Part shown: in pieces, positions 1-64,000 of the stretch
Layout of the letters: each line of letters starts with the position of its first letter
How positions within the stretch are numbered: the stretch's first letter is position 1
Translations under genes and position numbers: made by a program
Origin: Planococcus liqunii
GTDB taxonomy: Bacteria > Bacillota > Bacilli > Bacillales_A > Planococcaceae
Direction of reading: 5' to 3'
Length of the DNA stretch: 64,000 nt
Assembly: GCF_030413595.1 (NCBI RefSeq)
Contig: NZ_CP129238.1
Coordinates: 1,798,001 to 1,862,000, forward strand
Notes under the pieces: generated by a model
Told to the model about the DNA's origin: nothing
The model's database searches: none
The model's input: the letters and a program-made list of their open reading frames with translations, nothing else

Positions 1-21
1 TTGCATTTCCGGAATTATCGA

Positions 22-60
22 TAAGGAAGAGACTTTCTGCGAAGTCCCTTCCTTATTTTA
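22..60 (+). terminator. Intrinsic terminator hairpin
   Basis: A 14-bp stem (22-35 with 42-55, one mismatch) closes a 6-nt loop and is followed by ATTTTAA. It probably ends a gene lying to the left of the window. Confidence 0.75.
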
Positions 61-137
61 ATGGAACCTTAAAAGCGTCCATTCTAAATGCAGAAATGCA
101 TGTTATAAGTTTATGGGTTATATTCTTAAAATGTGAT

Positions 138-200
138 TAAAAAAGGCCTTCTTGTCGTTTTAAGTGCAAGCACTTAATTCGACAAGAAGGCCTTTTATTT
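138..200. terminator. Long bidirectional terminator
   Basis: A perfect 17-bp stem (about 141-157 with 180-196) has a smaller AAGTGC/GCACTT hairpin in its loop. It is flanked by A-runs on the left and T-runs on the right, so it can end transcription on both strands. It lies just past the stop of the minus-strand ABC permease and should terminate that four-gene operon. Confidence 0.85.
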
Positions 201-247
201 AAAATAGTTGTCAGGGTTACTGCAAGCGGCTAATATTACTCAGCGGA

Positions 248-940
248 TCAAAAATCTTTTTTTACTGCCCGGCCTACTACCAAATTGGCAATGATGAATC
301 CGAGAACCCCCAGGAATACAGGGACTGCGGTAATTGAAAAAAGATTGGTGTCGTTCATATCCACTGAAGATGACAGGAGGGCGACTATAGCAATTGCCGA
401 AATAATTGTGGCTGGGACTGAGTACTTCCTCATCCCAAAGAATAACGGAATCAATGAAAGTCCTGCACATGCAATGGCCAGAACCACCAAGTGGACGATA
501 TAATTGAGAGACAAGGTACCCCCCAGTTTGACCGCAGTAAATGCATACACGCTATTAAAAGCTGAAAAGCTGTAGTAGACGATCAATACTGAAGCGATGA
601 CGAAAAAAAAAGTAAGGACACTAACAATAATCAATTTGGCCATTAGCAATTTCTTTCGGCTGATTGGATATAAGAATAGAAATGAAATGGTCTTATTTTT
701 AAATTCCTCAATAATTAGTTGAGATAGAAGGACCGAAGCATAGATGACAAAGGCTGCAATTGCAAACAGTTCAATTAGTATACGAATGTCATCTGGGCTG
801 GCTAAAAATTCAGAGGCTGCTTCCGGTTCAATGCCCAATAACATCAACATTCCAATAATCGCTACATTTATAAGCACAAAACTCAAAGCCACATTTTTCA
901 AATTCATTCTTTTTAATTCTAGTTTAATTAAATTCAGCAT
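248..940 (-). CDS. ABC-2 type transporter permease (BcrB-like)
   Basis: Membrane permease of about 230 residues with six hydrophobic segments, typical of the ABC-2 permeases that pair with a BcrA-type ATPase. The ORF can open at 949, but the AGGAGGGG ribosome site abuts that codon and sits 9 nt before the ATG at 940, so 940 is preferred. It overlaps the end of the ATPase gene and is the last gene of an RR-HK-ATPase-permease operon. By family knowledge such modules export or detoxify cell-envelope peptide antibiotics; the substrate cannot be read from sequence. Confidence 0.85.
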   Translation of the reverse strand: MLNLIKLELKRMNLKNVALSFVLINVAIIGMLMLLGIEPEAASEFLASPDDIRILIELFAIAAFVIYASVLLSQLIIEEFKNKTISFLFLYPISRKKLLMAKLIIVSVLTFFFVIASVLIVYYSFSAFNSVYAFTAVKLGGTLSLNYIVHLVVLAIACAGLSLIPLFFGMRKYSVPATIISAIAIVALLSSSVDMNDTNLFSITAVPVFLGVLGFIIANLVVGRAVKKDF

Positions 941-1856
941 TTGGACCATCCCCTCCTATGAGTTGCAGGAAATAATCTTCAAGAGGCTGCTTTTTATGAA
1001 CAATAGACTCGATTGTCACTTGATTTTGAATCATTGATTGAATGATATCATTCTGTGAAAAATCATCATAAATATTAATAATGTTTTTATCTTCTCTGAC
1101 TCGGAAGTTCCGCACGTTCAATTTATTCTCCAACACGAAAGCTGCTTTAGGGTAATCTTTTACAACCAACTCTATATGATTGGTATGGGCATTGCGTATT
1201 TCCTCCATAGGGGCTTCTTTAATTAGTTTTCCTTTGCGGATGACACCGATTGTATCTGCAATCTGTTCAATTTCTGAAAGATTGTGGCTCGAAATAAGCA
1301 GCGTAATGCCATATTGCCGGCTGAGTTTCATAAACAAATCACGCAGTTCATGCATCCCTACAGGATCCAGTCCGTTGACCGGTTCATCCAAAATGAGGAT
1401 TTCTGGTTTTGTGATGACTGCACGCGCAAGACCAAGCCGCTGCTTCATCCCAAGGGAAAAGTCTTTAACAGGCTTATTTTCTACATTCACCAAATTAACA
1501 AGTGCCAGCGTCTCTGTAATTGCTTGTTTATCGTAATAGCCCATGTATTCACAATGAAGTTCCAAGTTTTTTCTTGCTGTGAGTTTTTCGAAAAAGACCG
1601 GATATTCGATAATGCTTCCCATTCTTTTTAACACTTCATAAGAAGTATCGTGTACTTTTTCCCCGAATACTTCTATTTCCCCGCCTGATGGCTGCACTAA
1701 ATTAGTAATCATTTTCATAATAGTTGTTTTTCCGGCGCCATTGGGACCTAAAAACCCATAAATTTCTCCGTACTTGATGTTCATGTCCACTCCAGAAACG
1801 ACTGCTTCGCCATTATAAGTCTTGGTCAGCTGATGCGTTCTAAGAATATAAGTCAT
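924..1856 (-). CDS. ABC transporter ATP-binding protein (BcrA-like)
   Basis: ABC ATPase of about 310 residues. Visible motifs are Walker A GPNGAGKTT (about residues 37-45), the signature FSLGMKQRLG, Walker B ILILDEPVNGLDP and the SSHNL switch histidine. The C-terminal third resembles the extension of drug-exporter ATPases. The ORF opens at 1889, but an AGAGGAG ribosome site precedes the ATG at 1856, which fits the family start. It powers the permease encoded immediately downstream. The gap to the kinase gene is about 90 bp, so co-transcription is likely. Confidence 0.9.
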   Translation of the reverse strand: MTYILRTHQLTKTYNGEAVVSGVDMNIKYGEIYGFLGPNGAGKTTIMKMITNLVQPSGGEIEVFGEKVHDTSYEVLKRMGSIIEYPVFFEKLTARKNLELHCEYMGYYDKQAITETLALVNLVNVENKPVKDFSLGMKQRLGLARAVITKPEILILDEPVNGLDPVGMHELRDLFMKLSRQYGITLLISSHNLSEIEQIADTIGVIRKGKLIKEAPMEEIRNAHTNHIELVVKDYPKAAFVLENKLNVRNFRVREDKNIINIYDDFSQNDIIQSMIQNQVTIESIVHKKQPLEDYFLQLIGGDGPNAEFN

Positions 1857-1947
1857 ACTGAATTCTCCTCTCTTACTTCTTAGAACCACTTTACCAAAAG
1901 GTTCTGTCGCTTCACTTACTAAATCCTTACGAATTCCTTACGTTTTG

Positions 1948-2874
1948 TCAGCTTTTAAATTTAACCGTAAATAAAGTCTTTTTAAAAGGAACACTAGTGA
2001 AGTTGATGCTTCCGTTCATTCGTTCCACCAGTCTTTTAGCGATGGTCAATCCCAGTCCGCTGCCTTCAGTCGAAGAACTTCGTGCATCTTCTAAAGTGTA
2101 GAGGCGTTCAAAAATTTGGTGGGCATTTTTTTCGCTGATTCCTTTGCCGCGGTCCCAAACTTCAATGATTACTTGATTTTCGTCTTGCTGCAGTGCAAGA
2201 CCCAATACTTTTCCTTCTTTGCCGTACCGGATCGCATTGGACAATAAATTTTCCAGAATACGTTTCAGGGCTTGTCTATCAGCATGGATAAAAATATCTT
2301 TTTCTGGTATTTCAATAGCGACTTCAAAACCTTTAGAGTTTAAAATATCGTAATAGCCAAGAATGGTTTCCCGGCATACTTCGTTCACATTGATTTTTTG
2401 CATTTCAATCGGCCAATCATTCGATTCCAGTCTGGCTAAATCAAAGAATTTACTGATAAGATTTCCAACTTCGATGACTTTTCCATTTACCTTCGCCAGC
2501 AGTTCTTCCCGTTCTTCGGATGTATAGTGCCTATCGTGCTGAATCGTTTCGATATAACCCAATACCACGGTCAAGGGTGTTTTCAAATCATGGGAAACAT
2601 TGGATAGCATCCGGTTCATTGACATCCGTAGCCGCGAACCGTCAGCAATATATTCCTGATGATAATCCAATAATGTGTTGATGCTGACCAGTAATTCCCT
2701 TAAGGGCTTTTCTTCGGTCATCACAAGAAGCCTTTCGGTCGATTGGTTCTCTATAATTTTGTCTAGCTTGTCTGTTATATACGGAAGGTCTGCTGTAACC
2801 ATTTTTTTGATTTTGTAATAGCGATAACTGACAAATATCAACAGCAGCAAGAGCGCTGCGCATAGTATGATCAT
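1948..2874 (-). CDS. Sensor histidine kinase
   Basis: 308 residues: one N-terminal membrane segment (about 2-20), no extracellular sensor domain, then HisKA with SHDLKTP (phospho-acceptor His about 95), N box ENLLSNAIRYG, G1 DRGKGIS and G2 GSGLGLTIAKRL. The short membrane-only input end suggests it senses through a partner, as kinases linked to detoxification ABC transporters do (family knowledge). Its ATG overlaps the regulator's TGA (ATGA), showing translational coupling. Confidence 0.93.
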   Translation of the reverse strand: MIILCAALLLLLIFVSYRYYKIKKMVTADLPYITDKLDKIIENQSTERLLVMTEEKPLRELLVSINTLLDYHQEYIADGSRLRMSMNRMLSNVSHDLKTPLTVVLGYIETIQHDRHYTSEEREELLAKVNGKVIEVGNLISKFFDLARLESNDWPIEMQKINVNEVCRETILGYYDILNSKGFEVAIEIPEKDIFIHADRQALKRILENLLSNAIRYGKEGKVLGLALQQDENQVIIEVWDRGKGISEKNAHQIFERLYTLEDARSSSTEGSGLGLTIAKRLVERMNGSINFTSVPFKKTLFTVKFKS

Positions 2875-3572
2875 TTTCCAACCTCAATTTTGTAGCCGAT
2901 GCCCCAAATGGTTTTTATGTATGTTGGTGAAGATGGATCTTCTTCAATTTTTCCTCTTAGGCGTCGGATGTGAACATTAATAATATTGTCATCTCCGTAA
3001 TAAGCTTCTTTCCAGACATTCTCAAACAGCTGGCCTTTTGTAAAAACGCGGTTTGGGTTTGTCGCAAGCAGGCTTAGAATCTGGAATTCCTTGGCTGTCA
3101 GATTCAACTCCTGTCCTTCTTTGATGACAGAAAAGTTTGCTGAGTTGATTTTTAAATCACCTATTTCAATAATTTGTTCTTCCTGATTGAGAGCCGTTTG
3201 ACTATATTGTTTTGACCGGCGCAAGGCCGCTCTCACACGGGCTGTCATTTCGATTAATGAAAAAGGTTTGGCAATATAGTCATCCGCTCCAAATCCCAGC
3301 CCCAGTGCTTTGTCCAAATCACTTCCTTTTGCAGACATGATTAAAATGGGCAGCATGCTTTCGTTTCGAATCGTTTGCAAAACATCCAGTCCGTTTGAAG
3401 TCGGCAACATCAAATCCAAAATGACTAAATCGTAATTTCCCTTTGAGAATAGGGATATTGCTTCATCTCTGTCAAACGCCGATGTAATCGTGTAACCCTC
3501 TCTTTTCATGTGAGTTGAAACCATCTCATGAATGTGGTGATCATCTTCCACTAGCAATATCGCTTCGTTCAC
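2871..3572 (-). CDS. OmpR-family response regulator
   Basis: About 233 residues. Receiver domain with the acidic pair VEDD, phospho-Asp53 in VILDLMLP and Lys in SAKG, followed by a C-terminal winged helix ending RRLRGKIEED...TIWGIGYK. The ORF can start at GTG 3581, but AAGGAG lies 8 nt before GTG 3572, which gives the usual family N-terminus. First gene of the minus-strand operon, so it probably controls transcription of its own operon or the ABC genes. Confidence 0.93.
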   Translation of the reverse strand: MNEAILLVEDDHHIHEMVSTHMKREGYTITSAFDRDEAISLFSKGNYDLVILDLMLPTSNGLDVLQTIRNESMLPILIMSAKGSDLDKALGLGFGADDYIAKPFSLIEMTARVRAALRRSKQYSQTALNQEEQIIEIGDLKINSANFSVIKEGQELNLTAKEFQILSLLATNPNRVFTKGQLFENVWKEAYYGDDNIINVHIRRLRGKIEEDPSSPTYIKTIWGIGYKIEVGK

Positions 3573-4000
3573 CTTTATCACTCCTTTTTTTGTTCATATA
3601 GAAGAATCAAATGATTCTTAGAATGAATAATGCATGTAGCCAAGCAGCTAAATAATTCACAGCAACTTTTCCTGCCGAATAGAATTTTTTTGTATCCTGT
3701 TCTTGAAATTTGTACCTATTCTTCTACTAGATAAGATGGGGCAGGAAAATTAGTGAGAGATTCTTTTTTTATCTGGCAATACTTCTTGTATTTTTACCGC
3801 AACTTAATAGCTTTTAATTTCCGTTATTTGTAAGGCCAAGTTTGCCAAAGAATTAATGAGTGATTTGAGGAATAATGAAGACACTTTTACTTTTATACAA
3901 TAGCACATTAGAAAGGTATAAGACTTTCGTTTTTCGACCTTTAATTCGAATAGGTGTCCTTTTAGGGACGGTTACTTTAACCTAAGTTCTTTAAAAAGCA
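3573..4000. other. Gene-free stretch upstream of the two-component operon
   Basis: About 430 bp of AT-rich DNA. It should hold the promoter of the minus-strand operon, but I could not identify an unambiguous -35/-10 pair. No ORF with a ribosome binding site was seen. Confidence 0.4.
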
Positions 4001-4029
4001 AAAAGTCATCAGAATGAACTGATGGCTTT
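4001..4029 (-). terminator. Terminator for the small sigma-like gene
   Basis: The stem AAAGTCATCAG/CTGATGGCTTT (one G-T pair) is followed on the minus strand by TTTTTGCTTTTT. It lies just beyond the minus-strand gene ending at 4097. Confidence 0.8.
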
Positions 4030-4096
4030 AGATAGGAATATTTCCGATTTTTTTGGCCTAAGAAGAAAATAAGCGTAGAAAAGTTGCGTGGAGCTT

Positions 4097-4363
4097 TTAA
4101 CCTTGGCAATTTTCTTTGTGCACTTGTACAGTGAGCTCAAACAGTGTGAAAGAAGGATTTTTATTAGATGCTTCAAATAAATCAGATGGATGCTCTATAA
4201 TTCTTTTAAAAACTTTGGTTAGTAAAACTTCGCTGTGGTTTTTGTTGCCTGTTAACTTATATGCAATATTAAATAGGAAGTATTCATACTTATCGTAAAA
4301 AGCCTCGAATGATGCTTTATCTTTAGTCATATGAATAGTCCTTAATTCTTGATTAGTGGTCAT
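4097..4363 (-). CDS. Short protein resembling sigma-70 region 2 only
   Basis: 88 residues. FEAFYDKYEYFLFNIAYKL followed by an acidic/hydrophobic stretch and KVFKRI resembles the start of region 2 of ECF sigma factors, but the protein ends before any region 4 could follow. The ORF opens at GTG 4369; CGGAG sits 7 nt before ATG 4363, which is preferred. It has its own terminator and no partner gene. It could be a truncated sigma factor or a small regulator; the function is unknown. Confidence 0.55.
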   Translation of the reverse strand: MTTNQELRTIHMTKDKASFEAFYDKYEYFLFNIAYKLTGNKNHSEVLLTKVFKRIIEHPSDLFEASNKNPSFTLFELTVQVHKENCQG

Positions 4364-4834
4364 TCTCACACTCCGTTGCAGTACTAATTAACTATCTATA
4401 CCTCAACTTTTTAATCCATAAACATGTAATTAATTTACATTTGATAAGGGTAAAAAGCTTTAAAAAATCGACGCGCAATAACGAACCATTTTACCTGGAA
4501 TAGGGCATTATAAACAAGTGAAGTTTCAGATGAAAAGAAAGAAGAGATCGCTAGGAAGAATATTAAAGATAACAAGAATGCGAATTAATAATTTTATAGA
4601 AAAAGAAAACTCAATTTTAGTTAACATATGAGGATATTCTCGAGTTCGGATTTATTTTATTTTTATGTAGGAATTTTCTTTTATAAAAGAGAACTTAAGG
4701 ATAGAACAGAAAGGAAGAGAAAAGAGAGAGGAAAAAGAATATATCCTTTTAAAGAAGAGCAATTGCCCAATGCATAGGACAGTCCTGAACAGCTGACTAC
4801 TCATTTATCAAGAGAAGTAGGGAGGGATATCAAT
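4364..4834. other. AT-rich intergenic region
   Basis: About 470 bp between divergent genes. It is rich in A-runs, with no credible ORF and no clear repeat. It presumably carries both promoters. Confidence 0.35.
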
Positions 4835-5251
4835 TTGAAACTGGTACAAAAAGAATATAGAGGAAGTGAAATAGACGTCTATTTCACGCCGGCTCTTTGC
4901 ATCCATGCTGTGGAATGTGTCAAAGGACTTCCGATGGTTTTTGATACAACACGGCGGCCCTGGATGGATCCGGAGCAAGAGAGTTTGGAAGCGATAGCTC
5001 AAGTCATTGAACGTTGTCCAAGTGGAGCACTCCAGTATGGCCGAAAGGATGGGGAGCCAAATGAACAACCGGATGAACCGGCTACTATTGTCCCTACCGT
5101 ATCCCAGCAATTAGTTATGCGCGGAAATCTTCAGATAAGCCATGTGGATGAAGACATACAAACATATCGCGCCATACTTTGTGGATACGGACAATCAAAT
5201 AATGTCCCCTTCTGCGACAAAAGCTCGATCTGCAAGGGGGAGAAAAGTTGA
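4835..5251 (+). CDS. YjdI-family 4Fe-4S mono-cluster protein with degenerate CDGSH tail
   Basis: 138 residues from TTG 4835, preceded by AGGGAGGG. The N-terminal half has the divergent mono-cluster ferredoxin pattern: LCIHAVEC..LPMVFD, PW, then CPSGAL. The C-terminal half resembles a CDGSH iron-sulfur motif, LCGYGQSNNVPFCDKSS. Of the four usual ligands (Cys, Cys, Cys, His) only two cysteines remain; Tyr and Ser replace the others. It overlaps the next gene by one base. The pairing with a YjdJ-type acetyltransferase matches the known yjdI-yjdJ neighbourhood. Electron carrier or regulator; exact role unknown. Confidence 0.8.
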   Translation: MKLVQKEYRGSEIDVYFTPALCIHAVECVKGLPMVFDTTRRPWMDPEQESLEAIAQVIERCPSGALQYGRKDGEPNEQPDEPATIVPTVSQQLVMRGNLQISHVDEDIQTYRAILCGYGQSNNVPFCDKSSICKGEKS

Positions 5252-5526
5252 TGGAAATCAAATCAGGAGAAAACAAATTTTATATTGGTGATGATATTAA
5301 GAATACGGATGCTGAAGTTCATTATGTCCCGGCTGGCGCTACTCGAATTATTGTTGATCACACACATGTGGGGGAGCAGCTTCGAGGCCAGGGAGTAGGG
5401 GAACAATTAGTGGAGTCCGTGATTGGTTATGCAAGGGAAAACAACTTGATGATTGTGCCTCTTTGTCCTTTTGCGAAGCATCAATTTGAAATACATCCGG
5501 AATATGCAGATGTTTTAGCCAAGTAA
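5251..5526 (+). CDS. YjdJ-family small GNAT-like N-acetyltransferase
   Basis: 91 residues. The acetyl-CoA loop RGQGVGEQLV is followed by the family's C-terminal hallmark PLCPFAKHQFEIHPEY. The ATG at 5251 overlaps the upstream TGA (TGATG) with AAGGGGGAG ahead of it, so it is preferred over the in-frame TTG at 5248. Translationally coupled to the YjdI-type ferredoxin gene. The substrate is unknown. A relic of a second gene of this family lies at 20704-20778. Confidence 0.85.
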   Translation: MEIKSGENKFYIGDDIKNTDAEVHYVPAGATRIIVDHTHVGEQLRGQGVGEQLVESVIGYARENNLMIVPLCPFAKHQFEIHPEYADVLAK

Positions 5527-5578
5527 GCACGAACTCCGTTTTTCAAATCGCTTCTTTTAAAGCAATAGATAAGACGAG

Positions 5579-5653
5579 TTTTGAACTAAATACAGGTCTT
5601 AGCTAGAGGCTAAACGGATAGCGATTCGTTTAGCCATTTGATTTAGTTTAAAA
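5579..5653. repeat. Nested inverted repeat
   Basis: An outer imperfect repeat (TTTTGAACTAAAT with ATTTAGTTTAAAA, 5579-5591 and 5641-5653) encloses a perfect 9-bp hairpin (GGCTAAACG 5608-5616 with CGTTTAGCC 5627-5635). There is no U-tract, so it is not an obvious terminator. It could be an operator or an RNA structure in the 5' region of the LtrA gene. Confidence 0.5.
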
Positions 5654-5715
5654 CCAGTGCGACAAGTAATTAATTACTAAAGCGGATTGAAAAAGAGTAA
5701 TTGGAGTGATAGTAA

Positions 5716-6807
5716 ATGATTCATAAACGCGTGTTATGGTTGGAGCTATTTTTTGATTTGATTTTTGTTGCGGCTATAGCAAAAGCTACGCATGTATTGC
5801 TGCATTTGGAAAATGGAATAATTCCAGGGGAATACTTATTCAAATTTGTTTTAATTTTCATCCCAATCTGGTGGTCATGGGTAGGCCAGACACTTTATAC
5901 GAACCGCTTTGGGGAAGACCGGCTGTCCCATCGCCTGTTTATGATTCTTCAGATGTTTTTTATGGTCGTATTGACAGCTAGCCTGTCCCCTGATTTTGAC
6001 AATTACTATATCCCATTTCTCATCGGATATATTGGTGTACGCATGGTAACCGCTCTTCAATATATCTATACACTCCGTTCCTTGAAAGGGCCTAGCCGCG
6101 CCGTGGCTAAACACCTGGGGTTCGGCTTTCTCATCGGAATTTTCATTTCGCTTTTATCCGTCTTTTTCGATTCATGGCTAAGGTATTTCATCTTGTATTT
6201 GGGAATTATTATCGATCTCTTTATTCCAATCTTGAACAGAAAGCATTTGGAAAAAGTGCCGGTCAATACGCCGCATCTTTTGGAGCGATTCGGGTTATTG
6301 ACAATCATTTTGTTCGGAGAATCAATCGTCAGCCTTGTTGCCATATTCGAAACAGAAGCATTTTTATGGAGTGAAGCGGTCCTTATTTTCCTTGCATTTT
6401 TAGTAATCATCGCCATGTGGTGGCAATATTTCGACAACCTTGAAAAGAAAATCGATAAAGAGGCTGTCACTTCTGGACAAGTCATCATTTATGGGCATTT
6501 ATTCATTCTAATGTCTTTAAGCTTGTTTGCTGCAGTCATTCAGATGAGCTATCTATACGAAGTAGAACCGGTTTTTTTATTGGTTTTGACGTTTAGTACT
6601 GCTTTTGTATATTTCTCAGCAACGACAGCTGTGTTCCATAAGTACCGTAGACCTGAACATCGTTTACAAGTCTGGCATCTGCTTTTGTTTCTCGCTATTT
6701 TAATTTCTTTCCTGATTTTCAATTTGCTCGTCTCAGTTTCTGTATTAGTCCTTTTAACGGAACTGCTGATCTTTTTCATTGTTTATACAGTCTTTACAAC
6801 CAAATAA
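5716..6807 (+). CDS. Low temperature requirement A (LtrA) family membrane protein
   Basis: 363 residues with about ten hydrophobic segments. The N-terminal LELFFDLIFVAAIAKATH is the LtrA-family signature, and IILFGESIVSLVAIFE is the second conserved block. The ATG at 5716 is preceded by GGAGTGAT. The family was named for a Listeria gene needed for growth at low temperature; its biochemical role is not established. It is monocistronic here, with a hairpin terminator about 200 bp downstream. Confidence 0.85.
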   Translation: MIHKRVLWLELFFDLIFVAAIAKATHVLLHLENGIIPGEYLFKFVLIFIPIWWSWVGQTLYTNRFGEDRLSHRLFMILQMFFMVVLTASLSPDFDNYYIPFLIGYIGVRMVTALQYIYTLRSLKGPSRAVAKHLGFGFLIGIFISLLSVFFDSWLRYFILYLGIIIDLFIPILNRKHLEKVPVNTPHLLERFGLLTIILFGESIVSLVAIFETEAFLWSEAVLIFLAFLVIIAMWWQYFDNLEKKIDKEAVTSGQVIIYGHLFILMSLSLFAAVIQMSYLYEVEPVFLLVLTFSTAFVYFSATTAVFHKYRRPEHRLQVWHLLLFLAILISFLIFNLLVSVSVLVLLTELLIFFIVYTVFTTK

Positions 6808-7238
6808 GGGCATTTGGATTATTGCCCACATCCCATAGATTTTAGTGGAAGACAAATTTCAAACTTTTACAGAATAGCAAAGGAAAATAGAAAGAATCGT
6901 GATGGCATCTGCACTCAAGAAAAAAGTTCTTCTATTTCAATGTTATTTGTCAGAGAAAGTTACATGTGCGTAAAAATTAGAAGATGGTTGTATTCAAAGG
7001 GAAGGGAGAGGTTGACCAAAGCACCTCTCCTTTCTTTTGTCTTTAAAAGAGCACTTATACGAACGGCTTTATTACAAAACTTAGCTAATTCTTTTTCTTA
7101 ATATGTACGTATTCTAAAAATCTGATGTCTCCGGACAGGAACTATTGAAATGAAAATAGAATATAAAGCTGTTTCACCAGGCATCCCGAATTTACTGGGC
7201 GATTGAGCAGAAGCAGATTTTGGAGGAGGAAGCTTAAT
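6808..7238. other. Intergenic region between LtrA and GNAT genes
   Basis: Holds the terminator at 7000-7040. An open frame at 6814-7101 has no ribosome site and runs through that terminator, so I do not call it. A short frame at 7150-7206 (MKIEYKAVSPGIP..) lacks a ribosome site and may be a relic. Confidence 0.4.
7000..7040 (+). terminator. Intrinsic terminator
   Basis: The stem GAAGGGAGAGGT/ACCTCTCCTTTC has a 10-nt loop and is followed by TTTTGTCTTT. It probably ends the LtrA transcript. Confidence 0.75.
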
Positions 7239-7667
7239 ATGAGGCTTAGAAGGGCTAGGGAAGAGGATTTTAAGACATTAGAAGGGCTATTTAAAAGCAT
7301 GGGAAAGGTGGAACACCGTGGATTTCAAAATCGCTTTGAGGAAATGGTACACAACCCAAGTTACTTTTTAATCGTGGCATTTCACGGAGCGGAAGCGATC
7401 GGGTATGCATTAGTACAGGACTACGGCCGACATCTGCGGCTTGGCAAAAAGACGTGTCGACTGCATGATTTATATGTATTGTCAAACTACAGGCAGCTAG
7501 GAATAGCCCACCAGTTGATGGAAGCGACGTTTGAATGGTGCCAATCGGTTGATGCGAAGTGGCTCCAGTGGAATACCAGCAAGGAAGCCATTGGTTTCTA
7601 TGAGAAGATCGGGTGCAAGTGCCTGAGTTATGATGGAGAAACACCGGAGTTTGAAGTTGAATTCTAG
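7239..7667 (+). CDS. GNAT family N-acetyltransferase
   Basis: 142 residues. The start is ATG 7239, which has GGAGGAGG ahead of it; the longer frame from 7203 lacks one. Acetyl-CoA binding loop YRQLGIAHQLM after HDLYVLSN, with C-terminal FYEKIGCK as in many GNATs. The Ala in place of the usual second loop glycine is a mild departure. The acceptor substrate is unknown. Not obviously in an operon. Confidence 0.85.
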   Translation: MRLRRAREEDFKTLEGLFKSMGKVEHRGFQNRFEEMVHNPSYFLIVAFHGAEAIGYALVQDYGRHLRLGKKTCRLHDLYVLSNYRQLGIAHQLMEATFEWCQSVDAKWLQWNTSKEAIGFYEKIGCKCLSYDGETPEFEVEF

Positions 7668-7963
7668 CAAATAAAAAATAGTAGCAATTGCTTTAAACAA
7701 AAATAAGTTCGTTAGCTGGTTTTATAAGTGGTCTATTGGTTTATGTATCAAGAAATATTAGAAGCAATTATTCTAATCGCAAAATAAATAGGGAAAAGCA
7801 TTGCGAATCAGTAAAAATTTTCGCCTTTTTGTTTGCTGAAGTGTATTTTATAGATACTTTACAGCTATTGTATATCCATGCTCCAATTTCGGAGAATACT
7901 TTTATGCGCTCAATAGTAACAAAAGGTTAACGAAAAGAAGTAATAGGAAAGGGAGAGATTGCG

Positions 7964-8389
7964 ATTCGATTAACTAGTGTTCTTCGTAAAAAAGGGATCA
8001 TTGTTCATGAGTTTGAAAATGCCGGGCGAGAGTTCAGAGAAAGATGGGTTCATGCATTTTCGGATGCTCAATTTGAACAGCATCAATATTTAACTGAGTT
8101 TCTATGGTATATGTTTTCTGCTGAAAAAATGAATTGTTTGATTAGGAAAGAAGCAGCTCATTCATTTGACAAGGTAAACAAGCGTTATTGTTATATCTTT
8201 TTTCAAGAGTCCGACGATGTTTTACAAGTGGAATATGCGTCTGCCATGAGTGCTAACGATTTGTTGAATGTAACAGGCGAATATTGCGATGTCTATGTTG
8301 TGGACAAAGGCTTTAATTGGACATATGTGATTCCTCATGAAGAAGATTGGGGTCCATACTTTTACCGAAAAAAGTCCAAGGGTAATTGA
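7964..8389 (+). CDS. DUF4275 family protein with apparent ATT start
   Basis: About 141 residues. C-terminal blocks YCYIFFQESDDVLQVE, DVYVVDKGFNWTY and PHEEDWGPYF match what I recall of DUF4275 proteins. The first ATG in frame (8111) lies inside the conserved part. Conserved-looking sequence (LRKKGIIVHEFE...RWVHAF) continues upstream to ATT 7964, which has GGGAG 8 nt before it. No ATG, GTG or TTG is available in frame after the stop at 7928. The start is therefore a rare ATT or a mutated ATG. Function unknown. Confidence 0.6.
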   Translation: MRLTSVLRKKGIIVHEFENAGREFRERWVHAFSDAQFEQHQYLTEFLWYMFSAEKMNCLIRKEAAHSFDKVNKRYCYIFFQESDDVLQVEYASAMSANDLLNVTGEYCDVYVVDKGFNWTYVIPHEEDWGPYFYRKKSKGN

Positions 8390-8472
8390 AAAGATTGTCT
8401 AAAAAGTAGACTCACAGGAAATACAGTTTACATATGAGGGATTATGAGAAGTTGTATAAATATAAAATAGAG

Positions 8473-8500
8473 AAAGAGGCCGATCAAAGGGCCTCTTTTC
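8473..8500. terminator. Intrinsic terminator
   Basis: The stem AAAGAGGCC/GGCCTCTTT has an 8-nt loop followed by TTCTCC. It sits between the plus-strand DUF4275 gene and the minus-strand hydrolase and can serve both. Confidence 0.75.
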
Positions 8501-8596
8501 TCCATTTTGCCCTTAAATATGCACGTTTATGAACGGTATTAGAAAGCGAATTTAACACATAACCAGCGCTTTAAAGAATGGCAGCCATGGCCCTTA

Positions 8597-9406
8597 TCAG
8601 CTTAAGTCATCTGTTGGGTCAGTATAAATGTATGTTTTTAAGTGCTTTGACACATCGTTTGAATTGGTAATAGGCAATAAATGATAGCTATCGGAAATAC
8701 GCTTTACAGTCGTATTGGGATTTGATGTCAGAAAATTATTGAGTTGCTCTTCTTCCGAGTCATCTTTTCCTTGGTCAGCCAGCAACAGTAACATAGGAAG
8801 TTCCTTAGTTTGCTGAATACAGTAGTTTGTTTCCGCCATTTCTTTTGAAAGACTATTTAAGGCATTCACATTACTATGATGGACATAAAGCCCATCTTTT
8901 CGAATGAAATTTTTGAGTAGATAGCTTTCAAAAATTACTTTATTGCTGGAAGGTAACATATCCATCGAGTCGACTTGTTCTTTAATAGCCGTCTTTAAAT
9001 CTACCAGCTTTTCGATGATTGGAAGTTCAATTTCACTTTCCTCAATGCCTTCATAGTCACCAAGAAAATAATACCCTCCATCCAGGAGTGTTAAAGAAAG
9101 CACTGAGGCAGCATAGCTTTGATAATAACTTTGTATGATCCATGCACCTATTGAGCTGCCTACAAAATGGGCTTTTGAAATCGATAGTCGATCTAAAAGC
9201 TTTTTTATTTCTGTTATGTAAGTTTCGATTGAAAAATCTTTTTGAAAAGATCGGTTGTTATGACCGGGTAAATCAATTGCAAGAAAACGGTATCCCTTTA
9301 AGCTTTTTGCTAATTCCTCGAAGATTTCTTTTCGTTCACCAAGGGCTGGGATAGCGATAATGGTCGGTCCCACATCTTCAACATTGTACTGTACATAATG
9401 CAACAT
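8597..9406 (-). CDS. Alpha/beta hydrolase
   Basis: 269 residues from ATG 9406, which has GAGGGGG 9 nt upstream; the frame extends to 9514 without a ribosome site. Catalytic features: nucleophile elbow GSSIGA, an Asp in LLADQGKDDS and a His in SDSYHLLPI, with FLAIDLPGHNNRS as the oxyanion-side loop. Soluble, no signal peptide. The substrate is unknown. A decayed copy of its central region lies at 9598-9870 on the same strand. Confidence 0.85.
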   Translation of the reverse strand: MLHYVQYNVEDVGPTIIAIPALGERKEIFEELAKSLKGYRFLAIDLPGHNNRSFQKDFSIETYITEIKKLLDRLSISKAHFVGSSIGAWIIQSYYQSYAASVLSLTLLDGGYYFLGDYEGIEESEIELPIIEKLVDLKTAIKEQVDSMDMLPSSNKVIFESYLLKNFIRKDGLYVHHSNVNALNSLSKEMAETNYCIQQTKELPMLLLLADQGKDDSEEEQLNNFLTSNPNTTVKRISDSYHLLPITNSNDVSKHLKTYIYTDPTDDLS

Positions 9407-9597
9407 ATAGTTTGGCCCCCTCTTTGCCCGATGGTTGGATAATCCAAGGTATAATAACTGTTTCGACAGCCCCAAGAAAATGCCTGCGTAGTTATTAAAT
9501 TTTCCATTTATCAAAAATAGTAAGAGGAATACGCGTGACTGACCAAGCTATAGTCTTGGAAAGAGCTTAATAATTTTTTAAAAGAAAAATGAAACAG

Positions 9598-9870
9598 AAG
9601 CTTCTATAGTTTGCTGGATACAGTAATTAGTCACTTCCAAAGTTTTTGAGGAAGTATTTAATACATCCACATTTTCATACTTAGTATAAAATTTGTCTTT
9701 TCAAATAAAGGCTTTAATTAAGTAGTTTTCAAAACGTTCTTTATCACTGAAAATGAACGCATCCATAGAGTGAATCCATCAAGTCAATTTACTCTTAAAT
9801 GGTCGTCTTTTAATCTTAAAGCTTTTCGATGATGGAAAATCAATTTTACCTTCTTCAATTTCTTTATATT
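9598..9870 (-). pseudogene. Decayed duplicate of the alpha/beta hydrolase
   Basis: Minus-strand translation gives YKEIEEGKIDF..., MDAFIFSDKERFENYLIK and EVTNYCIQQT. These align with YEGIEESEIEL, MDMLPSSNKVIFESYLLK and AETNYCIQQT of the intact hydrolase next door. At least two stop codons interrupt it and both ends are missing. It is a relic of a tandem duplication or of a second hydrolase gene. Confidence 0.85.
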
Positions 9871-9877
9871 TAAGCTA

Positions 9878-9909
9878 AGTTCTTATTCAGAGAATAAGAA
9901 CTTTTTTTG
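9878..9909 (+). terminator. Strong terminator upstream of the frl promoter
   Basis: A perfect 11-bp stem AGTTCTTATTC/GAATAAGAACT with loop AGA is followed by seven T. No plus-strand gene lies directly upstream, so it may be left from a lost gene or may insulate the frl promoter. Confidence 0.85.
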
Positions 9910-9927
9910 GAATTTTAAAAATTTTGA

Positions 9928-9992
9928 TTGTTTTTAATGTAATGCTAAATTATAATACAAGACATAACAAATGATATGATTTGTTAAGGAGG
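9928..9992 (+). promoter_or_regulatory. frl promoter, operator and ribosome binding site
   Basis: TTGTTT (9928-9933), 17-bp spacer and TATAAT (9951-9956) form a sigma-A promoter. Just downstream is the palindrome TAACAAAT-GATATG-ATTTGTTA (9965-9986), placed to block initiation, then AAGGAGG (9986-9992) 8 nt before TTG 10001. The block beginning TATAATACAAG recurs upstream of frlB. The likely binder is FrlR, encoded at the end of the operon (inference). Confidence 0.8.
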
Positions 9993-10000
9993 TGAACTAT

Positions 10001-12221
<2,221 letters not shown>

Positions 12222-12228
12222 AAACTAT

Positions 12229-12273
12229 TTGTTTAATTTGTTATATTAATTTATAATACAAGACATAACAAAT
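12229..12273 (+). promoter_or_regulatory. Second FrlR-type promoter/operator, before frlB
   Basis: TTGTTT (12229-12234), 17-bp spacer and TATAAT (12252-12257), the same layout as the frlC promoter, continuing into the shared ACAAGACATAACAAAT block. ATTTGTTAT (12236-12244) and ATAACAAAT (12265-12273) form an inverted repeat around the -10 element. Confidence 0.8.
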
Positions 12274-12289
12274 AAAAAATGGAAGGAAG

Positions 12290-13309
12290 ATGAAATTGCT
12301 AAAATACGATGAAGAATTATTTTTGAAACTGGTGGAAAAAGAAGGGCTAGCTTATAGAGGGAAAATTGAAGAAATTGTAGACGAGATTTGCGACAAAGGC
12401 TACAGCAACATTTTCCTTATTGGTGCAGGTGGAACCATCGCGATGATGTATCCTTATGAATATATTTTGAAAGCCAATTCAACAATCGAAGTGCAAGCAC
12501 AAATAGCGGCGGAATTCATGGTGATGAACAATAGACGCTTCAGCGAAGACTCTGTTTGTATTTTCACATCTGTCTCTGGAACAACGGAAGAAACAGTGGC
12601 AGCGGCTAAATTCTGCCGGGAAAAAGGAGCAACAACGATCGCCTTAGTGGCAGAACCGAATACACCGCTTACTTATGCAGTCGACCACTGCATTACGACT
12701 GGATCTGAAACGCATTCTTTTGACACGTTCTTCATGCTGTTACACATGGTCGTATTCCGGTTTATGCACAACAAAGGTGAATTTCCACAATACAAGAAAT
12801 TCATAGAGGAAGTTGCACTGTTGCCAAAAGCGATCTTAAACGCGGTGAAGGCATTTGATGTGAAAGCAGAAGAGTTTGCTATTAAGCATAAAGACACGGA
12901 TTATCACATGATGGTCGGTTCCGGAAACTTATGGGGCAATACTTACTCTTACGCAATGTGCATTCTGGAAGAAATGCAATGGATTCATGCCAAGTCGATT
13001 CACGCAGCCGAATTCTTCCACGGTACACTTGAACTGGTTCTGGAAGACACCAGTGTTATTTTGCTGAAAGGCGAAGATGAAACAAGACCGTTGATGGATC
13101 GTGTTGAAAGATTTGCTGAAAAGATTACAAAACAACTTACTGTTATTGATACGAAAGATTTTGAAATGGAAGGAATAAGTGATGAATTCAGAAGCCACTT
13201 CTCTGTCAACATCAACTGGGCATTATTAAGCCGTATCAGTGTATATTTAGAGCGTGAAAGAAATCACCCATTGACTCTTAGAAGATATTACCGACAAATG
13301 GCATATTAA
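12290..13309 (+). CDS. Fructoselysine-6-phosphate deglycase FrlB
   Basis: 339 residues with two SIS domains, LIGAGGTIA and FTSVSGTTEETV marking the first. The block SIHAAEFFHGTLELV, with the catalytic-type Glu and His, and the tail RERNHPLTLRRYYRQMAY match FrlB. It splits fructoselysine-6-phosphate into glucose-6-phosphate and lysine. ATG 12290 has GGAAGGA close upstream. Driven both by read-through from frlA and by its own promoter at 12229. Confidence 0.9.
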   Translation: MKLLKYDEELFLKLVEKEGLAYRGKIEEIVDEICDKGYSNIFLIGAGGTIAMMYPYEYILKANSTIEVQAQIAAEFMVMNNRRFSEDSVCIFTSVSGTTEETVAAAKFCREKGATTIALVAEPNTPLTYAVDHCITTGSETHSFDTFFMLLHMVVFRFMHNKGEFPQYKKFIEEVALLPKAILNAVKAFDVKAEEFAIKHKDTDYHMMVGSGNLWGNTYSYAMCILEEMQWIHAKSIHAAEFFHGTLELVLEDTSVILLKGEDETRPLMDRVERFAEKITKQLTVIDTKDFEMEGISDEFRSHFSVNINWALLSRISVYLERERNHPLTLRRYYRQMAY

Positions 13310-13316
13310 CATGCTG

Positions 13317-13341
13317 ATGGGCGCTACTTTGTAGTGCCCAT
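13317..13341 (+). terminator. Hairpin between frlB and frlD
   Basis: ATGGGCGCTAC/GTAGTGCCCAT with a 3-nt loop and one mismatch, followed by TCCTTAAT. The U-tract is weak, so it more likely attenuates or stabilises the mRNA than fully terminates. Confidence 0.5.
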
Positions 13342-13371
13342 TCCTTAATATCAGAGAAAGTAGGGAGAAAG

Positions 13372-14154
13372 ATGAAAATTGTGACGCTCGGGGACAATTG
13401 CATGGATGTTTACCAAGTGAATGATCAGGCATATCCTGGAGGAAACCCAGTGAATGCGGCGGTATATTTAAAAGAGTTAGGCGCTGAAGTCGCTTATATC
13501 GGTTGGATAGGTTCTGATTCATACGGAGAATTGATGAGAGAGGAGATCCAGGGAAAAGGCGTAGATACTACTCATCTTTCAACAAAAAAAGGGAAAACGG
13601 CAGTTACGCAAGTCGAGTTACATGGAAACGACCGTTATTTCGGTGAATACGATGAAGGAGTTATGGCTAACTTCTGCTTAACAGAGGAAGAAGTGGAGTT
13701 TGTAGGAACGCACCAGCTTGTACACTCAGGGATTTGGGGACATGCTGAAGACAAGTACCTGCTGTTCAAGGAACTGGGGATTCTTACGTCCTTTGATTTT
13801 TCCGATCAACTAGGTCATGGATTGGTAAAAAGTCTTTCGCCATTTGTAGATTATTCATTTTTCTCTTACACAAAAGATGATGACTATATTCGCCAATTTT
13901 TGAAGGAAGTTAAAAATCGGGGGTCGCAAATCGCTGTGGCTACATTAGGCGAGAATGGTTCCCTTGCTTATGATGGAGAACGTTTCTATCGGAGTGGGAC
14001 AGTGGCAACAGAAATAGTAGATACAATGGGAGCAGGGGATTCATTTATAGCAGGTTTTCTTTTCGGAACCTTAAAGGGACTTTCAATTGATGAATGTATG
14101 GAATTGGGATCAAATACTGCTGCCAAAACAATCGGCTATTTTGGAGCGTGGTGA
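13372..14154 (+). CDS. Fructoselysine 6-kinase FrlD
   Basis: 260 residues of the PfkB/ribokinase family, the same size as E. coli FrlD (261). N-terminal YPGGNPVNAAVYLKELG is the sugar-kinase substrate block, and DTMGAGDSFIAGF is the PfkB signature with the catalytic Asp. It phosphorylates fructoselysine at C6 to make the FrlB substrate. AGGGAG precedes ATG 13372. In the frl operon, 62 bp after frlB. Confidence 0.9.
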   Translation: MKIVTLGDNCMDVYQVNDQAYPGGNPVNAAVYLKELGAEVAYIGWIGSDSYGELMREEIQGKGVDTTHLSTKKGKTAVTQVELHGNDRYFGEYDEGVMANFCLTEEEVEFVGTHQLVHSGIWGHAEDKYLLFKELGILTSFDFSDQLGHGLVKSLSPFVDYSFFSYTKDDDYIRQFLKEVKNRGSQIAVATLGENGSLAYDGERFYRSGTVATEIVDTMGAGDSFIAGFLFGTLKGLSIDECMELGSNTAAKTIGYFGAW

Positions 14155-14219
14155 CGGGGATTGGAAATCTATGTATAATAGAGACTAAACAATCTATTGA
14201 TGGATAAGGATGAGTTAGT

Positions 14220-14948
14220 ATGAATTTAAATCCTTCAACCCCCCAGCCGTTATACATGCAGATTAGGCAAATGTTGAAGAATGATATTCAGCAAGGAAAA
14301 TATCAGCCAGATGAACAAATTCCAACGGAAGCTGAACTATGTGATATCTATAATGTTAGCCGAATCACAATTCGAAAAGCTATTGAGGAATTGGTGAAAG
14401 AAGGAACTTTAACACGTGTTCCGCGTAGAGGTACTTTTGTTACAACTAATAAATTCCATAACGAATTATTATCTGTAAGCGGTTTCTCGGAGTTTAGCCA
14501 TCAGTTAGGCATGATTCCGAACTCACGTATTTTAAGAAGCGAAGTTATACCAGCATCCGAGGAAGTTGCAGGTCATCTTTTAATTGATGTGGGAAGTCCG
14601 GTTTTAGAGCTGGAGCGACTCATGTACGTAAATGATCATCCTCTTTTTTATGATATTGCTCATTTTCCTTTAATTCGTTTTCCCGATTTAGAAAAGAAAA
14701 TTGCAATGGACGAATCCACGTACAAAACCCTTTCCAAGGAATATCAAACAGAAATTATTAGTAATGATAAAATCATCGATGTCATTGGTGCCACAACAGA
14801 TTATGCAAAATTGTTGGAATGTGATGTTGGTGCAAACTTGTTTAGGATTTTAAAAATTGCTTTTGATGCAAATGACGAACCTGTTCATCTGTCTACTTTT
14901 ATGTGCGAAACAAATAAGGTGAATCTAACAATTCATCGAGCAAAGTAA
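14220..14948 (+). CDS. FrlR-like GntR/HutC regulator (UTRA domain)
   Basis: 242 residues. N-terminal GntR winged helix (IPTEAELCDIYNVSRITIRKA) and C-terminal UTRA ligand domain (about 90-235). ATG 14220 follows AAGGATGAG. A possible promoter (TATAAT near 14173) precedes it, so it may be transcribed both separately and with frlD. It probably represses the frl promoters by binding the ATAACAAAT palindromes until a fructoselysine phosphate releases it (inference from E. coli frlR context). Confidence 0.85.
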   Translation: MNLNPSTPQPLYMQIRQMLKNDIQQGKYQPDEQIPTEAELCDIYNVSRITIRKAIEELVKEGTLTRVPRRGTFVTTNKFHNELLSVSGFSEFSHQLGMIPNSRILRSEVIPASEEVAGHLLIDVGSPVLELERLMYVNDHPLFYDIAHFPLIRFPDLEKKIAMDESTYKTLSKEYQTEIISNDKIIDVIGATTDYAKLLECDVGANLFRILKIAFDANDEPVHLSTFMCETNKVNLTIHRAK

Positions 14949-14956
14949 AGACATTT

Positions 14957-15122
14957 TGAAATACTGAAGGGCAATCTTAAGGTGAAACTCCAGCTGCGCT
15001 GTACAGGTCAGTCGAGGAGAACCGCTTGGGTGGGAAATAGAAATCCACGAGATCGACTTCTTCGACATGAAAGACTAAAGGGATTGCCTAGGCAATCCCT
15101 TTAGTCTTTCTCGGTATTTCAG
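14957..15122 (+). other. Unidentified structured element ending in a 42-bp perfect palindrome
   Basis: The outer stem TGAAATACTGA pairs with TCGGTATTTCA (G-T allowed). Inside are possible stems GTCGA/TCGAC and GTGG/CCAC, then a perfect palindrome at 15069-15110 centred on GCCTAGGC. The palindrome alone could terminate frlR, but the 110 bp before it look like a folded RNA or a small mobile element. I do not recognise the family. Confidence 0.45.
15069..15110. terminator. 42-bp perfect palindrome downstream of frlR
   Basis: Each strand reads the same with no spacer, from GAAAGACTAAAG to CTTTAGTCTTTC. As RNA it makes a hairpin of up to 20 bp. The flanking U-tract is poor, so its role as the frl operon terminator is likely but not certain. 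Confidence 0.6.
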
Positions 15123-15553
15123 CATCTGTTTTATTTTAGTTAAAAAAATCCTTTTCTCGTTTTAAAATCATTAGTCAAAGAAAGGGGAAGCAGAAGACAG
15201 CTTACTCAACATCGTCTTGCTGAATTTAATTAAGTCGAAGTTAAATTCATTTGTAAGTATAGTTAAAGAAATTGGTTATTACAATAAGTGAATAAAGGGA
15301 GATATATGATTTCTGCGCTCGGCAATGGTAAGAAAAAAAGTTAAAGCATGGAATATATCTAATCTTTAAAACGACCCTTAATAGATGGACGAAAAATTAG
15401 AGTATCTATTAGTACTTATAGAAAGACAGCAGGCTTAACACAGGCCTCTTTTTATTCTGGTTGTCAATGATTTAAAAGACAGTTCCTTAAAATCAATATT
15501 AGTTTATCAATTAATGTGCTACCTATAAAAATTATTAAGATAAGAATAACTAG
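15123..15553. other. Gene-free stretch before marR
   Basis: About 430 bp with no ORF carrying a ribosome site. I see nothing definite other than the operator and promoter that start at 15554. Confidence 0.35.
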
Positions 15554-15612
15554 TTAGTCTACTAATTAATTGTTGACAGCTAAATTTCGTGGTGATATAT
15601 TTAGTGGGCTAA
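15554..15612 (+). promoter_or_regulatory. marR promoter with two flanking operators
   Basis: TTGACA (15573-15578), 17-bp spacer and TATATT (15596-15601). TTAG-TCTA-CTAA (15554-15565) lies just upstream of the -35 element and TTAG-TGGG-CTAA (15601-15612) overlaps the end of the -10 element. The arrangement suggests autorepression by the MarR protein encoded next. Confidence 0.75.
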
Positions 15613-15638
15613 ACATTATGGCTAGTGGAGGGAAATCT

Positions 15639-16064
15639 ATGAAAGTCTCTGTAGATTGTGATATCCGTGAGTCTTTAGATAAAGTATCATCCAAGATGCG
15701 CCGGGACTATAGTGAAAGCTTAAGAGAACTTAATCTATACGTTGGCCAGGACAATTTGCTTGCCCGTTTATGGGCAGGGGATGGAATCACGCAAATGCAA
15801 TTATGCGATCATTTGAAATGCGAGCCGCCGACAGTCACCAATATGGTTAAATCGCTGGAGCAAAACGGATTTATACTCCGCAAGCGCGATGGACAAGATG
15901 GTAGGGTTATGCGGATATATCTAACGGACAAAGGAAAAGAGTTAGAAGGTCCAGTTGATTTTAAATGGAAACAGCAGCAAGAGAAATTGCTGAATGGCAT
16001 TTCATCGGAAGAACGCTTAGTTCTAAGAGATTTAATGAAGCGGATGGAGAGAAATTTGTTTTAA
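15639..16064 (+). CDS. MarR family transcriptional regulator
   Basis: 141 residues. Start at ATG 15639 with GGAGGG upstream; the frame opens further up without a ribosome site. Winged-helix core MQLCDHLKCEPPTVTNMVKSL, then wing RDGQDGRVMRIYLTDKGKEL. A small N-terminal Cys (VDCDIR) could be redox-sensitive (speculative). The repeated TTAG-N4-CTAA sites around it and upstream of neighbouring genes suggest it controls this monooxygenase/pump/reductase cluster. Confidence 0.9.
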   Translation: MKVSVDCDIRESLDKVSSKMRRDYSESLRELNLYVGQDNLLARLWAGDGITQMQLCDHLKCEPPTVTNMVKSLEQNGFILRKRDGQDGRVMRIYLTDKGKELEGPVDFKWKQQQEKLLNGISSEERLVLRDLMKRMERNLF

Positions 16065-16083
16065 GTTCTCTCTAACTACTTAC

Positions 16084-16095
16084 TTAGCAGGCTAA
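16084..16095. promoter_or_regulatory. TTAG-N4-CTAA operator
   Basis: TTAGCAGGCTAA, 20 bp after the marR stop. Same 12-bp palindrome as at 15554, 15601, 16160 and 20603. Confidence 0.65.
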
Positions 16096-16159
16096 GTATT
16101 AATAGATGAAACTAAGTTTCTTAGGAGCGTTAATTTCGAGGTTAGTAGAAATTAATTGT

Positions 16160-16171
16160 TTAGCAAGCTAA
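16160..16171. promoter_or_regulatory. TTAG-N4-CTAA operator
   Basis: TTAGCAAGCTAA in the leader of the small winged-helix gene and some 490 bp ahead of the monooxygenase. Confidence 0.65.
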
Positions 16172-16216
16172 TTAAATGGAAAGAGACATACTTTTTTAAA
16201 AGCTGGGAGGAAAATT

Positions 16217-16435
16217 ATTAAGCTCGAGGAGAGCATAATTATATGCATAAAAGAACGTCCCGGAATAAGCGCAAAAAAGATTATTAGTTGTATAGACTTA
16301 AAAACAATCAATTTATCATCCGTGGAAGAACACAGTTCGGAAGGTTCTATCTATAAGCATTTGCGGATATTGAAAAGAAATGGAAGTGTTCATAATCGAG
16401 GGGACCGCTGGTACAGTATGGATCCCGTCAAATAG
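16217..16435 (+). CDS. Small winged-helix-like protein with apparent ATT start
   Basis: 72 codons without a stop: KERPGISAKKIISCIDLKT ... SSEGSIYKHLRILKRNGSV followed by NRGDRWY. This looks like a winged-helix DNA-binding fold (helix pair plus wing). No ATG/GTG/TTG start exists near the 5' end, yet GGGAGG stands 6 nt before ATT 16217. It is either a real ATT start or a decayed gene. Placed between marR and the monooxygenase with a MarR-type operator ahead. Function unassigned. Confidence 0.45.
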   Translation: MKLEESIIICIKERPGISAKKIISCIDLKTINLSSVEEHSSEGSIYKHLRILKRNGSVHNRGDRWYSMDPVK

Positions 16436-16659
16436 ACTATGAACTAGCAATCTTTTCAACCTATATGAAATCTATTTCAAAGGGTGATAGTCATTTAAGA
16501 AATAGACGGCAAAGGCACTAAGAGTGATAAGTGAAATAGAATTTAATCATTAAGACTATATTTAACAAGGTTTACTCTAGAGAAAAAAGTGAATGCGATA
16601 ATTCTATGCAGGCACATGTAAAGGATTAGAGCTTATCAAAAATAAAGGAGATTACCAAC

Positions 16660-17997
16660 ATGATAAAACAAAAAGAAATGCAATTGGCGTTACAGATGGT
16701 TTCCGGTTACGGGGGCGAATTCAGCGCTTGGAGAATGCCGGGTACCGACCCAGCAGCCTATACCAATATGGACAGTTACGTGGAACGAGCGAAATTAGCG
16801 GAAAAAGGGAAGTTCCAGATGATCTTCATTGCGGATACGCCGGCGTTGCCAAATGATTTAGGAGCTCAAACGCCGATGTTTCCGATGGATCCGATGCTCG
16901 CCCTGCTGTCCGTAGCGAGGGAAACGGAAAAAATCGGTCTTGTTGCCACCCTCTCCACGACGTTCAATTACCCTTACAATTTGGCGCGGCAGTTTAAAGC
17001 GTTGGATGTGATAAGCCACGGACGCGTCGGCTGGAATGCAGTGACCACATCCGATCCATCCGCGGCATCAAATTTTGGTGCGCAGCCGTTAAGCCGCAAA
17101 GAACGCTATGCCATGGCTCATGAATCGATTCAAATCGTGCAAGCTTTATGGGGGAGCTGGGAAGAAGATGCCTGGACGCTGGATATAAAAGGCGGAAAGT
17201 TTGCCGACATGGCCAAAATACAGCCGGTCAATCTTAAAGGCCAGTATTATTCATCCCGTGGTCCATTGCCGATTCCTCCTTCTGAACAAGGACAGCCAGT
17301 GATTTTCCAAGCTGGCGGCGGTTACGAAGGGCTGGAACTGGCTGGAAGCTATGCGTCCGGTGTCTATGCCAATCCTTATGACATCGCTTCTGCCCGTGAA
17401 CATCGGCAAGCGCTTCGGGAGAGTGCAGTCCGTTTTGGGAGAAATCCGGATGACATCAAAATGTATGCCGGTTTTATGTTTTCCATCGGGGCGACGGAAG
17501 AAGAAGGGCTGGAACGGCGAAGAAAACTAATGAGTTTTAATCCCGAGGAGATTCCAAGCCGGGTCAGTTACCTTGGAGCCATGGTGGGGTTACGGCTATC
17601 AGTACATACAGTAGATATCGACCAGCCTTTACCGGTTGACTTGTTGGAACGTGCCTATGCTAGCCCTCAGGATCCCCGTTCCCCTAGAGCTTTGGAACTG
17701 CTAAAGCAAGGCCTGTCCATTCGCGACGTTCTGGCGCATGGCGTCATCAATTATCACCCGGTCGTTGCCGGTACTGCTGTGCAAGTAGCCGACTTTTTGG
17801 AAGAATGGTTTTTGGCAGGCGCGACGGATGGGTTTTCGGTTGTTCCGGATATTGCCTACGATGGTGTAGCCGATTTTGTGGAGCAGGTTGTTCCGATTTT
17901 GCAGGGACGCGGGCTTTTCCACAAAGAGTATGAAGGAAAAACGCTACGCGAAAACATGGGCGTACCTTATCAGTACGGAAACGCGGAGACTAAGTGA
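16660..17997 (+). CDS. FMN-dependent monooxygenase (NtaA/SnaA/DszA, luciferase-like)
   Basis: 445 residues, the usual length of the NtaA/DszA branch of bacterial luciferase-like oxygenases. Characteristic blocks: MIFIADTPA, TTFNYPYNLARQFKALD, GRVGWNAVTTSDPSAASNFG, ERYAMAHE and PVIFQAGGGYEGLELA. These enzymes oxidise organosulfur or chelator substrates with reduced FMN from a separate reductase. AAAGGAG precedes ATG 16660. Neighbouring MarR, MFS pump and reductase suggest an inducible xenobiotic/thiol catabolic unit; the substrate is unknown. Confidence 0.88.
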   Translation: MIKQKEMQLALQMVSGYGGEFSAWRMPGTDPAAYTNMDSYVERAKLAEKGKFQMIFIADTPALPNDLGAQTPMFPMDPMLALLSVARETEKIGLVATLSTTFNYPYNLARQFKALDVISHGRVGWNAVTTSDPSAASNFGAQPLSRKERYAMAHESIQIVQALWGSWEEDAWTLDIKGGKFADMAKIQPVNLKGQYYSSRGPLPIPPSEQGQPVIFQAGGGYEGLELAGSYASGVYANPYDIASAREHRQALRESAVRFGRNPDDIKMYAGFMFSIGATEEEGLERRRKLMSFNPEEIPSRVSYLGAMVGLRLSVHTVDIDQPLPVDLLERAYASPQDPRSPRALELLKQGLSIRDVLAHGVINYHPVVAGTAVQVADFLEEWFLAGATDGFSVVPDIAYDGVADFVEQVVPILQGRGLFHKEYEGKTLRENMGVPYQYGNAETK

Positions 17998-18113
17998 TTT
18001 GCAGAATACGAGATTTCTATGAGTAACAAACGTCAATAGCTTCAAATTTATAAACAAGGCTATGCAAATAAATTAACCATTATTAAGTTAATGAGATTAC
18101 TGGGAGAGAACAA

Positions 18114-19550
18114 ATGAAGAAACAATACAATACAAAAGCGATTTTGGCATCGCTGCTCATCGTCGGGTTTGTCGGCATGTTCAGTGAGACCGCCTTAAAC
18201 ATCGCCATGGTGAATTTAATGGATGTGTTCCACATTTCAGCGGCAACCGCACAGTGGCTGACGACCGGATTTTTGTTGACATTGGGTATTTTGATGCCGA
18301 TCAGCGGCTTGCTCTTGCAAATGTTTACGACGAGACAGCTGTTCATTGGTGCGCTCATTAGCTTGATTACAGGGACATTAATTGCGGCACTAGCGTTCAA
18401 TTTTGAGATGCTGATGGTGGCACGGGTGCTGCAGGCAATGGGGATGGGCTTATTGCTGCCACTCATGTTTAACACCATTCTGGTCATCTACCCACCTGAA
18501 AAACGGGGAGCGGCTATGGGATTTGTTGGCCTTGTCATTATGTTCGCACCGGCAACCGGCCCGACCATTGGCGGTTTATTAATCGAATACTTAACATGGC
18601 ATTACATTTTCTGGTTCTCACTGCCATTCCTGGTAATTGGGCTATTGATTGGGCTGAAGTATTTGGAAAATGTGACTGAAGTGACAAAACCACGGATCGA
18701 TTTGTTTTCGGTCCTACTGTCCACCATCGGTTTTGGAGGAGTGGTCTTTGGGTTCAGCAAGGCCGGTGAAGGAGAGGCGGGATGGGGCAGTACGGTCGTT
18801 ATCACGTCCATCATCATTGGGCTGATTGCTTTGTTCTTCTTCGTGCTGCGTCAGAACTCGATGAAAGATCCGATGCTGGACCTGAGTGTTTTCAAATTTC
18901 CGATGTACGTGGTGGGACTGCTTCTGGTCATGATGAGTATGTTGATTATTATGTCGAGCATGATCATTCTGCCGATGTTCCTCCAGACAGGTGCCGGATT
19001 GTCTGTCTTTATTGCCGGGCTCATGCTATTGCCTGGCAGTGCGTTGAATGGGTTGCTTTCACCAGTTATCGGCCGGTTATTTGATAAATTCGGACCGAAA
19101 TGGCTTGTCATTCCAGGACTTATTCTTATTACAACGATGTTATGGTTCTTTACCACATTAACCACTGCTTCATCAGTGGCATTTATCGTAGCGCTGCATA
19201 TCGGGTTGATGGTTGGGATTGCAATGATCTGGATGCCTTCCCAAACGAACGGCTTGAATCAGTTGCCACCCGAATTATATCCGCATGGTACGGCAATCAT
19301 GAATACACTCCAGCAAGTGATCGGGGCAGTCGGGACGGCGGTAGCCGTCAGTATTTTGACAGGCGGTATGGAAAATTATCTGCATCACTCTGCAGCACCG
19401 ACAAAACCGTCAGAAATGGCCAATGCGATGGCTTCAGGTTTGCAAAACGTCTTTTTGTTTACTGTAATAATCGCTATTTTTGGCCTGATCATGGGATTCT
19501 TTATTCGCCGGGTAGTCGTGCGGCGAGAAATGATTAATTCGCCGCATTGA
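18114..19550 (+). CDS. DHA2-family MFS multidrug transporter
   Basis: 478 residues with about 14 membrane helices, the DHA2 (EmrB/QacA/LmrB) topology. Conserved pieces include SETALNIAMVNLMDVF in helix 1, LMVARVLQAMGMGLLLP and GPTIGGLLIEYLTWHYIF. GGGAGAG precedes ATG 18114. Follows the monooxygenase by 116 bp and ends at a strong terminator. Probably a proton-driven exporter of the compound that the MarR protein senses (inference). Confidence 0.88.
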   Translation: MKKQYNTKAILASLLIVGFVGMFSETALNIAMVNLMDVFHISAATAQWLTTGFLLTLGILMPISGLLLQMFTTRQLFIGALISLITGTLIAALAFNFEMLMVARVLQAMGMGLLLPLMFNTILVIYPPEKRGAAMGFVGLVIMFAPATGPTIGGLLIEYLTWHYIFWFSLPFLVIGLLIGLKYLENVTEVTKPRIDLFSVLLSTIGFGGVVFGFSKAGEGEAGWGSTVVITSIIIGLIALFFFVLRQNSMKDPMLDLSVFKFPMYVVGLLLVMMSMLIIMSSMIILPMFLQTGAGLSVFIAGLMLLPGSALNGLLSPVIGRLFDKFGPKWLVIPGLILITTMLWFFTTLTTASSVAFIVALHIGLMVGIAMIWMPSQTNGLNQLPPELYPHGTAIMNTLQQVIGAVGTAVAVSILTGGMENYLHHSAAPTKPSEMANAMASGLQNVFLFTVIIAIFGLIMGFFIRRVVVRREMINSPH

Positions 19551-19632
19551 TCGATTAGACATATTAAGAAACTCTAGTAAAAGAAATACAGGTACAATAT
19601 GGCATTAGAAGTACTTAACTGAATGGACTGCC

Positions 19633-19682
19633 CAAAAAAGAAGACCAGCAGCTTAAATAATAGCTGCAGGTCTTCTTTTTCA
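19633..19682 (+). terminator. Terminator after the MFS gene
   Basis: AAGAAGACC-AGCAGCT pairs with AGCTGC-A-GGTCTTCTT around an 8-nt loop and ends in TTTTT. Confidence 0.85.
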
Positions 19683-19793
19683 TGTTCACCCTTCTAACGA
19701 GTGGAAGATTCTTATGTTTGCTTAATATTTAGCACCCTTTGGCTTCGGTCTTACTAAAAAATTTTGATGCGATGAATCTAGGGATTTTTTGAA

Positions 19794-20516
19794 TTAAGAA
19801 TTATAGGTCTCCCGGTTAATTCTCACAATATCGTCATGTGTCATTCCAGCTGAGAACTTCTCCATTACTTTATCCCGCTGGATGGGTGCTTTTTCTTTAT
19901 CGGCCTTTTTCAAGGCTTCGACTAATTCTTCTTTTGTCAGTTCGGTGCAGTAGGCAGGAGTTCCAGGCTGCTCTCTCCAGGAATCACTTAACGAACCGCC
20001 ATCCACTGCATCGAAGCCAAGCTCATTCACTACGTCGATCATTACTTGTTTTTGTGATGGGCTATCACCGGCAATTGCCATGGCAATACGGCCTTCCGTG
20101 CCATCAGGAGTCCCTTTATTTTCTAACGTATATGCTAACAGATTGTTGAATGCTTTAATAATGGGCCGACCTAATTGATTTGAAACCCAAACACTTTCAA
20201 CCATTCCATTTTCAATTTCCTTAATCTGATTGTCTCTAAAAGGATAATAGTTGGACGTGTCTGCAATGATGACGTCCTCTCCAACTTGATCGATGATAGG
20301 GCGGATGCTCGGCATGACATGAAGAGGGAGGGAGAGTAGAAGAACGTCAATGTTGGTGATAACCTCTTCGACATCTACAGGTGTTCCTGCAATATCCTTG
20401 CCATCCAGGTGTTCAATATTCCGGGCATCTGCAATTTTAACCTCATGCCCATTTTTAACTAATTTTTTTGAGATGCTTGCCCCTATTGGTCCAGCTCCTA
20501 TGATTCCAAACTTCAT
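19794..20516 (-). CDS. NADPH-dependent F420-reductase-like Rossmann oxidoreductase
   Basis: 240 residues. Dinucleotide-binding loop GIIGAGPIGASISKKL at the N-terminus, LLSLPLHVMPSI, DTSNYYPFRD and KAFNNLLAYTL as in the NADP oxidoreductase/F420-dependent family, and late WREQPGTPAYC. AGGAGGAAG precedes ATG 20516. A TTAG-N4-CTAA operator lies about 90 bp upstream, linking it to the MarR cluster. It might supply reduced cofactor or reduce a product of the monooxygenase; unproven. Confidence 0.85.
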   Translation of the reverse strand: MKFGIIGAGPIGASISKKLVKNGHEVKIADARNIEHLDGKDIAGTPVDVEEVITNIDVLLLSLPLHVMPSIRPIIDQVGEDVIIADTSNYYPFRDNQIKEIENGMVESVWVSNQLGRPIIKAFNNLLAYTLENKGTPDGTEGRIAMAIAGDSPSQKQVMIDVVNELGFDAVDGGSLSDSWREQPGTPAYCTELTKEELVEALKKADKEKAPIQRDKVMEKFSAGMTHDDIVRINRETYNS

Positions 20517-20602
20517 TTTTCTTCCTCCTAGAATATTATTTCACCTATTACTTATCATGTTGGATTAAATCAAGTGAACTGACACTTAGATAACAAATAT
20601 AG

Positions 20603-20614
20603 TTAGTAGGCTAA
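20603..20614. promoter_or_regulatory. TTAG-N4-CTAA operator upstream of the reductase
   Basis: TTAGTAGGCTAA. On the minus strand it sits between a TTACAA -35-like element and TATATT (18-bp spacing), so it overlaps the reductase promoter. Confidence 0.7.
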
Positions 20615-20703
20615 ACAAATTGTAACATAGAATATTACTAAAAAGAAACGCAGACGTTTCAGTGAAATTTATAACTTCAGGTGATTATTTTGATTTATAA
20701 GAA

Positions 20704-20778
20704 ATGATAGTGGACCGTCCATCTACAAAGTACCACTTCGATGTACATCCGAAATACGCAGAAGTTCTAACCAAGTGA
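20704..20778 (+). pseudogene. C-terminal relic of a YjdJ-type acetyltransferase
   Basis: 24 codons: MIVDRPSTKYHFDVHPKYAE plus VLTK and TGA. They align with the C-terminus of the intact YjdJ at 5251-5526 (MIVPLCPFAKHQFEIHPEYA..). The remainder of the gene is gone and there is no ribosome site. Confidence 0.8.
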
Positions 20779-21088
20779 CCATCGTCAAGCCGGGCAATTT
20801 ATAATTGCTAAAACTTTATGGGCTTTAAAATGAACTGGCCCAAAACATAAAATGGTTTAAACCTATCGCAGGACATGTGTACGGTAAATTACTGTGCTCC
20901 TTCTCTGCATCGAGTTGCAGAGAAGGATAGACGATTCGCCCGCTATCCGAGATAAACTTTCATCAAATAAAAACTGCATTCGATTGCCGGATTGATGCCC
21001 GACAATTGAGTGCAGTCCTTAAAGGAGTCTTTGAAATTGAATTTCATTCATATAAGCGGTGTGCGTTAATGAATGCAGCAAAAAGAGA
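20779..21088. other. Intergenic region with two hairpins
   Basis: Contains a perfect 11-bp hairpin CCTTCTCTGCA/TGCAGAGAAGG (20899-20926) lacking a U-tract, and the terminator at 20966-21016. No ORF with a ribosome site. Confidence 0.4.
20966..21016 (-). terminator. Terminator for the XRE-cupin gene
   Basis: On the minus strand, ACTGCACTCAATTGTCGGG pairs with CCGGCAATCGAATGCAGT (G-T pairs allowed) and is followed by TTTTTATTT. Confidence 0.8.
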
Positions 21089-21640
21089 TCAATAAACTTC
21101 TGTGAGTTCAGTGTCTGAATAAACGGAAACCTGGACAACCGCTTTCCCCTCACCAATGTTTTTGACAAAATGAGGCACACAGGCATTCCAGCTGAAAGAA
21201 TCTCCCGCTTCGGCTACGATGGAATCTTCTCCTTGTTCAGCAAGGATTTTTCCTTCAAGGACCAGATGGGACTCCAAGCCTTCATGTGCATTGCTTTCTC
21301 CGGTAGACGCACCAGGAGGAAATTCGACAATCATCATCCGCAAACCTCCGATAGAAGATAAGTGCTCCACCTTCAAACTGTTGTACTTGGAGTAATTTCG
21401 CTCGTCTTTTCTTACAACCCGCATATGCTCCTGTTTTTCCAATAGCAAATAGGGTAGCGGCACCCTCAAATAGTTTGAAATGGTCTGCAGTGTACTAATG
21501 GAAGGGGAACTATTGTTATTTTCGATGTTGCTGACAAAGCCTTTTGACAAACCGGTTTCTTCACACATCTGCGCAATCGTGATTTGCTTGCGGTTGCGTA
21601 TGCTCCGGATTTTCGATCCAATGTCCATTTTTTTCTTCAC
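21089..21640 (-). CDS. XRE family regulator with C-terminal cupin domain
   Basis: 183 residues. N-terminal HTH_3 domain (SKIRSIRNRKQITIAQMCEE to about residue 65) and C-terminal small cupin (EGLESHLVLEGKILAEQGE, HF.. near the end) that likely binds a small ligand. AGAGGTGAAG precedes ATG 21640. It faces the esterase/DoxX operon across a 200-bp gap, so it probably regulates both itself and that operon. Confidence 0.88.
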   Translation of the reverse strand: MKKKMDIGSKIRSIRNRKQITIAQMCEETGLSKGFVSNIENNNSSPSISTLQTISNYLRVPLPYLLLEKQEHMRVVRKDERNYSKYNSLKVEHLSSIGGLRMMIVEFPPGASTGESNAHEGLESHLVLEGKILAEQGEDSIVAEAGDSFSWNACVPHFVKNIGEGKAVVQVSVYSDTELTEVY

Positions 21641-21690
21641 CTCTTATGTTTCATTATAGAGAACTTATTTCTATTTTAGCAAACAAATTG

Positions 21691-21740
21691 TTGACAATCT
21701 AGCAGAAGGTTGTTATCTTATAAGAAATAAAGATTCTTAT
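21691..21740 (+). promoter_or_regulatory. Promoter and operator of the esterase-DoxX operon
   Basis: TTGACA (21691-21696), 17-bp spacer and TATCTT (21714-21719). It is followed at once by the inverted repeat ATAAGAA-N7-TTCTTAT (21720-21740), covering the expected transcription start; a fitting site for the divergent XRE-cupin protein. Confidence 0.7.
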
Positions 21741-21850
21741 TAGAAAACAAAAAGCCGATTGGCTATTTTTTCTGCCTGTAAGTTTATTAATAAGAATAAT
21801 TTATCTCTTAAAGAATTTAAAGAGAACAAGAAAGAGAAAGGATGGTCAAA

Positions 21851-22492
21851 ATGAATGCACCTTTGGCTTTTGAACTAAAAAAGCCCCGTAATGCAGATCC
21901 GGACAGAACTTATCCCGCACTTTTTGTCATGCACGGTATGGGCAGCAATGAAAAAGATATGCTGAATTTGGTGAGTGGACTGGAAGACCATTTTTATATT
22001 TTCAGTATACGCGGCCCAATTGAACGTCCACCTGGATATGCTTTTTTTACAATTGAGCGATTTGGAAAACCCCATCAAGAGGTGTTTCAGGCAGCTGCCG
22101 ATAAAGTTTCGGATTTTATCGGCTGGGCTGAAAGTGAATATCCGCTGGATGCAAGCCGGATTTACTTGCTTGGGTTTAGCCAGGGAGCCATTCTTTCGAT
22201 GGCAATAGGATTGTCTTTGGGAACCCGCATCCGGGGCATTGTTGCTTTGAGTGGGTACATTCCGGAATTTGTTAAAACCGAGTTTCAGCAAAGTTCAATG
22301 GAAGGGCTGTCGCTGTTCATCTCGCACGGAGAACAAGACCCGGCTTTGCCTTTTGAATGGGGACAAACAAGCCGGAATTATTTCCAGGGCTTAGGGGCGG
22401 ATGTGACGTTCAAGAACTATCCGTCAGCACATACTGTATCGCTGCAGAATTATAAGGATTTTGAAAAGTGGCTGCTAGATTCACTGGCATGA
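21851..22492 (+). CDS. Alpha/beta hydrolase, phospholipase/carboxylesterase family
   Basis: About 213 residues. Catalytic triad visible: Ser in LLGFSQGAILS, Asp in SHGEQDPALPFEWG and His in YPSAHTVS; LFVMHGMGSNEKDM forms the oxyanion region. The ribosome site AAAGG sits against ATG 21842, so ATG 21851 is the better start. The pairing with a DoxX gene resembles the mhqD-mhqP arrangement of quinone-resistance loci in Bacillus; the true substrate is unknown. Confidence 0.85.
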   Translation: MNAPLAFELKKPRNADPDRTYPALFVMHGMGSNEKDMLNLVSGLEDHFYIFSIRGPIERPPGYAFFTIERFGKPHQEVFQAAADKVSDFIGWAESEYPLDASRIYLLGFSQGAILSMAIGLSLGTRIRGIVALSGYIPEFVKTEFQQSSMEGLSLFISHGEQDPALPFEWGQTSRNYFQGLGADVTFKNYPSAHTVSLQNYKDFEKWLLDSLA

Positions 22493-22523
22493 CCCAAAAG
22501 AGCTAATAGAGGAGGAAATTATT

Positions 22524-22955
22524 ATGTCAAATAAAGTAGAAGCAAGCACTGTATTGTTGCGTGTTGTATTGGGAATCAGTTTCTTTGTCCACGGATTGGT
22601 GAAATTTCAAGGAGGGATCGGCAATACTGCAGGATGGTTCGACAGCATCGGCATCCCTGGATCTTTGGCATATGCTGTGGCTTTAATTGAAATGATAGGT
22701 GGATTTGCATTGATCATTGGACTGGGTACACGCATCGTCTCCGCATTGTTGGCAGTGGTGATGCTTGGCGCAATTTTCACAGCAAAATTGCCGGCAGGAT
22801 TCTTAGGCGACGGTGTGGGAGCAGGATATGAACTGGACATTGCTTTCATGGCAATCGCTATTTTCCTTGCAGTGAACGGCAGTAGAATGCTGGCAGTAGA
22901 TGGCATCATTTCAAAAACACAGCAACACAAACAGGAATCTAGCCAGTCAGTTTAA
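22524..22955 (+). CDS. DoxX family membrane protein (MhqP-like)
   Basis: 143 residues with four hydrophobic helices and the DoxX pattern LLRVVLGISFFVHGLVKFQGG and AVALIEMIGGFALIIGLGTR. AGAGGAGG precedes ATG 22524. Located 31 bp after the esterase gene and ends at a strong terminator, so the two form an operon. DoxX proteins are linked to quinone and thiol stress; the mechanism is unresolved. Confidence 0.88.
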   Translation: MSNKVEASTVLLRVVLGISFFVHGLVKFQGGIGNTAGWFDSIGIPGSLAYAVALIEMIGGFALIIGLGTRIVSALLAVVMLGAIFTAKLPAGFLGDGVGAGYELDIAFMAIAIFLAVNGSRMLAVDGIISKTQQHKQESSQSV

Positions 22956-22967
22956 TGGCTATAAAAG

Positions 22968-23018
22968 AAAAGGCATTTCCGGTTACCGTAAAGGTAGCGT
23001 GGAAATGCCTTTTCTTTT
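22968..23018. terminator. Terminator after doxX
   Basis: AAAAGGCATTTCC/GGAAATGCCTTTT 13-bp perfect stem with a 20-nt loop, followed by CTTTTGG. Confidence 0.85.
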
Positions 23019-23194
23019 GGTATTTTTGAATTTACGAATAGATCAACTGATAAATTCAATCTCGTTGATACATTCAAGTGACTTCAATAATGGATAAATA
23101 TGCTAAAGTGAAAAAAGGTAACATATAGCTAAAGGAGAATAGAAAATATACTTACTTGGATGTTAAAAGGATATATGCACACTAGGAGGAGAAA

Positions 23195-23860
23195 ACGACG
23201 GAACAGTTAATAGAAAAACTCTTAAGTTGGATCAGCCTGGCGAATAAACCAATTGTAATCGGCGTTTCCGGGCATGGCGCTGCCGGAAAAACGACGTTCA
23301 CAAATCGGCTTCTGAACCTGATGGATGAAAAAAAGGTCAATTACCTGAACACCGATCCGTATATTGTGAGTTCACAAGTCCGTAAGCACACCACTATCGA
23401 CTATTCCTATCAAAACGAAAATCATCGGTATAAAATGACCGCCTGCCATCCGGCAGCGCATCATCTGCCTTCCCTAGAAAGAGACGTCCAGATGATAAGG
23501 AATGGGATGGATGTATATACGATAGCTACGCATTACAAACAAAGCGAGTTTCTCTCTTCCAAGAATAACGTGACGATCGTAGAAGGGATGAGTGCGGCGT
23601 TTATTGATCCCGCTTTATTTGATGTGAAAATTTACTTCTATACAGATGGCGAAACAGAATTCAGGAGACGGTCGGGTCGTGATGTGATTGAAAGAGGAAC
23701 CGAAATTAATTATCTAAGACAGTCCCATGAAGAACGCCGGATACAATATGAACTGTTTATGCATCCTTATAGCCGGCATTTCGATATTATCATCAAAACG
23801 ACCGATGAACAGACAAGCGTAGAAAAAGCTGTCTTTGATTTCAAATGGAACTCCCAGTAA
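23195..23860 (+). CDS. Uridine kinase-like P-loop kinase with apparent ACG start
   Basis: About 221 residues. P-loop GVSGHGAAGKTTFTNRLL, then LNTDPYIVSS, TIVEGMSAAF and RRSGRDVIERG match the uridine-kinase-like family. The first ATG (23321) lies after the P-loop, so it cannot be the true start. The frame opens only after TAG 23183, and the sole codons near the AGGAGGAG ribosome site are ACG 23195 and 23198. A family-like start would be MTEQLIEKLL, so ACG 23195 seems to stand for ATG. Either rare initiation or a start-codon mutation. Confidence 0.75.
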   Translation, partial: TTEQLIEKLLSWISLANKPIVIGVSGHGAAGKTTFTNRLLNLMDEKKVNYLNTDPYIVSSQVRKHTTIDYSYQNENHRYKMTACHPAAHHLPSLERDVQMIRNGMDVYTIATHYKQSEFLSSKNNVTIVEGMSAAFIDPALFDVKIYFYTDGETEFRRRSGRDVIERGTEINYLRQSHEERRIQYELFMHPYSRHFDIIIKTTDEQTSVEKAVFDFKWNSQ

Positions 23861-23936
23861 CTTAAGAACAAAACAGCAGAGTGTAGTTGGATATAATAAG
23901 AAATAAATCAAAATAATCACGAGGGAGCAATGAAGG

Positions 23937-24398
23937 ATGACTTCCTATCAAATAAAAAAACTAATAATCGAAGATTATCATAAATGCAGTAATATTTGGG
24001 AGATGGAAAAGAATCCAAAGATGACTGTGGCGTTTTATGACGAGTTAGTCAGTGGAAACCGAATTACTTTTATTTATTTAGTGAATGATGAGTTTGTAGG
24101 GGAAGGTTCTTTGGTTCTTCAAAACAATGATCCAGCGTACACAATCCCTGGTAAACGAATTTACCTGTCTCATATGATTGTTAAAGAAGAGTATCGGAAT
24201 CGTGGAATAGGCGGCATTATTGCAGATTATTTGATTGATCATGCGAAAAAAATTGGTTATGCAGAAGTTTCACTCGGTGTAGACACAGATAACTTAAACG
24301 CAAGACATCTTTACGAGAAGAAGGGGTTTACAAATATTTTATATCATGGCGAAGATGAATACGGGGAATTTGTAAAGCTTTTAAAGAAACTAACTTAA
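23937..24398 (+). CDS. GNAT family N-acetyltransferase
   Basis: 153 residues. Acetyl-CoA loop EYRNRGIGGIIADYL follows LSHMIV; the C-terminal NLNARHLYEKKGF block is typical. GAGGGAG precedes ATG 23937. Monocistronic; substrate unknown. Confidence 0.87.
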   Translation: MTSYQIKKLIIEDYHKCSNIWEMEKNPKMTVAFYDELVSGNRITFIYLVNDEFVGEGSLVLQNNDPAYTIPGKRIYLSHMIVKEEYRNRGIGGIIADYLIDHAKKIGYAEVSLGVDTDNLNARHLYEKKGFTNILYHGEDEYGEFVKLLKKLT

Positions 24399-24524
24399 AG
24401 CATATACACATTTTGATTTTCCGAACTTCATTTTCTTACTAAAAAAATGAAGTTTACATCTCCTTAATGAAATTTATAACCTGTTAAACCGGAATTACAA
24501 GACGACAATCAGGAGGAACAGACT

Positions 24525-24836
24525 ATGCCAACACAAGAGTGGGAAAATCGGATGGATGACGGGGACGACCTGTTTTCAACAGAAAGTATAGCGGCAGCTG
24601 AAAAAGTGCTTCAGTCTTATATTGATGGAATTTCTCGGCTTCAAGAACCGACCGAAGAAGAACTGATGGAAAAAGTGAAAGAAGTGGTTCTTCGCTTGAA
24701 TGCAGTGAATGAAGAATACAACTTCTTCATTGAGACTTTAGAGCGGGAAGAACTCTGTGAATTCATCATGGAACATGCAAAGAAAGCCGGTTTGGTTGCC
24801 GATGAAGACATTACCGAAGAATGGCGGGAGTGGTAA
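24525..24836 (+). CDS. Small acidic protein of unknown function
   Basis: 103 residues, strongly acidic, helical, no membrane segment: EEELMEKVKEVVLRLNAVN and LEREELCEFIMEHAKKAG. CAGGAGGA precedes ATG 24525. Some Bacillales genes keep a similar protein, but I cannot name it. A clearly related, broken copy lies at 27442-27570. Confidence 0.7.
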   Translation: MPTQEWENRMDDGDDLFSTESIAAAEKVLQSYIDGISRLQEPTEEELMEKVKEVVLRLNAVNEEYNFFIETLEREELCEFIMEHAKKAGLVADEDITEEWREW

Positions 24837-25359
24837 GGAAATTCCATAAGGATAGATAAATACTTTTTAAGAAAACAGAAAGACCTTAGTAAAACAGTTG
24901 ATATGCCTGGATTAACAAAGACATTGCCTCTGCTAGACCTAAAATTAGAACGAAGAAAAGACTTGTTTAGCAGCAATTCTTTTCCCCGTTTATTTGTATA
25001 GTTTAGCTTGCGAGTGCAGACAATGGCAGCACATTAATTCCTGATTTATGCATGTTCAATGAAACTCTTTCACACGGGCATTACCGCCTTGCCTAGTTCA
25101 CTTGGATTAGTTAGAGCGTTTTATCAGCTGGTATCTCAAGAGTTCTCCAATGATCTTAAATTAAAAAAAGGAGAGAGCAAGTTCTGCTCCTCCCTTTAGT
25201 TTGTGAATACTTCCCAATCGACGGTGTATATTCGATTGTTGATAAAAAGGCGAGACTATGTTGCAAAAGTCTTGAGTGCTTTGAAGAAGTTCCAGCTCTT
25301 CAAATGTGAAATCCAGGGAAAGTTAGGATGGAGTTAATGGTTGATATGGGGTTAGGTTC
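24837..25359. other. Gene-free stretch
   Basis: About 520 bp. Only a terminator-like hairpin at 25166-25198 is seen; no ORF with a ribosome site. Confidence 0.35.
25166..25198 (+). terminator. Terminator-like hairpin
   Basis: AAAGGAGAGAGCA pairs imperfectly with TGCTCCTCCCTTT around loop AGTTC. A related sequence (GGAAGAGA...TCTCTTCC with AGATCAAGTTCT in the loop) is at 28561-28602. Confidence 0.55.
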
Positions 25360-25785
25360 TTAATCGCCACTTCCCGTCTTATCATTCGCCAACTCTTCTA
25401 TAAAATCGTAAGCAATTGCTTCAGTTTCTGCTTTGTAGAAAAAACCCTGGTATTTTACCGTATCGCTTGAATGGATGACCAAGTCTTCCATTACTTCTCC
25501 CTCATTATCTAAAAAGATCGTTCTATAACCAAATTCCTTCTCTCCGATTGAAGGGACTCCTTTTTGAAAAGTGATGTTGTTCAAATCGTCGACAAGGTAC
25601 CGGATGTCGCTTTCTTCCGTGATCTCTGTTAATTTTACCGAGTTTCCATTCAAAATTTCTATTTCAGCTATTTGGGCGGATTCTAAATCTAAAATTTTAT
25701 TGGGAAGATAAGTCCATGCAAAAAGCAGGAGTAATAATAGTGGAACCGCGATGAAAAGGCGTTCCATCCCCCTTATTGTCTTCAT
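25360..25785 (-). CDS. Membrane-anchored protein of unknown function
   Basis: 141 residues. One N-terminal hydrophobic helix (about 9-26) without a lipobox, then an extracytoplasmic domain with ILNGNSVKLTEITEESDIRY reminiscent of small Bacillus secreted domains. AAGGAGG precedes ATG 25785. Lies 93 bp downstream of the GNAT gene on the same strand, perhaps co-transcribed. No function assigned. Confidence 0.7.
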   Translation of the reverse strand: MKTIRGMERLFIAVPLLLLLLFAWTYLPNKILDLESAQIAEIEILNGNSVKLTEITEESDIRYLVDDLNNITFQKGVPSIGEKEFGYRTIFLDNEGEVMEDLVIHSSDTVKYQGFFYKAETEAIAYDFIEELANDKTGSGD

Positions 25786-25878
25786 AGTAGTTGCCTCCTT
25801 ACAGCATAGTGGCCATTACAGATTTGTTTAGTATAATCAAGCAATCCGGAAGCATTGGCAATGATTGCACGGCTCCCC

Positions 25879-26427
25879 TTATACACAGCTTTCATAGTGG
25901 GCCAAAGAAGTTCCAGTGCGCGGCGAAAAGCAGGGTACAGTTGTGAATCGCTGGATCGGCCCCTCCCAATCATCTTTACGGATTTCTGCGTAGTTTCCCT
26001 GTGTATACGAAGAAATGACTTGACGCCAAAATCTTTGTGCAGGAAGGTTAGCCTCCAACTCCGCAACTTCCCAGTTTCCAGGATATAAATCGAATAAGTA
26101 GCATGCTGCTTGTTTCCCGATGCCTTCTTTGCGGTATTTTTTAAGGATAAAGAATTCATTGATTTTGAAGTAGGATGAACGATGCACCCCCTCCAAAGCA
26201 ATCTCTCTCACTAAGGCAAAACCCGCAAGTTTTCCGTCAGCTTTTATAAAAAATGGAAAGTGCCCCGGAACTGTCCAATAATAGTCAAGGTACTTGTATC
26301 CATAAACTCCGTCTTCGTTTACATCTTCAGATTCAAATTCCGAGAAATCGTATTGGTACAACTCCAGCAAGCTTTGCATAGCATCTCTTTGGGCCAATGC
26401 GGCCTGTATGATTTCAATTTTCATCAT
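25879..26427 (-). CDS. GNAT family N-acetyltransferase
   Basis: 182 residues. Loop KKYRKEGIGKQAACYLFD after FKINEFFIL, and LPAQRFWRQVISSYTQG near the C-terminus, as in a common GNAT subgroup. CGGAGG precedes two adjacent ATGs (26427, 26424). An out-of-frame ORF at 25782-26201 is its shadow. The tail after WEGPIQRF is longer than usual. Confidence 0.85.
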   Translation of the reverse strand: MMKIEIIQAALAQRDAMQSLLELYQYDFSEFESEDVNEDGVYGYKYLDYYWTVPGHFPFFIKADGKLAGFALVREIALEGVHRSSYFKINEFFILKKYRKEGIGKQAACYLFDLYPGNWEVAELEANLPAQRFWRQVISSYTQGNYAEIRKDDWEGPIQRFTTVPCFSPRTGTSLAHYESCV

Positions 26428-26862
26428 TCATCCTCCGTTCGTTCTGGCTAGCAGGCTTTTATATTTATGAAAACCGTTCCAATCCTTTAACTTAAAACGA
26501 CTTTACCGGAAAGAAATGAAATCTAGATGAAAATTGAGCTGGGAAAAATTCTTTGCTAAGAAAAAGTACCGATTGAATGAAGTTTGCATTGGTTTATAGT
26601 GAAAGTAAGGCTTCAACTTTAAATGGCAGATCAAAAATACAAGATATGTCTGAAATTAGGAGAAATTATTGAAGCAGAGGATTTTCTTTATTAGAGGGGC
26701 AGCACGATGGCACTCCAAGGACTGTTTGAACACCGGACAACTAAGGTAAAAGTAGTGGCTATCTTAGTTCAGGCCATTTGCAGGGTTAACTCATGGATTT
26801 AAAGTTAATATTTAGGGGATAATTTGTGAAACTGGATGAAACATTTAGGAAGGAGGAGTTTT
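26428..26862. other. Intergenic region
   Basis: About 430 bp. A short frame starting ATG 26707 (MALQGLFEHRTTK..., 32 codons) has no ribosome site and may be a relic. Nothing else recognised. Confidence 0.3.
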
Positions 26863-27153
26863 TTGTTTTCTAAAGTTAAATTCATTGCTTCAACAGCTAT
26901 TTTGACTGGACTTGTTCTTCTTCTTGCAAAAGTTGATGAAACCTTCAATTTATACAATGCTCCTTACATATTAATTATCGCGGGCTTGATTATGTTGGTA
27001 ATTTCATCGCTGGCTACTAATAAAGAAAAAAGTTTGTTATGTAGAATTGGCTTACATAGATTCGAGCAAGTGGGGCGAGATAACGAAGCAGCATTATTTA
27101 TCTACAGATGCAAACGATGTGGACAGGAAAAGAACGTAATAAAAGCATTTTAA
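26863..27153 (+). CDS. Small membrane protein with C-terminal zinc-ribbon-like tail
   Basis: 96 residues from TTG 26863, with AAGGAGG upstream (the ATG at 26836 precedes the ribosome site). Two hydrophobic helices, then a cytoplasmic tail with CRIGLHRFEQ and YRCKRCGQEK. The Cys/His set (C..H, C-x2-C) suggests a metal-binding knuckle. Function unknown. Confidence 0.65.
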   Translation: MFSKVKFIASTAILTGLVLLLAKVDETFNLYNAPYILIIAGLIMLVISSLATNKEKSLLCRIGLHRFEQVGRDNEAALFIYRCKRCGQEKNVIKAF

Positions 27154-27441
27154 TCGGCTGGATTTTATTTGAGACCAAATTTTAAATGCATTGTATTTCT
27201 TTTTGATTCGAATGCTACACAGCAGCAATTAAGTCCTGTTCATTTACTTGTGTTGAACGATTGGAAATGAAGACAATTATTAAAGGTCGCGAAGCTTGAT
27301 TCTTTCTCCTTAATAAGGATTAATCCCATCGGCAGAAAGAAGTGACTTCTGTCCAAGACCATCCCTTGTATATAGAGCTCAAATCAGGAGAACACTGAAG
27401 AGGTTCCGAAAAACACAAATAGCCAAGCACCGCTATTACTT
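27154..27441. other. Gene-free stretch
   Basis: About 290 bp without a credible ORF, followed by the relic at 27442. Confidence 0.3.
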
Positions 27442-27570
27442 ATGCAAGGGTGGAGAATAAGGACGGGAGAAGGAGATGACGAGTTTTCTTAAGAGAATGT
27501 AGCGGCAGCGGCAGCCGAAACCGCACCCCAAGGCTATATGATGGGACTCTTCTGCCTTCAAAAGCTATCC
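27442..27570 (+). pseudogene. Relic of a paralogue of the acidic protein at 24525
   Basis: Frame from ATG 27442: MQGWRIRTGEGDDEFS-stop-ENVAAA..ETAPQGYMMG. This aligns with MPTQEWENRMDDGDDLFS and TESIAAAEKVLQSYIDG of the intact gene. A TAA interrupts it at codon 17 and the C-terminal half is missing. Confidence 0.75.
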
Positions 27571-27608
27571 CATAAAAATTAAAACTTATTAGAGGAGAGG
27601 CCAGAAAG

Positions 27609-28073
27609 ATGAGCATAGAACATGAATTTTGCTTAGTACCTAAAACAGTGAATTATTTTGAACGGATTATGAGCGGAGAAAAAGATTCTAATACGATTGA
27701 CTCCATAACCATTCCAGACGACTTGATTCAATACATAAGGGATTCGTTGAACTGGATTCCAAGTAAGAATCCAGCCAAATCGATGACAAGAGAAGAAAAA
27801 GGAATAAATTATCATGGAATCACCCTTTTTGATCAAACATCGGCAGCCGTTATGAAAAATGTTTTGGCCGCTTGGCACAATTTGTTTACAAATTCTCCTG
27901 AAAAACTGGAGTTGACTGGAGAGTTTGTGCTTTCTTCCAAGAAAAATACGTTGGGTGAATATGAAGGTTTAATTTTCAATAGAAATGACGTTCTTGCTTT
28001 ACTCGAAAGGTTGATTTCTATGATTGACAGGTTGAAAGAAGAGAACCTCTTTCTTTACCATTTGGGAATATGA
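27609..28073 (+). CDS. Protein of unknown function
   Basis: 154 residues, soluble, no signal peptide. Blocks ITIPDDLIQYIRDSLNWIPS, NYHGITLFDQTSAAVMKNVL and NRNDVLALLERLISMIDR. AGGAGAGG precedes ATG 27609. I do not recognise the family. It lies just after the relic of the acidic-protein paralogue. Confidence 0.65.
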   Translation: MSIEHEFCLVPKTVNYFERIMSGEKDSNTIDSITIPDDLIQYIRDSLNWIPSKNPAKSMTREEKGINYHGITLFDQTSAAVMKNVLAAWHNLFTNSPEKLELTGEFVLSSKKNTLGEYEGLIFNRNDVLALLERLISMIDRLKEENLFLYHLGI

Positions 28074-28145
28074 ATTAGAGTGTAACTTATTGGTATTTAC
28101 TTCTCATTCATTATTTAACTTAAAAATTAGTCAAGAGAGATAAAT

Positions 28146-28469
28146 TTGCACCCGACATTCCTGGGAGTCATCCTTTTTTCTTTATTGATTTCTTCTCTAA
28201 TAAGTTATGTGATGGCAAAAACAACAGCAAACAAATGGACAAGAATTTTGGCAGTTTTTTGCTTAAATGCACTTATCCTTTCGATAGCTTCAGCTTATCT
28301 TTACAAACTGGATGTTCAAACTTTTCATAAACAGACAGAAGGTTTGTTTGAATCATTAGGCATAGGGACACTGCTATATTTCATTCCAATAAATACGTTC
28401 GTAAATCTTCTTATTATGGAGTTCTTTATAAATAAAAGAAATCGTTTAGCTGATGGGCGCTCAAACTGA
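28146..28469 (+). CDS. Small membrane protein of unknown function
   Basis: 107 residues from TTG 28146 (AAGAGAG upstream). Three hydrophobic segments and a basic C-terminus (NKRNRLADGR). No recognised family. Confidence 0.55.
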   Translation: MHPTFLGVILFSLLISSLISYVMAKTTANKWTRILAVFCLNALILSIASAYLYKLDVQTFHKQTEGLFESLGIGTLLYFIPINTFVNLLIMEFFINKRNRLADGRSN

Positions 28470-28560
28470 AAGTTACATTGCAGTTAAATTCGAAGAGCAA
28501 CAATAAATTTTGAGATAGACTGTTGCATTCGATAGCCTACTCAACGGGTTTTGATATAGG

Positions 28561-28602
28561 GGAAGAGAGGGAGATCAAGTTCTTCTCTTCCTCTTTTAGC
28601 TT
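28561..28602 (+). terminator. Intrinsic terminator
   Basis: GGAAGAGA/TCTCTTCC with a 15-nt loop, then TCTTTTAGC. It ends the preceding small membrane gene. Confidence 0.65.
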
Positions 28603-28702
28603 CCAAAAAAATGTTCATCAAAATATTTCTTTCGAATAAATAATGAAACTATTTTTGAAAATCCTGCGTCTATGGGGTGTTCAGGAAAGGGCGGTGCGTT
28701 CT

Positions 28703-29257
28703 GTGTCGAGGGACTTTGCAGAAAAAAGGTTAAATGAAGAACAACTAAAGCAAGTTATGAATCTGTACGGAGAATACTTGATTCGTTTAGCTTTTTTATA
28801 TGTAAAGGACTGGGCAGTAGCTGAAGACATCGTACAGGAAGTTTTTATCGCTTATTATCGGAAATCGAATCAATTTGAAGAACGTTCCTCCCTTAAAACC
28901 TATCTTTCTAAAATCGCCATCAACAAATGCCACGATCACCTCAGGAGCTGGAAAAACAAACGTTCCTACTTAACAGAGGCGATGGGCCAGTTGGTTTCCC
29001 GGGCCCAAACCCCTGAAGAAGCATTTGATCAGCATTCGGCACAAGCTGTTCTAATGAGGAACGTATTGGAGATGCCAATCAAGTACCGGGAAGTTGTCCT
29101 GCTCTACTATTACCAGGAGTTCACCACTAAAGAAATCAGCCGCCTGTTGAGTTGTTCGGAAAATACCGTGAAAACACGGTTGAGAAGAGCAAAGGTTCTG
29201 TTGAAGGACAAGATAGATTCAAGAGAATGGGAGGGGCTGCTTGATGAACAAATTTAA
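28703..29257 (+). CDS. ECF-type RNA polymerase sigma factor
   Basis: About 184 residues. Region 2: LYGEYLIRLAFLYVKDW..AEDIVQEVFIAYY. Region 4: YREVVLLYYYQEFTTKEI..NTVKTRLRRAKVLL. The frame opens at ATG 28643 without a ribosome site; AGGAAAGGG precedes GTG 28703, which gives the normal ECF length. It overlaps the next gene, a single-pass membrane protein that is the likely anti-sigma partner. Probably directs an envelope-stress regulon. Confidence 0.88.
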   Translation: MSRDFAEKRLNEEQLKQVMNLYGEYLIRLAFLYVKDWAVAEDIVQEVFIAYYRKSNQFEERSSLKTYLSKIAINKCHDHLRSWKNKRSYLTEAMGQLVSRAQTPEEAFDQHSAQAVLMRNVLEMPIKYREVVLLYYYQEFTTKEISRLLSCSENTVKTRLRRAKVLLKDKIDSREWEGLLDEQI

Positions 29258-30200
29258 GCGGGATATGGATAAGTTTATCGGAGAAAGTCCCCATTTCAAT
29301 GAAGCTTCGAAAGAGAAAATCTTATTGAGAATAAATGAAGAGAACAGACCGAGAAAATTAATTAGGAGAGGATTCAACACTTTGAAAATTACCGCTATTT
29401 TTACCGTTCTTTTAGCGGTTGTCGGATCTTTTCTTGTTGCTGCCCTCCTCGGAATGGGCGAAGAACGGCAGGCCTCAACCTCTATACGGAAGACAGTACC
29501 GGTTAAAAATTTTTCGGATGAAAGCGAGGACTGGAAAGTAACCTATAGCCAAACGGAAGTCGAAGATGGCGTACGGTCAGCGTTTTTGACTTTAGAATAT
29601 ATAGGGGAAGGATCGAAGCCGGAAGATGCCTCTTATCAGTTTTTCTATAAAAAGGATCAAGAGTCGTTTGGAGGTTCTGTTACATTAAATGAAGATAGCA
29701 GTTACGCCAATGTTAATTTTGGGACGTGCACGACCTGCATCCTTTATACGGATCAGGATGAAATCCCAGGAACAATCGAGTGGGCAGGCCAACAGGAAAA
29801 CCTGGTGCTGAAAAAAACCGATGAATCCAAATGGCAGGAAAGCCCTTTGTTTGAATCAGGACCTTATACCATGATTGGCGAAGAGGGTAGAGCCGGTTTT
29901 ATTTACGATGATGCTGAAGTGTCTCGTATCAATGAAGATAAAACACAAAAGTACATGTGGCATTTCTGGGGAAGCCAAGCAGAATTGACTGGTACGTTTA
30001 AAGTGCTCGGCGTCCATGAGAACAGCCCTGAAGAAATTGTGGTGGTTCCGAAAATGAAGTCACGCCCTAGCCCGAATAACGGTGCGGACCACCACATCCC
30101 CACAATGATGGAATTGCCTGAAAAGGGCATGTGGAAGTTAACAGCGGTTTTCAATGATAAAGTCATCGGCACGGTATATGTAGAAGTGCATGAGAAGTAA
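29244..30200 (+). CDS. Single-pass membrane protein, probable anti-sigma partner
   Basis: 318 residues: about 47 cytoplasmic residues (FKRDMDKFIGESPHFNEAS), one membrane helix (about 48-70), then a 250-residue outside domain with CTTC (a possible disulfide) and a DUF4179/4871-like tail ending in GKMW-type blocks (EKGMWKLTAVFNDKVIGTVYVEV). It overlaps the sigma gene by 14 bp with GGGAGGGG before ATG 29244, so the two are translationally coupled. The anti-sigma role is inferred from topology and position. Confidence 0.75.
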   Translation: MNKFKRDMDKFIGESPHFNEASKEKILLRINEENRPRKLIRRGFNTLKITAIFTVLLAVVGSFLVAALLGMGEERQASTSIRKTVPVKNFSDESEDWKVTYSQTEVEDGVRSAFLTLEYIGEGSKPEDASYQFFYKKDQESFGGSVTLNEDSSYANVNFGTCTTCILYTDQDEIPGTIEWAGQQENLVLKKTDESKWQESPLFESGPYTMIGEEGRAGFIYDDAEVSRINEDKTQKYMWHFWGSQAELTGTFKVLGVHENSPEEIVVVPKMKSRPSPNNGADHHIPTMMELPEKGMWKLTAVFNDKVIGTVYVEVHEK

Positions 30201-30505
30201 TTTAGAGAGCAATGACATCCGCATGAATGCTAGAAAACTCAATGAATAAACACAATATATTAAGAACAATCGAAAGACAGGAAATTCGTTTATGAATTTC
30301 TTGTCTTTTTAGTTTGTTAAAGTTCGCTCATAAAAGAGGGGCCCTTTATTCACGGCACCCTTTGGAAACTTTTGTAAATCTTTATCGTTATTAAAGAGTA
30401 GATAAATTTTTGCGCCAATGAATTTGATTTTAAAAGAAGGTCATGATTAAATCCTTTAATCTTTTAATAAATCTTCCCCATAAACAAAAAGAGAATGGAG
30501 GCATA
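30201..30505. other. Intergenic region with terminator
   Basis: Holds the terminator at 30273-30312 and about 190 bp of leader for the next small gene. No other feature seen. Confidence 0.35.
30273..30312 (+). terminator. Terminator of the sigma/anti-sigma operon
   Basis: AAAGACA-GGAAATTC pairs with GAATTTC-TTGTCTTT and is followed by TTAG. Confidence 0.8.
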
Positions 30506-30793
30506 ATGATGTGGTTCATATTCGGACTCATTGCAATAGCAGCCACTTGTTTAAATCTTTATCTGTATGCAATAGGAAAAGATTATAAAATGGCAATGGC
30601 AATGGGATTAGCATTTACCACCCTAACAGTTGTTGCAGATTACAGTATGGTGTCCAATTGGGTAAAGGCGGAAGATTGGTCTGCTTTAATGGACGTAGTG
30701 CCTATCATGGCATCAGCATTATGGGTTTTGACCATCATATCGATTTTGCTAAATATAGCTCCTGTACTTTTAGAGAGAATAAGTAAAAAGTAA
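30506..30793 (+). CDS. Small membrane protein of unknown function
   Basis: 95 residues, three hydrophobic helices. ATG 30506 has TGGAGG upstream; the longer frame from 30443 does not. Family not recognised. Confidence 0.6.
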   Translation: MMWFIFGLIAIAATCLNLYLYAIGKDYKMAMAMGLAFTTLTVVADYSMVSNWVKAEDWSALMDVVPIMASALWVLTIISILLNIAPVLLERISKK

Positions 30794-31159
30794 TTCCGTC
30801 ATTAAGTACAAACCATGATAATGAGGATGGTAAAAAGGCTTAAACCAATCAGTTATTGGAAATTGCAGTTTTCTGGTGATTTTTCACGGAGGAATGGCAA
30901 ATGGAGAGTAGATGCTTTCTTATGAAGTGGAACTTGGGAGCGTCACGCTACATCATGAAGTAGGGGTGATGCCGCCTCATGACATGCTGACATCGGAAGA
31001 ATGAAATTGCAACACTGCAATTTAATGATGCTGGAACTGTGATGTTATTAAAAGAAAAAGGAATGGGCCACTATACAAGGTGAAATATTTATCCCCCTGT
31101 TCTTAGTTACATAACAAATGCTAAATCGAAATCCAATCAAACTGATAAGGAGTTGCATT
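30794..31159. other. Intergenic region
   Basis: About 365 bp. A 30-codon frame (LSYEVELGSVTLHHEVGVM.. around 30911-31003) follows GGAGG but is out of frame with the nearest ATG; it may be a gene relic. Nothing else seen. Confidence 0.3.
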
Positions 31160-31468
31160 ATGGCAAATTTAATTTTGGCATTCTTCCTTGTAGTTTTAAT
31201 ATCCCTGAATGTTCTTTTCTTCAGCTTGTCTAAAAAAGAAAAACTAGGTTTGATGGTTTCAGGTTTGATCTTAATAATGCTTTCCCCTTTAGTGAACTTT
31301 ACAATGAAAGCTTTGTTTCTTTTCTTTTATGACTGGAGTTCAGGCGGAACTGGGGAAGGAGCGGGTTACGGAGGAGCAATCTTAGCACTATTAACATTTG
31401 TTAATGGCCTGCTCCTTTTATTGATTGGATTCAATAGATGGTTTTTTGCAGTTATCAAAAAGAATTGA
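31160..31468 (+). CDS. Small membrane protein of unknown function
   Basis: 102 residues, three hydrophobic helices with a glycine-rich loop (SSGGTGEGAGYGG). ATG 31160 has AAGGAG 7 nt upstream. Family not recognised. Confidence 0.6.
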   Translation: MANLILAFFLVVLISLNVLFFSLSKKEKLGLMVSGLILIMLSPLVNFTMKALFLFFYDWSSGGTGEGAGYGGAILALLTFVNGLLLLLIGFNRWFFAVIKKN

Positions 31469-31559
31469 AACAGTAAATTTATTTAAGACTAAATTATTTA
31501 GTGAACTTTCATGTTTTCAGATCATCACTTGTATTAAGAACTGAAACGGTAGATATGCT

Positions 31560-31614
31560 TTTTTTGGCTAACATGAATGCAGCAATTGACCGGATTCATG
31601 TCAGCCTATTTTTT
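31560..31614. terminator. Bidirectional terminator
   Basis: GGCTAACATGAAT/ATTCATGTCAGCC (one mismatch) with T-runs on both flanks. Confidence 0.8.
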
Positions 31615-31746
31615 ATACTTTCGTTAAAATGGTCTAAGCTGAACTTCTGGAGCACACCAGTACAATAAGGCTTATAATGAACTTAAGTATTCGATACATC
31701 ATTTAAAGTACATACAAAAAATGCTTTACTAAAGGAGCTGTTTAAA

Positions 31747-32415
31747 TTGGTTGAAAAAAGAGAGACAGAAATAAAACGCTCTTCAAAAGCAGAAGATATA
31801 CTACTTCAGATCAATAGTAAAACGAAGCTGGGGGATTTGCGGAAAATCGCGAAAGACATTAAAAAAGACCACGAAATTGCTATGGAACTTTGGTCAACCG
31901 GAGAGTTTTTGCCCAGGTTACTGGCTATCTTAATTATGGACAAAAAACTGCTCTCACAAGATGTTCTTAATCAGCTTGATCAAGATATGCAGACGCACAC
32001 TATTGATGAGCGAAATAACTTGATGGATTGGTTGATGGCTAATCAGCTCATGAAAGATAAGAAAAACATTGCCTTGATGGAGTCCTGGAGGAATAGTCCT
32101 TCTGCTCTCCAAAGGCGAGCTTTCTGGTATTATCAAGGGCGATTGAGATGGACTGGCCAAACACCGCCTGACAACACCGAAGATTTGCTGGCTGCAATAG
32201 AAGCGAATCTTGCGCAGGAAGAACCGGAAGTTCAATGGGCGATGAATTTCACCGCAGGCTGGATAGGCATTTATGATGAAAATTATCGTGCACGCTGTAT
32301 GAATATTGGGGAGAAAACGGGTCTTTACAAAGATGAAATGGTATCCAAAGGATGTACGCCCAACTATTTGCCGGAGTTCATTTCAATCGAAGTTAACAAG
32401 CGAAGTAATAATTAG
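31747..32415 (+). CDS. DNA alkylation repair (AlkD-like) HEAT-repeat protein
   Basis: 222 residues from TTG 31747 with AAAGGAG upstream. Helical repeats with ELWSTGEFLPRLLAILIMD, LMDWLMANQLMKD and RRAFWYYQGRLRWTG match the AlkD-like DNA alkylation repair family. These proteins excise bulky or positively charged alkylated bases. Monocistronic with its own terminator. A Tag-type glycosylase is encoded 1.3 kb away but not in the same operon. Confidence 0.78.
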   Translation: MVEKRETEIKRSSKAEDILLQINSKTKLGDLRKIAKDIKKDHEIAMELWSTGEFLPRLLAILIMDKKLLSQDVLNQLDQDMQTHTIDERNNLMDWLMANQLMKDKKNIALMESWRNSPSALQRRAFWYYQGRLRWTGQTPPDNTEDLLAAIEANLAQEEPEVQWAMNFTAGWIGIYDENYRARCMNIGEKTGLYKDEMVSKGCTPNYLPEFISIEVNKRSNN

Positions 32416-32499
32416 TTGCCTTTAAAAAGTTTAGAACAAAGGAAAATTATACTTTTCCTCATACCATCTCTTTGATGTAAAAGAATAAAGGAAATGAAA

Positions 32500-32532
32500 A
32501 ATGGAAACTTGTAGAACAACAAGTTTCCATTT
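32500..32532. terminator. Bidirectional terminator
   Basis: The 14-bp perfect repeat AATGGAAACTTGTT/AACAAGTTTCCATT has a short loop and lies between two convergent genes. Confidence 0.8.
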
Positions 32533-32550
32533 ATATTGAATTCAACCAGT

Positions 32551-33114
32551 TTAAAGGATAGCGGCTTTTTGTTGCAAGAAAGCTTCGGTTGATGTTACTT
32601 CGGCGTACATGCCTTGAAGTGCACCGACAAACGCATAATGGACCTGTTCCGCTGAAACGACTTTGTCCTGGTAAGTCAACTCACGAGTTGCACAGGCATC
32701 TTCAATCAATGTTGTTTCGTAGCCCAAATCTACAGCAGCACGCACGGTTGCGTCGATACACATATGTGTCATCATTCCCACCACTACAAGCTTCGTTATT
32801 CCTTTTTCTTTTAATTGGCTTTCCAAATCGGTTTGCAAAAAGCTGTTCGCGAAATGCTTGATGATGATGCTTTCGTGTTCCAAAGGATGAACCGCTTTGT
32901 GTATTTCAGTGCCTTCTGTATCCGGTAGAAAGAAGCCCATTGCAGGGTCGCTTGCTACGTGCTGAACATGGAAAATGTTTTCTTTCTGATTTTTTCTGAA
33001 CCAGTCAAGAACTTTCGCTGCATTGGCAGCTGCTTCTTCAGGATTGCTTAATTCCATCTTGCCGTTTGGAAAATAGTCTTTTTGAATATCGACAATAATC
33101 AAAGCTGTACTCAT
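32551..33114 (-). CDS. Isochorismatase-family cysteine hydrolase
   Basis: 187 residues. Triad visible: Asp in LIIVDIQKDYF, Lys in IIIKHFANSF and Cys in VVVGMMTHMCIDAT, with the cis-peptide region before it. GGTGGAAAA precedes ATG 33114. Such enzymes hydrolyse amides or act as nicotinamidases; the substrate is unknown. Divergent from an Lrp/AsnC regulator that may control it. Confidence 0.9.
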   Translation of the reverse strand: MSTALIIVDIQKDYFPNGKMELSNPEEAAANAAKVLDWFRKNQKENIFHVQHVASDPAMGFFLPDTEGTEIHKAVHPLEHESIIIKHFANSFLQTDLESQLKEKGITKLVVVGMMTHMCIDATVRAAVDLGYETTLIEDACATRELTYQDKVVSAEQVHYAFVGALQGMYAEVTSTEAFLQQKAAIL

Positions 33115-33232
33115 TTTTCCACCTCATTTATAATTTTTCCTACACGTTCATGATATACAGCTTCCACATAATTAGCGATAGGCTGATGAAGCGTTTTTGC
33201 GTCATATCATTTCACCATGAAAGGAATTGAAT

Positions 33233-33691
33233 ATGGAACTAAACAATATTGATTTTCAGATCCTTCGCCTGCTGTCGGAGAATTCCCGTATCCAATGGAA
33301 AGACTTGGGCGAACAAATCCACATGACGGGCCAGGCAGTGGGCAACCGCATCAAGAAACTGGAAGACAGCGGCGTCATTCAAGCCTATTCCCTGATTGTC
33401 GATGAGATGAAGCTGGGGTTTTCATATACGGCATTTGTCATCATTTACATGAAAACAACCAATCACGAGCAGTTCACCGATTTTCTTGGGGAGCGGCAAG
33501 AAGTAATCGAAGCGCACCGTGTATCGGGAGAAGGCTGCTACCATTTGAAAATAAAAGTGGCTTCCCAAGATCAGTTAAACCTGCTCTTGAATGCGATTCT
33601 AAATTACGGAAATTATACTTTGTACCTTTCCATAAAAGAAATTAAACAACGGCGTTCGTTGATTGATACCGCTGGAAAATACCATGCTTAA
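33233..33691 (+). CDS. Lrp/AsnC family transcriptional regulator
   Basis: 152 residues. N-terminal helix-turn-helix (FQILRLLSENSRIQWKDLGE, GNRIKKLEDSGVI) and a C-terminal RAM domain (HRVSGEGCYHLKIKV). Best start ATG 33233, with AAAGGA 7 nt upstream. Shares a 118-bp divergent promoter region with the cysteine hydrolase. Confidence 0.9.
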   Translation: MELNNIDFQILRLLSENSRIQWKDLGEQIHMTGQAVGNRIKKLEDSGVIQAYSLIVDEMKLGFSYTAFVIIYMKTTNHEQFTDFLGERQEVIEAHRVSGEGCYHLKIKVASQDQLNLLLNAILNYGNYTLYLSIKEIKQRRSLIDTAGKYHA

Positions 33692-33757
33692 TAGGGCGAG
33701 TTGGACCTTGTGGAATGGTAAAGTAAGTTCAGTAAAAAGAAAGAGGTGAACCGAACT

Positions 33758-34318
33758 ATGGACGGATGTGTATGGCCGCAAAACAGTGAACTTATGCAAG
33801 CTTATCACGATGAGGAATGGTGCAGACCCAGTAGAGATGATCGATATATTTTCGAGATGTTAACGTTGGAGGGGGCCCAAGCCGGTTTATCTTGGAGTAT
33901 TGTTTTAGCAAAGCGCAATGCTTATCAAACTGCTTTTCATCATTTTGACATCACATTTTGCGCCGGATTGAATGATACAGATTTAGAAGAGATAAAAGAG
34001 AATTATCAAGTCATCAAGCATTTTTCAAAGCTTCAATCGATTCGCACCAATGCGGAGGCAGTCTTAAAGATTCAAAAAGAATACGGGAGTTTTGCTGACT
34101 TCTTATGGAGTTTTGTCGATCATAAACCGATTGTGAATGGCTGGGAGACTGATGCGCAGATGCCTGCGCAATCTCCTTTATCCCTCCTGGTCAGTAAAGA
34201 CCTTAAGAAGAGAGGCTTTAAGTTTGTAGGACCGGTTACCACCTATTCCTTTCTGCAGGCCATCGGTATCGTGGATGATCATGTGAAAACCTGTAAGTTT
34301 CATACTTCAAATAGATAG
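33758..34318 (+). CDS. DNA-3-methyladenine glycosylase I
   Basis: 186 residues of the Tag family. N-terminal Cys (GCVWPQ) and His (YHDEEW) with C-terminal His and Cys in DDHVKTC form the zinc snap; FEMLTLEGAQAGLSW is the family block. AGAGG lies 11 nt before ATG 33758; an in-frame GTG at 33746 touches the ribosome site. Removes 3-methyladenine from DNA. Confidence 0.9.
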   Translation: MDGCVWPQNSELMQAYHDEEWCRPSRDDRYIFEMLTLEGAQAGLSWSIVLAKRNAYQTAFHHFDITFCAGLNDTDLEEIKENYQVIKHFSKLQSIRTNAEAVLKIQKEYGSFADFLWSFVDHKPIVNGWETDAQMPAQSPLSLLVSKDLKKRGFKFVGPVTTYSFLQAIGIVDDHVKTCKFHTSNR

Positions 34319-34689
34319 ACGGAAAAAATTGATAAGGAACTTAAACTAACAACCGACAGATCAGCAGCAAAGGAATTTGGCCTTTCTTCAATACAAGTAG
34401 AGTAAAATGAGTTCCAAAGATTGGATTATGCTTTGTTTCACTCCCAGTTCTTATCGATAAAGAAAAACGTCAGAAATCAATTTGATCAATGGTCAGTAAA
34501 GGGCACCCTGTACAGCAGGTGATGTCCTTTTTGCTTGTAAAATAATTTCTTTTAATCGTTTAAGTTGTCTAGCTGGGGAGACATGGTGTTTCAGGGTACT
34601 GTTGTCTCTCTATCCATCACGTCGAAAGAAGGCCATCCGATTGCAAAATCCAAAGAAGCAGGGATTTTTTAAGAAAAATACTAAATCTC
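34319..34689. other. Intergenic region with terminator
   Basis: Contains a hairpin AAAGGGCACC/GGTGATGTCCTTT at about 34497-34535 followed by TTTGC, a likely terminator for tag. Nothing else recognised. Confidence 0.45.
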
Positions 34690-34719
34690 TTTACATACTA
34701 TAGGGGGGTATAGTATATT
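34690..34719 (+). promoter_or_regulatory. Promoter with CsoR-type palindrome
   Basis: TTTACA (34690-34695) and TATATT (34714-34719) are 18 bp apart. Between them ATACTATA-GGGGGG-TATAGTAT (34695-34716) is a perfect inverted repeat around a G-tract, the style of site bound by CsoR/CstR regulators. Confidence 0.65.
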
Positions 34720-34814
34720 GTTCTTGTGAAGTTGATAGATTATCTGAAGGTGCCAAGATGTTCAATAGCGAAGTTTGTCAAGGAAAAGTCGAGGGTAAAT
34801 TTTTTTGCACAACT

Positions 34815-34831
34815 ACATACCCCCTGTATGT
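34815..34831 (+). promoter_or_regulatory. Second G/C-tract palindrome before the reductase gene
   Basis: ACATAC-CCCCT-GTATGT, followed by TATAGT. Only the ATACCC half matches the cst-locus sites exactly. Confidence 0.55.
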
Positions 34832-34892
34832 ATAGTGTGCGTTGGAATTCTTGCTGCTTAAAAAATTTATTTAGGAAGAGAGGAGAAAGCAT

Positions 34893-35507
34893 ATGGAAAA
34901 ACAGGAGAAAATGAAAATTGCCATCAATGGCGGCATTGGATTCGGCGCCAAACTGAATGCCAAACAGCTGGTGGCCATTTCAAAATATATGGAGGAGGAT
35001 GAGGAGCTGGAGCTGACGACTTTCCAGCAGCTTTATGTTGAAGTTCCAGCAGACAAAGAGAAAGAAGTCATCGAAGAATTTACAAAGGTGGGACTTGCCT
35101 GTTACCCGGTCGGCAATTTTGTCAAAAGCTTAAGGACCTGCAATTTCTGCAAAGGGGAAGAAGCAGAAGGGATGCCGGTGGCGAAAGAGTTGAACCGCCG
35201 CATTGCCGGAAAACCGGTGCCCGTTACATTGAAAGCTGCCTATACGGGTTGTGCGGTCGGGTGTGGCGAACCGATGCTGAGTGATATCGGGGTGATGAAA
35301 AACCGGGACCGCTTTAATCTGTATGTCGGTGGAAAGGCAAAAGGAAAAGATGCGGAAGTTGGTTCGTTGTTGCTGGAGAATCTTTCCTCTGAAGAATTGT
35401 ACGAAGCAGTAGAAAAAATCATCACAGGATATGCAGAGACAGGAAAAAAACGCGAAACCTTTTACAAATACACCAAGAGAATAGGCCGGCTCCATTTAAT
35501 AGAGTAA
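34893..35507 (+). CDS. Sulfite/nitrite reductase-like (NirA-type) iron-sulfur protein
   Basis: 204 residues, about one repeat of a siroheme sulfite/nitrite reductase. The N-terminal ferrodoxin-like half (ISKYMEEDEELELTTFQQLY) is followed by RTCNFCKGEE and TGCAVGCGEP, which could ligate a 4Fe-4S cluster and siroheme. AGAGGAG precedes ATG 34893. The two CsoR/CstR-type palindromes upstream tie it to sulfur or copper stress rather than nitrate assimilation (inference). Short stand-alone members are poorly characterised. Confidence 0.7.
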   Translation: MEKQEKMKIAINGGIGFGAKLNAKQLVAISKYMEEDEELELTTFQQLYVEVPADKEKEVIEEFTKVGLACYPVGNFVKSLRTCNFCKGEEAEGMPVAKELNRRIAGKPVPVTLKAAYTGCAVGCGEPMLSDIGVMKNRDRFNLYVGGKAKGKDAEVGSLLLENLSSEELYEAVEKIITGYAETGKKRETFYKYTKRIGRLHLIE

Positions 35508-35625
35508 TAATTAATATATTTGGTGGATTCCAACTCTATCGACGGCAAATACGTGAAAAATCAAAATGGGCCACTGAAAGTGAACTTTTTTGTTGACTAA
35601 CTGGAAACTAGAAGGAGATGTACTT

Positions 35626-37068
35626 ATGGCTACACAAACACAAACGATTCAACAACCAGATCCAAAACGCTGGAAAGCATTAGCTCTTTTGTGCTTTGCA
35701 AACTTTCTTGTGATGATGGACTCGGCGATTGTCCAAATTGCTTTGCCTTCCATTAAAGAGACACTCGGGTATAGCCAGGAAAGCCTGCAATGGGTGATGA
35801 GTGCCTTTCTTCTTTTCTTTGGCGGATTCCTGCTGCTTGGCGGCCGTTTGGCGGATTTATTCGGCAACCGGCGCATCTTTAATCTAGGCGTTATTATTTT
35901 AATCATATCTTCGTTACTTGCTGGTCTTGCTTGGAGTGAAACAAGCCTGAACGTGGCACGGGGTGCCCAAGGATTGGCCTCTGCTTTCATCGCACCAGCG
36001 GCATTGTCGTTAATCATGCTGCTGTTTTCTGCCAACCCGAAAGAGATGGGAAAAGCCCTGGCTTTCTGGGGACTTTCCGGGGCTGCCGGCGGCGCACTGG
36101 GCATCGTGCTCGGCGGTGTGATTACAGAAGTGTTCGGATGGCGCTGGACGCTACTGATTTATGTACCGCTCAGTTTCATCGTGCTAATCTTGTCACCCAA
36201 GCTTTTGCAAAAGAGCGTACGCAGAGCAGCCGGCCGCGTCGATTATCTTGGAGCGGTGTTAGTGACTGTTTCGCTTATGCTGATCGTATATGGCATCGTC
36301 ATGGCCGAGCAAAGCAGCTGGCAGTCGTTCAATACCTTATCGTCTTTGGCAGTTGGCATTGTTCTGTTCTTGATATTCCTGTTGGTTCAGGCAAAGAAAA
36401 AGGACCCGCTCGTGCCGCTAAATATTTTTAAGACGCCTAACCTGACCATCGGGAATATTTCGGTATTCCTGATTGCGGCATCGTGGTTCCCATTGATCTA
36501 TATTTTGGTGCTGTACTTGCAGCAAGTCTTGCAGCTTTCACCACTCGGCGGAGCAATGGCCTTATTGCCGATGCCGATCTTGATGGCCATCTTCATGATT
36601 GCGGTAGCAGAAAAACTGATGGCCAAATTGGGCATCAAGAAAACATTGATTGTTGGGTTCATTATTCTCGGAACCGGGTCCATCCTGTTTTCCCAATCGG
36701 CAACAATCGAAGGGAATTACTGGACGAACGTCTTACTCGCGTCGCTACTGGCAGCACTGGGCAACGCCCTAGCCTATTTGCCGGCAACTACAGCATCAGT
36801 GGCAGCAGTTGAATCGGAAAGATCGGGGCTGGCATCTGGCCTGTACAATACCTTTTATCAAGTAGGTTCCGCCATCGGATTGGCCATCATGGTAGCAATT
36901 GCCGGCGCGGCGACAGCTTCAAGCGGTTCCGCTGATCCAATCGAGGCATTGAATGCAGGGTTTCAGCAAGCGTTCTTCTGGTCTGGAATCATAGCATTTG
37001 CCGGTGCAATCCTGTCGCTCATATTTGTCCGTACGCCTGAATTGGCACAAATTCCTGCAGAGGAATAG
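35626..37068 (+). CDS. DHA2-family MFS transporter
   Basis: 480 residues, about 14 helices. Helix 1 NFLVMMDSAIVQIALPSIKE, LLLGGRLADLFGNRRIF, LNVARGAQGLASAFIAP and AGGALGIVLGGVITE are DHA2 motifs. ATG 35626 has AAGGAG 8 nt upstream. It follows the reductase-like gene by about 120 bp. Probable drug or metabolite exporter; substrate unknown. Confidence 0.87.
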   Translation: MATQTQTIQQPDPKRWKALALLCFANFLVMMDSAIVQIALPSIKETLGYSQESLQWVMSAFLLFFGGFLLLGGRLADLFGNRRIFNLGVIILIISSLLAGLAWSETSLNVARGAQGLASAFIAPAALSLIMLLFSANPKEMGKALAFWGLSGAAGGALGIVLGGVITEVFGWRWTLLIYVPLSFIVLILSPKLLQKSVRRAAGRVDYLGAVLVTVSLMLIVYGIVMAEQSSWQSFNTLSSLAVGIVLFLIFLLVQAKKKDPLVPLNIFKTPNLTIGNISVFLIAASWFPLIYILVLYLQQVLQLSPLGGAMALLPMPILMAIFMIAVAEKLMAKLGIKKTLIVGFIILGTGSILFSQSATIEGNYWTNVLLASLLAALGNALAYLPATTASVAAVESERSGLASGLYNTFYQVGSAIGLAIMVAIAGAATASSGSADPIEALNAGFQQAFFWSGIIAFAGAILSLIFVRTPELAQIPAEE

Positions 37069-37164
37069 ATACCATAGTGGCCAAATTAAAGAGAGAACAG
37101 AATAAGTAGTATACGTCCAATAGATATATTGACTATAAGAGATCAAATCTTAGGAGGAATCATG

Positions 37165-37368
37165 ATGAACGGAATATTGAAAGTAGAAGGGATGTCTTGT
37201 GGACATTGTGTAAATGCGGTTGAATCCATCGCAGGTGGCCATCAAGGCGTAAAAGCGGTAAAAGTGGATCTTGCTAAAGGTGAAGTGGCAGTGGAGTTTG
37301 ACAGCAGTAAAACATCATTGATTGAAATTCAAGAAATAATTGAAGAAAAAGGATACAGGGTCGTATAA
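37165..37368 (+). CDS. Copper chaperone CopZ
   Basis: 67 residues, one HMA domain with the copper motif GMSCGHC and the ferredoxin-like fold pattern through IIEEKGYRVV. TAGGAGG precedes two adjacent ATGs (37162, 37165). It hands Cu(I) to the exporter encoded 71 bp downstream. Confidence 0.9.
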   Translation: MNGILKVEGMSCGHCVNAVESIAGGHQGVKAVKVDLAKGEVAVEFDSSKTSLIEIQEIIEEKGYRVV

Positions 37369-37404
37369 GAGTGCTGAACAGTACTTTATATTTTTAAGAA
37401 AAAT

Positions 37405-37420
37405 ATACCCCTGAACCGTA
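37405..37420 (+). promoter_or_regulatory. Weak CsoR-like box before copB
   Basis: ATACCC followed by CTGAACC and GTAT, between copZ and copB. Only the left half fits the ATACCC-N4-GGGTAT pattern, so this is tentative. Confidence 0.3.
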
Positions 37421-37439
37421 TTTGGAGGAGGCGTTATAA

Positions 37440-39539
37440 ATGACGAAGTCCGAAAACAACCATTTTGATTCGCAGCAGGAACACGAGAATCATGTTACGA
37501 TGGATCATTCTAAACACGTCGGGCATGTTCATCACGAAGCACAAGTGCAAGAAGGCAGTCATGGCCCCAGCGATTCTGCCGAGCATCATAATCACGGTGA
37601 ACATGACCACCATCAGCACCATGGGAACTTCAAAGAAATTTTCCTGAAGTCTCTGCCGCTGGGAATGATCATTCTGGTACTGTCGCCAATGATGGACGTT
37701 CGGCTTTTCTTTCAATTTACTTTCCCATACTCGGATATTGTAGTCGCTGTCTTAGCAACTATCTTATTGGTTTATGGGGGGAAACCCTTCTTTCAAGGGG
37801 CAATAGGCGAATTCAAGCAGAAAGCTCCAGGCATGATGGCCCTTGTCTCTTTAGGGCTATCTGTTTCATATCTGTATAGTATTTATGCAGTGCTTGCCCG
37901 CTATGTGACCGGCCAACACATTATGGATTTCTTTTTTGAGTTCTCCTCCTTGCTCTTGATCATGCTCCTAGGCCACTGGATTGAAATGAAAGCTGTCGGC
38001 GAAGCAGGGGACGCACAAAAATCTCTCGCTGAATTGGTGCCGAAAGATGCACATGTGGTTTTGGAAGACGACTCGATTGAGACTCGTCCAGTAGCTGAGT
38101 TGAAAGTGGGGGATTTTGTACGGGTGCAGGCTGGCGAAAACGTTCCTGCTGATGGCATCATCAAACGAGGAGCTTCCCGCATCAATGAGGCATTGCTGAC
38201 CGGAGAATCCAAACCCGTTGAAAAAGGGGTTGGAGATAAGGTGATCGGTGGTTCCACGAACGGCGAAGGCATCTTGTATCTTGAAGTGCAGGAAACGGGT
38301 GACCAGTCGTTCATTTCTCAAGTCCAAGCCTTGATTGGCCAGGCCCAAAATCAGCCTTCAAGAGCTGAAAACTTGGCCCAAAAAGTAGCCGGCTGGCTAT
38401 TCTATATCGCCATTGCGGCGGCCATAATTGCATTTGGGGTTTGGCTGTATATAGCAGATTTCCAAACTGCCATTCTCTTTACAGTCACGACGCTGGTTAT
38501 CGCTTGTCCGCATGCTCTCGGCCTTGCCATTCCTTTAGTGATAGCTCGAAGCACCAGCCTCGGTGCAAGCCGTGGATTGTTAGTGAAAGACCGTGAAGCA
38601 TTGGAACTGGCGAACAAGGCCGACGTGATGATACTGGATAAAACCGGCACGTTGACTACCGGGGAATTCAAAGTATTGAATATGGAAACGCTGGATAGCC
38701 AATATACCAAAGCTGAAATCACAGCCCTAATGGCTGGAATTGAAGGCGGATCAAGCCATCCTATCGCCCAATCGATTGTCCATTACGCTGAGGAGCAAGG
38801 GATTCAGCCGGCCGGTTTCGATCAGATTGAGGTTGTGTCTGGTGCCGGTGTCGAAGGAAACGCCAATGGACGGAACTACAAACTAATCAGTCAAAAGGAG
38901 CTTGGAAAAGCTGTTGCGGTGGATGTTCCAAAAGGAGCCACATTAAGCATACTGATTGAAGACGGAAAACCCATTGGTACGGTCGCATTAGGGGATGAAT
39001 TAAAAGAAACGAGTAAAACGCTGATACGGTCATTGAAGCAGAACAGTATTCAACCAATTATGGCTACAGGCGACAATGAAACGGCCGCCCAGGGCGTAGC
39101 GGAGGAACTGGGCATTGAATACAGAGCCAACCAATCGCCGCAGGATAAATACGATTTGGTCGAATCTCTGAAAAACAAAGGGCAAACCGTGATCATGGTC
39201 GGCGATGGCGTCAACGATGCCCCATCTCTTGCGATGGCAGACGTTGGTGTCGCAGTCGGAGCCGGAACTCAAGTCGCTATCGATTCCGCTGATGTAATTT
39301 TGACGCAGTCGGATCCAGGAGATATCGAATCGTTTATTGAATTGGCCAATAAAACAACCGGCAAAATGAAACAAAACCTCGTTTGGGGAGCCGGATATAA
39401 CTTTATTGCCATTCCCGTAGCTGCCGGAGTTTTAGCTTCCATTGGGATTACGTTAGCCCCTGCAGCAGGAGCGGTCCTGATGTCCGTATCGACTGTCATT
39501 GTGGCAATTAATGCGATGACCTTAAAACTGAAGAGCTAG
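37440..39539 (+). CDS. Copper-exporting P1B-type ATPase, CopB class
   Basis: 699 residues. His-rich N-terminus (HNHGEHDHHQHHG) instead of an HMA domain; transport motif CPHALGLAIP (the CPH signature of CopB enzymes), TGES actuator, DKTGT phosphorylation Asp, SSHP and GDGVNDAP. Eight membrane helices expected. GGAGGAGG precedes ATG 37440. Works with CopZ to expel copper; CPH-type pumps are reported to favour Cu(II) or Cu/Ag. No CPC-type CopA is present in the window. Confidence 0.92.
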   Translation: MTKSENNHFDSQQEHENHVTMDHSKHVGHVHHEAQVQEGSHGPSDSAEHHNHGEHDHHQHHGNFKEIFLKSLPLGMIILVLSPMMDVRLFFQFTFPYSDIVVAVLATILLVYGGKPFFQGAIGEFKQKAPGMMALVSLGLSVSYLYSIYAVLARYVTGQHIMDFFFEFSSLLLIMLLGHWIEMKAVGEAGDAQKSLAELVPKDAHVVLEDDSIETRPVAELKVGDFVRVQAGENVPADGIIKRGASRINEALLTGESKPVEKGVGDKVIGGSTNGEGILYLEVQETGDQSFISQVQALIGQAQNQPSRAENLAQKVAGWLFYIAIAAAIIAFGVWLYIADFQTAILFTVTTLVIACPHALGLAIPLVIARSTSLGASRGLLVKDREALELANKADVMILDKTGTLTTGEFKVLNMETLDSQYTKAEITALMAGIEGGSSHPIAQSIVHYAEEQGIQPAGFDQIEVVSGAGVEGNANGRNYKLISQKELGKAVAVDVPKGATLSILIEDGKPIGTVALGDELKETSKTLIRSLKQNSIQPIMATGDNETAAQGVAEELGIEYRANQSPQDKYDLVESLKNKGQTVIMVGDGVNDAPSLAMADVGVAVGAGTQVAIDSADVILTQSDPGDIESFIELANKTTGKMKQNLVWGAGYNFIAIPVAAGVLASIGITLAPAAGAVLMSVSTVIVAINAMTLKLKS

Positions 39540-39561
39540 CTCGGTTTGATAGCTTGCTGGA

Positions 39562-39616
39562 GAAACGGTGTCTTCCAAAAGTTGATTTATGATAACTTTG
39601 GAGGCACCGTTTTGAA
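39562..39616. terminator. Terminator after copB
   Basis: AAACGGTGTCTTCCAAA.. pairs with ..TTTGGAGGCACCGTTT in a stem of about 20 bp, followed by TTGAATT. Confidence 0.8.
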
Positions 39617-39762
39617 TTGGCTGCCGTCAAAAAAGGTTGATAGACCTTTTTATAGTAAATTCTCAGTTGTTTAAGACAAAGAAATAATAGCTGTTTAACT
39701 ACTTGTTCGAGTAAGATTCTTGATTTTCAAGGGTTCCATGCCACAGGTTTAATTCGGATGCA

Positions 39763-39801
39763 TTGACATATCGATTAAATTCGATGTACGATACATGCAT
39801 G
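39763..39801 (+). promoter_or_regulatory. arsR promoter with internal palindrome, possibly leaderless
   Basis: TTGACA (39763-39768), 18-bp spacer and TACGAT (39787-39792). The repeat ATCGA-TTAAAT-TCGAT lies between them. Transcription should begin about seven bases after the -10 element, on the ATG at 39799, which has no ribosome site. Confidence 0.55.
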
Positions 39802-40122
39802 GAAAATTTAAATGTTTTAGATATTTTCAAAGCATTGTCAAATGAAACCCGTCTGAATATTTTAAAGTGGCTGCGGGAGCCAGAGAAGAATTTTCCGGCA
39901 CAGCAAGCGCATTTGCCAAAGGAGGTAAGCATTGAAGGCGGCGTTTGTGTTGGTGATATTCAAGAAAAAGTGAACTTATCCCAGTCAACCGTTTCTCATT
40001 ACTTGTCGCTTATGCAGAAAGCAGGTTTGCTTGAAGCGGTGCGTTACGGGCAGTGGACCTATTACAGACGGAACGAAGAAACTTTGGCGAAAATTGCAAA
40101 GTTCATCAATGAAGAGATTTAA
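39799..40122 (+). CDS. ArsR family transcriptional regulator
   Basis: 107 residues. Helix-turn-helix core FKALSNETRLNILKWLREPE, LSQSTVSHYLSLMQKAGLLE and wing RYGQWTYYRRNE. A Cys (GGVCVGDIQ) lies just before the recognition helices; the classic ArsR CVC metal motif is absent, so the signal is unclear. No ribosome site before ATG 39799. Upstream in-frame codons exist but the promoter overlaps them. Probably controls the MFS gene that follows. Confidence 0.85.
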   Translation: MENLNVLDIFKALSNETRLNILKWLREPEKNFPAQQAHLPKEVSIEGGVCVGDIQEKVNLSQSTVSHYLSLMQKAGLLEAVRYGQWTYYRRNEETLAKIAKFINEEI

Positions 40123-40238
40123 GACATTGCCATGTCTTTTTTCTTCCGAAATGAATATCTATTTTTCTAGATATATCTATATAAAGAATTTCATGCAACT
40201 ATCTTCTACAAAGAATAAAAATCAGGAGTGAATTTTTA

Positions 40239-41471
40239 ATGACCGCCGTTTTAAAAAAGAGTTCATTGAACACGAAACAAAAAATATTAGCTTTTACGCT
40301 GACGCTTTTAACATTTGTGATGGGAACAAGTGAATTTGTAATTGTTGGCCTGCTGAATGAAGTTTCTTCAGATTTGCAAATCAGCCTTGCGGCAGCGGGC
40401 ACCTTAATATCCGGTTTTGCGATTTCCTACGCAATCGGGACGCCGATTCTGACCATTTTTGTCAGCCGGTTCCCCAAATATCCATTAATGCTGACTTTGA
40501 TTTCTATATTTATCATTGGAAATATGATCAGCGCATTATCAAGTTCTTATGAGCTGTTGATTTTGTCCAGAGTCGTGACTGCAGTGGTCAGTGGGGTGTT
40601 GGTTGCCTTGTCCATGAGTGTCGCCAGCGACATCATGCCGGAAAACAAGAAAAGCTCCATCATCGCACTCATTTTTGCAGGCTTCACTATATCCAATGTC
40701 ATCGGCGTTCCGATAGGGACTTTGATTGGGCAGTTGCGCAACTGGCAACTGACTTTCTGGTTTACAACGTTGCTCGGGATCATTAGTTTGGTCATGGCCA
40801 TCCTAATCCTTCCCAGAAAACTGAAAGTACAAAAAGGATCGGCAAAAGAACAATTGCGTTTTTTGAAGAACCCACGGATGATTTTGGCTTTCCTTATACC
40901 AACGTTTTCAATTGCCGGGACCTATACGGTTTATACGTATATCACGCCGATCCTGGAAGAAGGACTGGCAATTCCCACGGCATATGTTAGTGCTGTTCTA
41001 CTGGCTTATGGAGCATTCTCGATCTTAAGCAATATAGTTGCAGGAAAAATTGCCAGCCATAATGGTGTAAGCAAGCTCCGCTACGTGTTCATCATCCAAG
41101 CTGTCATATTGGGTTCGCTTTATTTTACGATGGGAAATTCATTTGCCGGGCTTGTGAGCATTATGTTGATGGCCGTCATGATTTATGCGATGAATGCCAC
41201 TATTCAATTGTATTTGATGAACTTAGCGGCGGTTTATTCTCCAGCTGCTAAAGATTTTGCTTCTTCGCTAACACCTGTTGCTGTAAACATCGGCATTGCT
41301 TTAGGAGCGACAATCGGTGGATATGTCATAGCGAATGGAAGTCTTCACCAGTTATCGTGGGTCGGAGGATTGTGTGCGCTGATTGCTTCCGGCTTGGCAT
41401 TTGCGAGCTATCGTCTGGATCAAAAACAAAGCTTTTCAGTTTTGGAAGCTTTCGAGGGCTCAAAATCATAA
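40239..41471 (+). CDS. DHA1-family MFS transporter (AraJ/YdhP type)
   Basis: 410 residues, 12 helices. TFVMGTSEFVIVGLLNEVS in helix 1 is the signature of the AraJ/YdhP arabinose-efflux-like group. Other blocks: LSMSVASDIMPENKKSS and GVPIGTLIGQL. CAGGAG precedes ATG 40239. Lies 116 bp after the ArsR gene, forming a regulator-pump pair. Confidence 0.88.
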   Translation: MTAVLKKSSLNTKQKILAFTLTLLTFVMGTSEFVIVGLLNEVSSDLQISLAAAGTLISGFAISYAIGTPILTIFVSRFPKYPLMLTLISIFIIGNMISALSSSYELLILSRVVTAVVSGVLVALSMSVASDIMPENKKSSIIALIFAGFTISNVIGVPIGTLIGQLRNWQLTFWFTTLLGIISLVMAILILPRKLKVQKGSAKEQLRFLKNPRMILAFLIPTFSIAGTYTVYTYITPILEEGLAIPTAYVSAVLLAYGAFSILSNIVAGKIASHNGVSKLRYVFIIQAVILGSLYFTMGNSFAGLVSIMLMAVMIYAMNATIQLYLMNLAAVYSPAAKDFASSLTPVAVNIGIALGATIGGYVIANGSLHQLSWVGGLCALIASGLAFASYRLDQKQSFSVLEAFEGSKS

Positions 41472-41504
41472 TTCATGCCTTGGATCTTATAAAGGAGAAG
41501 GGAT

Positions 41505-41597
41505 TTGAACAAAAGTTTTTCACTTAGGCTGAAGAAGTGGATTAAGAAGAAAATCGATTGGCCGCAACTGGCTGAAAGAAAAACTGCTGTTCAATAG
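41505..41597 (+). CDS. Possible 30-residue cationic small protein
   Basis: TTG 41505 with AAAGGAG 7 nt upstream opens MNKSFSLRLKKWIKKKIDWP followed by ten more residues. Very basic and amphipathic, 33 bp after the MFS gene and just before a strong terminator. It may be a real micro-protein or a truncated gene start. Confidence 0.4.
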   Translation: MNKSFSLRLKKWIKKKIDWPQLAERKTAVQ

Positions 41598-41620
41598 CTG
41601 TAAAAGATTCATCTATACAA

Positions 41621-41657
41621 AAAGCAGGATGACTAATTCCAGTCATCCTGTTTTTTT
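41621..41657 (+). terminator. Intrinsic terminator
   Basis: CAGGATGACT/AGTCATCCTG perfect stem, 6-nt loop, seven T. Confidence 0.9.
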
Positions 41658-41702
41658 GTTGAACTATTTTCGAGGCAAAGATGAATTGGAACTTGTTTCT
41701 TT

Positions 41703-41861
41703 TCACTCGTCGTCAATTAATGCACGGACTGCCATTTTCAGCGTAGCGTAAACGTGGTCAAATGTCAGGATGGTGTCATTGTTGATAAGTTCTTGAGCGA
41801 GTCTTGGGGTTATGCCAGTCAGAACGGTCTTAATACCGAGCAGCTTCAGAGATTGATTCAT
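41703..41861 (-). pseudogene. C-terminal STAS-domain fragment (RsbR/RsbS-like)
   Basis: 52 codons: MNQSLKLLGIKTVLTGITPR, then LAQELINNDTILTFDHVYAT and LKMAVRALI. This is the second half of a STAS domain of stressosome proteins, where LG..VVLTGI.P..AQ is conserved. The first half and any N-terminal domain are absent. AAGGAT lies near the ATG, so a peptide could still be made. Most likely a truncated relic. Confidence 0.6.
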
Positions 41862-41886
41862 AGGAAATCCTTATCAAGCAATTGCC

Positions 41887-42246
41887 CTAAACTTTCCGAA
41901 AGCTTAATTCTTTTTGAATCATTTGAAGTTTGGCATACCGAAGCTTGCGTTCAAACGGATCGGTTTCAGATTGCGGTTTGGCTAGATAATCCTCGCAATA
42001 CTTGATTTCGTAATAAAGGATGTCCGTAGACTCCCTAACAGCATGGCGTTTGGATTTTTCTACTTCTGCCGCGATTTTTCCCGCTTCGAATTCAGCTGGA
42101 TCCCGACGCGAGATTTCCAAAAGGAGGGCTTGCAGCGATTCGGTATCGGGCACTTTTTCATTTTCAAGCCGTGTAAGCCGCTCATACAGCTTTTTATTGG
42201 TGAATTTTTTGAGCCTAGCTTCACTGTTTCTGGAAAATAATTTCAT
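41887..42246 (-). CDS. Protein of unknown function
   Basis: 119 residues, charged and helical (SEARLKKFTNKKLYERLTRL), no membrane segment. ATG 42246 has AAGGAG 7 nt upstream. Family not recognised. Confidence 0.6.
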   Translation of the reverse strand: MKLFSRNSEARLKKFTNKKLYERLTRLENEKVPDTESLQALLLEISRRDPAEFEAGKIAAEVEKSKRHAVRESTDILYYEIKYCEDYLAKPQSETDPFERKLRYAKLQMIQKELSFRKV

Positions 42247-42345
42247 TTTGTTTCTCCTTCCAGCAAAAGCAGCCTTCAATTGCCAGTTGAATCGCGGCAA
42301 CGAAGCAATGCAATCTTAGTTCACCATACTTGATGATCCTTGTAA

Positions 42346-43319
42346 TCAATTCATGAAACGAATCTGCTGCTCCTTTACTAAAGGATAAGCGGTTAATACC
42401 GTTCCGTCTAAATCTTCCTTATGCATATCTACAGCAGTTATTTGGCTATTTTCGTAGGTGGTGTAATAGTAGATTCCTTTGTCCATATTGCAGCAGGAAG
42501 AATAGATGGTGTATTCATATTCGCTATTTTCTGCTTCACACAATCCTTTTTGCTGCTCCACTGATTTTAAAATATGAAAAAACTGGCCGACACTTTCTGG
42601 TTCAGAAGTGCCGGAAACCGAATTTAAACTTGTAAAAGCGGCTTTTACAAATCGGGAAGTCGAAGATAAATCCCCGGGAAGTCCAATTCCACCCATGCCG
42701 CGGCTGTACACGTTCAAATCCAAACTTTTTGAAAACGTATTTTCGGAAACCTTAGGGGATAAGCGGCGGTAATTATTTAAGTTGAACATCTGAAAATCAA
42801 ATGCAGGGTTGTTGGTCAGAACACCTGCAGGGTTATCATATACGTTCAATCCGTTTTTCATCGATTCCACAACAATGGATTGCAATTGATCTGAAATCAT
42901 CCAGTGCATAGGAGATAATGGCAGCTCGTCGCTGAAGTTAATGTTCACCAGATTGATTTTCGCCAGCAATCTCTTAGCTTCCTTAACAGATTCACATTGA
43001 CTGAGAATCCATGGGATAAATTCATAAGGAGATACATTGTCTTTGTCTGCTTTTTCCAGAAAAAGCAAGCATTCTCTGGAAAGTTCAATCCTGCCATACT
43101 TAACCCTTTTTCATTGGTTGCATCAAAGTACAAAGGATAGTTATCAACCACAATAGCCATGCCGATTAAAGAGTAATGACTTTGAATGTCCGGGACCTTT
43201 TGAAATTTGAATAAGAAATTTCGGGGAGTAATCGTAACCGATTCACCATAAGTCACATCTAAATCCAAATTGCGGCCGAAATAATGATCTTTCGTATACA
43301 AAGTGATGGATGTGCACAC
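42346..43319 (-). pseudogene. Choloylglycine hydrolase-family enzyme, frameshifted
   Basis: GTG 43319 with AAGGAGG 8 nt upstream gives Met-Cys-Thr-Ser, placing the Ntn nucleophile Cys at position 2 as this family requires. GRNLDLD follows. The reading shifts by one base in the run A5 at 43060-43064 (plus strand); after it ADKDNVSPYEFIPWILSQ, DNPAGVLTNNP and YSRGMGGIGLPGD continue in the other frame. One extra base would restore 324 residues, the normal family length. Bile-salt hydrolase/penicillin V acylase or N-acyl-homoserine amidase type. True lesion or homopolymer error. Confidence 0.85.
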
Positions 43320-43686
43320 ACTGGCTGCCTCCTTAAAATTCTGACAACTCAAGTTTACATTTGTTGTCTTAATAAGTCCAAATTTTTACGATCTTAGCCA
43401 GCTTAAAACCTGCTATTATTCGATTATCCTAATTATTTGCATGGAGTTCTTTTTAATATGTCGATAAGTGTTGCAGACAATGAAATTCCTGCTGAAACCG
43501 GCCAGGTTGCTTCAGCGTATGTTTAAAAGCAGATGAAGAAAACTGCCAACCCGATTTAACAAATGAATATAAGGCAAGGCCTAAAAGAATGCTGTATAAG
43601 CGCTTTTCCTGATTCCATTCTGAAGCGATAGACAATCTCCGGTGTTATAATAGATTGAATATATAGATAAATCAGGAGGGATTGCA
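43320..43686. other. Divergent intergenic region
   Basis: About 365 bp between the minus-strand hydrolase and the plus-strand Spo0M gene. A TATAAT at 43645-43650 is a likely -10 element for spo0M. The minus-strand frame at 43453-43635 lacks a ribosome site. Confidence 0.4.
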
Positions 43687-44451
43687 GTGTCTCTTTTAGA
43701 AACTTTAAGAACAAACGCCGGAACAGGGAATGCCAAAATCGGACTTCATATCTTAAAGGCCAAAGTGAGACAAGGAGATATGGTTTCAGGGCAAGTGTAT
43801 GTAATAGGAGGCGAAGCGGAGCAAAAAATAGATGGCGTTACAATTTCAGTTATGACAACTATTTTGGTGAACGAAGGTGAACGGAAAGTTATGCAAGACG
43901 CAGAAATCCAGCACTTCAGCCTAACAGACTCTTTTAGGATTTTGCCGAAAGAGGAAAAAACGGTTCCGTTTTCATTAAAGCTCTCTCCTGAAACCCCTCA
44001 GACTATCCATAAAGTGGATGTTTGGCTGAAAACAGTGTTAAAAACGGAAAAGGGGAAGGAGGCAAGTGATGAGCATGACATCCATGTCATGGGGACTGAA
44101 GCGGCAGAAAAAATTTTGGCTGCTATGCATGAGTTGGATTTCTCGTTAAAAAAGGCACTAAATATCAAAAGCGATCTGACCCATAGCGGCGTTGTTCAGG
44201 AACTTGAATTTTACCCCAGCCACAAGTTCAAGCGCCATTTCACTATCCTGCAGTTGGCGCTTATATCGGATAATGTAGGAACCACTGCCTATATCAAGCT
44301 CGTACATGAAGGGGGTAACCAAAGAAATTCACTTGGCCATAAAGCACAGGAAACAGAATCCAAAACGCTGCTTCATTACCGCTATGGCAATGTGCCTGAT
44401 GGGGAAGAGGTCTATCAGCAACTCCTACATCATTTGACAAGCAAAACGTAA
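43687..44451 (+). CDS. Sporulation-control protein Spo0M family
   Basis: 254 residues from GTG 43687 with AGGAGGG upstream. Arrestin-like beta protein: SLLETLRTNAGTGNAKI, QGDMVSGQVYVIGG and VQELEFYPSHKFKR are Spo0M-family blocks. In Bacillus subtilis it affects early sporulation and cell-division control. The presence fits a Bacillales host but does not prove sporulation. Confidence 0.85.
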   Translation: MSLLETLRTNAGTGNAKIGLHILKAKVRQGDMVSGQVYVIGGEAEQKIDGVTISVMTTILVNEGERKVMQDAEIQHFSLTDSFRILPKEEKTVPFSLKLSPETPQTIHKVDVWLKTVLKTEKGKEASDEHDIHVMGTEAAEKILAAMHELDFSLKKALNIKSDLTHSGVVQELEFYPSHKFKRHFTILQLALISDNVGTTAYIKLVHEGGNQRNSLGHKAQETESKTLLHYRYGNVPDGEEVYQQLLHHLTSKT

Positions 44452-44529
44452 ATAAATAATCTAATATGTGAAATGCAATCAAGTAACTTGGCAGCAACTT
44501 CGGGAACCACTGCCGAATTCAATCCACAG

Positions 44530-44556
44530 AAAAACCTCCTTTTTCAAGGAGGTTAG
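44530..44556 (-). terminator. Terminator overlapping the stop of the next minus-strand gene
   Basis: AACCTCCTT/AAGGAGGTT with loop TTTC; on the minus strand followed by TTTTTCTG. The hairpin abuts the stop codon at 44553-44555. Confidence 0.75.
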
Positions 44557-44786
44557 TTTGTTTCAGTAGCCTGGATTTTATTATACAAAGCTTTGGCCGC
44601 TTCATCAATAGACGTATAGTACTCAATTTTTTGATTTTCACTGGAAGTCACTTCAAGGATGAACGTGTCTTTAAGGCATTTCACGGTCAGTGTATCTTCC
44701 GCCCCAATCGAGAAGGAATGGCTGATGGTCGAAGTATTAAAATTGCATGAAATCTGCAAAAGATTCTTGATGTGTTCCAACTTCAT
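44553..44786 (-). CDS. Small protein, paralogue of the one encoded at 44905
   Basis: 77 residues. Shares MK..K..L...C.FNT..I...F....D.L.V.CL....T with its 80-residue neighbour, so the two arose by tandem duplication. Soluble and beta-rich. GAAGGAAAG lies before ATG 44786. Function unknown. Confidence 0.65.
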   Translation of the reverse strand: MKLEHIKNLLQISCNFNTSTISHSFSIGAEDTLTVKCLKDTFILEVTSSENQKIEYYTSIDEAAKALYNKIQATETN

Positions 44787-44904
44787 GATAATCGCGCTCT
44801 TTCCTTCTTTGACATAGGTCGTCCATTATTTTTAATACGCTCAAGCCTGTCTATAAAGGTTTTACCCGATTTCATATTTCTTAATCGAAAAAACCCCCGA
44901 GTCG

Positions 44905-45147
44905 TCAGGAGCTTTTGCTCATATCGTAAGAACTTAAAAATGAAATGATGTATTGTGCTGTTTCTTCAGTCGAATCGTTTTGGACAATTTCTTGGGTAAA
45001 CGAATGAGTAATTTCAAATGTAGTTGTATTTGGCAAACAGCGGACAGACAAGCTTTGACCGTCTTCCGCGGTAAAGACCTGATTGATCTTCACCGTATTG
45101 TATTCACACATTGTTTCTAAAAAAACTTTTACGCTATCGTATTTCAT
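44905..45147 (-). CDS. Small protein, paralogue of the one encoded at 44553
   Basis: 80 residues, starting MKYDSVKVFLETMCEYNTVK. Similar length, Cys positions (C14, C37) and domain pattern to the downstream copy. AAAGGAG precedes ATG 45147. Same strand, 118 bp apart, probably one transcript. Function unknown. Confidence 0.65.
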   Translation of the reverse strand: MKYDSVKVFLETMCEYNTVKINQVFTAEDGQSLSVRCLPNTTTFEITHSFTQEIVQNDSTEETAQYIISFLSSYDMSKSS

Positions 45148-45391
45148 AGAGAGTGTCTCCTTTCCTGCTATGGAAAGTGACTAAGAAAAGTCTGAAAGAA
45201 TCCATTAGTGCTAGAGACTAAGTATAGCACGGGAAAATGGGAAATCCTACCGAACGCCTTTATGGCCAGTTCTGCACTGGATTTAACTTTTAATCATCTC
45301 AAATAATGAGCGCCGGCTATAATGGTTGTGTGTTGCCAAAGCTTTTTCATTTCTATAGTATCCGCGACGTTTCGCCAAAAGAAGGTGGTTC

Positions 45392-46681
45392 ATGATGGAA
45401 ACTAAAACCGATCAGTCCGTTCAAACTTATATCGACTCACCGGAAAAAATGAAAAAGTTATACCGCCGGGTTATTTTTGTCGCCAGTCTGTCGCAGATTT
45501 TTGGAGGGGCCGGATTGGCGGCAGGAATTACCGTAGGGGCACTATTGGCGCAGCAAATGCTTGGGACAGCTGCCTATGCCGGGATGCCGATCGCCTTGTT
45601 TACGCTTGGGTCAGCCGCTGCAGCTGTGCTTGTTGGCCGGCTGTCTCAGCGCTATGGCCGACGCCTCGGTTTGACAACCGGTTTTATGCTCGGGGGATTT
45701 GGCGGGCTTGGCGTGGTGCTTGCTGCAGTACTAAATAGCCTCCCGCTATTGGTAGTATCGATGCTCATTTACGGGGCCGGAACGGCGACCAACCTGCAAA
45801 CCCGCTATGCTGGAACAGATTTGGCAGCTAAGAATCAGCGGGCGAAAGCGGTGAGCATCATCATGGTCTCCGCTGCTTTCGGGGCGTTTGCCGGCCCGAA
45901 TCTGGTCGGCGTAATGGGCGAGTTTGCTTTATCAATCGGAATTCCGGCACTTTCGGGACCGTTTCTGTTATCAGGGACAGCGTTTCTATTGGCAGGGCTG
46001 GTGATTTTCCTGTGGCTTCGCCCGGATCCGTTTTTAATTGCCAAAGCAATAGAGGCTTACAGAGAAGAGCACAAACAAGAAGACGTTTTCGAAGATGCAC
46101 CTCAAACCTACAGCAAAAATGGGGTGGCGGCTGGGGCGGCTATTATGGTGTTGACTCAGTTGATCATGATTGCAATTATGACAATGACCCCTGTACATAT
46201 GGGGCATTTTGGCCACGACCTCGGGGACATCGGTCTGGTGATTGGCATCCATATCGGTGCCATGTATTTGCCTTCTTTATTTACAGGCATCCTGGTCGAT
46301 AAATTCGGCGCCACTGCCATGTCGGTGATAGCAGGCGCCACACTCACAACAGCCAGTGCTTTAGCGGCATTAGCGCCGGGAGAATCTTTGATCTCGATTA
46401 TTTTGGCGCTGGCTTTGCTTGGCTTTGGCTGGAACATCGGATTGATTAGCGGAACGACGAAAGTGGTCGATTCTACGATTTCAGATAACCGAGCCAGAAT
46501 CCAAGGAAACGTGGATGTCTTGATCGCTTTATCGGGTGCTTCTGGAGGAGTATTGTCGGGCATAGTGGTGGCCGGGTCAAGCTACGCGGTTTTGTCGTTG
46601 GCCGGGGGAGTGCTGTCGCTGATTTTAATTCCCATCATACTTTGGGCGAATCGGAGCAAAAGTGCGTCTAAAGTTGTTTAA
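45392..46681 (+). CDS. MFS transporter
   Basis: 429 residues, 12 helices. SLSQIFGGAGLAAGITVGAL, VGRLSQRYGRRLGLTTG (the loop 2-3 motif) and GFGWNIGLISGTTKVVD are typical of a drug-efflux-like MFS subgroup. AAGAAGGTGG lies before ATG 45392. Monocistronic; substrate unknown. Confidence 0.87.
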   Translation: MMETKTDQSVQTYIDSPEKMKKLYRRVIFVASLSQIFGGAGLAAGITVGALLAQQMLGTAAYAGMPIALFTLGSAAAAVLVGRLSQRYGRRLGLTTGFMLGGFGGLGVVLAAVLNSLPLLVVSMLIYGAGTATNLQTRYAGTDLAAKNQRAKAVSIIMVSAAFGAFAGPNLVGVMGEFALSIGIPALSGPFLLSGTAFLLAGLVIFLWLRPDPFLIAKAIEAYREEHKQEDVFEDAPQTYSKNGVAAGAAIMVLTQLIMIAIMTMTPVHMGHFGHDLGDIGLVIGIHIGAMYLPSLFTGILVDKFGATAMSVIAGATLTTASALAALAPGESLISIILALALLGFGWNIGLISGTTKVVDSTISDNRARIQGNVDVLIALSGASGGVLSGIVVAGSSYAVLSLAGGVLSLILIPIILWANRSKSASKVV

Positions 46682-46691
46682 GTTACAAGGA

Positions 46692-46737
46692 AAAAGACAT
46701 TCTTGGAAAGTGGATGGAACACTTCCAGAATGTCTTG
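46692..46737. terminator. Terminator between convergent genes
   Basis: AGACATTCTTGGAAAGTG pairs with CACTTCCAGAATGTCT (bulge/mismatch). The minus-strand side is followed by TTTTTCC, so it mainly ends the minus-strand operon. Confidence 0.75.
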
Positions 46738-46755
46738 TTGCATTATATAGATTCC

Positions 46756-47415
46756 TTATTTCACAATTCCGATGGCAAAGCCGTCATAGCCTTTGCTGCC
46801 GACTGTTTGCAGGGCAGTGCCGTCGATCAAATTTTCATCTGCCATCATATCCATGAAATCCCGTATGGCTTTTCCGGTCGAATCTTCCGGATCGAGAACG
46901 CGCCCGCCTCGGACCACGTTATCGGCAATGATGACAGTGCCGGGACGGGAGAGTTTCAACGCCCATTTAAAATATTCAGGGTAGCTTGGTTTGTCTGCAT
47001 CGATGAAAATCAAATCGAATGAGGACCATCCTTTGGATTTTAAGGTCGGCAAGGTATCAATAGCCGCTCCTTCGATGACTTCGATCTTATCGGACAAACC
47101 CGCGCGTTCAATGTTTTCGCGGGCCACCTTGGCATGGGCATTTTTGTATTCAAGTGTCACGATGTGCCCATCTTCCGGCAAGCCGCGGCCCATCCATATG
47201 CTGCTGTAGCCGCCCAGTGTGCCGATTTCCAGGACGTTTTTGGCGTTCGCCATTTTTACCATCAGGCTCAGGAACTTGCCATGATTCGCTGAAACATCGA
47301 TTTCCGGCAATCCGGCATCGGCGTTGTTTTGCTGCACGGCTTTCATGACCGGATCTGTGTTGTGAAGCTTATCTGTAAAATAATCGTCTACGTCGTTCCA
47401 CATTTGCTCTTTCAT
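46756..47415 (-). CDS. SAM-dependent O-methyltransferase (Methyltransf_3)
   Basis: 219 residues. VLEIGTLGGYSSIWMGRGLP is the SAM-binding motif I, EVIEGAAIDTLP follows, and LIFIDADKPSYPEYF with DNVVRGGRV marks the catechol-type catalytic/metal residues. AGGAGGTC precedes ATG 47415. Last gene of a three-gene minus-strand set (DUF gene, hmoA, methyltransferase). Substrate unknown. Confidence 0.9.
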   Translation of the reverse strand: MKEQMWNDVDDYFTDKLHNTDPVMKAVQQNNADAGLPEIDVSANHGKFLSLMVKMANAKNVLEIGTLGGYSSIWMGRGLPEDGHIVTLEYKNAHAKVARENIERAGLSDKIEVIEGAAIDTLPTLKSKGWSSFDLIFIDADKPSYPEYFKWALKLSRPGTVIIADNVVRGGRVLDPEDSTGKAIRDFMDMMADENLIDGTALQTVGSKGYDGFAIGIVK

Positions 47416-47477
47416 TAAAAGACCTCCTGATTTTAAAGATGCTGTTAAAGTTTGCGCCAGGTTAAGGTATAAAGAGC

Positions 47478-47804
47478 TTAGTTTTCTTGAACTGCCGTTT
47501 TAACTGCCTTCACTTCGTATTTGGCCACTTCCACATTAAGAATATGCGCCGGTTTGGGTTTGTTCAGGTTCGCTTTATGGCCGGCGATATGGACATCGCT
47601 TTTCTCCCATTGCTTCCAATGCGCTTCGGATTCCCATGTCACGAGGATCAGCACTTCTTCTTCGCCGCGTCTCACTTTTTTCTGTAAAACCTTCATATCA
47701 ACAAAGCCTTCTTGCTTTTCAAGAATTCCGGGTTTGCTGAAGCGCTCAAGCACCAAGTGGGAATTTCCTTCAGTGATGGTCATTTTACGGGATTGGATAA
47801 ACAT
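47478..47804 (-). CDS. Heme-degrading monooxygenase HmoA
   Basis: 108 residues from ATG 47804 with TGGAGAT upstream (the frame extends to 47852). FIQSRKMTITEGNSH, KQEGFVDMKVLQKKVRRGEE, WESEAHWKQWEKSD and AGHKANLNKPKP closely resemble Bacillus HmoA. ABM-fold enzyme that opens heme and releases iron. Followed by the O-methyltransferase 62 bp downstream. Confidence 0.88.
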   Translation of the reverse strand: MFIQSRKMTITEGNSHLVLERFSKPGILEKQEGFVDMKVLQKKVRRGEEEVLILVTWESEAHWKQWEKSDVHIAGHKANLNKPKPAHILNVEVAKYEVKAVKTAVQEN

Positions 47805-47872
47805 ATTTAAATCTCCATTCATTTTATAATTTTGAACTTGCTTTCCATACATTCTCTGCGATTTCTTTAAAC

Positions 47873-48223
47873 TTACTCGCCATGGACAGTTTCGCCGGGT
47901 TTGTCTTCGGATGCGGAAGAACTTTCATGGATTTCGTCTTCATGGATTTCAAACAGCTGCGTAAATTCAGCAATCACCATTTCAACCGCTTTCAGTTCAC
48001 CGACCAGAACCGGATGGATCGTCTGCAATTCCGGCGTTTCCAACTGCTGCTTTAACGTATCCCGGCGGGTGTTCATACGGGCTAGAAATTCAAGGGCTCT
48101 GCCGCGCCTAAACGTTTTGGCGCCGCCGCGTTCTTTGCGCCGGTGTCCGCCTCTGCCGCGACGGAATTCCTCCCGGCTTAGGTCATCAGATCTGGTTGGT
48201 TTTGTGTCTTCGGGTTCTTTCAT
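47873..48223 (-). CDS. Basic, conserved Bacillales protein of unknown function
   Basis: 116 residues. Very basic first third (RRGRGGHRRKERGGAKTFRR), central helical RALEFLARMNTRRDTLKQQL and ETPELQTIHPVLVGELKA, acidic tail. GGAGG precedes ATG 48223. The charged head suggests nucleic-acid binding (inference). First gene after the TGTATACA promoter. Confidence 0.7.
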   Translation of the reverse strand: MKEPEDTKPTRSDDLSREEFRRGRGGHRRKERGGAKTFRRGRALEFLARMNTRRDTLKQQLETPELQTIHPVLVGELKAVEMVIAEFTQLFEIHEDEIHESSSASEDKPGETVHGE

Positions 48224-48264
48224 TGCTTTTACCTCCTAACACTTCCATTTGCCTAACTGTTTTG

Positions 48265-48293
48265 ATTGTATACAAATGTATACAAAGTGTCAA
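48265..48293 (-). promoter_or_regulatory. Promoter with tandem TGTATACA palindromes
   Basis: On the minus strand TTGACA (48288-48293), 17-bp spacer and TACAAT (48265-48270). Two copies of TGTATACA (48267-48274, 48277-48284), 2 bp apart, fill the spacer and -10 region, so a repressor bound there would block the promoter. Confidence 0.75.
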
Positions 48294-48474
48294 ACTTCTA
48301 ATGAAACAAACCTGCGTGGACATTTTTAGGCTGAAATTTAAAGGCTTTAAGGCACGATCTTAAAATCGTTCGTGAAATTCCGTCACATAATCGACTTACA
48401 TTAAATGTCATCAGTAATGCTATGATGAAAAAGAATGAATTTATCCATTTATTGTATGTAGAAGGAGTGTCGTT

Positions 48475-49671
48475 ATGTCCACAGAATCCATGATTTCGTT
48501 AAGCAGTTCGTCGTTGTTCTTTTCATTTATTCTTTTCTTGATCGCGATTGTCCCGTTTGGCATCGCAGTGAAATCCCGGAAGCAAGCGGCTATTAAAATC
48601 GCTTTGGCGTTGACAGTTATCGGCTTTTTGGCTCAATTGACTTATTTCATTTTGCGGTGGGTGGCTTCCGGACATGCACCGGTTAGCAATCTCAATGAGT
48701 TTTTGACGTTTTTCGGCATCATGCTGATCGGCAGCTTTTTGGTGTTTTACTACCTGTACCGCCAGCCAGTGGTTGGGCTGTTTTTGCTGCCGGTCTCTAT
48801 TTTGATCATCGCTTACGCCAGTATGTTTGCCAATGAAGTTGCACCATTAATACCTGCATTGCAAAGCCACTGGCTCACGATTCACGTCATTACGGTAGCC
48901 ACTGCCAGTGCAGTACTGTCGGTGTCATTTGTGACCGGGCTGATTTACTTGCTGAAAAATGTAGACACTGCCCAAAAAGGAAAGCGGTCGTTCTTTTTGG
49001 AACTTGTTTTGTACTTCCTGGTTGTTGTTGTCGGGTTTATCCTGGTGACTTCAGCGTTTCAGATCACCGATTACAAAGCGAGCTACCAGTTTGAGAACCA
49101 GCAAGGGGAAATCCAGGTGCACGATTACGCCATGCCTGCCATCGTGGTGCCCACTGGCTCTGTGCCCGTTAAAGAAGTGGCTGGAAGTTATGAGCCGGCT
49201 GAGCATTATGGCGGTCTGCTTGAAATTCCCAACAGCATTGAAGCAGCAAAATCCAATTCGGTTCTGTGGTCTTTCCTGGCAGGTTCCGTCATCTATTTAT
49301 TGATTCGCTTGATTGCACGCAAAAAAATCGCACAGTTGCTGCAGCCGTTTACCAATAGAGTCAGCTCCACGTTGATGGATGAAATTTCGTACCGTTCCGT
49401 AGTCATCGGCTTTCCGCTGTTTGCACTCGGTGGCCTGTTCTTTGCGATGATTTGGGCACAGATCGCCTGGAGCCGCTTCTGGGGCTGGGACCCAAAAGAA
49501 GTATGGGCACTAATCACGTTCTTATTCTATGCCGCATTCCTTCATTTGCGGCTCGGCAAAGAATGGACAGGCGAGAAAACGGCATGGCTCGCCATCATCG
49601 GTTTCGGGACAATCATTTTTAATCAAATTTTCGTGAATTTGGTCATCGCCGGCTTGCATTCTTATGCCTAA
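48475..49671 (+). CDS. Cytochrome c biogenesis protein CcsA (ResC-like)
   Basis: 398 residues, multi-helix membrane protein. WSRFWGWDPKEVWALITFL is the haem-binding WWD motif; APVSNLNEFLTFFG, the loop before it and conserved His residues (HWLTIHV, HLRLGKE) fit the CcsA/ResC family. Works with ResB/CcsB to attach haem to apocytochromes outside the membrane. No resB neighbour is present; instead an extracytoplasmic insert (about 200-260) is seen. GAAGGAG precedes ATG 48475. Confidence 0.85.
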   Translation: MSTESMISLSSSSLFFSFILFLIAIVPFGIAVKSRKQAAIKIALALTVIGFLAQLTYFILRWVASGHAPVSNLNEFLTFFGIMLIGSFLVFYYLYRQPVVGLFLLPVSILIIAYASMFANEVAPLIPALQSHWLTIHVITVATASAVLSVSFVTGLIYLLKNVDTAQKGKRSFFLELVLYFLVVVVGFILVTSAFQITDYKASYQFENQQGEIQVHDYAMPAIVVPTGSVPVKEVAGSYEPAEHYGGLLEIPNSIEAAKSNSVLWSFLAGSVIYLLIRLIARKKIAQLLQPFTNRVSSTLMDEISYRSVVIGFPLFALGGLFFAMIWAQIAWSRFWGWDPKEVWALITFLFYAAFLHLRLGKEWTGEKTAWLAIIGFGTIIFNQIFVNLVIAGLHSYA

Positions 49672-49680
49672 ACGAAGTTA

Positions 49681-49718
49681 GAGCCTTGGGAGAATGATTT
49701 GTTCTCTCGGGGCTTTTT
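49681..49718 (+). terminator. Terminator after ccsA
   Basis: GAGCCTTGGGAGAA/TTCTCTCGGGGCT with a 7-nt loop, then TTTTAG. Confidence 0.85.
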
Positions 49719-49837
49719 AGGTTCTAAAAATCTTTGGAATGCTAAACGGTGAAACGCGTTTTATGGGAGAATAAGGAATCTATACACCAGCTCCAATAAG
49801 TAATCACTTCATCCTTAAAACGAAAGGAGCAGGGTTC

Positions 49838-50317
49838 ATGAAAATGAAAAATATACTGGCAGCTGCGTCACTCCTTATTCTTTTATCAGGCTGTTCGGCT
49901 AGGATAATAGAAACAAACGGAACTACAGAAGAAACACAGTCAGAATTTCCGCCGTCAATGGAAGGAATGGTCCGCATTGACGGCAGCCTGCACGACCTGA
50001 AAGAAGGCAACAGCCGGTGGGAAAGAAAAAGCGGCACCGGAACGGAAGTTGCGATGACGGATGCTGCTTCACCGTCCCAACTGGCAGAAGAAGTGGTTGC
50101 AATTCAAGCAAGCCAAAACGCCATAATTGGATTTAAGATAGAGGGAGAGCTGAAAATTTCCGTCTACCAATGGAATGGGAATAAGAGAGAGAAGCAGATA
50201 GAATTGACTGATCATCAATTCTCGGTTCCCGTAAGCGGAGGCCGCTATATTTATGAAGCGCTCGCAACTTGGGAAGAAGGGGAAGTGTCCTACACGTTTG
50301 TCATCGAAGTGGACTAG
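49838..50317 (+). CDS. Putative lipoprotein
   Basis: 159 residues. Signal peptide with lipobox LLSGC (Cys19), then a polar linker and a beta-rich domain (GFKIEGELKISVYQWNGNKR, RYIYEALATWEEGEVSYTF). ATG 49838 lies about 11 nt after AAAGGAG. Secreted and membrane-anchored; function unknown. Confidence 0.75.
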   Translation: MKMKNILAAASLLILLSGCSARIIETNGTTEETQSEFPPSMEGMVRIDGSLHDLKEGNSRWERKSGTGTEVAMTDAASPSQLAEEVVAIQASQNAIIGFKIEGELKISVYQWNGNKREKQIELTDHQFSVPVSGGRYIYEALATWEEGEVSYTFVIEVD

Positions 50318-50409
50318 TTTTTGAAGAAATGTAAATTCACCCTATAGATGGAACTTATTATCTTTCATTTCGTAAGGATAATTAAAGTAATAGGAAAGGA
50401 GAAAGACGT

Positions 50410-50904
50410 ATGCCATTTAAAAAAATTGTCCTGATGAGTGGGGCGATTGTTGTGTTTATACTGGCGGCGCTCATCAGCTGGTATGAAGGTGGGCAATTGC
50501 GCGACGAACCGTGGGAATGGCGGTATACTGCCGTATTCTCTAACTGGGCAAATGAAGGCTTCACAAACGAGGACAATCTGTGGATACTTGATCATTTTGT
50601 TTATGCCGCAAAGTTTGAACCGCTTTTTCCGTTAGTGATGGCGATATCGTTCTACTTCGTTTTGTTCCAGCTGACTTTTTGGTTATTTAGAGGTAGAAGA
50701 ACCGTACGAAATGCGATTTTATTGCTCGTAGCAAGCTTCTCTTTCCTGGCTTGCTATGCCTTATTTGATTCGCCGACCATTGGCTTTCAGCTGTTTGCCT
50801 TGCTATTCGGGTTGGCAGGGGCATTATCCGTATTTAGGATGATTGCTGTTAAATCCGGTGGATACAGTGAAGCTAAGGGCTTTGGAAAAGGGGAGTTTTC
50901 GTGA
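50410..50904 (+). CDS. Membrane protein, possibly DUF4306 (YjdJ of Bacillus)
   Basis: 164 residues, four hydrophobic helices. ALISWYEGGQLRDEPWEWRY followed by FSN resembles DUF4306 proteins (from memory). AAAGGAGAAAG precedes ATG 50410. A short hairpin ACAGGAA/TTCCTGT follows the stop. Confidence 0.55.
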   Translation: MPFKKIVLMSGAIVVFILAALISWYEGGQLRDEPWEWRYTAVFSNWANEGFTNEDNLWILDHFVYAAKFEPLFPLVMAISFYFVLFQLTFWLFRGRRTVRNAILLLVASFSFLACYALFDSPTIGFQLFALLFGLAGALSVFRMIAVKSGGYSEAKGFGKGEFS

Positions 50905-50932
50905 CAGGAAGCCATTCCTGTTTATAAGAATC

Positions 50933-50972
50933 AAAGGAGACAGCCGATTGAAAAACGGCAGTCTCCTTTTTG
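50933..50972. terminator. Terminator between convergent genes
   Basis: AAAGGAGACAGCCG/CGGCAGTCTCCTTT with an 8-nt loop and one bulge, followed by TTG. Confidence 0.8.
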
Positions 50973-50982
50973 TATACCTCTA

Positions 50983-52191
50983 TTATTCCTGCACCGTCCG
51001 CCATAAAAGAACTCTTCCTTTATAAGCAACCAAGCTGACTGCTGCTAGCAAGATACCTGACAAGACGAAGACTCCGCGGATGCCAAATGAATCTGCCAAA
51101 ACACCCATTATGAGAGAAGCGATACCGAACGTTCCCGTTCCAATTGCACCGAGCGTTGTGAACACCATCGGCAATTGTCCTTTCGGTACACTTGTCTGGA
51201 CCACTGTTTGCTGCGGAATGTTTTTGATTTGGCCGAACAGCCCAACTAAAAAGGACAATAGCAATGCCAGCAGCGGCAGGCTGTTTAGCCCGAAAAGAAT
51301 GGTGGCAAAACTGCCAGAAATAGCACCCAGGAAAATGAACTGGCTAAGCTTTTGTTCGATCCGGTCCGAAAAGTGCAGACAGAACAGGCTGCCTGCGATC
51401 AATCCGAGAAAGAAAGAACCGTTGATGAAGCCCCACCATTGTTCGTCGGCCGATAAAGCATCGCTGACAAAAACATAAAGAATTGCGGCGATCCAAACGG
51501 TGCCGGCAACGGTTTCCAGCACGTCCATCCAGGCAATCCGTTTTAGCACGGGTGAAGCGGAAACGGTCTGCCAGCCTTGGGTGATTTGCTGCCGCTTGCT
51601 TTGCTCCTTGGAAGGCGTAATGTTAACGGACTCCAACCCGCATAAAAGAAGGCTCGACAAGAAAAACAAAGCCGCAGTCAGCCAAACCAAATCGTTTGCT
51701 GAGAGCCAAATCAACAGTGAGCTGCCAACAAACCACATGGCGGTTTGGATCGACTGGGTAATAGTTTCAGTGATACCATTCGCTTTTAACAGCTGTTCAC
51801 TCTTCACGTAATGCGGGAAGAGTGTTTGAGTCACAGGGTTGGCACAGCCGTCCAGCAAGGCAACTATACTGATGACTGGAAATAGCACATAGTAGTTGGA
51901 AAGAGAGAGTTGCGGCAATAAAGATGCTAGCAAAATCAGCAAGGCGGTTTTGCCCATCTGCGAGCCAGTTAGCAGCCATTTCAAATTGAAGCGCTGCATC
52001 AGCAACGGCGTCAATGTGTTTGACAGAAACATTGATGCGGTAATGGTAAATGGCACGAAAGCGGCTGCCGTAGCCGATCCGGTCAATTCAAAAATCAGAT
52101 AAATCACGCTGACAATGTACAAGACGTCGCCAATATTGGCAAGCGACTGCCCGGTCAACAGCAAGTTGAAATTTCGATTCAGTTTCATCAT
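50983..52191 (-). CDS. MFS transporter (MFS_3/enterobactin-exporter-like)
   Basis: About 402 residues, 12 helices. LLLTGQSLANIGDVLYIVSV in helix 1 and the unusual YVFVSDAL..DEQWWGFINGSFFLG fit the MFS_3 group. GGGGGA lies before two adjacent ATGs (52191, 52188); the first ATG of the frame at 52212 lacks a ribosome site. Substrate unknown. Confidence 0.85.
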   Translation of the reverse strand: MMKLNRNFNLLLTGQSLANIGDVLYIVSVIYLIFELTGSATAAAFVPFTITASMFLSNTLTPLLMQRFNLKWLLTGSQMGKTALLILLASLLPQLSLSNYYVLFPVISIVALLDGCANPVTQTLFPHYVKSEQLLKANGITETITQSIQTAMWFVGSSLLIWLSANDLVWLTAALFFLSSLLLCGLESVNITPSKEQSKRQQITQGWQTVSASPVLKRIAWMDVLETVAGTVWIAAILYVFVSDALSADEQWWGFINGSFFLGLIAGSLFCLHFSDRIEQKLSQFIFLGAISGSFATILFGLNSLPLLALLLSFLVGLFGQIKNIPQQTVVQTSVPKGQLPMVFTTLGAIGTGTFGIASLIMGVLADSFGIRGVFVLSGILLAAVSLVAYKGRVLLWRTVQE

Positions 52192-52450
52192 TGTATTCCC
52201 CCATGAATTCAATTCGTAATTGTTTTGAATGAATGGGGTTATTTAAATTGGACTACGGGTCATGTCGAATATTCCTTTCGGCTGGCGGACGGCTCCGGGG
52301 GAAAGGGAGGTGTCCTAAATTTTGGCTAGCTCCATTATACGCTAAATATTCGGAAAATAAATGGCAGTGAAAGAAGAAATTGGATATAGTTAAATAGAAA
52401 AGCGGTTCGATAACGGCTTGCGTGTATGTATTTGCAAAGGAGATTTTCTT

Positions 52451-52921
52451 ATGGAGTTACTGTTAAAACCAATGGACCGTAAGGTGGCTGAAGAAATTTT
52501 AAGTTGGCAATATGATCCGCCGTACGATTTTTACAACACAGAAACAACTGAAGAAGAAATGTCTGAACGTCTCAATGGAGCTTGTTTTGCCTTGCAGGAA
52601 GGTTCAGGAGAGCTCGTAGGGTTCTTCTGCACCGGAAAAAGTGCACAAGTTCCGGCCGGCCAGCTTCAAGGTGTGTATAAGGAAGTTCTTACCGATATCG
52701 GGCTTGGGATGAAACCGAAGTTAACCGGGAAAGGGAATGGGTCAGCCTTTACTTCGTTCATCATTAATTGTATTGAAGAGAACTATGAAAGCGTCCCTAT
52801 CCGCCTGACCGTCGCTCTATTTAATAAAAGGGCAGTTCACTTATATAAAAAACTTGGGTTTGTTCCTGACAAGCAGTTTCGGAACAATTATGCTGAATTT
52901 ATGACGATGGTCAAAAGATAA
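52451..52921 (+). CDS. GNAT family N-acetyltransferase
   Basis: 156 residues from ATG 52451, which has AAAGGAG 8 nt upstream. LGMKPKLTGKGNGSAFTSFI is the acetyl-CoA loop and NKRAVHLYKKLGF the C-terminal block. Resembles the YjdJ-unrelated RimJ-like group acting on small molecules; substrate unknown. Confidence 0.85.
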   Translation: MELLLKPMDRKVAEEILSWQYDPPYDFYNTETTEEEMSERLNGACFALQEGSGELVGFFCTGKSAQVPAGQLQGVYKEVLTDIGLGMKPKLTGKGNGSAFTSFIINCIEENYESVPIRLTVALFNKRAVHLYKKLGFVPDKQFRNNYAEFMTMVKR

Positions 52922-52969
52922 ATTAAATTCTCTAAGAAAAACAGCTTTTTTAGAAAGGGTTTTATTGTG

Positions 52970-53734
52970 ATGAAACATATCTTTGCTTTTGAATCGATAG
53001 AAGAATATAAGAAGCATGAAAGTCTTATCCAGCGTTTCAGCGATCGATTAAATGGATACCAAGAAATACTCGAAGAAAATTTTGCCTTAACAGAAGCACC
53101 GAAGGCGATTGTATGGACCTCCGCTGAACTCGCAACTTCCGTTTTCTCTGAAATACCGATTCCTGCATTTACGAATAAAGACACAATCTACATATCTCCG
53201 GATTTAACAGCATGGAGAGAACTAATGATCGAACAATTGGATGGAAAAGATTTGCCGCATATTCAGCGTTTTTACGAAAACTTTTCTGAGAATCTTTTAT
53301 TTACTATATTGGCACATGAACTAACACACCACTCCGATTTGTTTGTAGATGAGTTTGATGAGGAATGGCATGACAGTATCTGGTTTGAAGAAGGAATGTG
53401 CGAATACTTGCCCAAAAAATTATTATTAAGTGAGAGCGAATTTAATGGCATAACTGCAGTAGAGACAGAACTGGTTGAAGTATTTACCGAAGAATACGGG
53501 TTAAGATCGCTCGATGAATTCGGAAGCGCTTCGTATAAGGGGAGTTTATCCAGCATCATGTTTGATTACTGGAGAAGCTTTTTAACCATTAAGTTTTTAG
53601 TAGAAGAGCGTTATCAAAACGATGTTCGTCTGATTTTGGAGGATTATCGTAAATGGCACGAAGGAGGAAGAAAGACATCTCTTTCCTCTTATTTTAATAT
53701 CGAACAGATGATGAAGAAAATAGATGCACGATAA
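52970..53734 (+). CDS. HExxH zinc metallopeptidase-like protein
   Basis: 254 residues, cytosolic (no signal). ILAHELTHHSDLF carries the HExxH motif and WFEEGMCEYLPKK supplies the third ligand Glu about 35 residues later, as in gluzincins. Ends in a helical region. AAAGGG lies before GTG 52967/ATG 52970. Possibly a protease or a peptidase-fold regulator; no substrate known. Confidence 0.7.
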   Translation: MKHIFAFESIEEYKKHESLIQRFSDRLNGYQEILEENFALTEAPKAIVWTSAELATSVFSEIPIPAFTNKDTIYISPDLTAWRELMIEQLDGKDLPHIQRFYENFSENLLFTILAHELTHHSDLFVDEFDEEWHDSIWFEEGMCEYLPKKLLLSESEFNGITAVETELVEVFTEEYGLRSLDEFGSASYKGSLSSIMFDYWRSFLTIKFLVEERYQNDVRLILEDYRKWHEGGRKTSLSSYFNIEQMMKKIDAR

Positions 53735-53906
53735 AAAGTATGGGAAGTAAAACGGAAAACGAATGATATGATTCTGCGCGTTTATAAAAACACGCTGGAA
53801 TTTCCAACCGACTTTTACAACGGGTATTAGTATTTACATCTGCCGGTTGCTGCCTAAGCACATCAGTTGCTCTTTTAATATATTCAAGTTATTCTAGTCA
53901 CAAGAC
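53735..53906. other. Intergenic leader of the sulfur locus
   Basis: About 170 bp of AT-rich DNA with no ORF. It ends at the CstR-type site at 53907. Confidence 0.3.
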
Positions 53907-53922
53907 ATACCCCTGGGGGTTT
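53907..53922 (+). promoter_or_regulatory. CstR-type operator 1
   Basis: ATACCC-CTGG-GGGTTT, one mismatch from ATACCC-N4-GGGTAT. Upstream of the interrupted micro-ORF and DUF302 gene. Confidence 0.7.
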
Positions 53923-53943
53923 AATTTGGCGAAGGAGATTTTC

Positions 53944-54036
53944 ATGAAGACATTTTGGAATTTGCTTTGACCAGCACAGCGCTTAGCATTCCTGGCAGGA
54001 ATTGCGTTTTTTGTTTTTATAGTCCTCACCAAATAA
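53944..54036 (+). pseudogene. 30-codon membrane micro-protein interrupted by TGA
   Basis: GAAGGAG lies 6 nt before ATG 53944. MKTFWNLL, then TGA at 53968, then PAQRLAFLAGIAFFVFIVLT and K before TAA. The post-stop part is a clean membrane helix in the same frame, so a Trp or Arg codon probably became TGA. Sits directly behind CstR-type operator 1. Confidence 0.5.
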
Positions 54037-54125
54037 AAGTTAATACAAATGGCCAAATGATTCTTTGGCTGATAAGAGGGAACAATACTTAGGAATAGAC
54101 ATATAAAAAGAGAGGAGTTTTCAAT

Positions 54126-54509
54126 ATGTTCAACTACACAGTAGAAACGGAAAAAGGCAGAGACGAAGCGGTTCAAGCGCTCGCAGAAAATCTGCAGGCA
54201 GAAAAGTTTGGAATCCTGTGGAATTTTGATCTGACAGCAAAACTTCAGGAAAAAGGCACAGATTTTGATACTCCGTTCACCATCCTCGAAGTTTGCAACC
54301 CTCAGGAAGCAAACCGGGTGCTGTCAGAAGATTTGATGGTAGGATACTTCCTGCCATGCAAAATTGTCGTGTATGAAGAAGAGGGAACGACGAAAATCGG
54401 CATGCCAAAACCAAGCGCTTTAATCGAAATGGTGCATAATGAATCGATTAAGCAAATTGCTTTGGATATTGAAGAAAGATTGATTGGCTGTATTGACAAA
54501 TCTGTATGA
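54126..54509 (+). CDS. DUF302 domain protein
   Basis: 127 residues covering one DUF302 domain: EKFGILWNFDLTAKLQEKG, DTPFTILEVCNPQEANRVL and YFLPCKIVVYEE. Two conserved Cys. AGAGGAG precedes ATG 54126. DUF302 proteins often lie with sulfur-oxidation genes; this one sits first in the CstR-regulated locus. Biochemical role unknown. Confidence 0.85.
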   Translation: MFNYTVETEKGRDEAVQALAENLQAEKFGILWNFDLTAKLQEKGTDFDTPFTILEVCNPQEANRVLSEDLMVGYFLPCKIVVYEEEGTTKIGMPKPSALIEMVHNESIKQIALDIEERLIGCIDKSV

Positions 54510-54549
54510 GAATAAAAGCTGAAGATAGAATAACTGCAATTATAGAAAA

Positions 54550-54606
54550 CGGGGCAGTTCTAATAGATTGATTTCGCTTAAGGAAGAAAAGCGGACTGTC
54601 CTTTTT
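54550..54606 (+). terminator. Terminator after the DUF302 gene
   Basis: GGGGCAGTTC pairs with GGACTGTCC (G-T pairs), with an inner CGCTT/AAGCG stem, then TTTTTAA. Confidence 0.6.
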
Positions 54607-54631
54607 AAGATGAAACAAAACGCTTGAAATA

Positions 54632-54647
54632 ATACCCAAAGGGGTAT
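54632..54647 (+). promoter_or_regulatory. CstR-type operator 2
   Basis: ATACCC-AAAG-GGGTAT, a perfect 6-4-6 palindrome upstream of cstR. Implies autoregulation. Confidence 0.8.
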
Positions 54648-54697
54648 AAAATTGATCATCATTAACATTTACTTCGTTTATAGGAGGGTTAGAACCT

Positions 54698-54958
54698 ATG
54701 GAATACGATAAACAAGTCCAAAACCGGCTGAAACGGATTGAAGGCCAGCTGAAAGGCGTCCTGCGGATGGTCGAAGAAAACGACGATTGCCGCGATGTAG
54801 TTACCCAGCTGTCTGCAGTTCGAAGTGCAGTGGATCGCGCAATCGGCGTCATTGTCAGCGAAAACCTGGAACAGTGTGTCCGTGAAAGCCTTGAAAAAGG
54901 GGAAAGCACCGATCAGCTTGTAAAAGATGCAGTGAGCCTTCTGGTCAAAAGCCGCTGA
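54698..54958 (+). CDS. Persulfide-sensing repressor CstR (CsoR family)
   Basis: 86 residues. NRLKRIEGQLKGVLRMVEE, then Cys31 and QLSAVRSAVDRAIG, then Cys60 in SENLEQC. The Cys pair at 31/60 matches Staphylococcus aureus CstR, and the His of copper-sensing CsoR is replaced by Asn. Inorganic persulfides link the two cysteines and release DNA (family knowledge). AGGAGGG precedes ATG 54698. Likely binds the ATACCC-N4-GGGTAT sites in this locus. Confidence 0.92.
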   Translation: MEYDKQVQNRLKRIEGQLKGVLRMVEENDDCRDVVTQLSAVRSAVDRAIGVIVSENLEQCVRESLEKGESTDQLVKDAVSLLVKSR

Positions 54959-54992
54959 GAAAATTCGTCAATCAAGTGTTGACGAATTTTCT
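54957..54992 (+). terminator. Terminator overlapping the cstR stop
   Basis: AAATTCGTCAA/TTGACGAATTT with a 7-nt loop, then TCTC. The descending arm also contains the -35 element of the next promoter. Confidence 0.75.
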
Positions 54993-55021
54993 CTCGGATG
55001 ATAATATACCCTATGGGGTAT
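54979..55021 (+). promoter_or_regulatory. Promoter and CstR-type operator 3
   Basis: TTGACG (54979-54984), 17-bp spacer and TAATAT (55002-55007). ATACCC-TATG-GGGTAT (55006-55021) overlaps the -10 element and start site. Confidence 0.85.
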
Positions 55022-55064
55022 GTGAATGAAGTGTGGATGTTTTATTTTTTATTTAAAATTTCAT

Positions 55065-55080
55065 ATACCCCCAAGGGTAA
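55065..55080 (+). promoter_or_regulatory. CstR-type operator 4
   Basis: ATACCC-CCAA-GGGTAA, 44 bp after operator 3, in the leader of the first DsrE gene. Confidence 0.75.
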
Positions 55081-55102
55081 ATAGAGTGGAGGAAACAAGG
55101 CA

Positions 55103-55582
55103 GTGGAACAAACAAAATCAACAAACATTATTTTATTCAGCGGAGATTACGACAAAGCGATGGCCGCTTACATCATCGCGAACGGCGCAGCAGCCTTTGA
55201 TCATGAAGTAACGATTTTCCACACATTCTGGGGATTAAATGTATTGCGGAAAGACAAACCGCCTGCCGTAAAGAAAGGTTTTCTTGAACGGCAATTTGCC
55301 AGAATGATGCCGCGGGGCGCAGACAAGATGGGCTTGTCCAATATGAATATGGGCGGCATGGGACCCAAAATGATCAAACAAGTGATCGGCAAGCACAATT
55401 CGATGACGATGCCGCAATTGATCGAGATGGCACAGGAACAGGACATCCATCTGGTGGCATGTACAATGACGATGGATCTTCTCGGACTGCAGCAGGAAGA
55501 ATTGCTTGACGGCGTAACCTATGCGGGCGTGGCTGCTTATTTGGCAGATGCAGAAGACGGCAACGTGAATTTATTCATTTAA
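55103..55582 (+). CDS. DsrE/DsrF-like sulfur-carrier protein
   Basis: 159 residues from GTG 55103 (GGAGG upstream). DsrE fold with ILFSGDYDKAMAAYIIANGA, TIFHTFWGLNVLRK, and Cys120 in HLVACTMTMDLLGLQ as likely sulfur carrier. A Met/Gly-rich loop (NMNMGGMGPKM) sits mid-protein. First gene of the main operon. Probably accepts and relays sulfane sulfur to TusA/rhodanese partners. Confidence 0.88.
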   Translation: MEQTKSTNIILFSGDYDKAMAAYIIANGAAAFDHEVTIFHTFWGLNVLRKDKPPAVKKGFLERQFARMMPRGADKMGLSNMNMGGMGPKMIKQVIGKHNSMTMPQLIEMAQEQDIHLVACTMTMDLLGLQQEELLDGVTYAGVAAYLADAEDGNVNLFI

Positions 55583-55598
55583 CGAAAAGAGGGGAAAT

Positions 55599-55964
55599 AT
55601 GGATACTTGGTTAATGATTTTAATCGGTGCTGTTATTGTTTTTATCGGTTACCGCGCGATCGCACCAGCAAAAGGCGGAAAATCCATTTCGACGGATGAA
55701 CTGAAGCCAGAACTTAAGAAAATCGGCAAACAATTCATTGATGTAAGAACACCAGCAGAGTTCAAAGCAGGGCACATCAAGGAATTCAAGAATATTCCGC
55801 TCAATGAATTGCCAAATCGCCTGAATGAACTGAACGCAGAGCAAGACATTTACCTGATCTGCCAGAGCGGTATGCGAAGCAGCAGAGCAGCAGACATATT
55901 AAAGAAAAATGGTTTTGAGCAAGTCGTTAATGTAAGAGGCGGCATGAACAATTACCGTCCATAA
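55599..55964 (+). CDS. Membrane-anchored rhodanese
   Basis: 121 residues. N-terminal membrane helix (about 4-22), then a single rhodanese domain with FIDVRTPAEFKAGHI and active Cys88 in CQSGMRSS. AGAGGGG precedes ATG 55599. Sulfurtransferase held at the membrane within the cst-like operon. Confidence 0.9.
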   Translation: MDTWLMILIGAVIVFIGYRAIAPAKGGKSISTDELKPELKKIGKQFIDVRTPAEFKAGHIKEFKNIPLNELPNRLNELNAEQDIYLICQSGMRSSRAADILKKNGFEQVVNVRGGMNNYRP

Positions 55965-55982
55965 ATTGAAGGAGGAAAAACA

Positions 55983-56279
55983 ATGAACCGAATGGCCACA
56001 CAAGAAGTACAAGAACATATTAAAAACAATAAAGATGCGTCAATTATCGATGTGCGCGAAACAGAAGAAGTAAAGGCAGGAAAGATTCCCGGCGCAGTTA
56101 ATACCCCTTTAGGGCTTATCGAGTTCCGTCTGCAGGATATCGACAAATCTAAAGAACACATCCTAGTTTGCCGATCCGGCAACCGCAGCGGCATGGCAAC
56201 AAATATCCTTGAAAGCCGCGGCTACAACGTTATCAATATGGATGGCGGCATGCTGGACTGGGACGGACCGACTGAGTAA
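55983..56279 (+). CDS. Single-domain rhodanese
   Basis: 98 residues. SIIDVRETEEVKAGKIPGA and active Cys63 in LVCRSGNRSG. AAGGAGG precedes ATG 55983. 18 bp after the previous gene, cytosolic sulfurtransferase. Confidence 0.92.
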   Translation: MNRMATQEVQEHIKNNKDASIIDVRETEEVKAGKIPGAVNTPLGLIEFRLQDIDKSKEHILVCRSGNRSGMATNILESRGYNVINMDGGMLDWDGPTE

Positions 56280-56303
56280 GTAAAATTTTTTTTAACTGAA
56301 AAT

Positions 56304-56319
56304 ATACCCCACTGGGTAC
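56304..56319 (+). promoter_or_regulatory. CstR-type operator 5
   Basis: ATACCC-CACT-GGGTAC, one mismatch, 16 bp before the tusA-rhodanese start. Suggests an internal regulated promoter. Confidence 0.75.
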
Positions 56320-56334
56320 TAGGAGGATCATTAC

Positions 56335-56904
56335 ATGATTAAAACTGACCAAATTCTTGATGCAAAAGGGCTTGCATGCCCAATGCCGATCGTACGCACG
56401 AAAAAAGCGATGAAAGACTTGGAACCCGGACAAGTGATTGAAGTGCAGGCGACCGACAAGGGTTCGCTTGCCGATATGAAAGCTTGGGCGAAAAGCAGCG
56501 GCAACCAGTATCTCGGTTCTTCTGAAGAAGGCGATGTGCTGAAGCATTACTTGCGGAAAGCAGATTCGTCAGAAGAAAAGGACGAGATTAATTTCCCACA
56601 TACGGTGACAAATAGCGAATTGCAGGAGCAGCTTGGACGCGGCGGCATAATCATTTTGGACGTCCGGGAGCCGGCAGAATTTGCATTCGGACACGTAAAA
56701 GGCGCGGTATCGATCCCTCTTGGAGAACTGGATCAGCGGGCAGGCGAATTGGATTCAGAAAAAGAAGTTTTCGTCATCTGCCTCACAGGCAACCGCAGTG
56801 ATTTTGCAGCGAAGCAATTGGCTGAAAAAGGCTTTGGCCGCGTGAAGAATGCCGTAGAGGGCATGAGCCAATGGGCCGGCGAAACGAAACAAAGCAGTAG
56901 CTAA
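56335..56904 (+). CDS. TusA-rhodanese fusion (CstA-like)
   Basis: 189 residues. TusA domain (1-75) with Cys15 in GLACPMPIV; rhodanese domain (about 92-183) with ILDVREPAEFAFGH and Cys149 in VICLTGNRS. Staphylococcal CstA combines rhodanese, TusA and DsrE parts in one chain; here the DsrE part is a separate gene just downstream. Intramolecular persulfide transfer between Cys15 and Cys149 is likely. TAGGAGG precedes ATG 56335. Confidence 0.9.
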   Translation: MIKTDQILDAKGLACPMPIVRTKKAMKDLEPGQVIEVQATDKGSLADMKAWAKSSGNQYLGSSEEGDVLKHYLRKADSSEEKDEINFPHTVTNSELQEQLGRGGIIILDVREPAEFAFGHVKGAVSIPLGELDQRAGELDSEKEVFVICLTGNRSDFAAKQLAEKGFGRVKNAVEGMSQWAGETKQSSS

Positions 56905-56941
56905 GCAATCTTACAATTTAACTTAACTGGAGGAATACCAA

Positions 56942-57337
56942 ATGGCAGGAAAAACAGCAATCATCGCATCAAACGGTTCATTATTCGATGCGTACAAAGT
57001 TTATAATATCGCAACAGCCGCAGCAGCAAGTGATCACGAAGTGGCGATTTTCTTCACATTCGAAGGATTGAACTTGATCCACAAAGAAGCATACGGACAA
57101 TTGGCTTTGCCGAAAGGCAAGGAGCAATTGGCAGAAGGTTTCAAAAAGGCGAATGTACCCGCCATTCCGGAATTGGTCGAACTGGTATAGGAACTGGATG
57201 TAAAATTCATCGGCTGCCAAATGACGATGGATGTCATGGGCCTTGAAAAAGACGCTTTCATCGACGGTATTGACGTCGGCGGAGCTGTCACGTTCCTGGA
57301 CTTTGCAAAAGACGCAGACGCCACCTTAACGTTTTAA
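56942..57337 (+). pseudogene. DsrE family protein interrupted by an in-frame TAG
   Basis: 131 codons plus stop. ATG 56942 with GGAGG upstream; MAGKTAIIASNGSLFDAYKV, IFFTFEGLNLIHKEAYGQL and VPAIPELVELV, then TAG at 57188-57190, then in the same frame ELDVKFIGCQMTMDVMGLEK and DAFIDGIDVGGAV. The sulfur-carrier Cys in FIGCQMTMD lies after the stop. A CAG codon turned to TAG would explain it. Either a nonsense mutation, suppressed readthrough or a sequence error. Confidence 0.8.
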
Positions 57338-57360
57338 TCCAAAAAAATTTACGTAATAAA

Positions 57361-57376
57361 ATACACTAGGGGGTAT
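57361..57376 (+). promoter_or_regulatory. CstR-type operator 6
   Basis: ATACAC-TAGG-GGGTAT, one mismatch, directly upstream of the persulfide dioxygenase gene. Confidence 0.75.
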
Positions 57377-57380
57377 TTGT

Positions 57381-58508
57381 ATGACAGTAAAAGCAATGAC
57401 AGCCAAACAAGTAGCAAGAAAAGTAATCGATCACGAACCATTGTTCATCCTGGACGTGCGCAACGGCGACGCATTCGCCGACTGGAAAATCGAAGGCGGC
57501 AACATTCAGTATTTGAACATCCCTTATTTCGATTTATTGGACGGTGTCGAAGAAGTGGTTTCAGAACTTCCGACAAACAAAGACATCTTAGTGGTTTGTG
57601 CGAAAGAAGGATCTTCTGTCATGGTGGCGGAAATGCTGGATGAAGAAGGCGTGGAGGCAGCGTATCTAGAAGGCGGCATGAAAGCGTGGAGTGAACAACT
57701 GGAACCAGTGAGAGTCGGCGATTTGAAAAACGGCGGCGAATTGTACCAGTTCGTCCGCATCGGAAAAGGCTGCCTGTCGTATATGGCCATCTCCGGCGGC
57801 GAAGTTGCGATTATCGATGCCACCCGCATGACCGATATCTTCCTGGATTTCGCGCAGGAAAAAGGAGCGACGATCAAGCACGTATTCGACACGCACTTGC
57901 ACGCAGACCACATTTCCGGAGGACGCCAAATCGCAGAAGCGACGGGCGCAATCTATTACTTGCCGCCGGCGGACGCAGAAGAAGTGGTATTCGACTATGC
58001 GGAATTGGTGGGTGGACTGGAAGTCTCGATTGGCGATGCAAAAATAGAAATCGAAGCCTTGTACTCACCCGGGCATACCATCGGGTCGACATCGTTCATC
58101 GTGGACGATCAATACTTGATGACAGGTGACATTCTGTTCATCGATTCCATCGGCCGTCCTGACCTTGCAGGCCTTGCAGAAGACTGGGTAGGCGACTTGC
58201 GTGAATCGCTTTACAGCCGCTACGCAGAATTGGCTGACGAGCTGATCGTATTGCCGGCTCACTTCATGATCATGGAAGAGCTGAACGAGGACGGCAGCGT
58301 CGCGAAAACATTGGGCAGTCTGTTCAAAGAAAACCACGGATTGAATATCGAAGACGAGCAAGAGTTCCGCGATATGGTCACGAAAAACCTGCCGCCGCAG
58401 CCGAACGCATACCAGGATATCCGCCAGACGAACATGGGGAAAATCACACCGGACGATGAAGTGCAGCGCGAAATGGAAATCGGACCGAACCGCTGTGCAG
58501 TCCGTTAA
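57381..58508 (+). CDS. Rhodanese-persulfide dioxygenase fusion (CstB-like)
   Basis: 375 residues. N-terminal rhodanese (about 8-110) with Cys73 in VVCAKEGSS, then a metallo-beta-lactamase domain with THLHADH (His172, His174, Asp176, His177), His232 in SPGHTIGS, Asp250 in MTGDI and His294 in PAHF. Oxidises glutathione, bacillithiol or CoA persulfide to sulfite with O2 and Fe(II) (family knowledge). In staphylococcal CstB the dioxygenase comes first; here rhodanese is first. The start ATG 57381 follows GGGGG, partly overlapped by the operator. Confidence 0.9.
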
Positions 58509-58560
58509 TTCTAAATCAAAAATTCAACTAAAAAAGCAGAAACTCAAAGGAGAGAATACG

Positions 58561-58788
58561 ATGAACGCAGATAAAGTATTAGACGCAAAAGGCTTGGCTT
58601 GCCCAATGCCGATCGTCAAAACAAGAAAAGAAATGAAAGACATGGAGTCTGGCCAAGTGTTGGAAATCCTGGCAACCGATAAAGGCGCAAAAGCGGACAT
58701 GACGGCTTGGGCAAAATCGGGAGGCCACGAATTGCTGGACATTCAAGAAGAAGGCGGCGTCCTAAAATTCTGGATCAAGAAAGGCTGA
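58561..58788 (+). CDS. TusA sulfur-carrier protein
   Basis: 75 residues. KVLDAKGLACPMPIVKTRKE with Cys14. Very like the TusA half of the fusion at 56335, indicating a duplication. AAAGGAG precedes ATG 58561. Carries sulfane sulfur as protein persulfide. Confidence 0.93.
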   Translation: MNADKVLDAKGLACPMPIVKTRKEMKDMESGQVLEILATDKGAKADMTAWAKSGGHELLDIQEEGGVLKFWIKKG

Positions 58789-58797
58789 AAGCAGTAG

Positions 58798-58834
58798 GAA
58801 GGGTATCGCTGTGATACCCTTTTCTCTTTTGGAA
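58798..58834 (+). terminator. Terminator between tusA and tauE
   Basis: AAGGGTATC/GATACCCTT with loop GCTGT, then TTCTCTTTT. It leaves reduced read-through into tauE. Confidence 0.75.
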
Positions 58835-58847
58835 AGGGTGACAAAGA

Positions 58848-59624
58848 ATGAGTTTTGATTTTATTATCGTCATATTCCTGATCGGCTTTATCGGTTCTTT
58901 CATCTCCGGTATGGTCGGCATCGGCGGCTCGATCATCAAGTACCCGATGCTTCTCTACATACCAGTGATGTTGGGATATACCGCATTCAGTGCCCATGAA
59001 GTCTCCAGCATTAGTGCCATCCAAGTGTTTTTTGCGACAATTGCCGGGGTTTGGGCATACCGCGGCAGCGGGTATTTGAACAAAACGCTAATTGCCTATA
59101 TGGGCGGAGCCATTTTACTCGGGAGTTTCATCGGAGGCTACGGTTCGACGCTAATGTCTGAGCAGGCCATCAATGTCGTATACGCCGTTTTGGCCACGAT
59201 AGCGGTCATCATGATGTTCCTTCCGAAAAAAGGAGTCGACGATATCCCGCTCGATCAGGTCACGTTCAATAAATGGCTGGCAGCCGCATTGGCCTTTATC
59301 GTGGGGATTGCAGCGGGAGTCGTTGGAGCGGCGGGCGCCTTTATCCTGGTGCCCATTATGCTCGTGGTCCTGAAGATTCCAACCCGCATGACCATTGCAA
59401 CTTCACTCGCCATTACGTTTATCTCGTCCATTGGTTCGACCGTGGGGAAAATTGTTACCGACCAGATTTTATATGGACCTGCAGCGGTCATGATTGTAGC
59501 GAGCATTTTGGCTGCACCGCTTGGCGCAAAAATCGGACAGAAAATGAACACAAAGTATTTGCAATGGATATTAGCACTCTTGATTCTTGGGACAGCGATT
59601 AAAATTTGGGCGGATATTTTGTAA
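58848..59624 (+). CDS. TauE/SafE-type sulfite or sulfonate exporter
   Basis: 258 residues, eight hydrophobic segments. [18 protein letters not shown] and [18 protein letters not shown] are the two internal repeats of the TauE/SafE family. GAAAGGG precedes ATG 58848. It closes the operon and would remove the sulfite made by the dioxygenase. Confidence 0.9.
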
Positions 59625-59641
59625 TCGGACAGAGGCATAGT

Positions 59642-59676
59642 GAAAAGGAGACAGCACGTGGCTGTCTCCTTTTTTA
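59642..59676. terminator. Bidirectional terminator after tauE
   Basis: AAAAGGAGACAGC/GCTGTCTCCTTTT perfect 13-bp stem, loop ACGTG, T-tract on both sides. Confidence 0.92.
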
Positions 59677-59683
59677 TATTAGA

Positions 59684-60079
59684 TTACGGTTTGCAGTGTG
59701 TTTTTTCTTCGGCAAATCCAGAAGGATAAACCACTTGGCCTAATTTTTCATAGTCTGCCGTTGATTCGCCTACATAGATGATTTCGTCGCCCTCACCCGC
59801 TTGTTTATACATGTCACGGGCTAATTGGATCAACTCTTCTTCTGTTTGTGGAACCGGCACATCGGGTTCATCGATCTCTAAAATTGTCGTCTGTCTAATC
59901 ACAAATTGGGTTCCTTCCGAATTTGTTACAGTCTCATATGTAGTTAAATCGTTTTCATCACAAATTATCTGATCTTTTTTTAATTGGCCGTTGGAAACTA
60001 CTGCAGAACCTTTATATATAATCGGATAAAGAGCAGCCAATATAAACAAAATAAATGCCCATCTAAACAATCTTTTCAA
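59684..60079 (-). CDS. Exported or membrane-anchored protein of unknown function
   Basis: 131 residues from TTG 60079 (GGAGGAG upstream). Hydrophobic N-terminus (about 5-20), then an outside domain with two Cys (IICDENDL and the C-terminal HCKP) that could pair. ETVTNSEGTQFVIRQTTILE is the most structured part. Function unknown. Confidence 0.65.
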   Translation of the reverse strand: MKRLFRWAFILFILAALYPIIYKGSAVVSNGQLKKDQIICDENDLTTYETVTNSEGTQFVIRQTTILEIDEPDVPVPQTEEELIQLARDMYKQAGEGDEIIYVGESTADYEKLGQVVYPSGFAEEKTHCKP

Positions 60080-60397
60080 GCCATCTCCTCCATTTCTCCT
60101 TGAAAAAAAGAAACGCTACGAACCCATTAAACACCCGACTTATTAACTATGATCGTACCATTTATATGGATGGCGTAGTAGGGTTCCTAAAAAATATATT
60201 GGTCCTAAGCTCTATGAGTCAACTAAGAAAGGGCTTTCATTGATATTGTTATATTAAGAATAGTAATTAAAAGTCACAGTCATTTACTTAAACTTTGAAT
60301 GCATGTAGATTAAAATTAAAATAGGCCAAATAACCTTGCTAGTACTGGTTAGATATATGCTTTTAATATTTTTCGAACCATTCATTCATGAATTATA
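60080..60397. other. Intergenic region
   Basis: About 320 bp, AT-rich. Nothing recognised besides the nik promoter that begins at 60398. Confidence 0.35.
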
Positions 60398-60457
60398 TTG
60401 ACAATGAAAGCTCAGATAACTATAGTTACAATAGTGAAATTGATAATCATTATCAAT
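60398..60457 (+). promoter_or_regulatory. nik promoter with perfect Fur box
   Basis: TTGACA (60398-60403), 17-bp spacer and TATAGT (60421-60426). Then ATTGATAAT-C-ATTATCAAT (60439-60457), which contains the exact 7-1-7 Bacillus Fur box TGATAAT-N-ATTATCA near the transcription start. Predicts iron repression by Fur. Confidence 0.88.
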
Positions 60458-60482
60458 GAGAAAAGAGAGGAATTACATAATC

Positions 60483-62090
60483 ATGAATAAGCATAGAAAA
60501 TTTTTAGCAGTGGCCATTAGCTTGGCGATAGCGATCATACTGGGAGGATGTTCGGACGATAAAGCCGAATCGGCCAGTGGGGCTTCAGCGGACAACGCCA
60601 TCACAATCTCCTGGCCAAGAGATATCGGCCCTATGAATCCGCACGTTTATAATCCATCGCAGCTATTGGCCCAATCGATGATTTATGAACCGCTGGTCAG
60701 CTATAAAGAAGGCGGCGAAATTCAACCGCATTTGGCAGAGTCCTGGACGGTTTCCGAGGACGGATTAGAATACATATTTAAAATTCGTGAAAACGTTAAG
60801 TTTACTGATGGCTCGGCGCTTACAGCGGCTGTAGTCAAAAAGAACTTCGATGCGGTCATGAAAAATTCAAGTTCCCACAGTTGGCTTGGCGTAATCAATG
60901 TTTTGGAAAAGACTGAAGCAGTTGACGATCAGACTTTTAAAATGGTGCTAAAAGAGCCGTATTATCCGGCACTTCAGGACCTGGCAGTTGTTCGGCCGGT
61001 GCGATTCTTGGGCGAAGCAGGATTTCCAGAAGACGGCGACACGTCTAAAGGCATCACCGAGCCTGTCGGTACAGGTCCATGGATGCTGAAAGACTATAAG
61101 AAAGACGAATATGCGGTGTTCACCCGCAATCCCGAGTACTGGGGAGAAAGCCCGGAGCTTGAAGAAGTGAAAATCAAAATCATCCCCGATGCTGAAACCC
61201 GGGTTCTGGCATTTGAAAAAGGCGATTTGGATTTGATTTATGGCGAAGGTGTCATCAGCATGGATTCCTTTAATCAGTTGAAAGAATCCGGTGAATACCA
61301 AACCGCTCTTTCCAAACCAGTCGGAACAAGAAGCTTGCTGTTAAATACAACAAATGAAAAATTGGCAGATTTGCGGGTACGCAAAGCACTTCAGCATGGC
61401 TTCAACAAACAGGCGATGGTTGAAGGGGTCACATTAGGCTTAGAAGAAAAAGCAGATAATATTCTATCGACAAACTTCCCATATACCGATATTGAAGTAG
61501 AACCGTTTGACTACGATGTGGAAAAAGCTGCGGAATACCTGGAAGAAGCAGGCTGGAAGCTGCCTGCCGGAAAAGCAGTTCGCGAAAAGGACGGCCAGCC
61601 TCTCGAATTGGAATTAATCTACGACAAGACCGATCCCATTCAAAAAGCGATGGCCGAAACATTGCAGGCCGAATGGTCAGCACTCGGCATTAAGCTGAAT
61701 ATTAGCGGGCTTGAATTGACCACTCAAATTGAACGCCGGAAAGCCGGAGATTTTGATGTCGATTTCTGGTACAACTACGGTGCACCTTACGATCCGCATT
61801 CGTTCATCAATGTTGTAGCAGAAAAAGGATGGGGCGTTGCAGAAGCCCATTCGAACTTGCCGATGAAATCGGATTTGGACCAGCAAATAAAAGAAACACT
61901 GGGGTCTACGGATGAGGCGAAGCGCCAGCAATTATACGGTTCGATTCTTGGAACCTTACAGGAACAATCTGTTTTTGTGCCTATTTCTTATATTAAAAAG
62001 TCGGTCATTTACCAAAACGGTGTAGAAGAATTTATCTTCCCGGCAAACCGGGATGAACACCCTTTCAACGAAATGAAAATCAGCAAGTAA
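60483..62090 (+). CDS. Nickel/metallophore ABC transporter substrate-binding lipoprotein (NikA/CntA family)
   Basis: 535 residues from ATG 60483. Lipoprotein signal ending IILGGC, then SWPRDIGPMNPHVYNPSQL, GTGPWMLKDYKKDEYAVF and NFWYN-type C-terminal blocks (DFWYNYGAPYDPHSFINVV) close to NikA/CntA proteins. The Fur box upstream points to iron- or broad metal-chelate uptake (for example staphylopine-like opine or citrate/His complexes) rather than a dedicated nickel role. First gene of the importer operon. Confidence 0.87.
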   Translation: MNKHRKFLAVAISLAIAIILGGCSDDKAESASGASADNAITISWPRDIGPMNPHVYNPSQLLAQSMIYEPLVSYKEGGEIQPHLAESWTVSEDGLEYIFKIRENVKFTDGSALTAAVVKKNFDAVMKNSSSHSWLGVINVLEKTEAVDDQTFKMVLKEPYYPALQDLAVVRPVRFLGEAGFPEDGDTSKGITEPVGTGPWMLKDYKKDEYAVFTRNPEYWGESPELEEVKIKIIPDAETRVLAFEKGDLDLIYGEGVISMDSFNQLKESGEYQTALSKPVGTRSLLLNTTNEKLADLRVRKALQHGFNKQAMVEGVTLGLEEKADNILSTNFPYTDIEVEPFDYDVEKAAEYLEEAGWKLPAGKAVREKDGQPLELELIYDKTDPIQKAMAETLQAEWSALGIKLNISGLELTTQIERRKAGDFDVDFWYNYGAPYDPHSFINVVAEKGWGVAEAHSNLPMKSDLDQQIKETLGSTDEAKRQQLYGSILGTLQEQSVFVPISYIKKSVIYQNGVEEFIFPANRDEHPFNEMKISK

Positions 62091-62108
62091 CAGCGGGGAG
62101 GACAAGTC

Positions 62109-63053
62109 ATGGCAACCTATATTTCAAAACGGCTCCTTGCTGTCATCCCCATCGTTCTCTTTGCCATTTTTCTGATGTTCTTACTCATCCGCCTTTCGCC
62201 GGTTGATCCTGCAGAAGCGTATCTTTCCGCAGCCCATATTCATCCAACGGATGAAATTCTGGCAGAAAAAAGACATGAATTCGGTTTGGATCAGCCGTTG
62301 TGGATGCAGTATGTCCAAACGGTCAAAGGAATTGTCCTACTGGATTTTGGCAATTCGTTTGTAACGAATACTCCTGTTTGGCAGGAGATTGCAGCAAGAA
62401 TGCCAGCAACCATCCAGCTCGCCCTCAGCAGTATACTGTTGGCCATTGCCATCAGCATCCCGCTCGGCTTTTTGTCAGCGGTATACAAAAACGGGGCAAT
62501 CGATCATTTTAGCAGGCTGCTTTCTTTTTTAGGCGCTTCCATCCCCCAGTTTTGGCTGGGATACTTATTGATCTTTCTCTTTTCCGTCAAACTGGATTTG
62601 TTTCCGGTGGAAGGGAAAGGGACCTGGCAGCATTTTGTATTGCCCAGTCTGACTTTGTCCCTAGCATTGGTTGCTGTCTACACCCGCTTGCTCCGGGCCA
62701 GTGTACTGGAAGAGCTGGAGCAGCAGTATGTCTTATATGCGCGGACGCGGGGCATCAAAGAAAAAGCCATTATGGGCAAGCACGTCTTAAAAATCGCGAT
62801 TGCTCCTATGATGACGGGGCTTGGCATGAACCTTGGAAAACTTTTGACCGGTACGATTATCATTGAACAAGTTTTTTCATGGCCGGGATTCGGCCGATAT
62901 TTTGTAGAAGCCATATTTAACCGGGACATACCTGTTATTCAATGTTACGTGATGTTGGCCGTTTGCTTATTTGTCATATGCAACTTGATTGTGGATATTG
63001 TGCAAATGTACATGGATCCACGCATTTCATTGAAGGGAAGGGCTCAGTTTTGA
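62109..63053 (+). CDS. ABC transporter permease NikB-like
   Basis: 314 residues, six helices. RLLAVIPIVLFAIFLMFLLI in helix 1 and EQQYVLYARTRGIKEKAIMG as the EAA loop that docks the ATPase. GGGGAGGA precedes ATG 62109, 18 bp after nikA. Forms the channel with NikC. Confidence 0.9.
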   Translation: MATYISKRLLAVIPIVLFAIFLMFLLIRLSPVDPAEAYLSAAHIHPTDEILAEKRHEFGLDQPLWMQYVQTVKGIVLLDFGNSFVTNTPVWQEIAARMPATIQLALSSILLAIAISIPLGFLSAVYKNGAIDHFSRLLSFLGASIPQFWLGYLLIFLFSVKLDLFPVEGKGTWQHFVLPSLTLSLALVAVYTRLLRASVLEELEQQYVLYARTRGIKEKAIMGKHVLKIAIAPMMTGLGMNLGKLLTGTIIIEQVFSWPGFGRYFVEAIFNRDIPVIQCYVMLAVCLFVICNLIVDIVQMYMDPRISLKGRAQF

Positions 63054-63880
63054 TTTCTAGCATACGAATCGCAAGAAAGAGCCAACTAGCCATCCTCATT
63101 GGCTCTGCCACACTGGCCGTATTCTTCCTGATCGCTATTTTAGCTCCTTGGATTGCGCCGAATGATCCCATCCAGGTGAACCTGGCATTTAAATTGTCGC
63201 CTCCTTCTTTGGACTACCCTTTGGGAACGGATCATTTGGGGCGATGCAACCTGTCTCGGCTTTTATACGGCGCGCGCGTCTCGTTAGGTTTCGCTTCTTT
63301 GATTTTTGTGGCTGCTTTAGGTTTCGGCTTGGTGATTGGCACAATTGCCGGATATAAAGGCGGCGTAATTGATGCTGTATTGATGAGATTTTGCGAAGGC
63401 GTTATGGCGTTTCCGAATCTTGTGCTTGTTCTTGGCATCGTCGGACTGCTCGGCCCCGGGCTTTGGCAGGTGGTGATGGCGCTGATGATGGTTCAATGGG
63501 TATATTACGCAAGAATGATCCGCAATATGATTGTCGGTTTGAAAGAACAGAATTTCATACTGGCAGCCCGCATCAGCGGATCCTCTACAGGGAAAATAAT
63601 TAGGCGCCACATGATTCCAAATGTGCTTCCGCCAGTTCTGGTGATGGGCACACTTGAAATGGGATGGGCTATCATGGATCTGTCGGCACTGTCATTTCTC
63701 GGGCTCGGCGTCCAACCTCCGACTCCCGAATGGGGGGCCATGATTCTGGAAGGCAAAAACTTCATCCGCAGCCAGCCTGAATTGATGCTCTACCCGGGGA
63801 TCATGATACTGCTCGTTGTAATTTCTTTTAATGTATTAGGTGAAGCTTTATCGGAGAAGTACGGCATTAAAAAACGGTAG
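63050..63880 (+). CDS. ABC transporter permease NikC-like
   Basis: 276 residues from TTG 63050, which overlaps the nikB stop by 4 nt, with AAGGG upstream. YPLGTDHLGRCNLSRLLYGA and the EAA loop EQNFILAARISGSSTGKII are NikC/DppC features. Second channel subunit. Confidence 0.9.
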   Translation: MISSIRIARKSQLAILIGSATLAVFFLIAILAPWIAPNDPIQVNLAFKLSPPSLDYPLGTDHLGRCNLSRLLYGARVSLGFASLIFVAALGFGLVIGTIAGYKGGVIDAVLMRFCEGVMAFPNLVLVLGIVGLLGPGLWQVVMALMMVQWVYYARMIRNMIVGLKEQNFILAARISGSSTGKIIRRHMIPNVLPPVLVMGTLEMGWAIMDLSALSFLGLGVQPPTPEWGAMILEGKNFIRSQPELMLYPGIMILLVVISFNVLGEALSEKYGIKKR

Positions 63881-63897
63881 TGGGAAGGGATGATCAG

Positions 63898-64000
63898 ATG
63901 GACAAACAGCATTATGTGTTGCAGGCGAAGGATGTAAATATCTCAGTAAACTCAGCTCAGGGAAGGCTACCACTCGTTCATGAGCTGAATTTGGACTTGA
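63898..64000 (+). CDS. ABC transporter ATPase NikD-like, cut by window end
   Basis: The first 34 codons are visible: MDKQHYVLQAKDVNISVNSA followed by ..RLPLVHELNLDL, the start of a dipeptide/nickel ABC ATPase before its Walker A. GGAAGGGA precedes ATG 63898. Continues the operon past the window. Confidence 0.8.
   Translation, partial: MDKQHYVLQAKDVNISVNSAQGRLPLVHELNLDL

Follow-up and report, generated by a model that had tools for sequence, protein, structure and literature searches.

A predicted 30-residue selenoprotein, CstU, encoded at the head of a putative CstR regulon in Planococcus liqunii

RESULTS

The first gene of a persulfide-detoxification cluster in Planococcus liqunii very probably encodes, judging from comparative sequence analysis, a genuine selenoprotein of 30 residues, for which we propose the name CstU. 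The cluster lies in a stretch of 64,000 nucleotides (here called the window) whose first letter is position 1 for all coordinates below; all features described are on the forward strand. We put the probability of the full reading, a genuine selenoprotein gene within a CstR regulon, at about 0.86. The cstU open reading frame (ORF, 53944 to 54036) consists of 30 codons that include an in-frame TGA (53968 to 53970), here read as selenocysteine (Sec, U), and is followed by a TAA stop. Its translation is MKTFWNLL-U-PAQRLAFLAGIAFFVFIVLTK.

The ORF was found in 12 of 261 genomes of the window genome's family (all E ≤ 3e−7) and in 17 of 398 Bacilli genomes (E ≤ 1e−3), and TGA was the sole internal stop in every one of these hits (12/12 and 17/17). 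Weak matches in 32 more genomes of the family (E of 0.0151 to 0.0973) and second weak matches in genomes G256 and G140 were left uncounted. The order-level search drew the same 261 genomes and gave nothing new, while the phylum-wide search returned hits in 4 of 383, two of them TGA copies already known and the other two stop-free partial matches attributed to chance. Two of the uncounted weak matches of the family search likewise contain TGA.

The TGA occupies an identical position in copies that span seven families, and the reading beyond it is conserved at the protein level. Among eight close sequences, third codon positions hold 260 of the 473 pairwise differences after the UGA. The in-frame pN/pS ratio after the UGA was 0.27 to 0.51 in 8 of 10 pairs and 1.0 to 1.2 in the other 2. 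The protein alignment omits the two broken copies (locus L020 and genome G043) as well as the copy in G256. The gene thus has what marks a selenoprotein gene, a conserved in-frame UGA with coding sequence on both sides.

Bacterial SECIS elements are expected to form a hairpin 16 to 37 nt after the UGA with a G within the first two loop positions (PMC13188914). A SECIS-like hairpin that follows this rule is located at 53986 to 54005, with a core stem of 53989 to 53992 paired with 53998 to 54001 and the loop UGGCA, which lies 22 nt past the UGA; the loop begins with UG in 19 of 19 copies. In the hairpin alignment, which omits L020 and G043 and includes G256, the core pairs are formed in 68 of 68 cells, and pair 22-34 shows a compensatory change (of 17 distinct rows, 10 have UA and 7 have CG). 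Two of five pair-count measures did not exceed those of shuffled sequences (both sides changed, 452/500; further pair types, 500/500). Folding energy was not significant relative to shuffles in most copies (seven copies, z of 0.47 to −2.05), and the fold of lowest energy in L143 differs from the proposed hairpin. Folding energy was dropped as weak proof of a SECIS element.

The same hairpin could be read as part of an attenuator or terminator ahead of the DUF302 gene, with the TGA as a real stop and MKTFWNLL as a leader peptide. The T-rich tract 3′ of the hairpin in the window would fit, as would the shortness and conservation of the peptide before the TGA. However, protein-level conservation continues past the TGA, distant copies (e.g., L143, L187, and L191) lack a T-run downstream of the hairpin, and a terminator scan did not flag the hairpin. 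A leader could end in any stop codon, yet TGA is used in 17 of 17 Bacilli hits. The attenuator reading was rejected on the conserved reading past the TGA, the T-run-less distant copies, and the uniform TGA, and we consider it highly improbable.

The window genome encodes all of SelA (566 bits, cut-off of 268), SelB (352 bits, cut-off of 242), tRNA-Sec (63.8 bits, cut-off of 47), and SelD, the last being itself of the Sec type, with a UGA at the active site and a score of 417 bits when read through. SelB was present in 9 of 12 family genomes with the ORF versus 18 of 249 without it, and in 13 of 17 Bacilli genomes with the ORF versus 72 of 381 without it; the two genome sets overlap, the Fisher tests are uncorrected for relatedness, and the frame-broken copy in genome G116 is counted as ORF present. 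ORF-bearing genomes without SelB above the cut-off are G040, G043, G256, and G559, and 18 of the 27 family genomes with SelB lack the ORF.

Some copies are broken: in L020 (genome G116, in which SelB is present) the frame breaks ahead of the UGA, and the G043 copy is out of frame after the hairpin. The nearby second DsrE2-type gene also carries a nonsense codon in this strain. Such decay would be expected if the tiny ORF were a degenerating remnant, or a chance resemblance, with the TGA a nonsense mutation. Against this, broken or start-less copies lie mostly in genomes without SelB (G043 and G256). We rejected the remnant reading, which appears extremely improbable, given the TGA shared across seven families, the third-position bias of the differences, the compensatory pair in the hairpin, and the co-occurrence with SelB.

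No cysteine homologue of the microprotein was found among the significant hits of the stop-read-through searches of family, order, and Bacilli genomes, nor did a Cys version appear when 80 related loci, the window, and two further stretches were scanned with a profile. Three weak profile hits (L039, L058, and L086; E of 0.67 to 0.83) were put down to chance. NCBIfam gave no match for 18 members of the microprotein family, and Pfam gave none for 8 (E up to 10). Of the 119 known prokaryotic selenoprotein families tabulated in PMC13188914 (Table 1), several are sulfur proteins (DsrE-like, rhodanese-like, and type III sulfide:quinone reductase [SQR]), but none of the entries describes a 30- to 35-residue protein that has a single helix and a U-P-[SA]-Q motif. 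Neither a curated match nor a listed motif places CstU in a previously described selenoprotein family. By these comparisons, CstU would be a new selenoprotein family within a predicted CstR regulon.

The assignment of the cluster as a CstR-controlled persulfide-detoxification locus of the cst/yrk kind, and so as a predicted CstR regulon, is very likely correct. The original prediction of a CstR homologue with Cys31 and Cys60 holds, as both cysteines are present in the translation of the gene at 54698 to 54958, which matches Pfam Trns_repr_metal (PF02583; best solved chain, 7mq1). Pfam likewise found the rhodanese, TusA, dioxygenase-like, TauE, and DUF302 domains that had been claimed. The repressor gene is preceded by that for the DUF302 protein (54126 to 54509, PF03625) and followed by genes for a DsrE2-type sulfur carrier (55103 to 55582, PF13686), a rhodanese with a hydrophobic segment at its N terminus (55599 to 55964, PF00581), a single-domain rhodanese (55983 to 56279, PF00581), and a TusA-rhodanese fusion (56335 to 56904, PF01206 and PF00581). 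Next come a second DsrE2-type gene (56942 to 57337) and genes for a persulfide dioxygenase-like protein of the YrkH type with rhodanese and metallo-beta-lactamase (MBL) domains (57381 to 58508, PF00581 and PF00753), TusA (58561 to 58788, PF01206), and a TauE exporter (58848 to 59624, PF01925). The carriers, the MBL/rhodanese protein, and TauE that characterize a cst/yrk operon are thus all found with CstR-type operators. Of the two DsrE genes proposed, only the first is intact: a TAG at 57188 to 57190 interrupts the second and leaves 82 residues. The second gene was recognized in 15 of 80 related loci and is unbroken there (131 to 136 amino acids). DUF302 had been taken as the entry gene, but it is not the first gene after operator 1 because the TGA-containing ORF precedes it. 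This 30-codon ORF between operator 1 and DUF302 had been overlooked.

Six sites of the pattern ATACCC-N4-GGGTAT had been claimed, and all were present. Operators 2 (54632 to 54647) and 3 (55006 to 55021) have no mismatch and flank cstR on either side, an arrangement also seen in most related loci. Operators 1 (53907 to 53922), 4 (55065 to 55080), 5 (56304 to 56319), and 6 (57361 to 57376) have one mismatch each; operator 1 precedes the microprotein gene and is kept in L016 and L017. In a scan of the 3.96-Mb genome, no other site had one mismatch or fewer, and all six fall inside 3.5 kb. At up to two mismatches the genome has 48 sites versus 82 for the reversed control pattern; there is therefore no enrichment of two-mismatch sites. 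The 20 matches in the window at up to three mismatches were not clearly above chance (mean of 14.1, standard deviation of 4.1). A promoter scan predicted 9 promoters versus 9.0 expected and carries no evidential weight. Among 80 related loci, at least one operator with at most one mismatch was found in 73, at least three in 54, and at least five in 13. Sequence and operator conservation thus lend good support to a predicted persulfide regulon of the CstR type, with several internal operators. Describing it as rewired and expanded was an overstatement: 52 of 80 related loci have the core of DsrE2, TusA-rhodanese, MBL/rhodanese, and TauE on a single strand, and the gene arrangement is similar to that of the Bacillus licheniformis yrkD cluster. 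Of nine ORF copies from beyond the family, eight are located in clusters of the cst type, although the search was made without using context; the copies in L190 and G102 have no visible cst cluster around them.

An sqr gene, present in the operons of Staphylococcus aureus and B. licheniformis, was not found among the ORFs of 50365 to 62090, as the original prediction had noted. The genome contains 38 matches to PF07992, which may include a type II SQR; 7 proteins were inspected and 3 profile scanned, and each of the 3 had TIGR03169 as its best match, below its cut-off. By eye, two of these three resemble NDH-2.

DISCUSSION

The gene content suggests how CstU might act. CstR would keep the cluster repressed until Cys31 and Cys60 become linked by sulfane sulfur. 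SelB would then decode the UGA, yielding a small membrane peptide whose single transmembrane helix carries Sec at its cytoplasmic face. The Sec would most likely accept sulfane sulfur, as a selenopersulfide, from membrane-soluble polysulfide or SQR-type enzymes. This sulfur could pass by way of the rhodanese, TusA, and DsrE carriers to the persulfide dioxygenase, and TauE may export the product. We offer this membrane selenopersulfide relay as a tentative role.

The microprotein might instead mainly supply Sec in trans to an SQR-like flavoenzyme, as its membrane partner or detached subunit, with no general carrier relay. The ORF of G102 begins 39 bp after an SQR-like gene, the product of which matches chain 3h8i (179.5 bits) and has cysteines aligned with 3h8i residues 178 and 350 but not 129; it scored 149.6 bits, below the cut-off of 525, against NF049943, a Sec-type type III SQR family. 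The list of known selenoproteins likewise includes a type III SQR of the Sec type (PMC13188914). However, only 1 of 18 aligned microprotein members has an SQR-like neighbor, and in the window genome nothing close to a type III SQR query turned up (26% identity and 62 bits at best), which makes this role unlikely.

More broadly, with odds somewhat short of even, the persulfide regulon of Bacilli may make new single-helix selenoproteins of ∼30 to 35 residues on demand, possibly among the smallest known. Their membrane-surface Sec would relay sulfur as a selenopersulfide or serve sulfide-oxidizing enzymes as a detachable partner. Selenium supply would then be tied directly to sulfane-sulfur homeostasis, and aerobic Bacilli would have cause to retain Sec decoding.

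Selenoprotein genes often go unannotated because their UGA is taken for a stop, and microproteins often do so because they are short; cstU would be both at once. If the reading of cstU as a selenoprotein gene is correct, it adds an unusually small selenoprotein family without a known domain and linked to sulfur stress, and it places Sec within the bacterial persulfide-stress response. It would also offer a simple CstR-controlled case for genetic tests of Sec use with sulfane sulfur, and ∼4% of the sampled Bacilli genomes (17/398) would gain a gene.

The locus shares with the B. licheniformis yrkD cluster, as far as the available part of its description goes, a CstR-like repressor followed by DsrE-like, rhodanese-like, PDO-like (YrkH), TusA-like, and TauE proteins, and control of more than one promoter by the repressor, predicted for Planococcus; YrkD represses two promoters (PMC9918477). 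The yrkD cluster has nreBC and sqr-pdo, both absent from the Planococcus locus, whereas DUF302 and the small selenoprotein gene of the latter go unmentioned in that part of the description (PMC9918477). With the S. aureus cst operon, as partly described in PMC5480029, the locus shares a Cys31/Cys60 CstR that is predicted to control persulfide detoxification and tauE, and probably a single target locus. The S. aureus targets are cstA, cstB, and sqr, while the Planococcus locus has separate carrier genes, no sqr, and a dioxygenase with a rhodanese domain in front; its six operators, DUF302, and microprotein are additional to what is described there (PMC5480029). In common with known prokaryotic selenoproteins (PMC13188914), CstU has a UGA, a hairpin just 3′ of it, and a genome with SelA, SelB, tRNA-Sec, and SelD; unlike the known families, it is a predicted single helix of 30 to 35 residues with a U-P-[SA]-Q motif.

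Results

The first CstR-type operator of the cluster is followed by a ribosome-binding-like GGAGAT and an ATG at 53944, which opens a 30-codon ORF (53944-54036, + strand) reading MKTFWNLL, TGA (53968-53970), PAQRLAFLAGIAFFVFIVLTK, TAA. This ORF, for whose product we propose the name CstU, is invisible to an ordinary ORF list because the TGA comes after eight codons. Loci surrounding cstR-like genes in other genomes numbered 109, and the best 80 served for comparison. A tiny TGA-containing ORF lies ahead of the DUF302 gene (54126-54509 in the window) in 7 of these 80 related loci (L016, L017, L019, L021, L022, L025, and L028), and a further locus, L020, carries a copy there whose frame is broken 5' of the TGA. 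When the window and the seven intact loci were aligned, 15 of 31 columns were invariant, including the UGA and the following proline. Pairwise comparison of eight close sequences gave 473 differences 3' of the UGA, 260 of them at third codon positions. The pN/pS ratio in the UGA frame was 0.27 to 0.51 in 8 of 10 hand-chosen pairs and 1.02 and 1.21 in the remaining two (L019/L028 and L187/L190); both shifted frames together gave 20 values, of which 18 were at least 0.73 and the others 0.69 and 0.60.

Genomes were searched with a profile of the tiny protein, stops being read through. Matches were found in 12 of 261 Planococcaceae genomes (E ≤ 3e-7) and in 17 of 398 Bacilli genomes (E ≤ 1e-3), a set that overlaps the first. 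Each match contains one internal stop, always TGA, and six families other than Planococcaceae account for nine of the 17. Weaker matches in the family search (E ≥ 0.004) were partial and mostly stop-free and look like chance.

Nineteen UGA-anchored sequences, 17 of them distinct, align without gaps and share a SECIS-like hairpin. Columns 22 to 25 pair with columns 31 to 34 in every one of the 68 cells; the 22-34 pair is UA in 10 sequences and CG in 7. The numbers of paired cells and of cells changed on both sides, as well as the covariation score, exceeded those of all 500 shuffles; there was no excess of pairs with both-side changes (count reached by 452/500 shuffles) or of further pair types (500/500). 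Extending the stem by three lower pairs leaves 90.8% of cells paired, and three pairs then have both-side changes; RNAalifold returned the identical core with no structure imposed. The loop starts with UG in 19/19 sequences, 22 nt 3' of the UGA, which fits the SECIS rule of a G within the first two loop positions at 16 to 37 nt from the UGA (PMC13188914). A similar element, UCC-UGA-GGA, is present in selD of the window genome. Counting against the hairpin are its unremarkable folding energies (z = 0.24 in the window and 0.47 to -2.05 across seven copies) and the best single-sequence fold of one copy, L143, which differs from it.

The window genome encodes tRNA-Sec (63.8 bits versus a cutoff of 47 that 5 of 14 control genomes likewise exceed), SelB (352 versus 242, passed by 2 of 14), an adjoining SelA (566 versus 268), and a SelD whose active-site codon is UGA (417 bits to TIGR00476 with the stop read through). 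The sel locus (L112, G000:C1:3722000-3740000) holds selA, selB, tRNA-Sec, and UGA-containing selD, after which comes an ABC transporter that by eye looks phosphonate type and could import a selenium compound. Elsewhere, a TIGR03169-kind flavoprotein (L177:7598-8686; G000:C1:3892597-3893685) scores 275.7 bits, below the cutoff of 310; the family name implies fusion to SelD in other organisms.

The ORF tends to co-occur with SelB. Uncorrected for relatedness, SelB scored above its cutoff in 9 of the 12 family genomes that carry the ORF versus 18 of the 249 that do not (Fisher P = 6e-8), in 13 of 17 versus 72 of 381 Bacilli genomes (P = 1e-6), and, among the 28 genomes behind the named loci, in 7 of 8 ORF carriers (counting L020) versus 5 of 20 whose locus has none. 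The ORF is optional for SelB genomes, since many lack it. It is present without any SelB above the cutoff in G040, G043, G256, and G559; the G043 copy shifts frame 3' of the hairpin and breaks one lower pair, and the G256 match starts at profile position 4. In G040 (Chryseomicrobium aureum), which has no SelB, the cst locus on the 50-kb contig L021 is Planococcus-like and its microprotein gene is intact. The assembly also has another cstR (L076), 65% identical; L021 may stem from recent horizontal transfer or from a mixed assembly.

The search that found the nine extra-family copies relied on their own sequence, so their context counts as independent evidence. Eight (L187, L188, L189, and L191-L195) lie in clusters of CstR-, TauE-, rhodanese-, DsrE2-, dioxygenase-, TusA-, or DUF302-like genes; L190 is the exception. 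An operator (≤1 mismatch) closely precedes the copy in L189, L194, and L195, whereas in L191-L193 it closely follows the copy. In L189 (4626-7757), a molybdopterin oxidoreductase gene, possibly a further sulfur enzyme, immediately precedes the operator and microprotein. In a related Planococcus (L019:5490-7830), an operator and a UbiE/ArsM-like methyltransferase gene are followed in a single run by the genes for the microprotein, DUF302, and a second dioxygenase-like protein, whose sequence is 57% identical to that of the window; the distant copy in L188 also adjoins a similar methyltransferase. These methyltransferases may reflect a methyl-selenium or sulfur link.

Discussion

At this length, the microprotein would, to our knowledge, rank among the smallest selenoproteins. 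NCBIfam matched 0 of 18 members and Pfam 0 of 8, at E values up to 10. Titles and abstracts on selenoproteins with CstR, DUF302, or Planococcus do not mention it, nor do those among the matches listed for selenocysteine/sulfane sulfur, SECIS/persulfide, and small or bacterial selenoproteins. There is no such entry in a May 2026 table of 119 prokaryotic selenoprotein families (PMC13188914), and the available text of the deep-Sep paper (PMC12013277) has no word starting with "planococc". A 2006 survey reported three selenoprotein families in Bacillales (PMC1794560).

Structure prediction of the peptide, with Cys for Sec (eight sequences; mean pLDDT, 82.7; pTM, 0.38), gave two helices, a short one (2-7) and a long one (10-29), joined at Sec-Pro. 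The N-terminal side carries basic residues, which would place Sec at the cytoplasmic membrane surface. Most likely, the microprotein would act there as an acceptor of sulfane sulfur, which it would pass to soluble carriers and the dioxygenase. A close alternative role, pointing to an SQR-like enzyme, is suggested by G102, a family genome of another genus in which the ORF begins 39 bp behind an SQR-like gene. The encoded protein scores 149.6 bits to NF049943, below the cutoff of 525, and 179.5 bits to chain 3h8i, presumably the Acidianus SQR; of what we take to be the redox cysteines of that enzyme, those at 178 and 350 are kept and that at 129 is not. No operator was seen on the 4.8-kb G102 contig. 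At the window locus no sqr was seen, as originally noted. The acceptor role remains our preferred reading.

The original prediction described a rewired locus. The core of DsrE2, TusA-rhodanese, MBL/rhodanese, and TauE on one strand is common to 52 of the 80 related loci (best 80 of 109), of which 73 have at least one operator with ≤1 mismatch and 54 at least three. Of the two predicted DsrE proteins, both genes exist, and the second (56942-57337) is broken in this strain by an in-frame TAG; it was recognized in 15 of the 80 loci, unbroken and encoding 131 to 136 amino acids. Unlike the upstream TGA, this TAG looks like an ordinary nonsense change.

The predicted Cys31 and Cys60 are both in the CstR sequence (54698-54958), whose closest named loci are Planococcus (99% identity) and whose best solved-chain match, 7mq1, was deposited as CsoR. 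All six predicted operators are present (53907, 54632, 55006, 55065, 56304, and 57361), and in the genome, a single 3.96-Mb contig of which the window spans 1798001-1862000, they are the only ATACCC-N4-GGGTAT sites with ≤1 mismatch, all within 3.5 kb. A terminator-like hairpin in the tusA/tauE gap (58797-58823) has in its arms the operator halves GGGTAT and ATACCC in reversed order. At ≤2 mismatches the genome has 48 sites versus 82 for a reversed control pattern; the cst locus is therefore probably the entire direct target set of the repressor, in agreement with S. aureus, where CstR is seen as controlling a single operon (PMC5480029). In Bacillus licheniformis, the YrkD repressor, 50% identical to S. 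aureus CstR, binds two intergenic regions, and the order of functions in its cluster is similar to that in the window (PMC9918477). Given this order and the shared core, the layout shows no special rewiring, and the window cluster is, judged by sequence, of a known kind.
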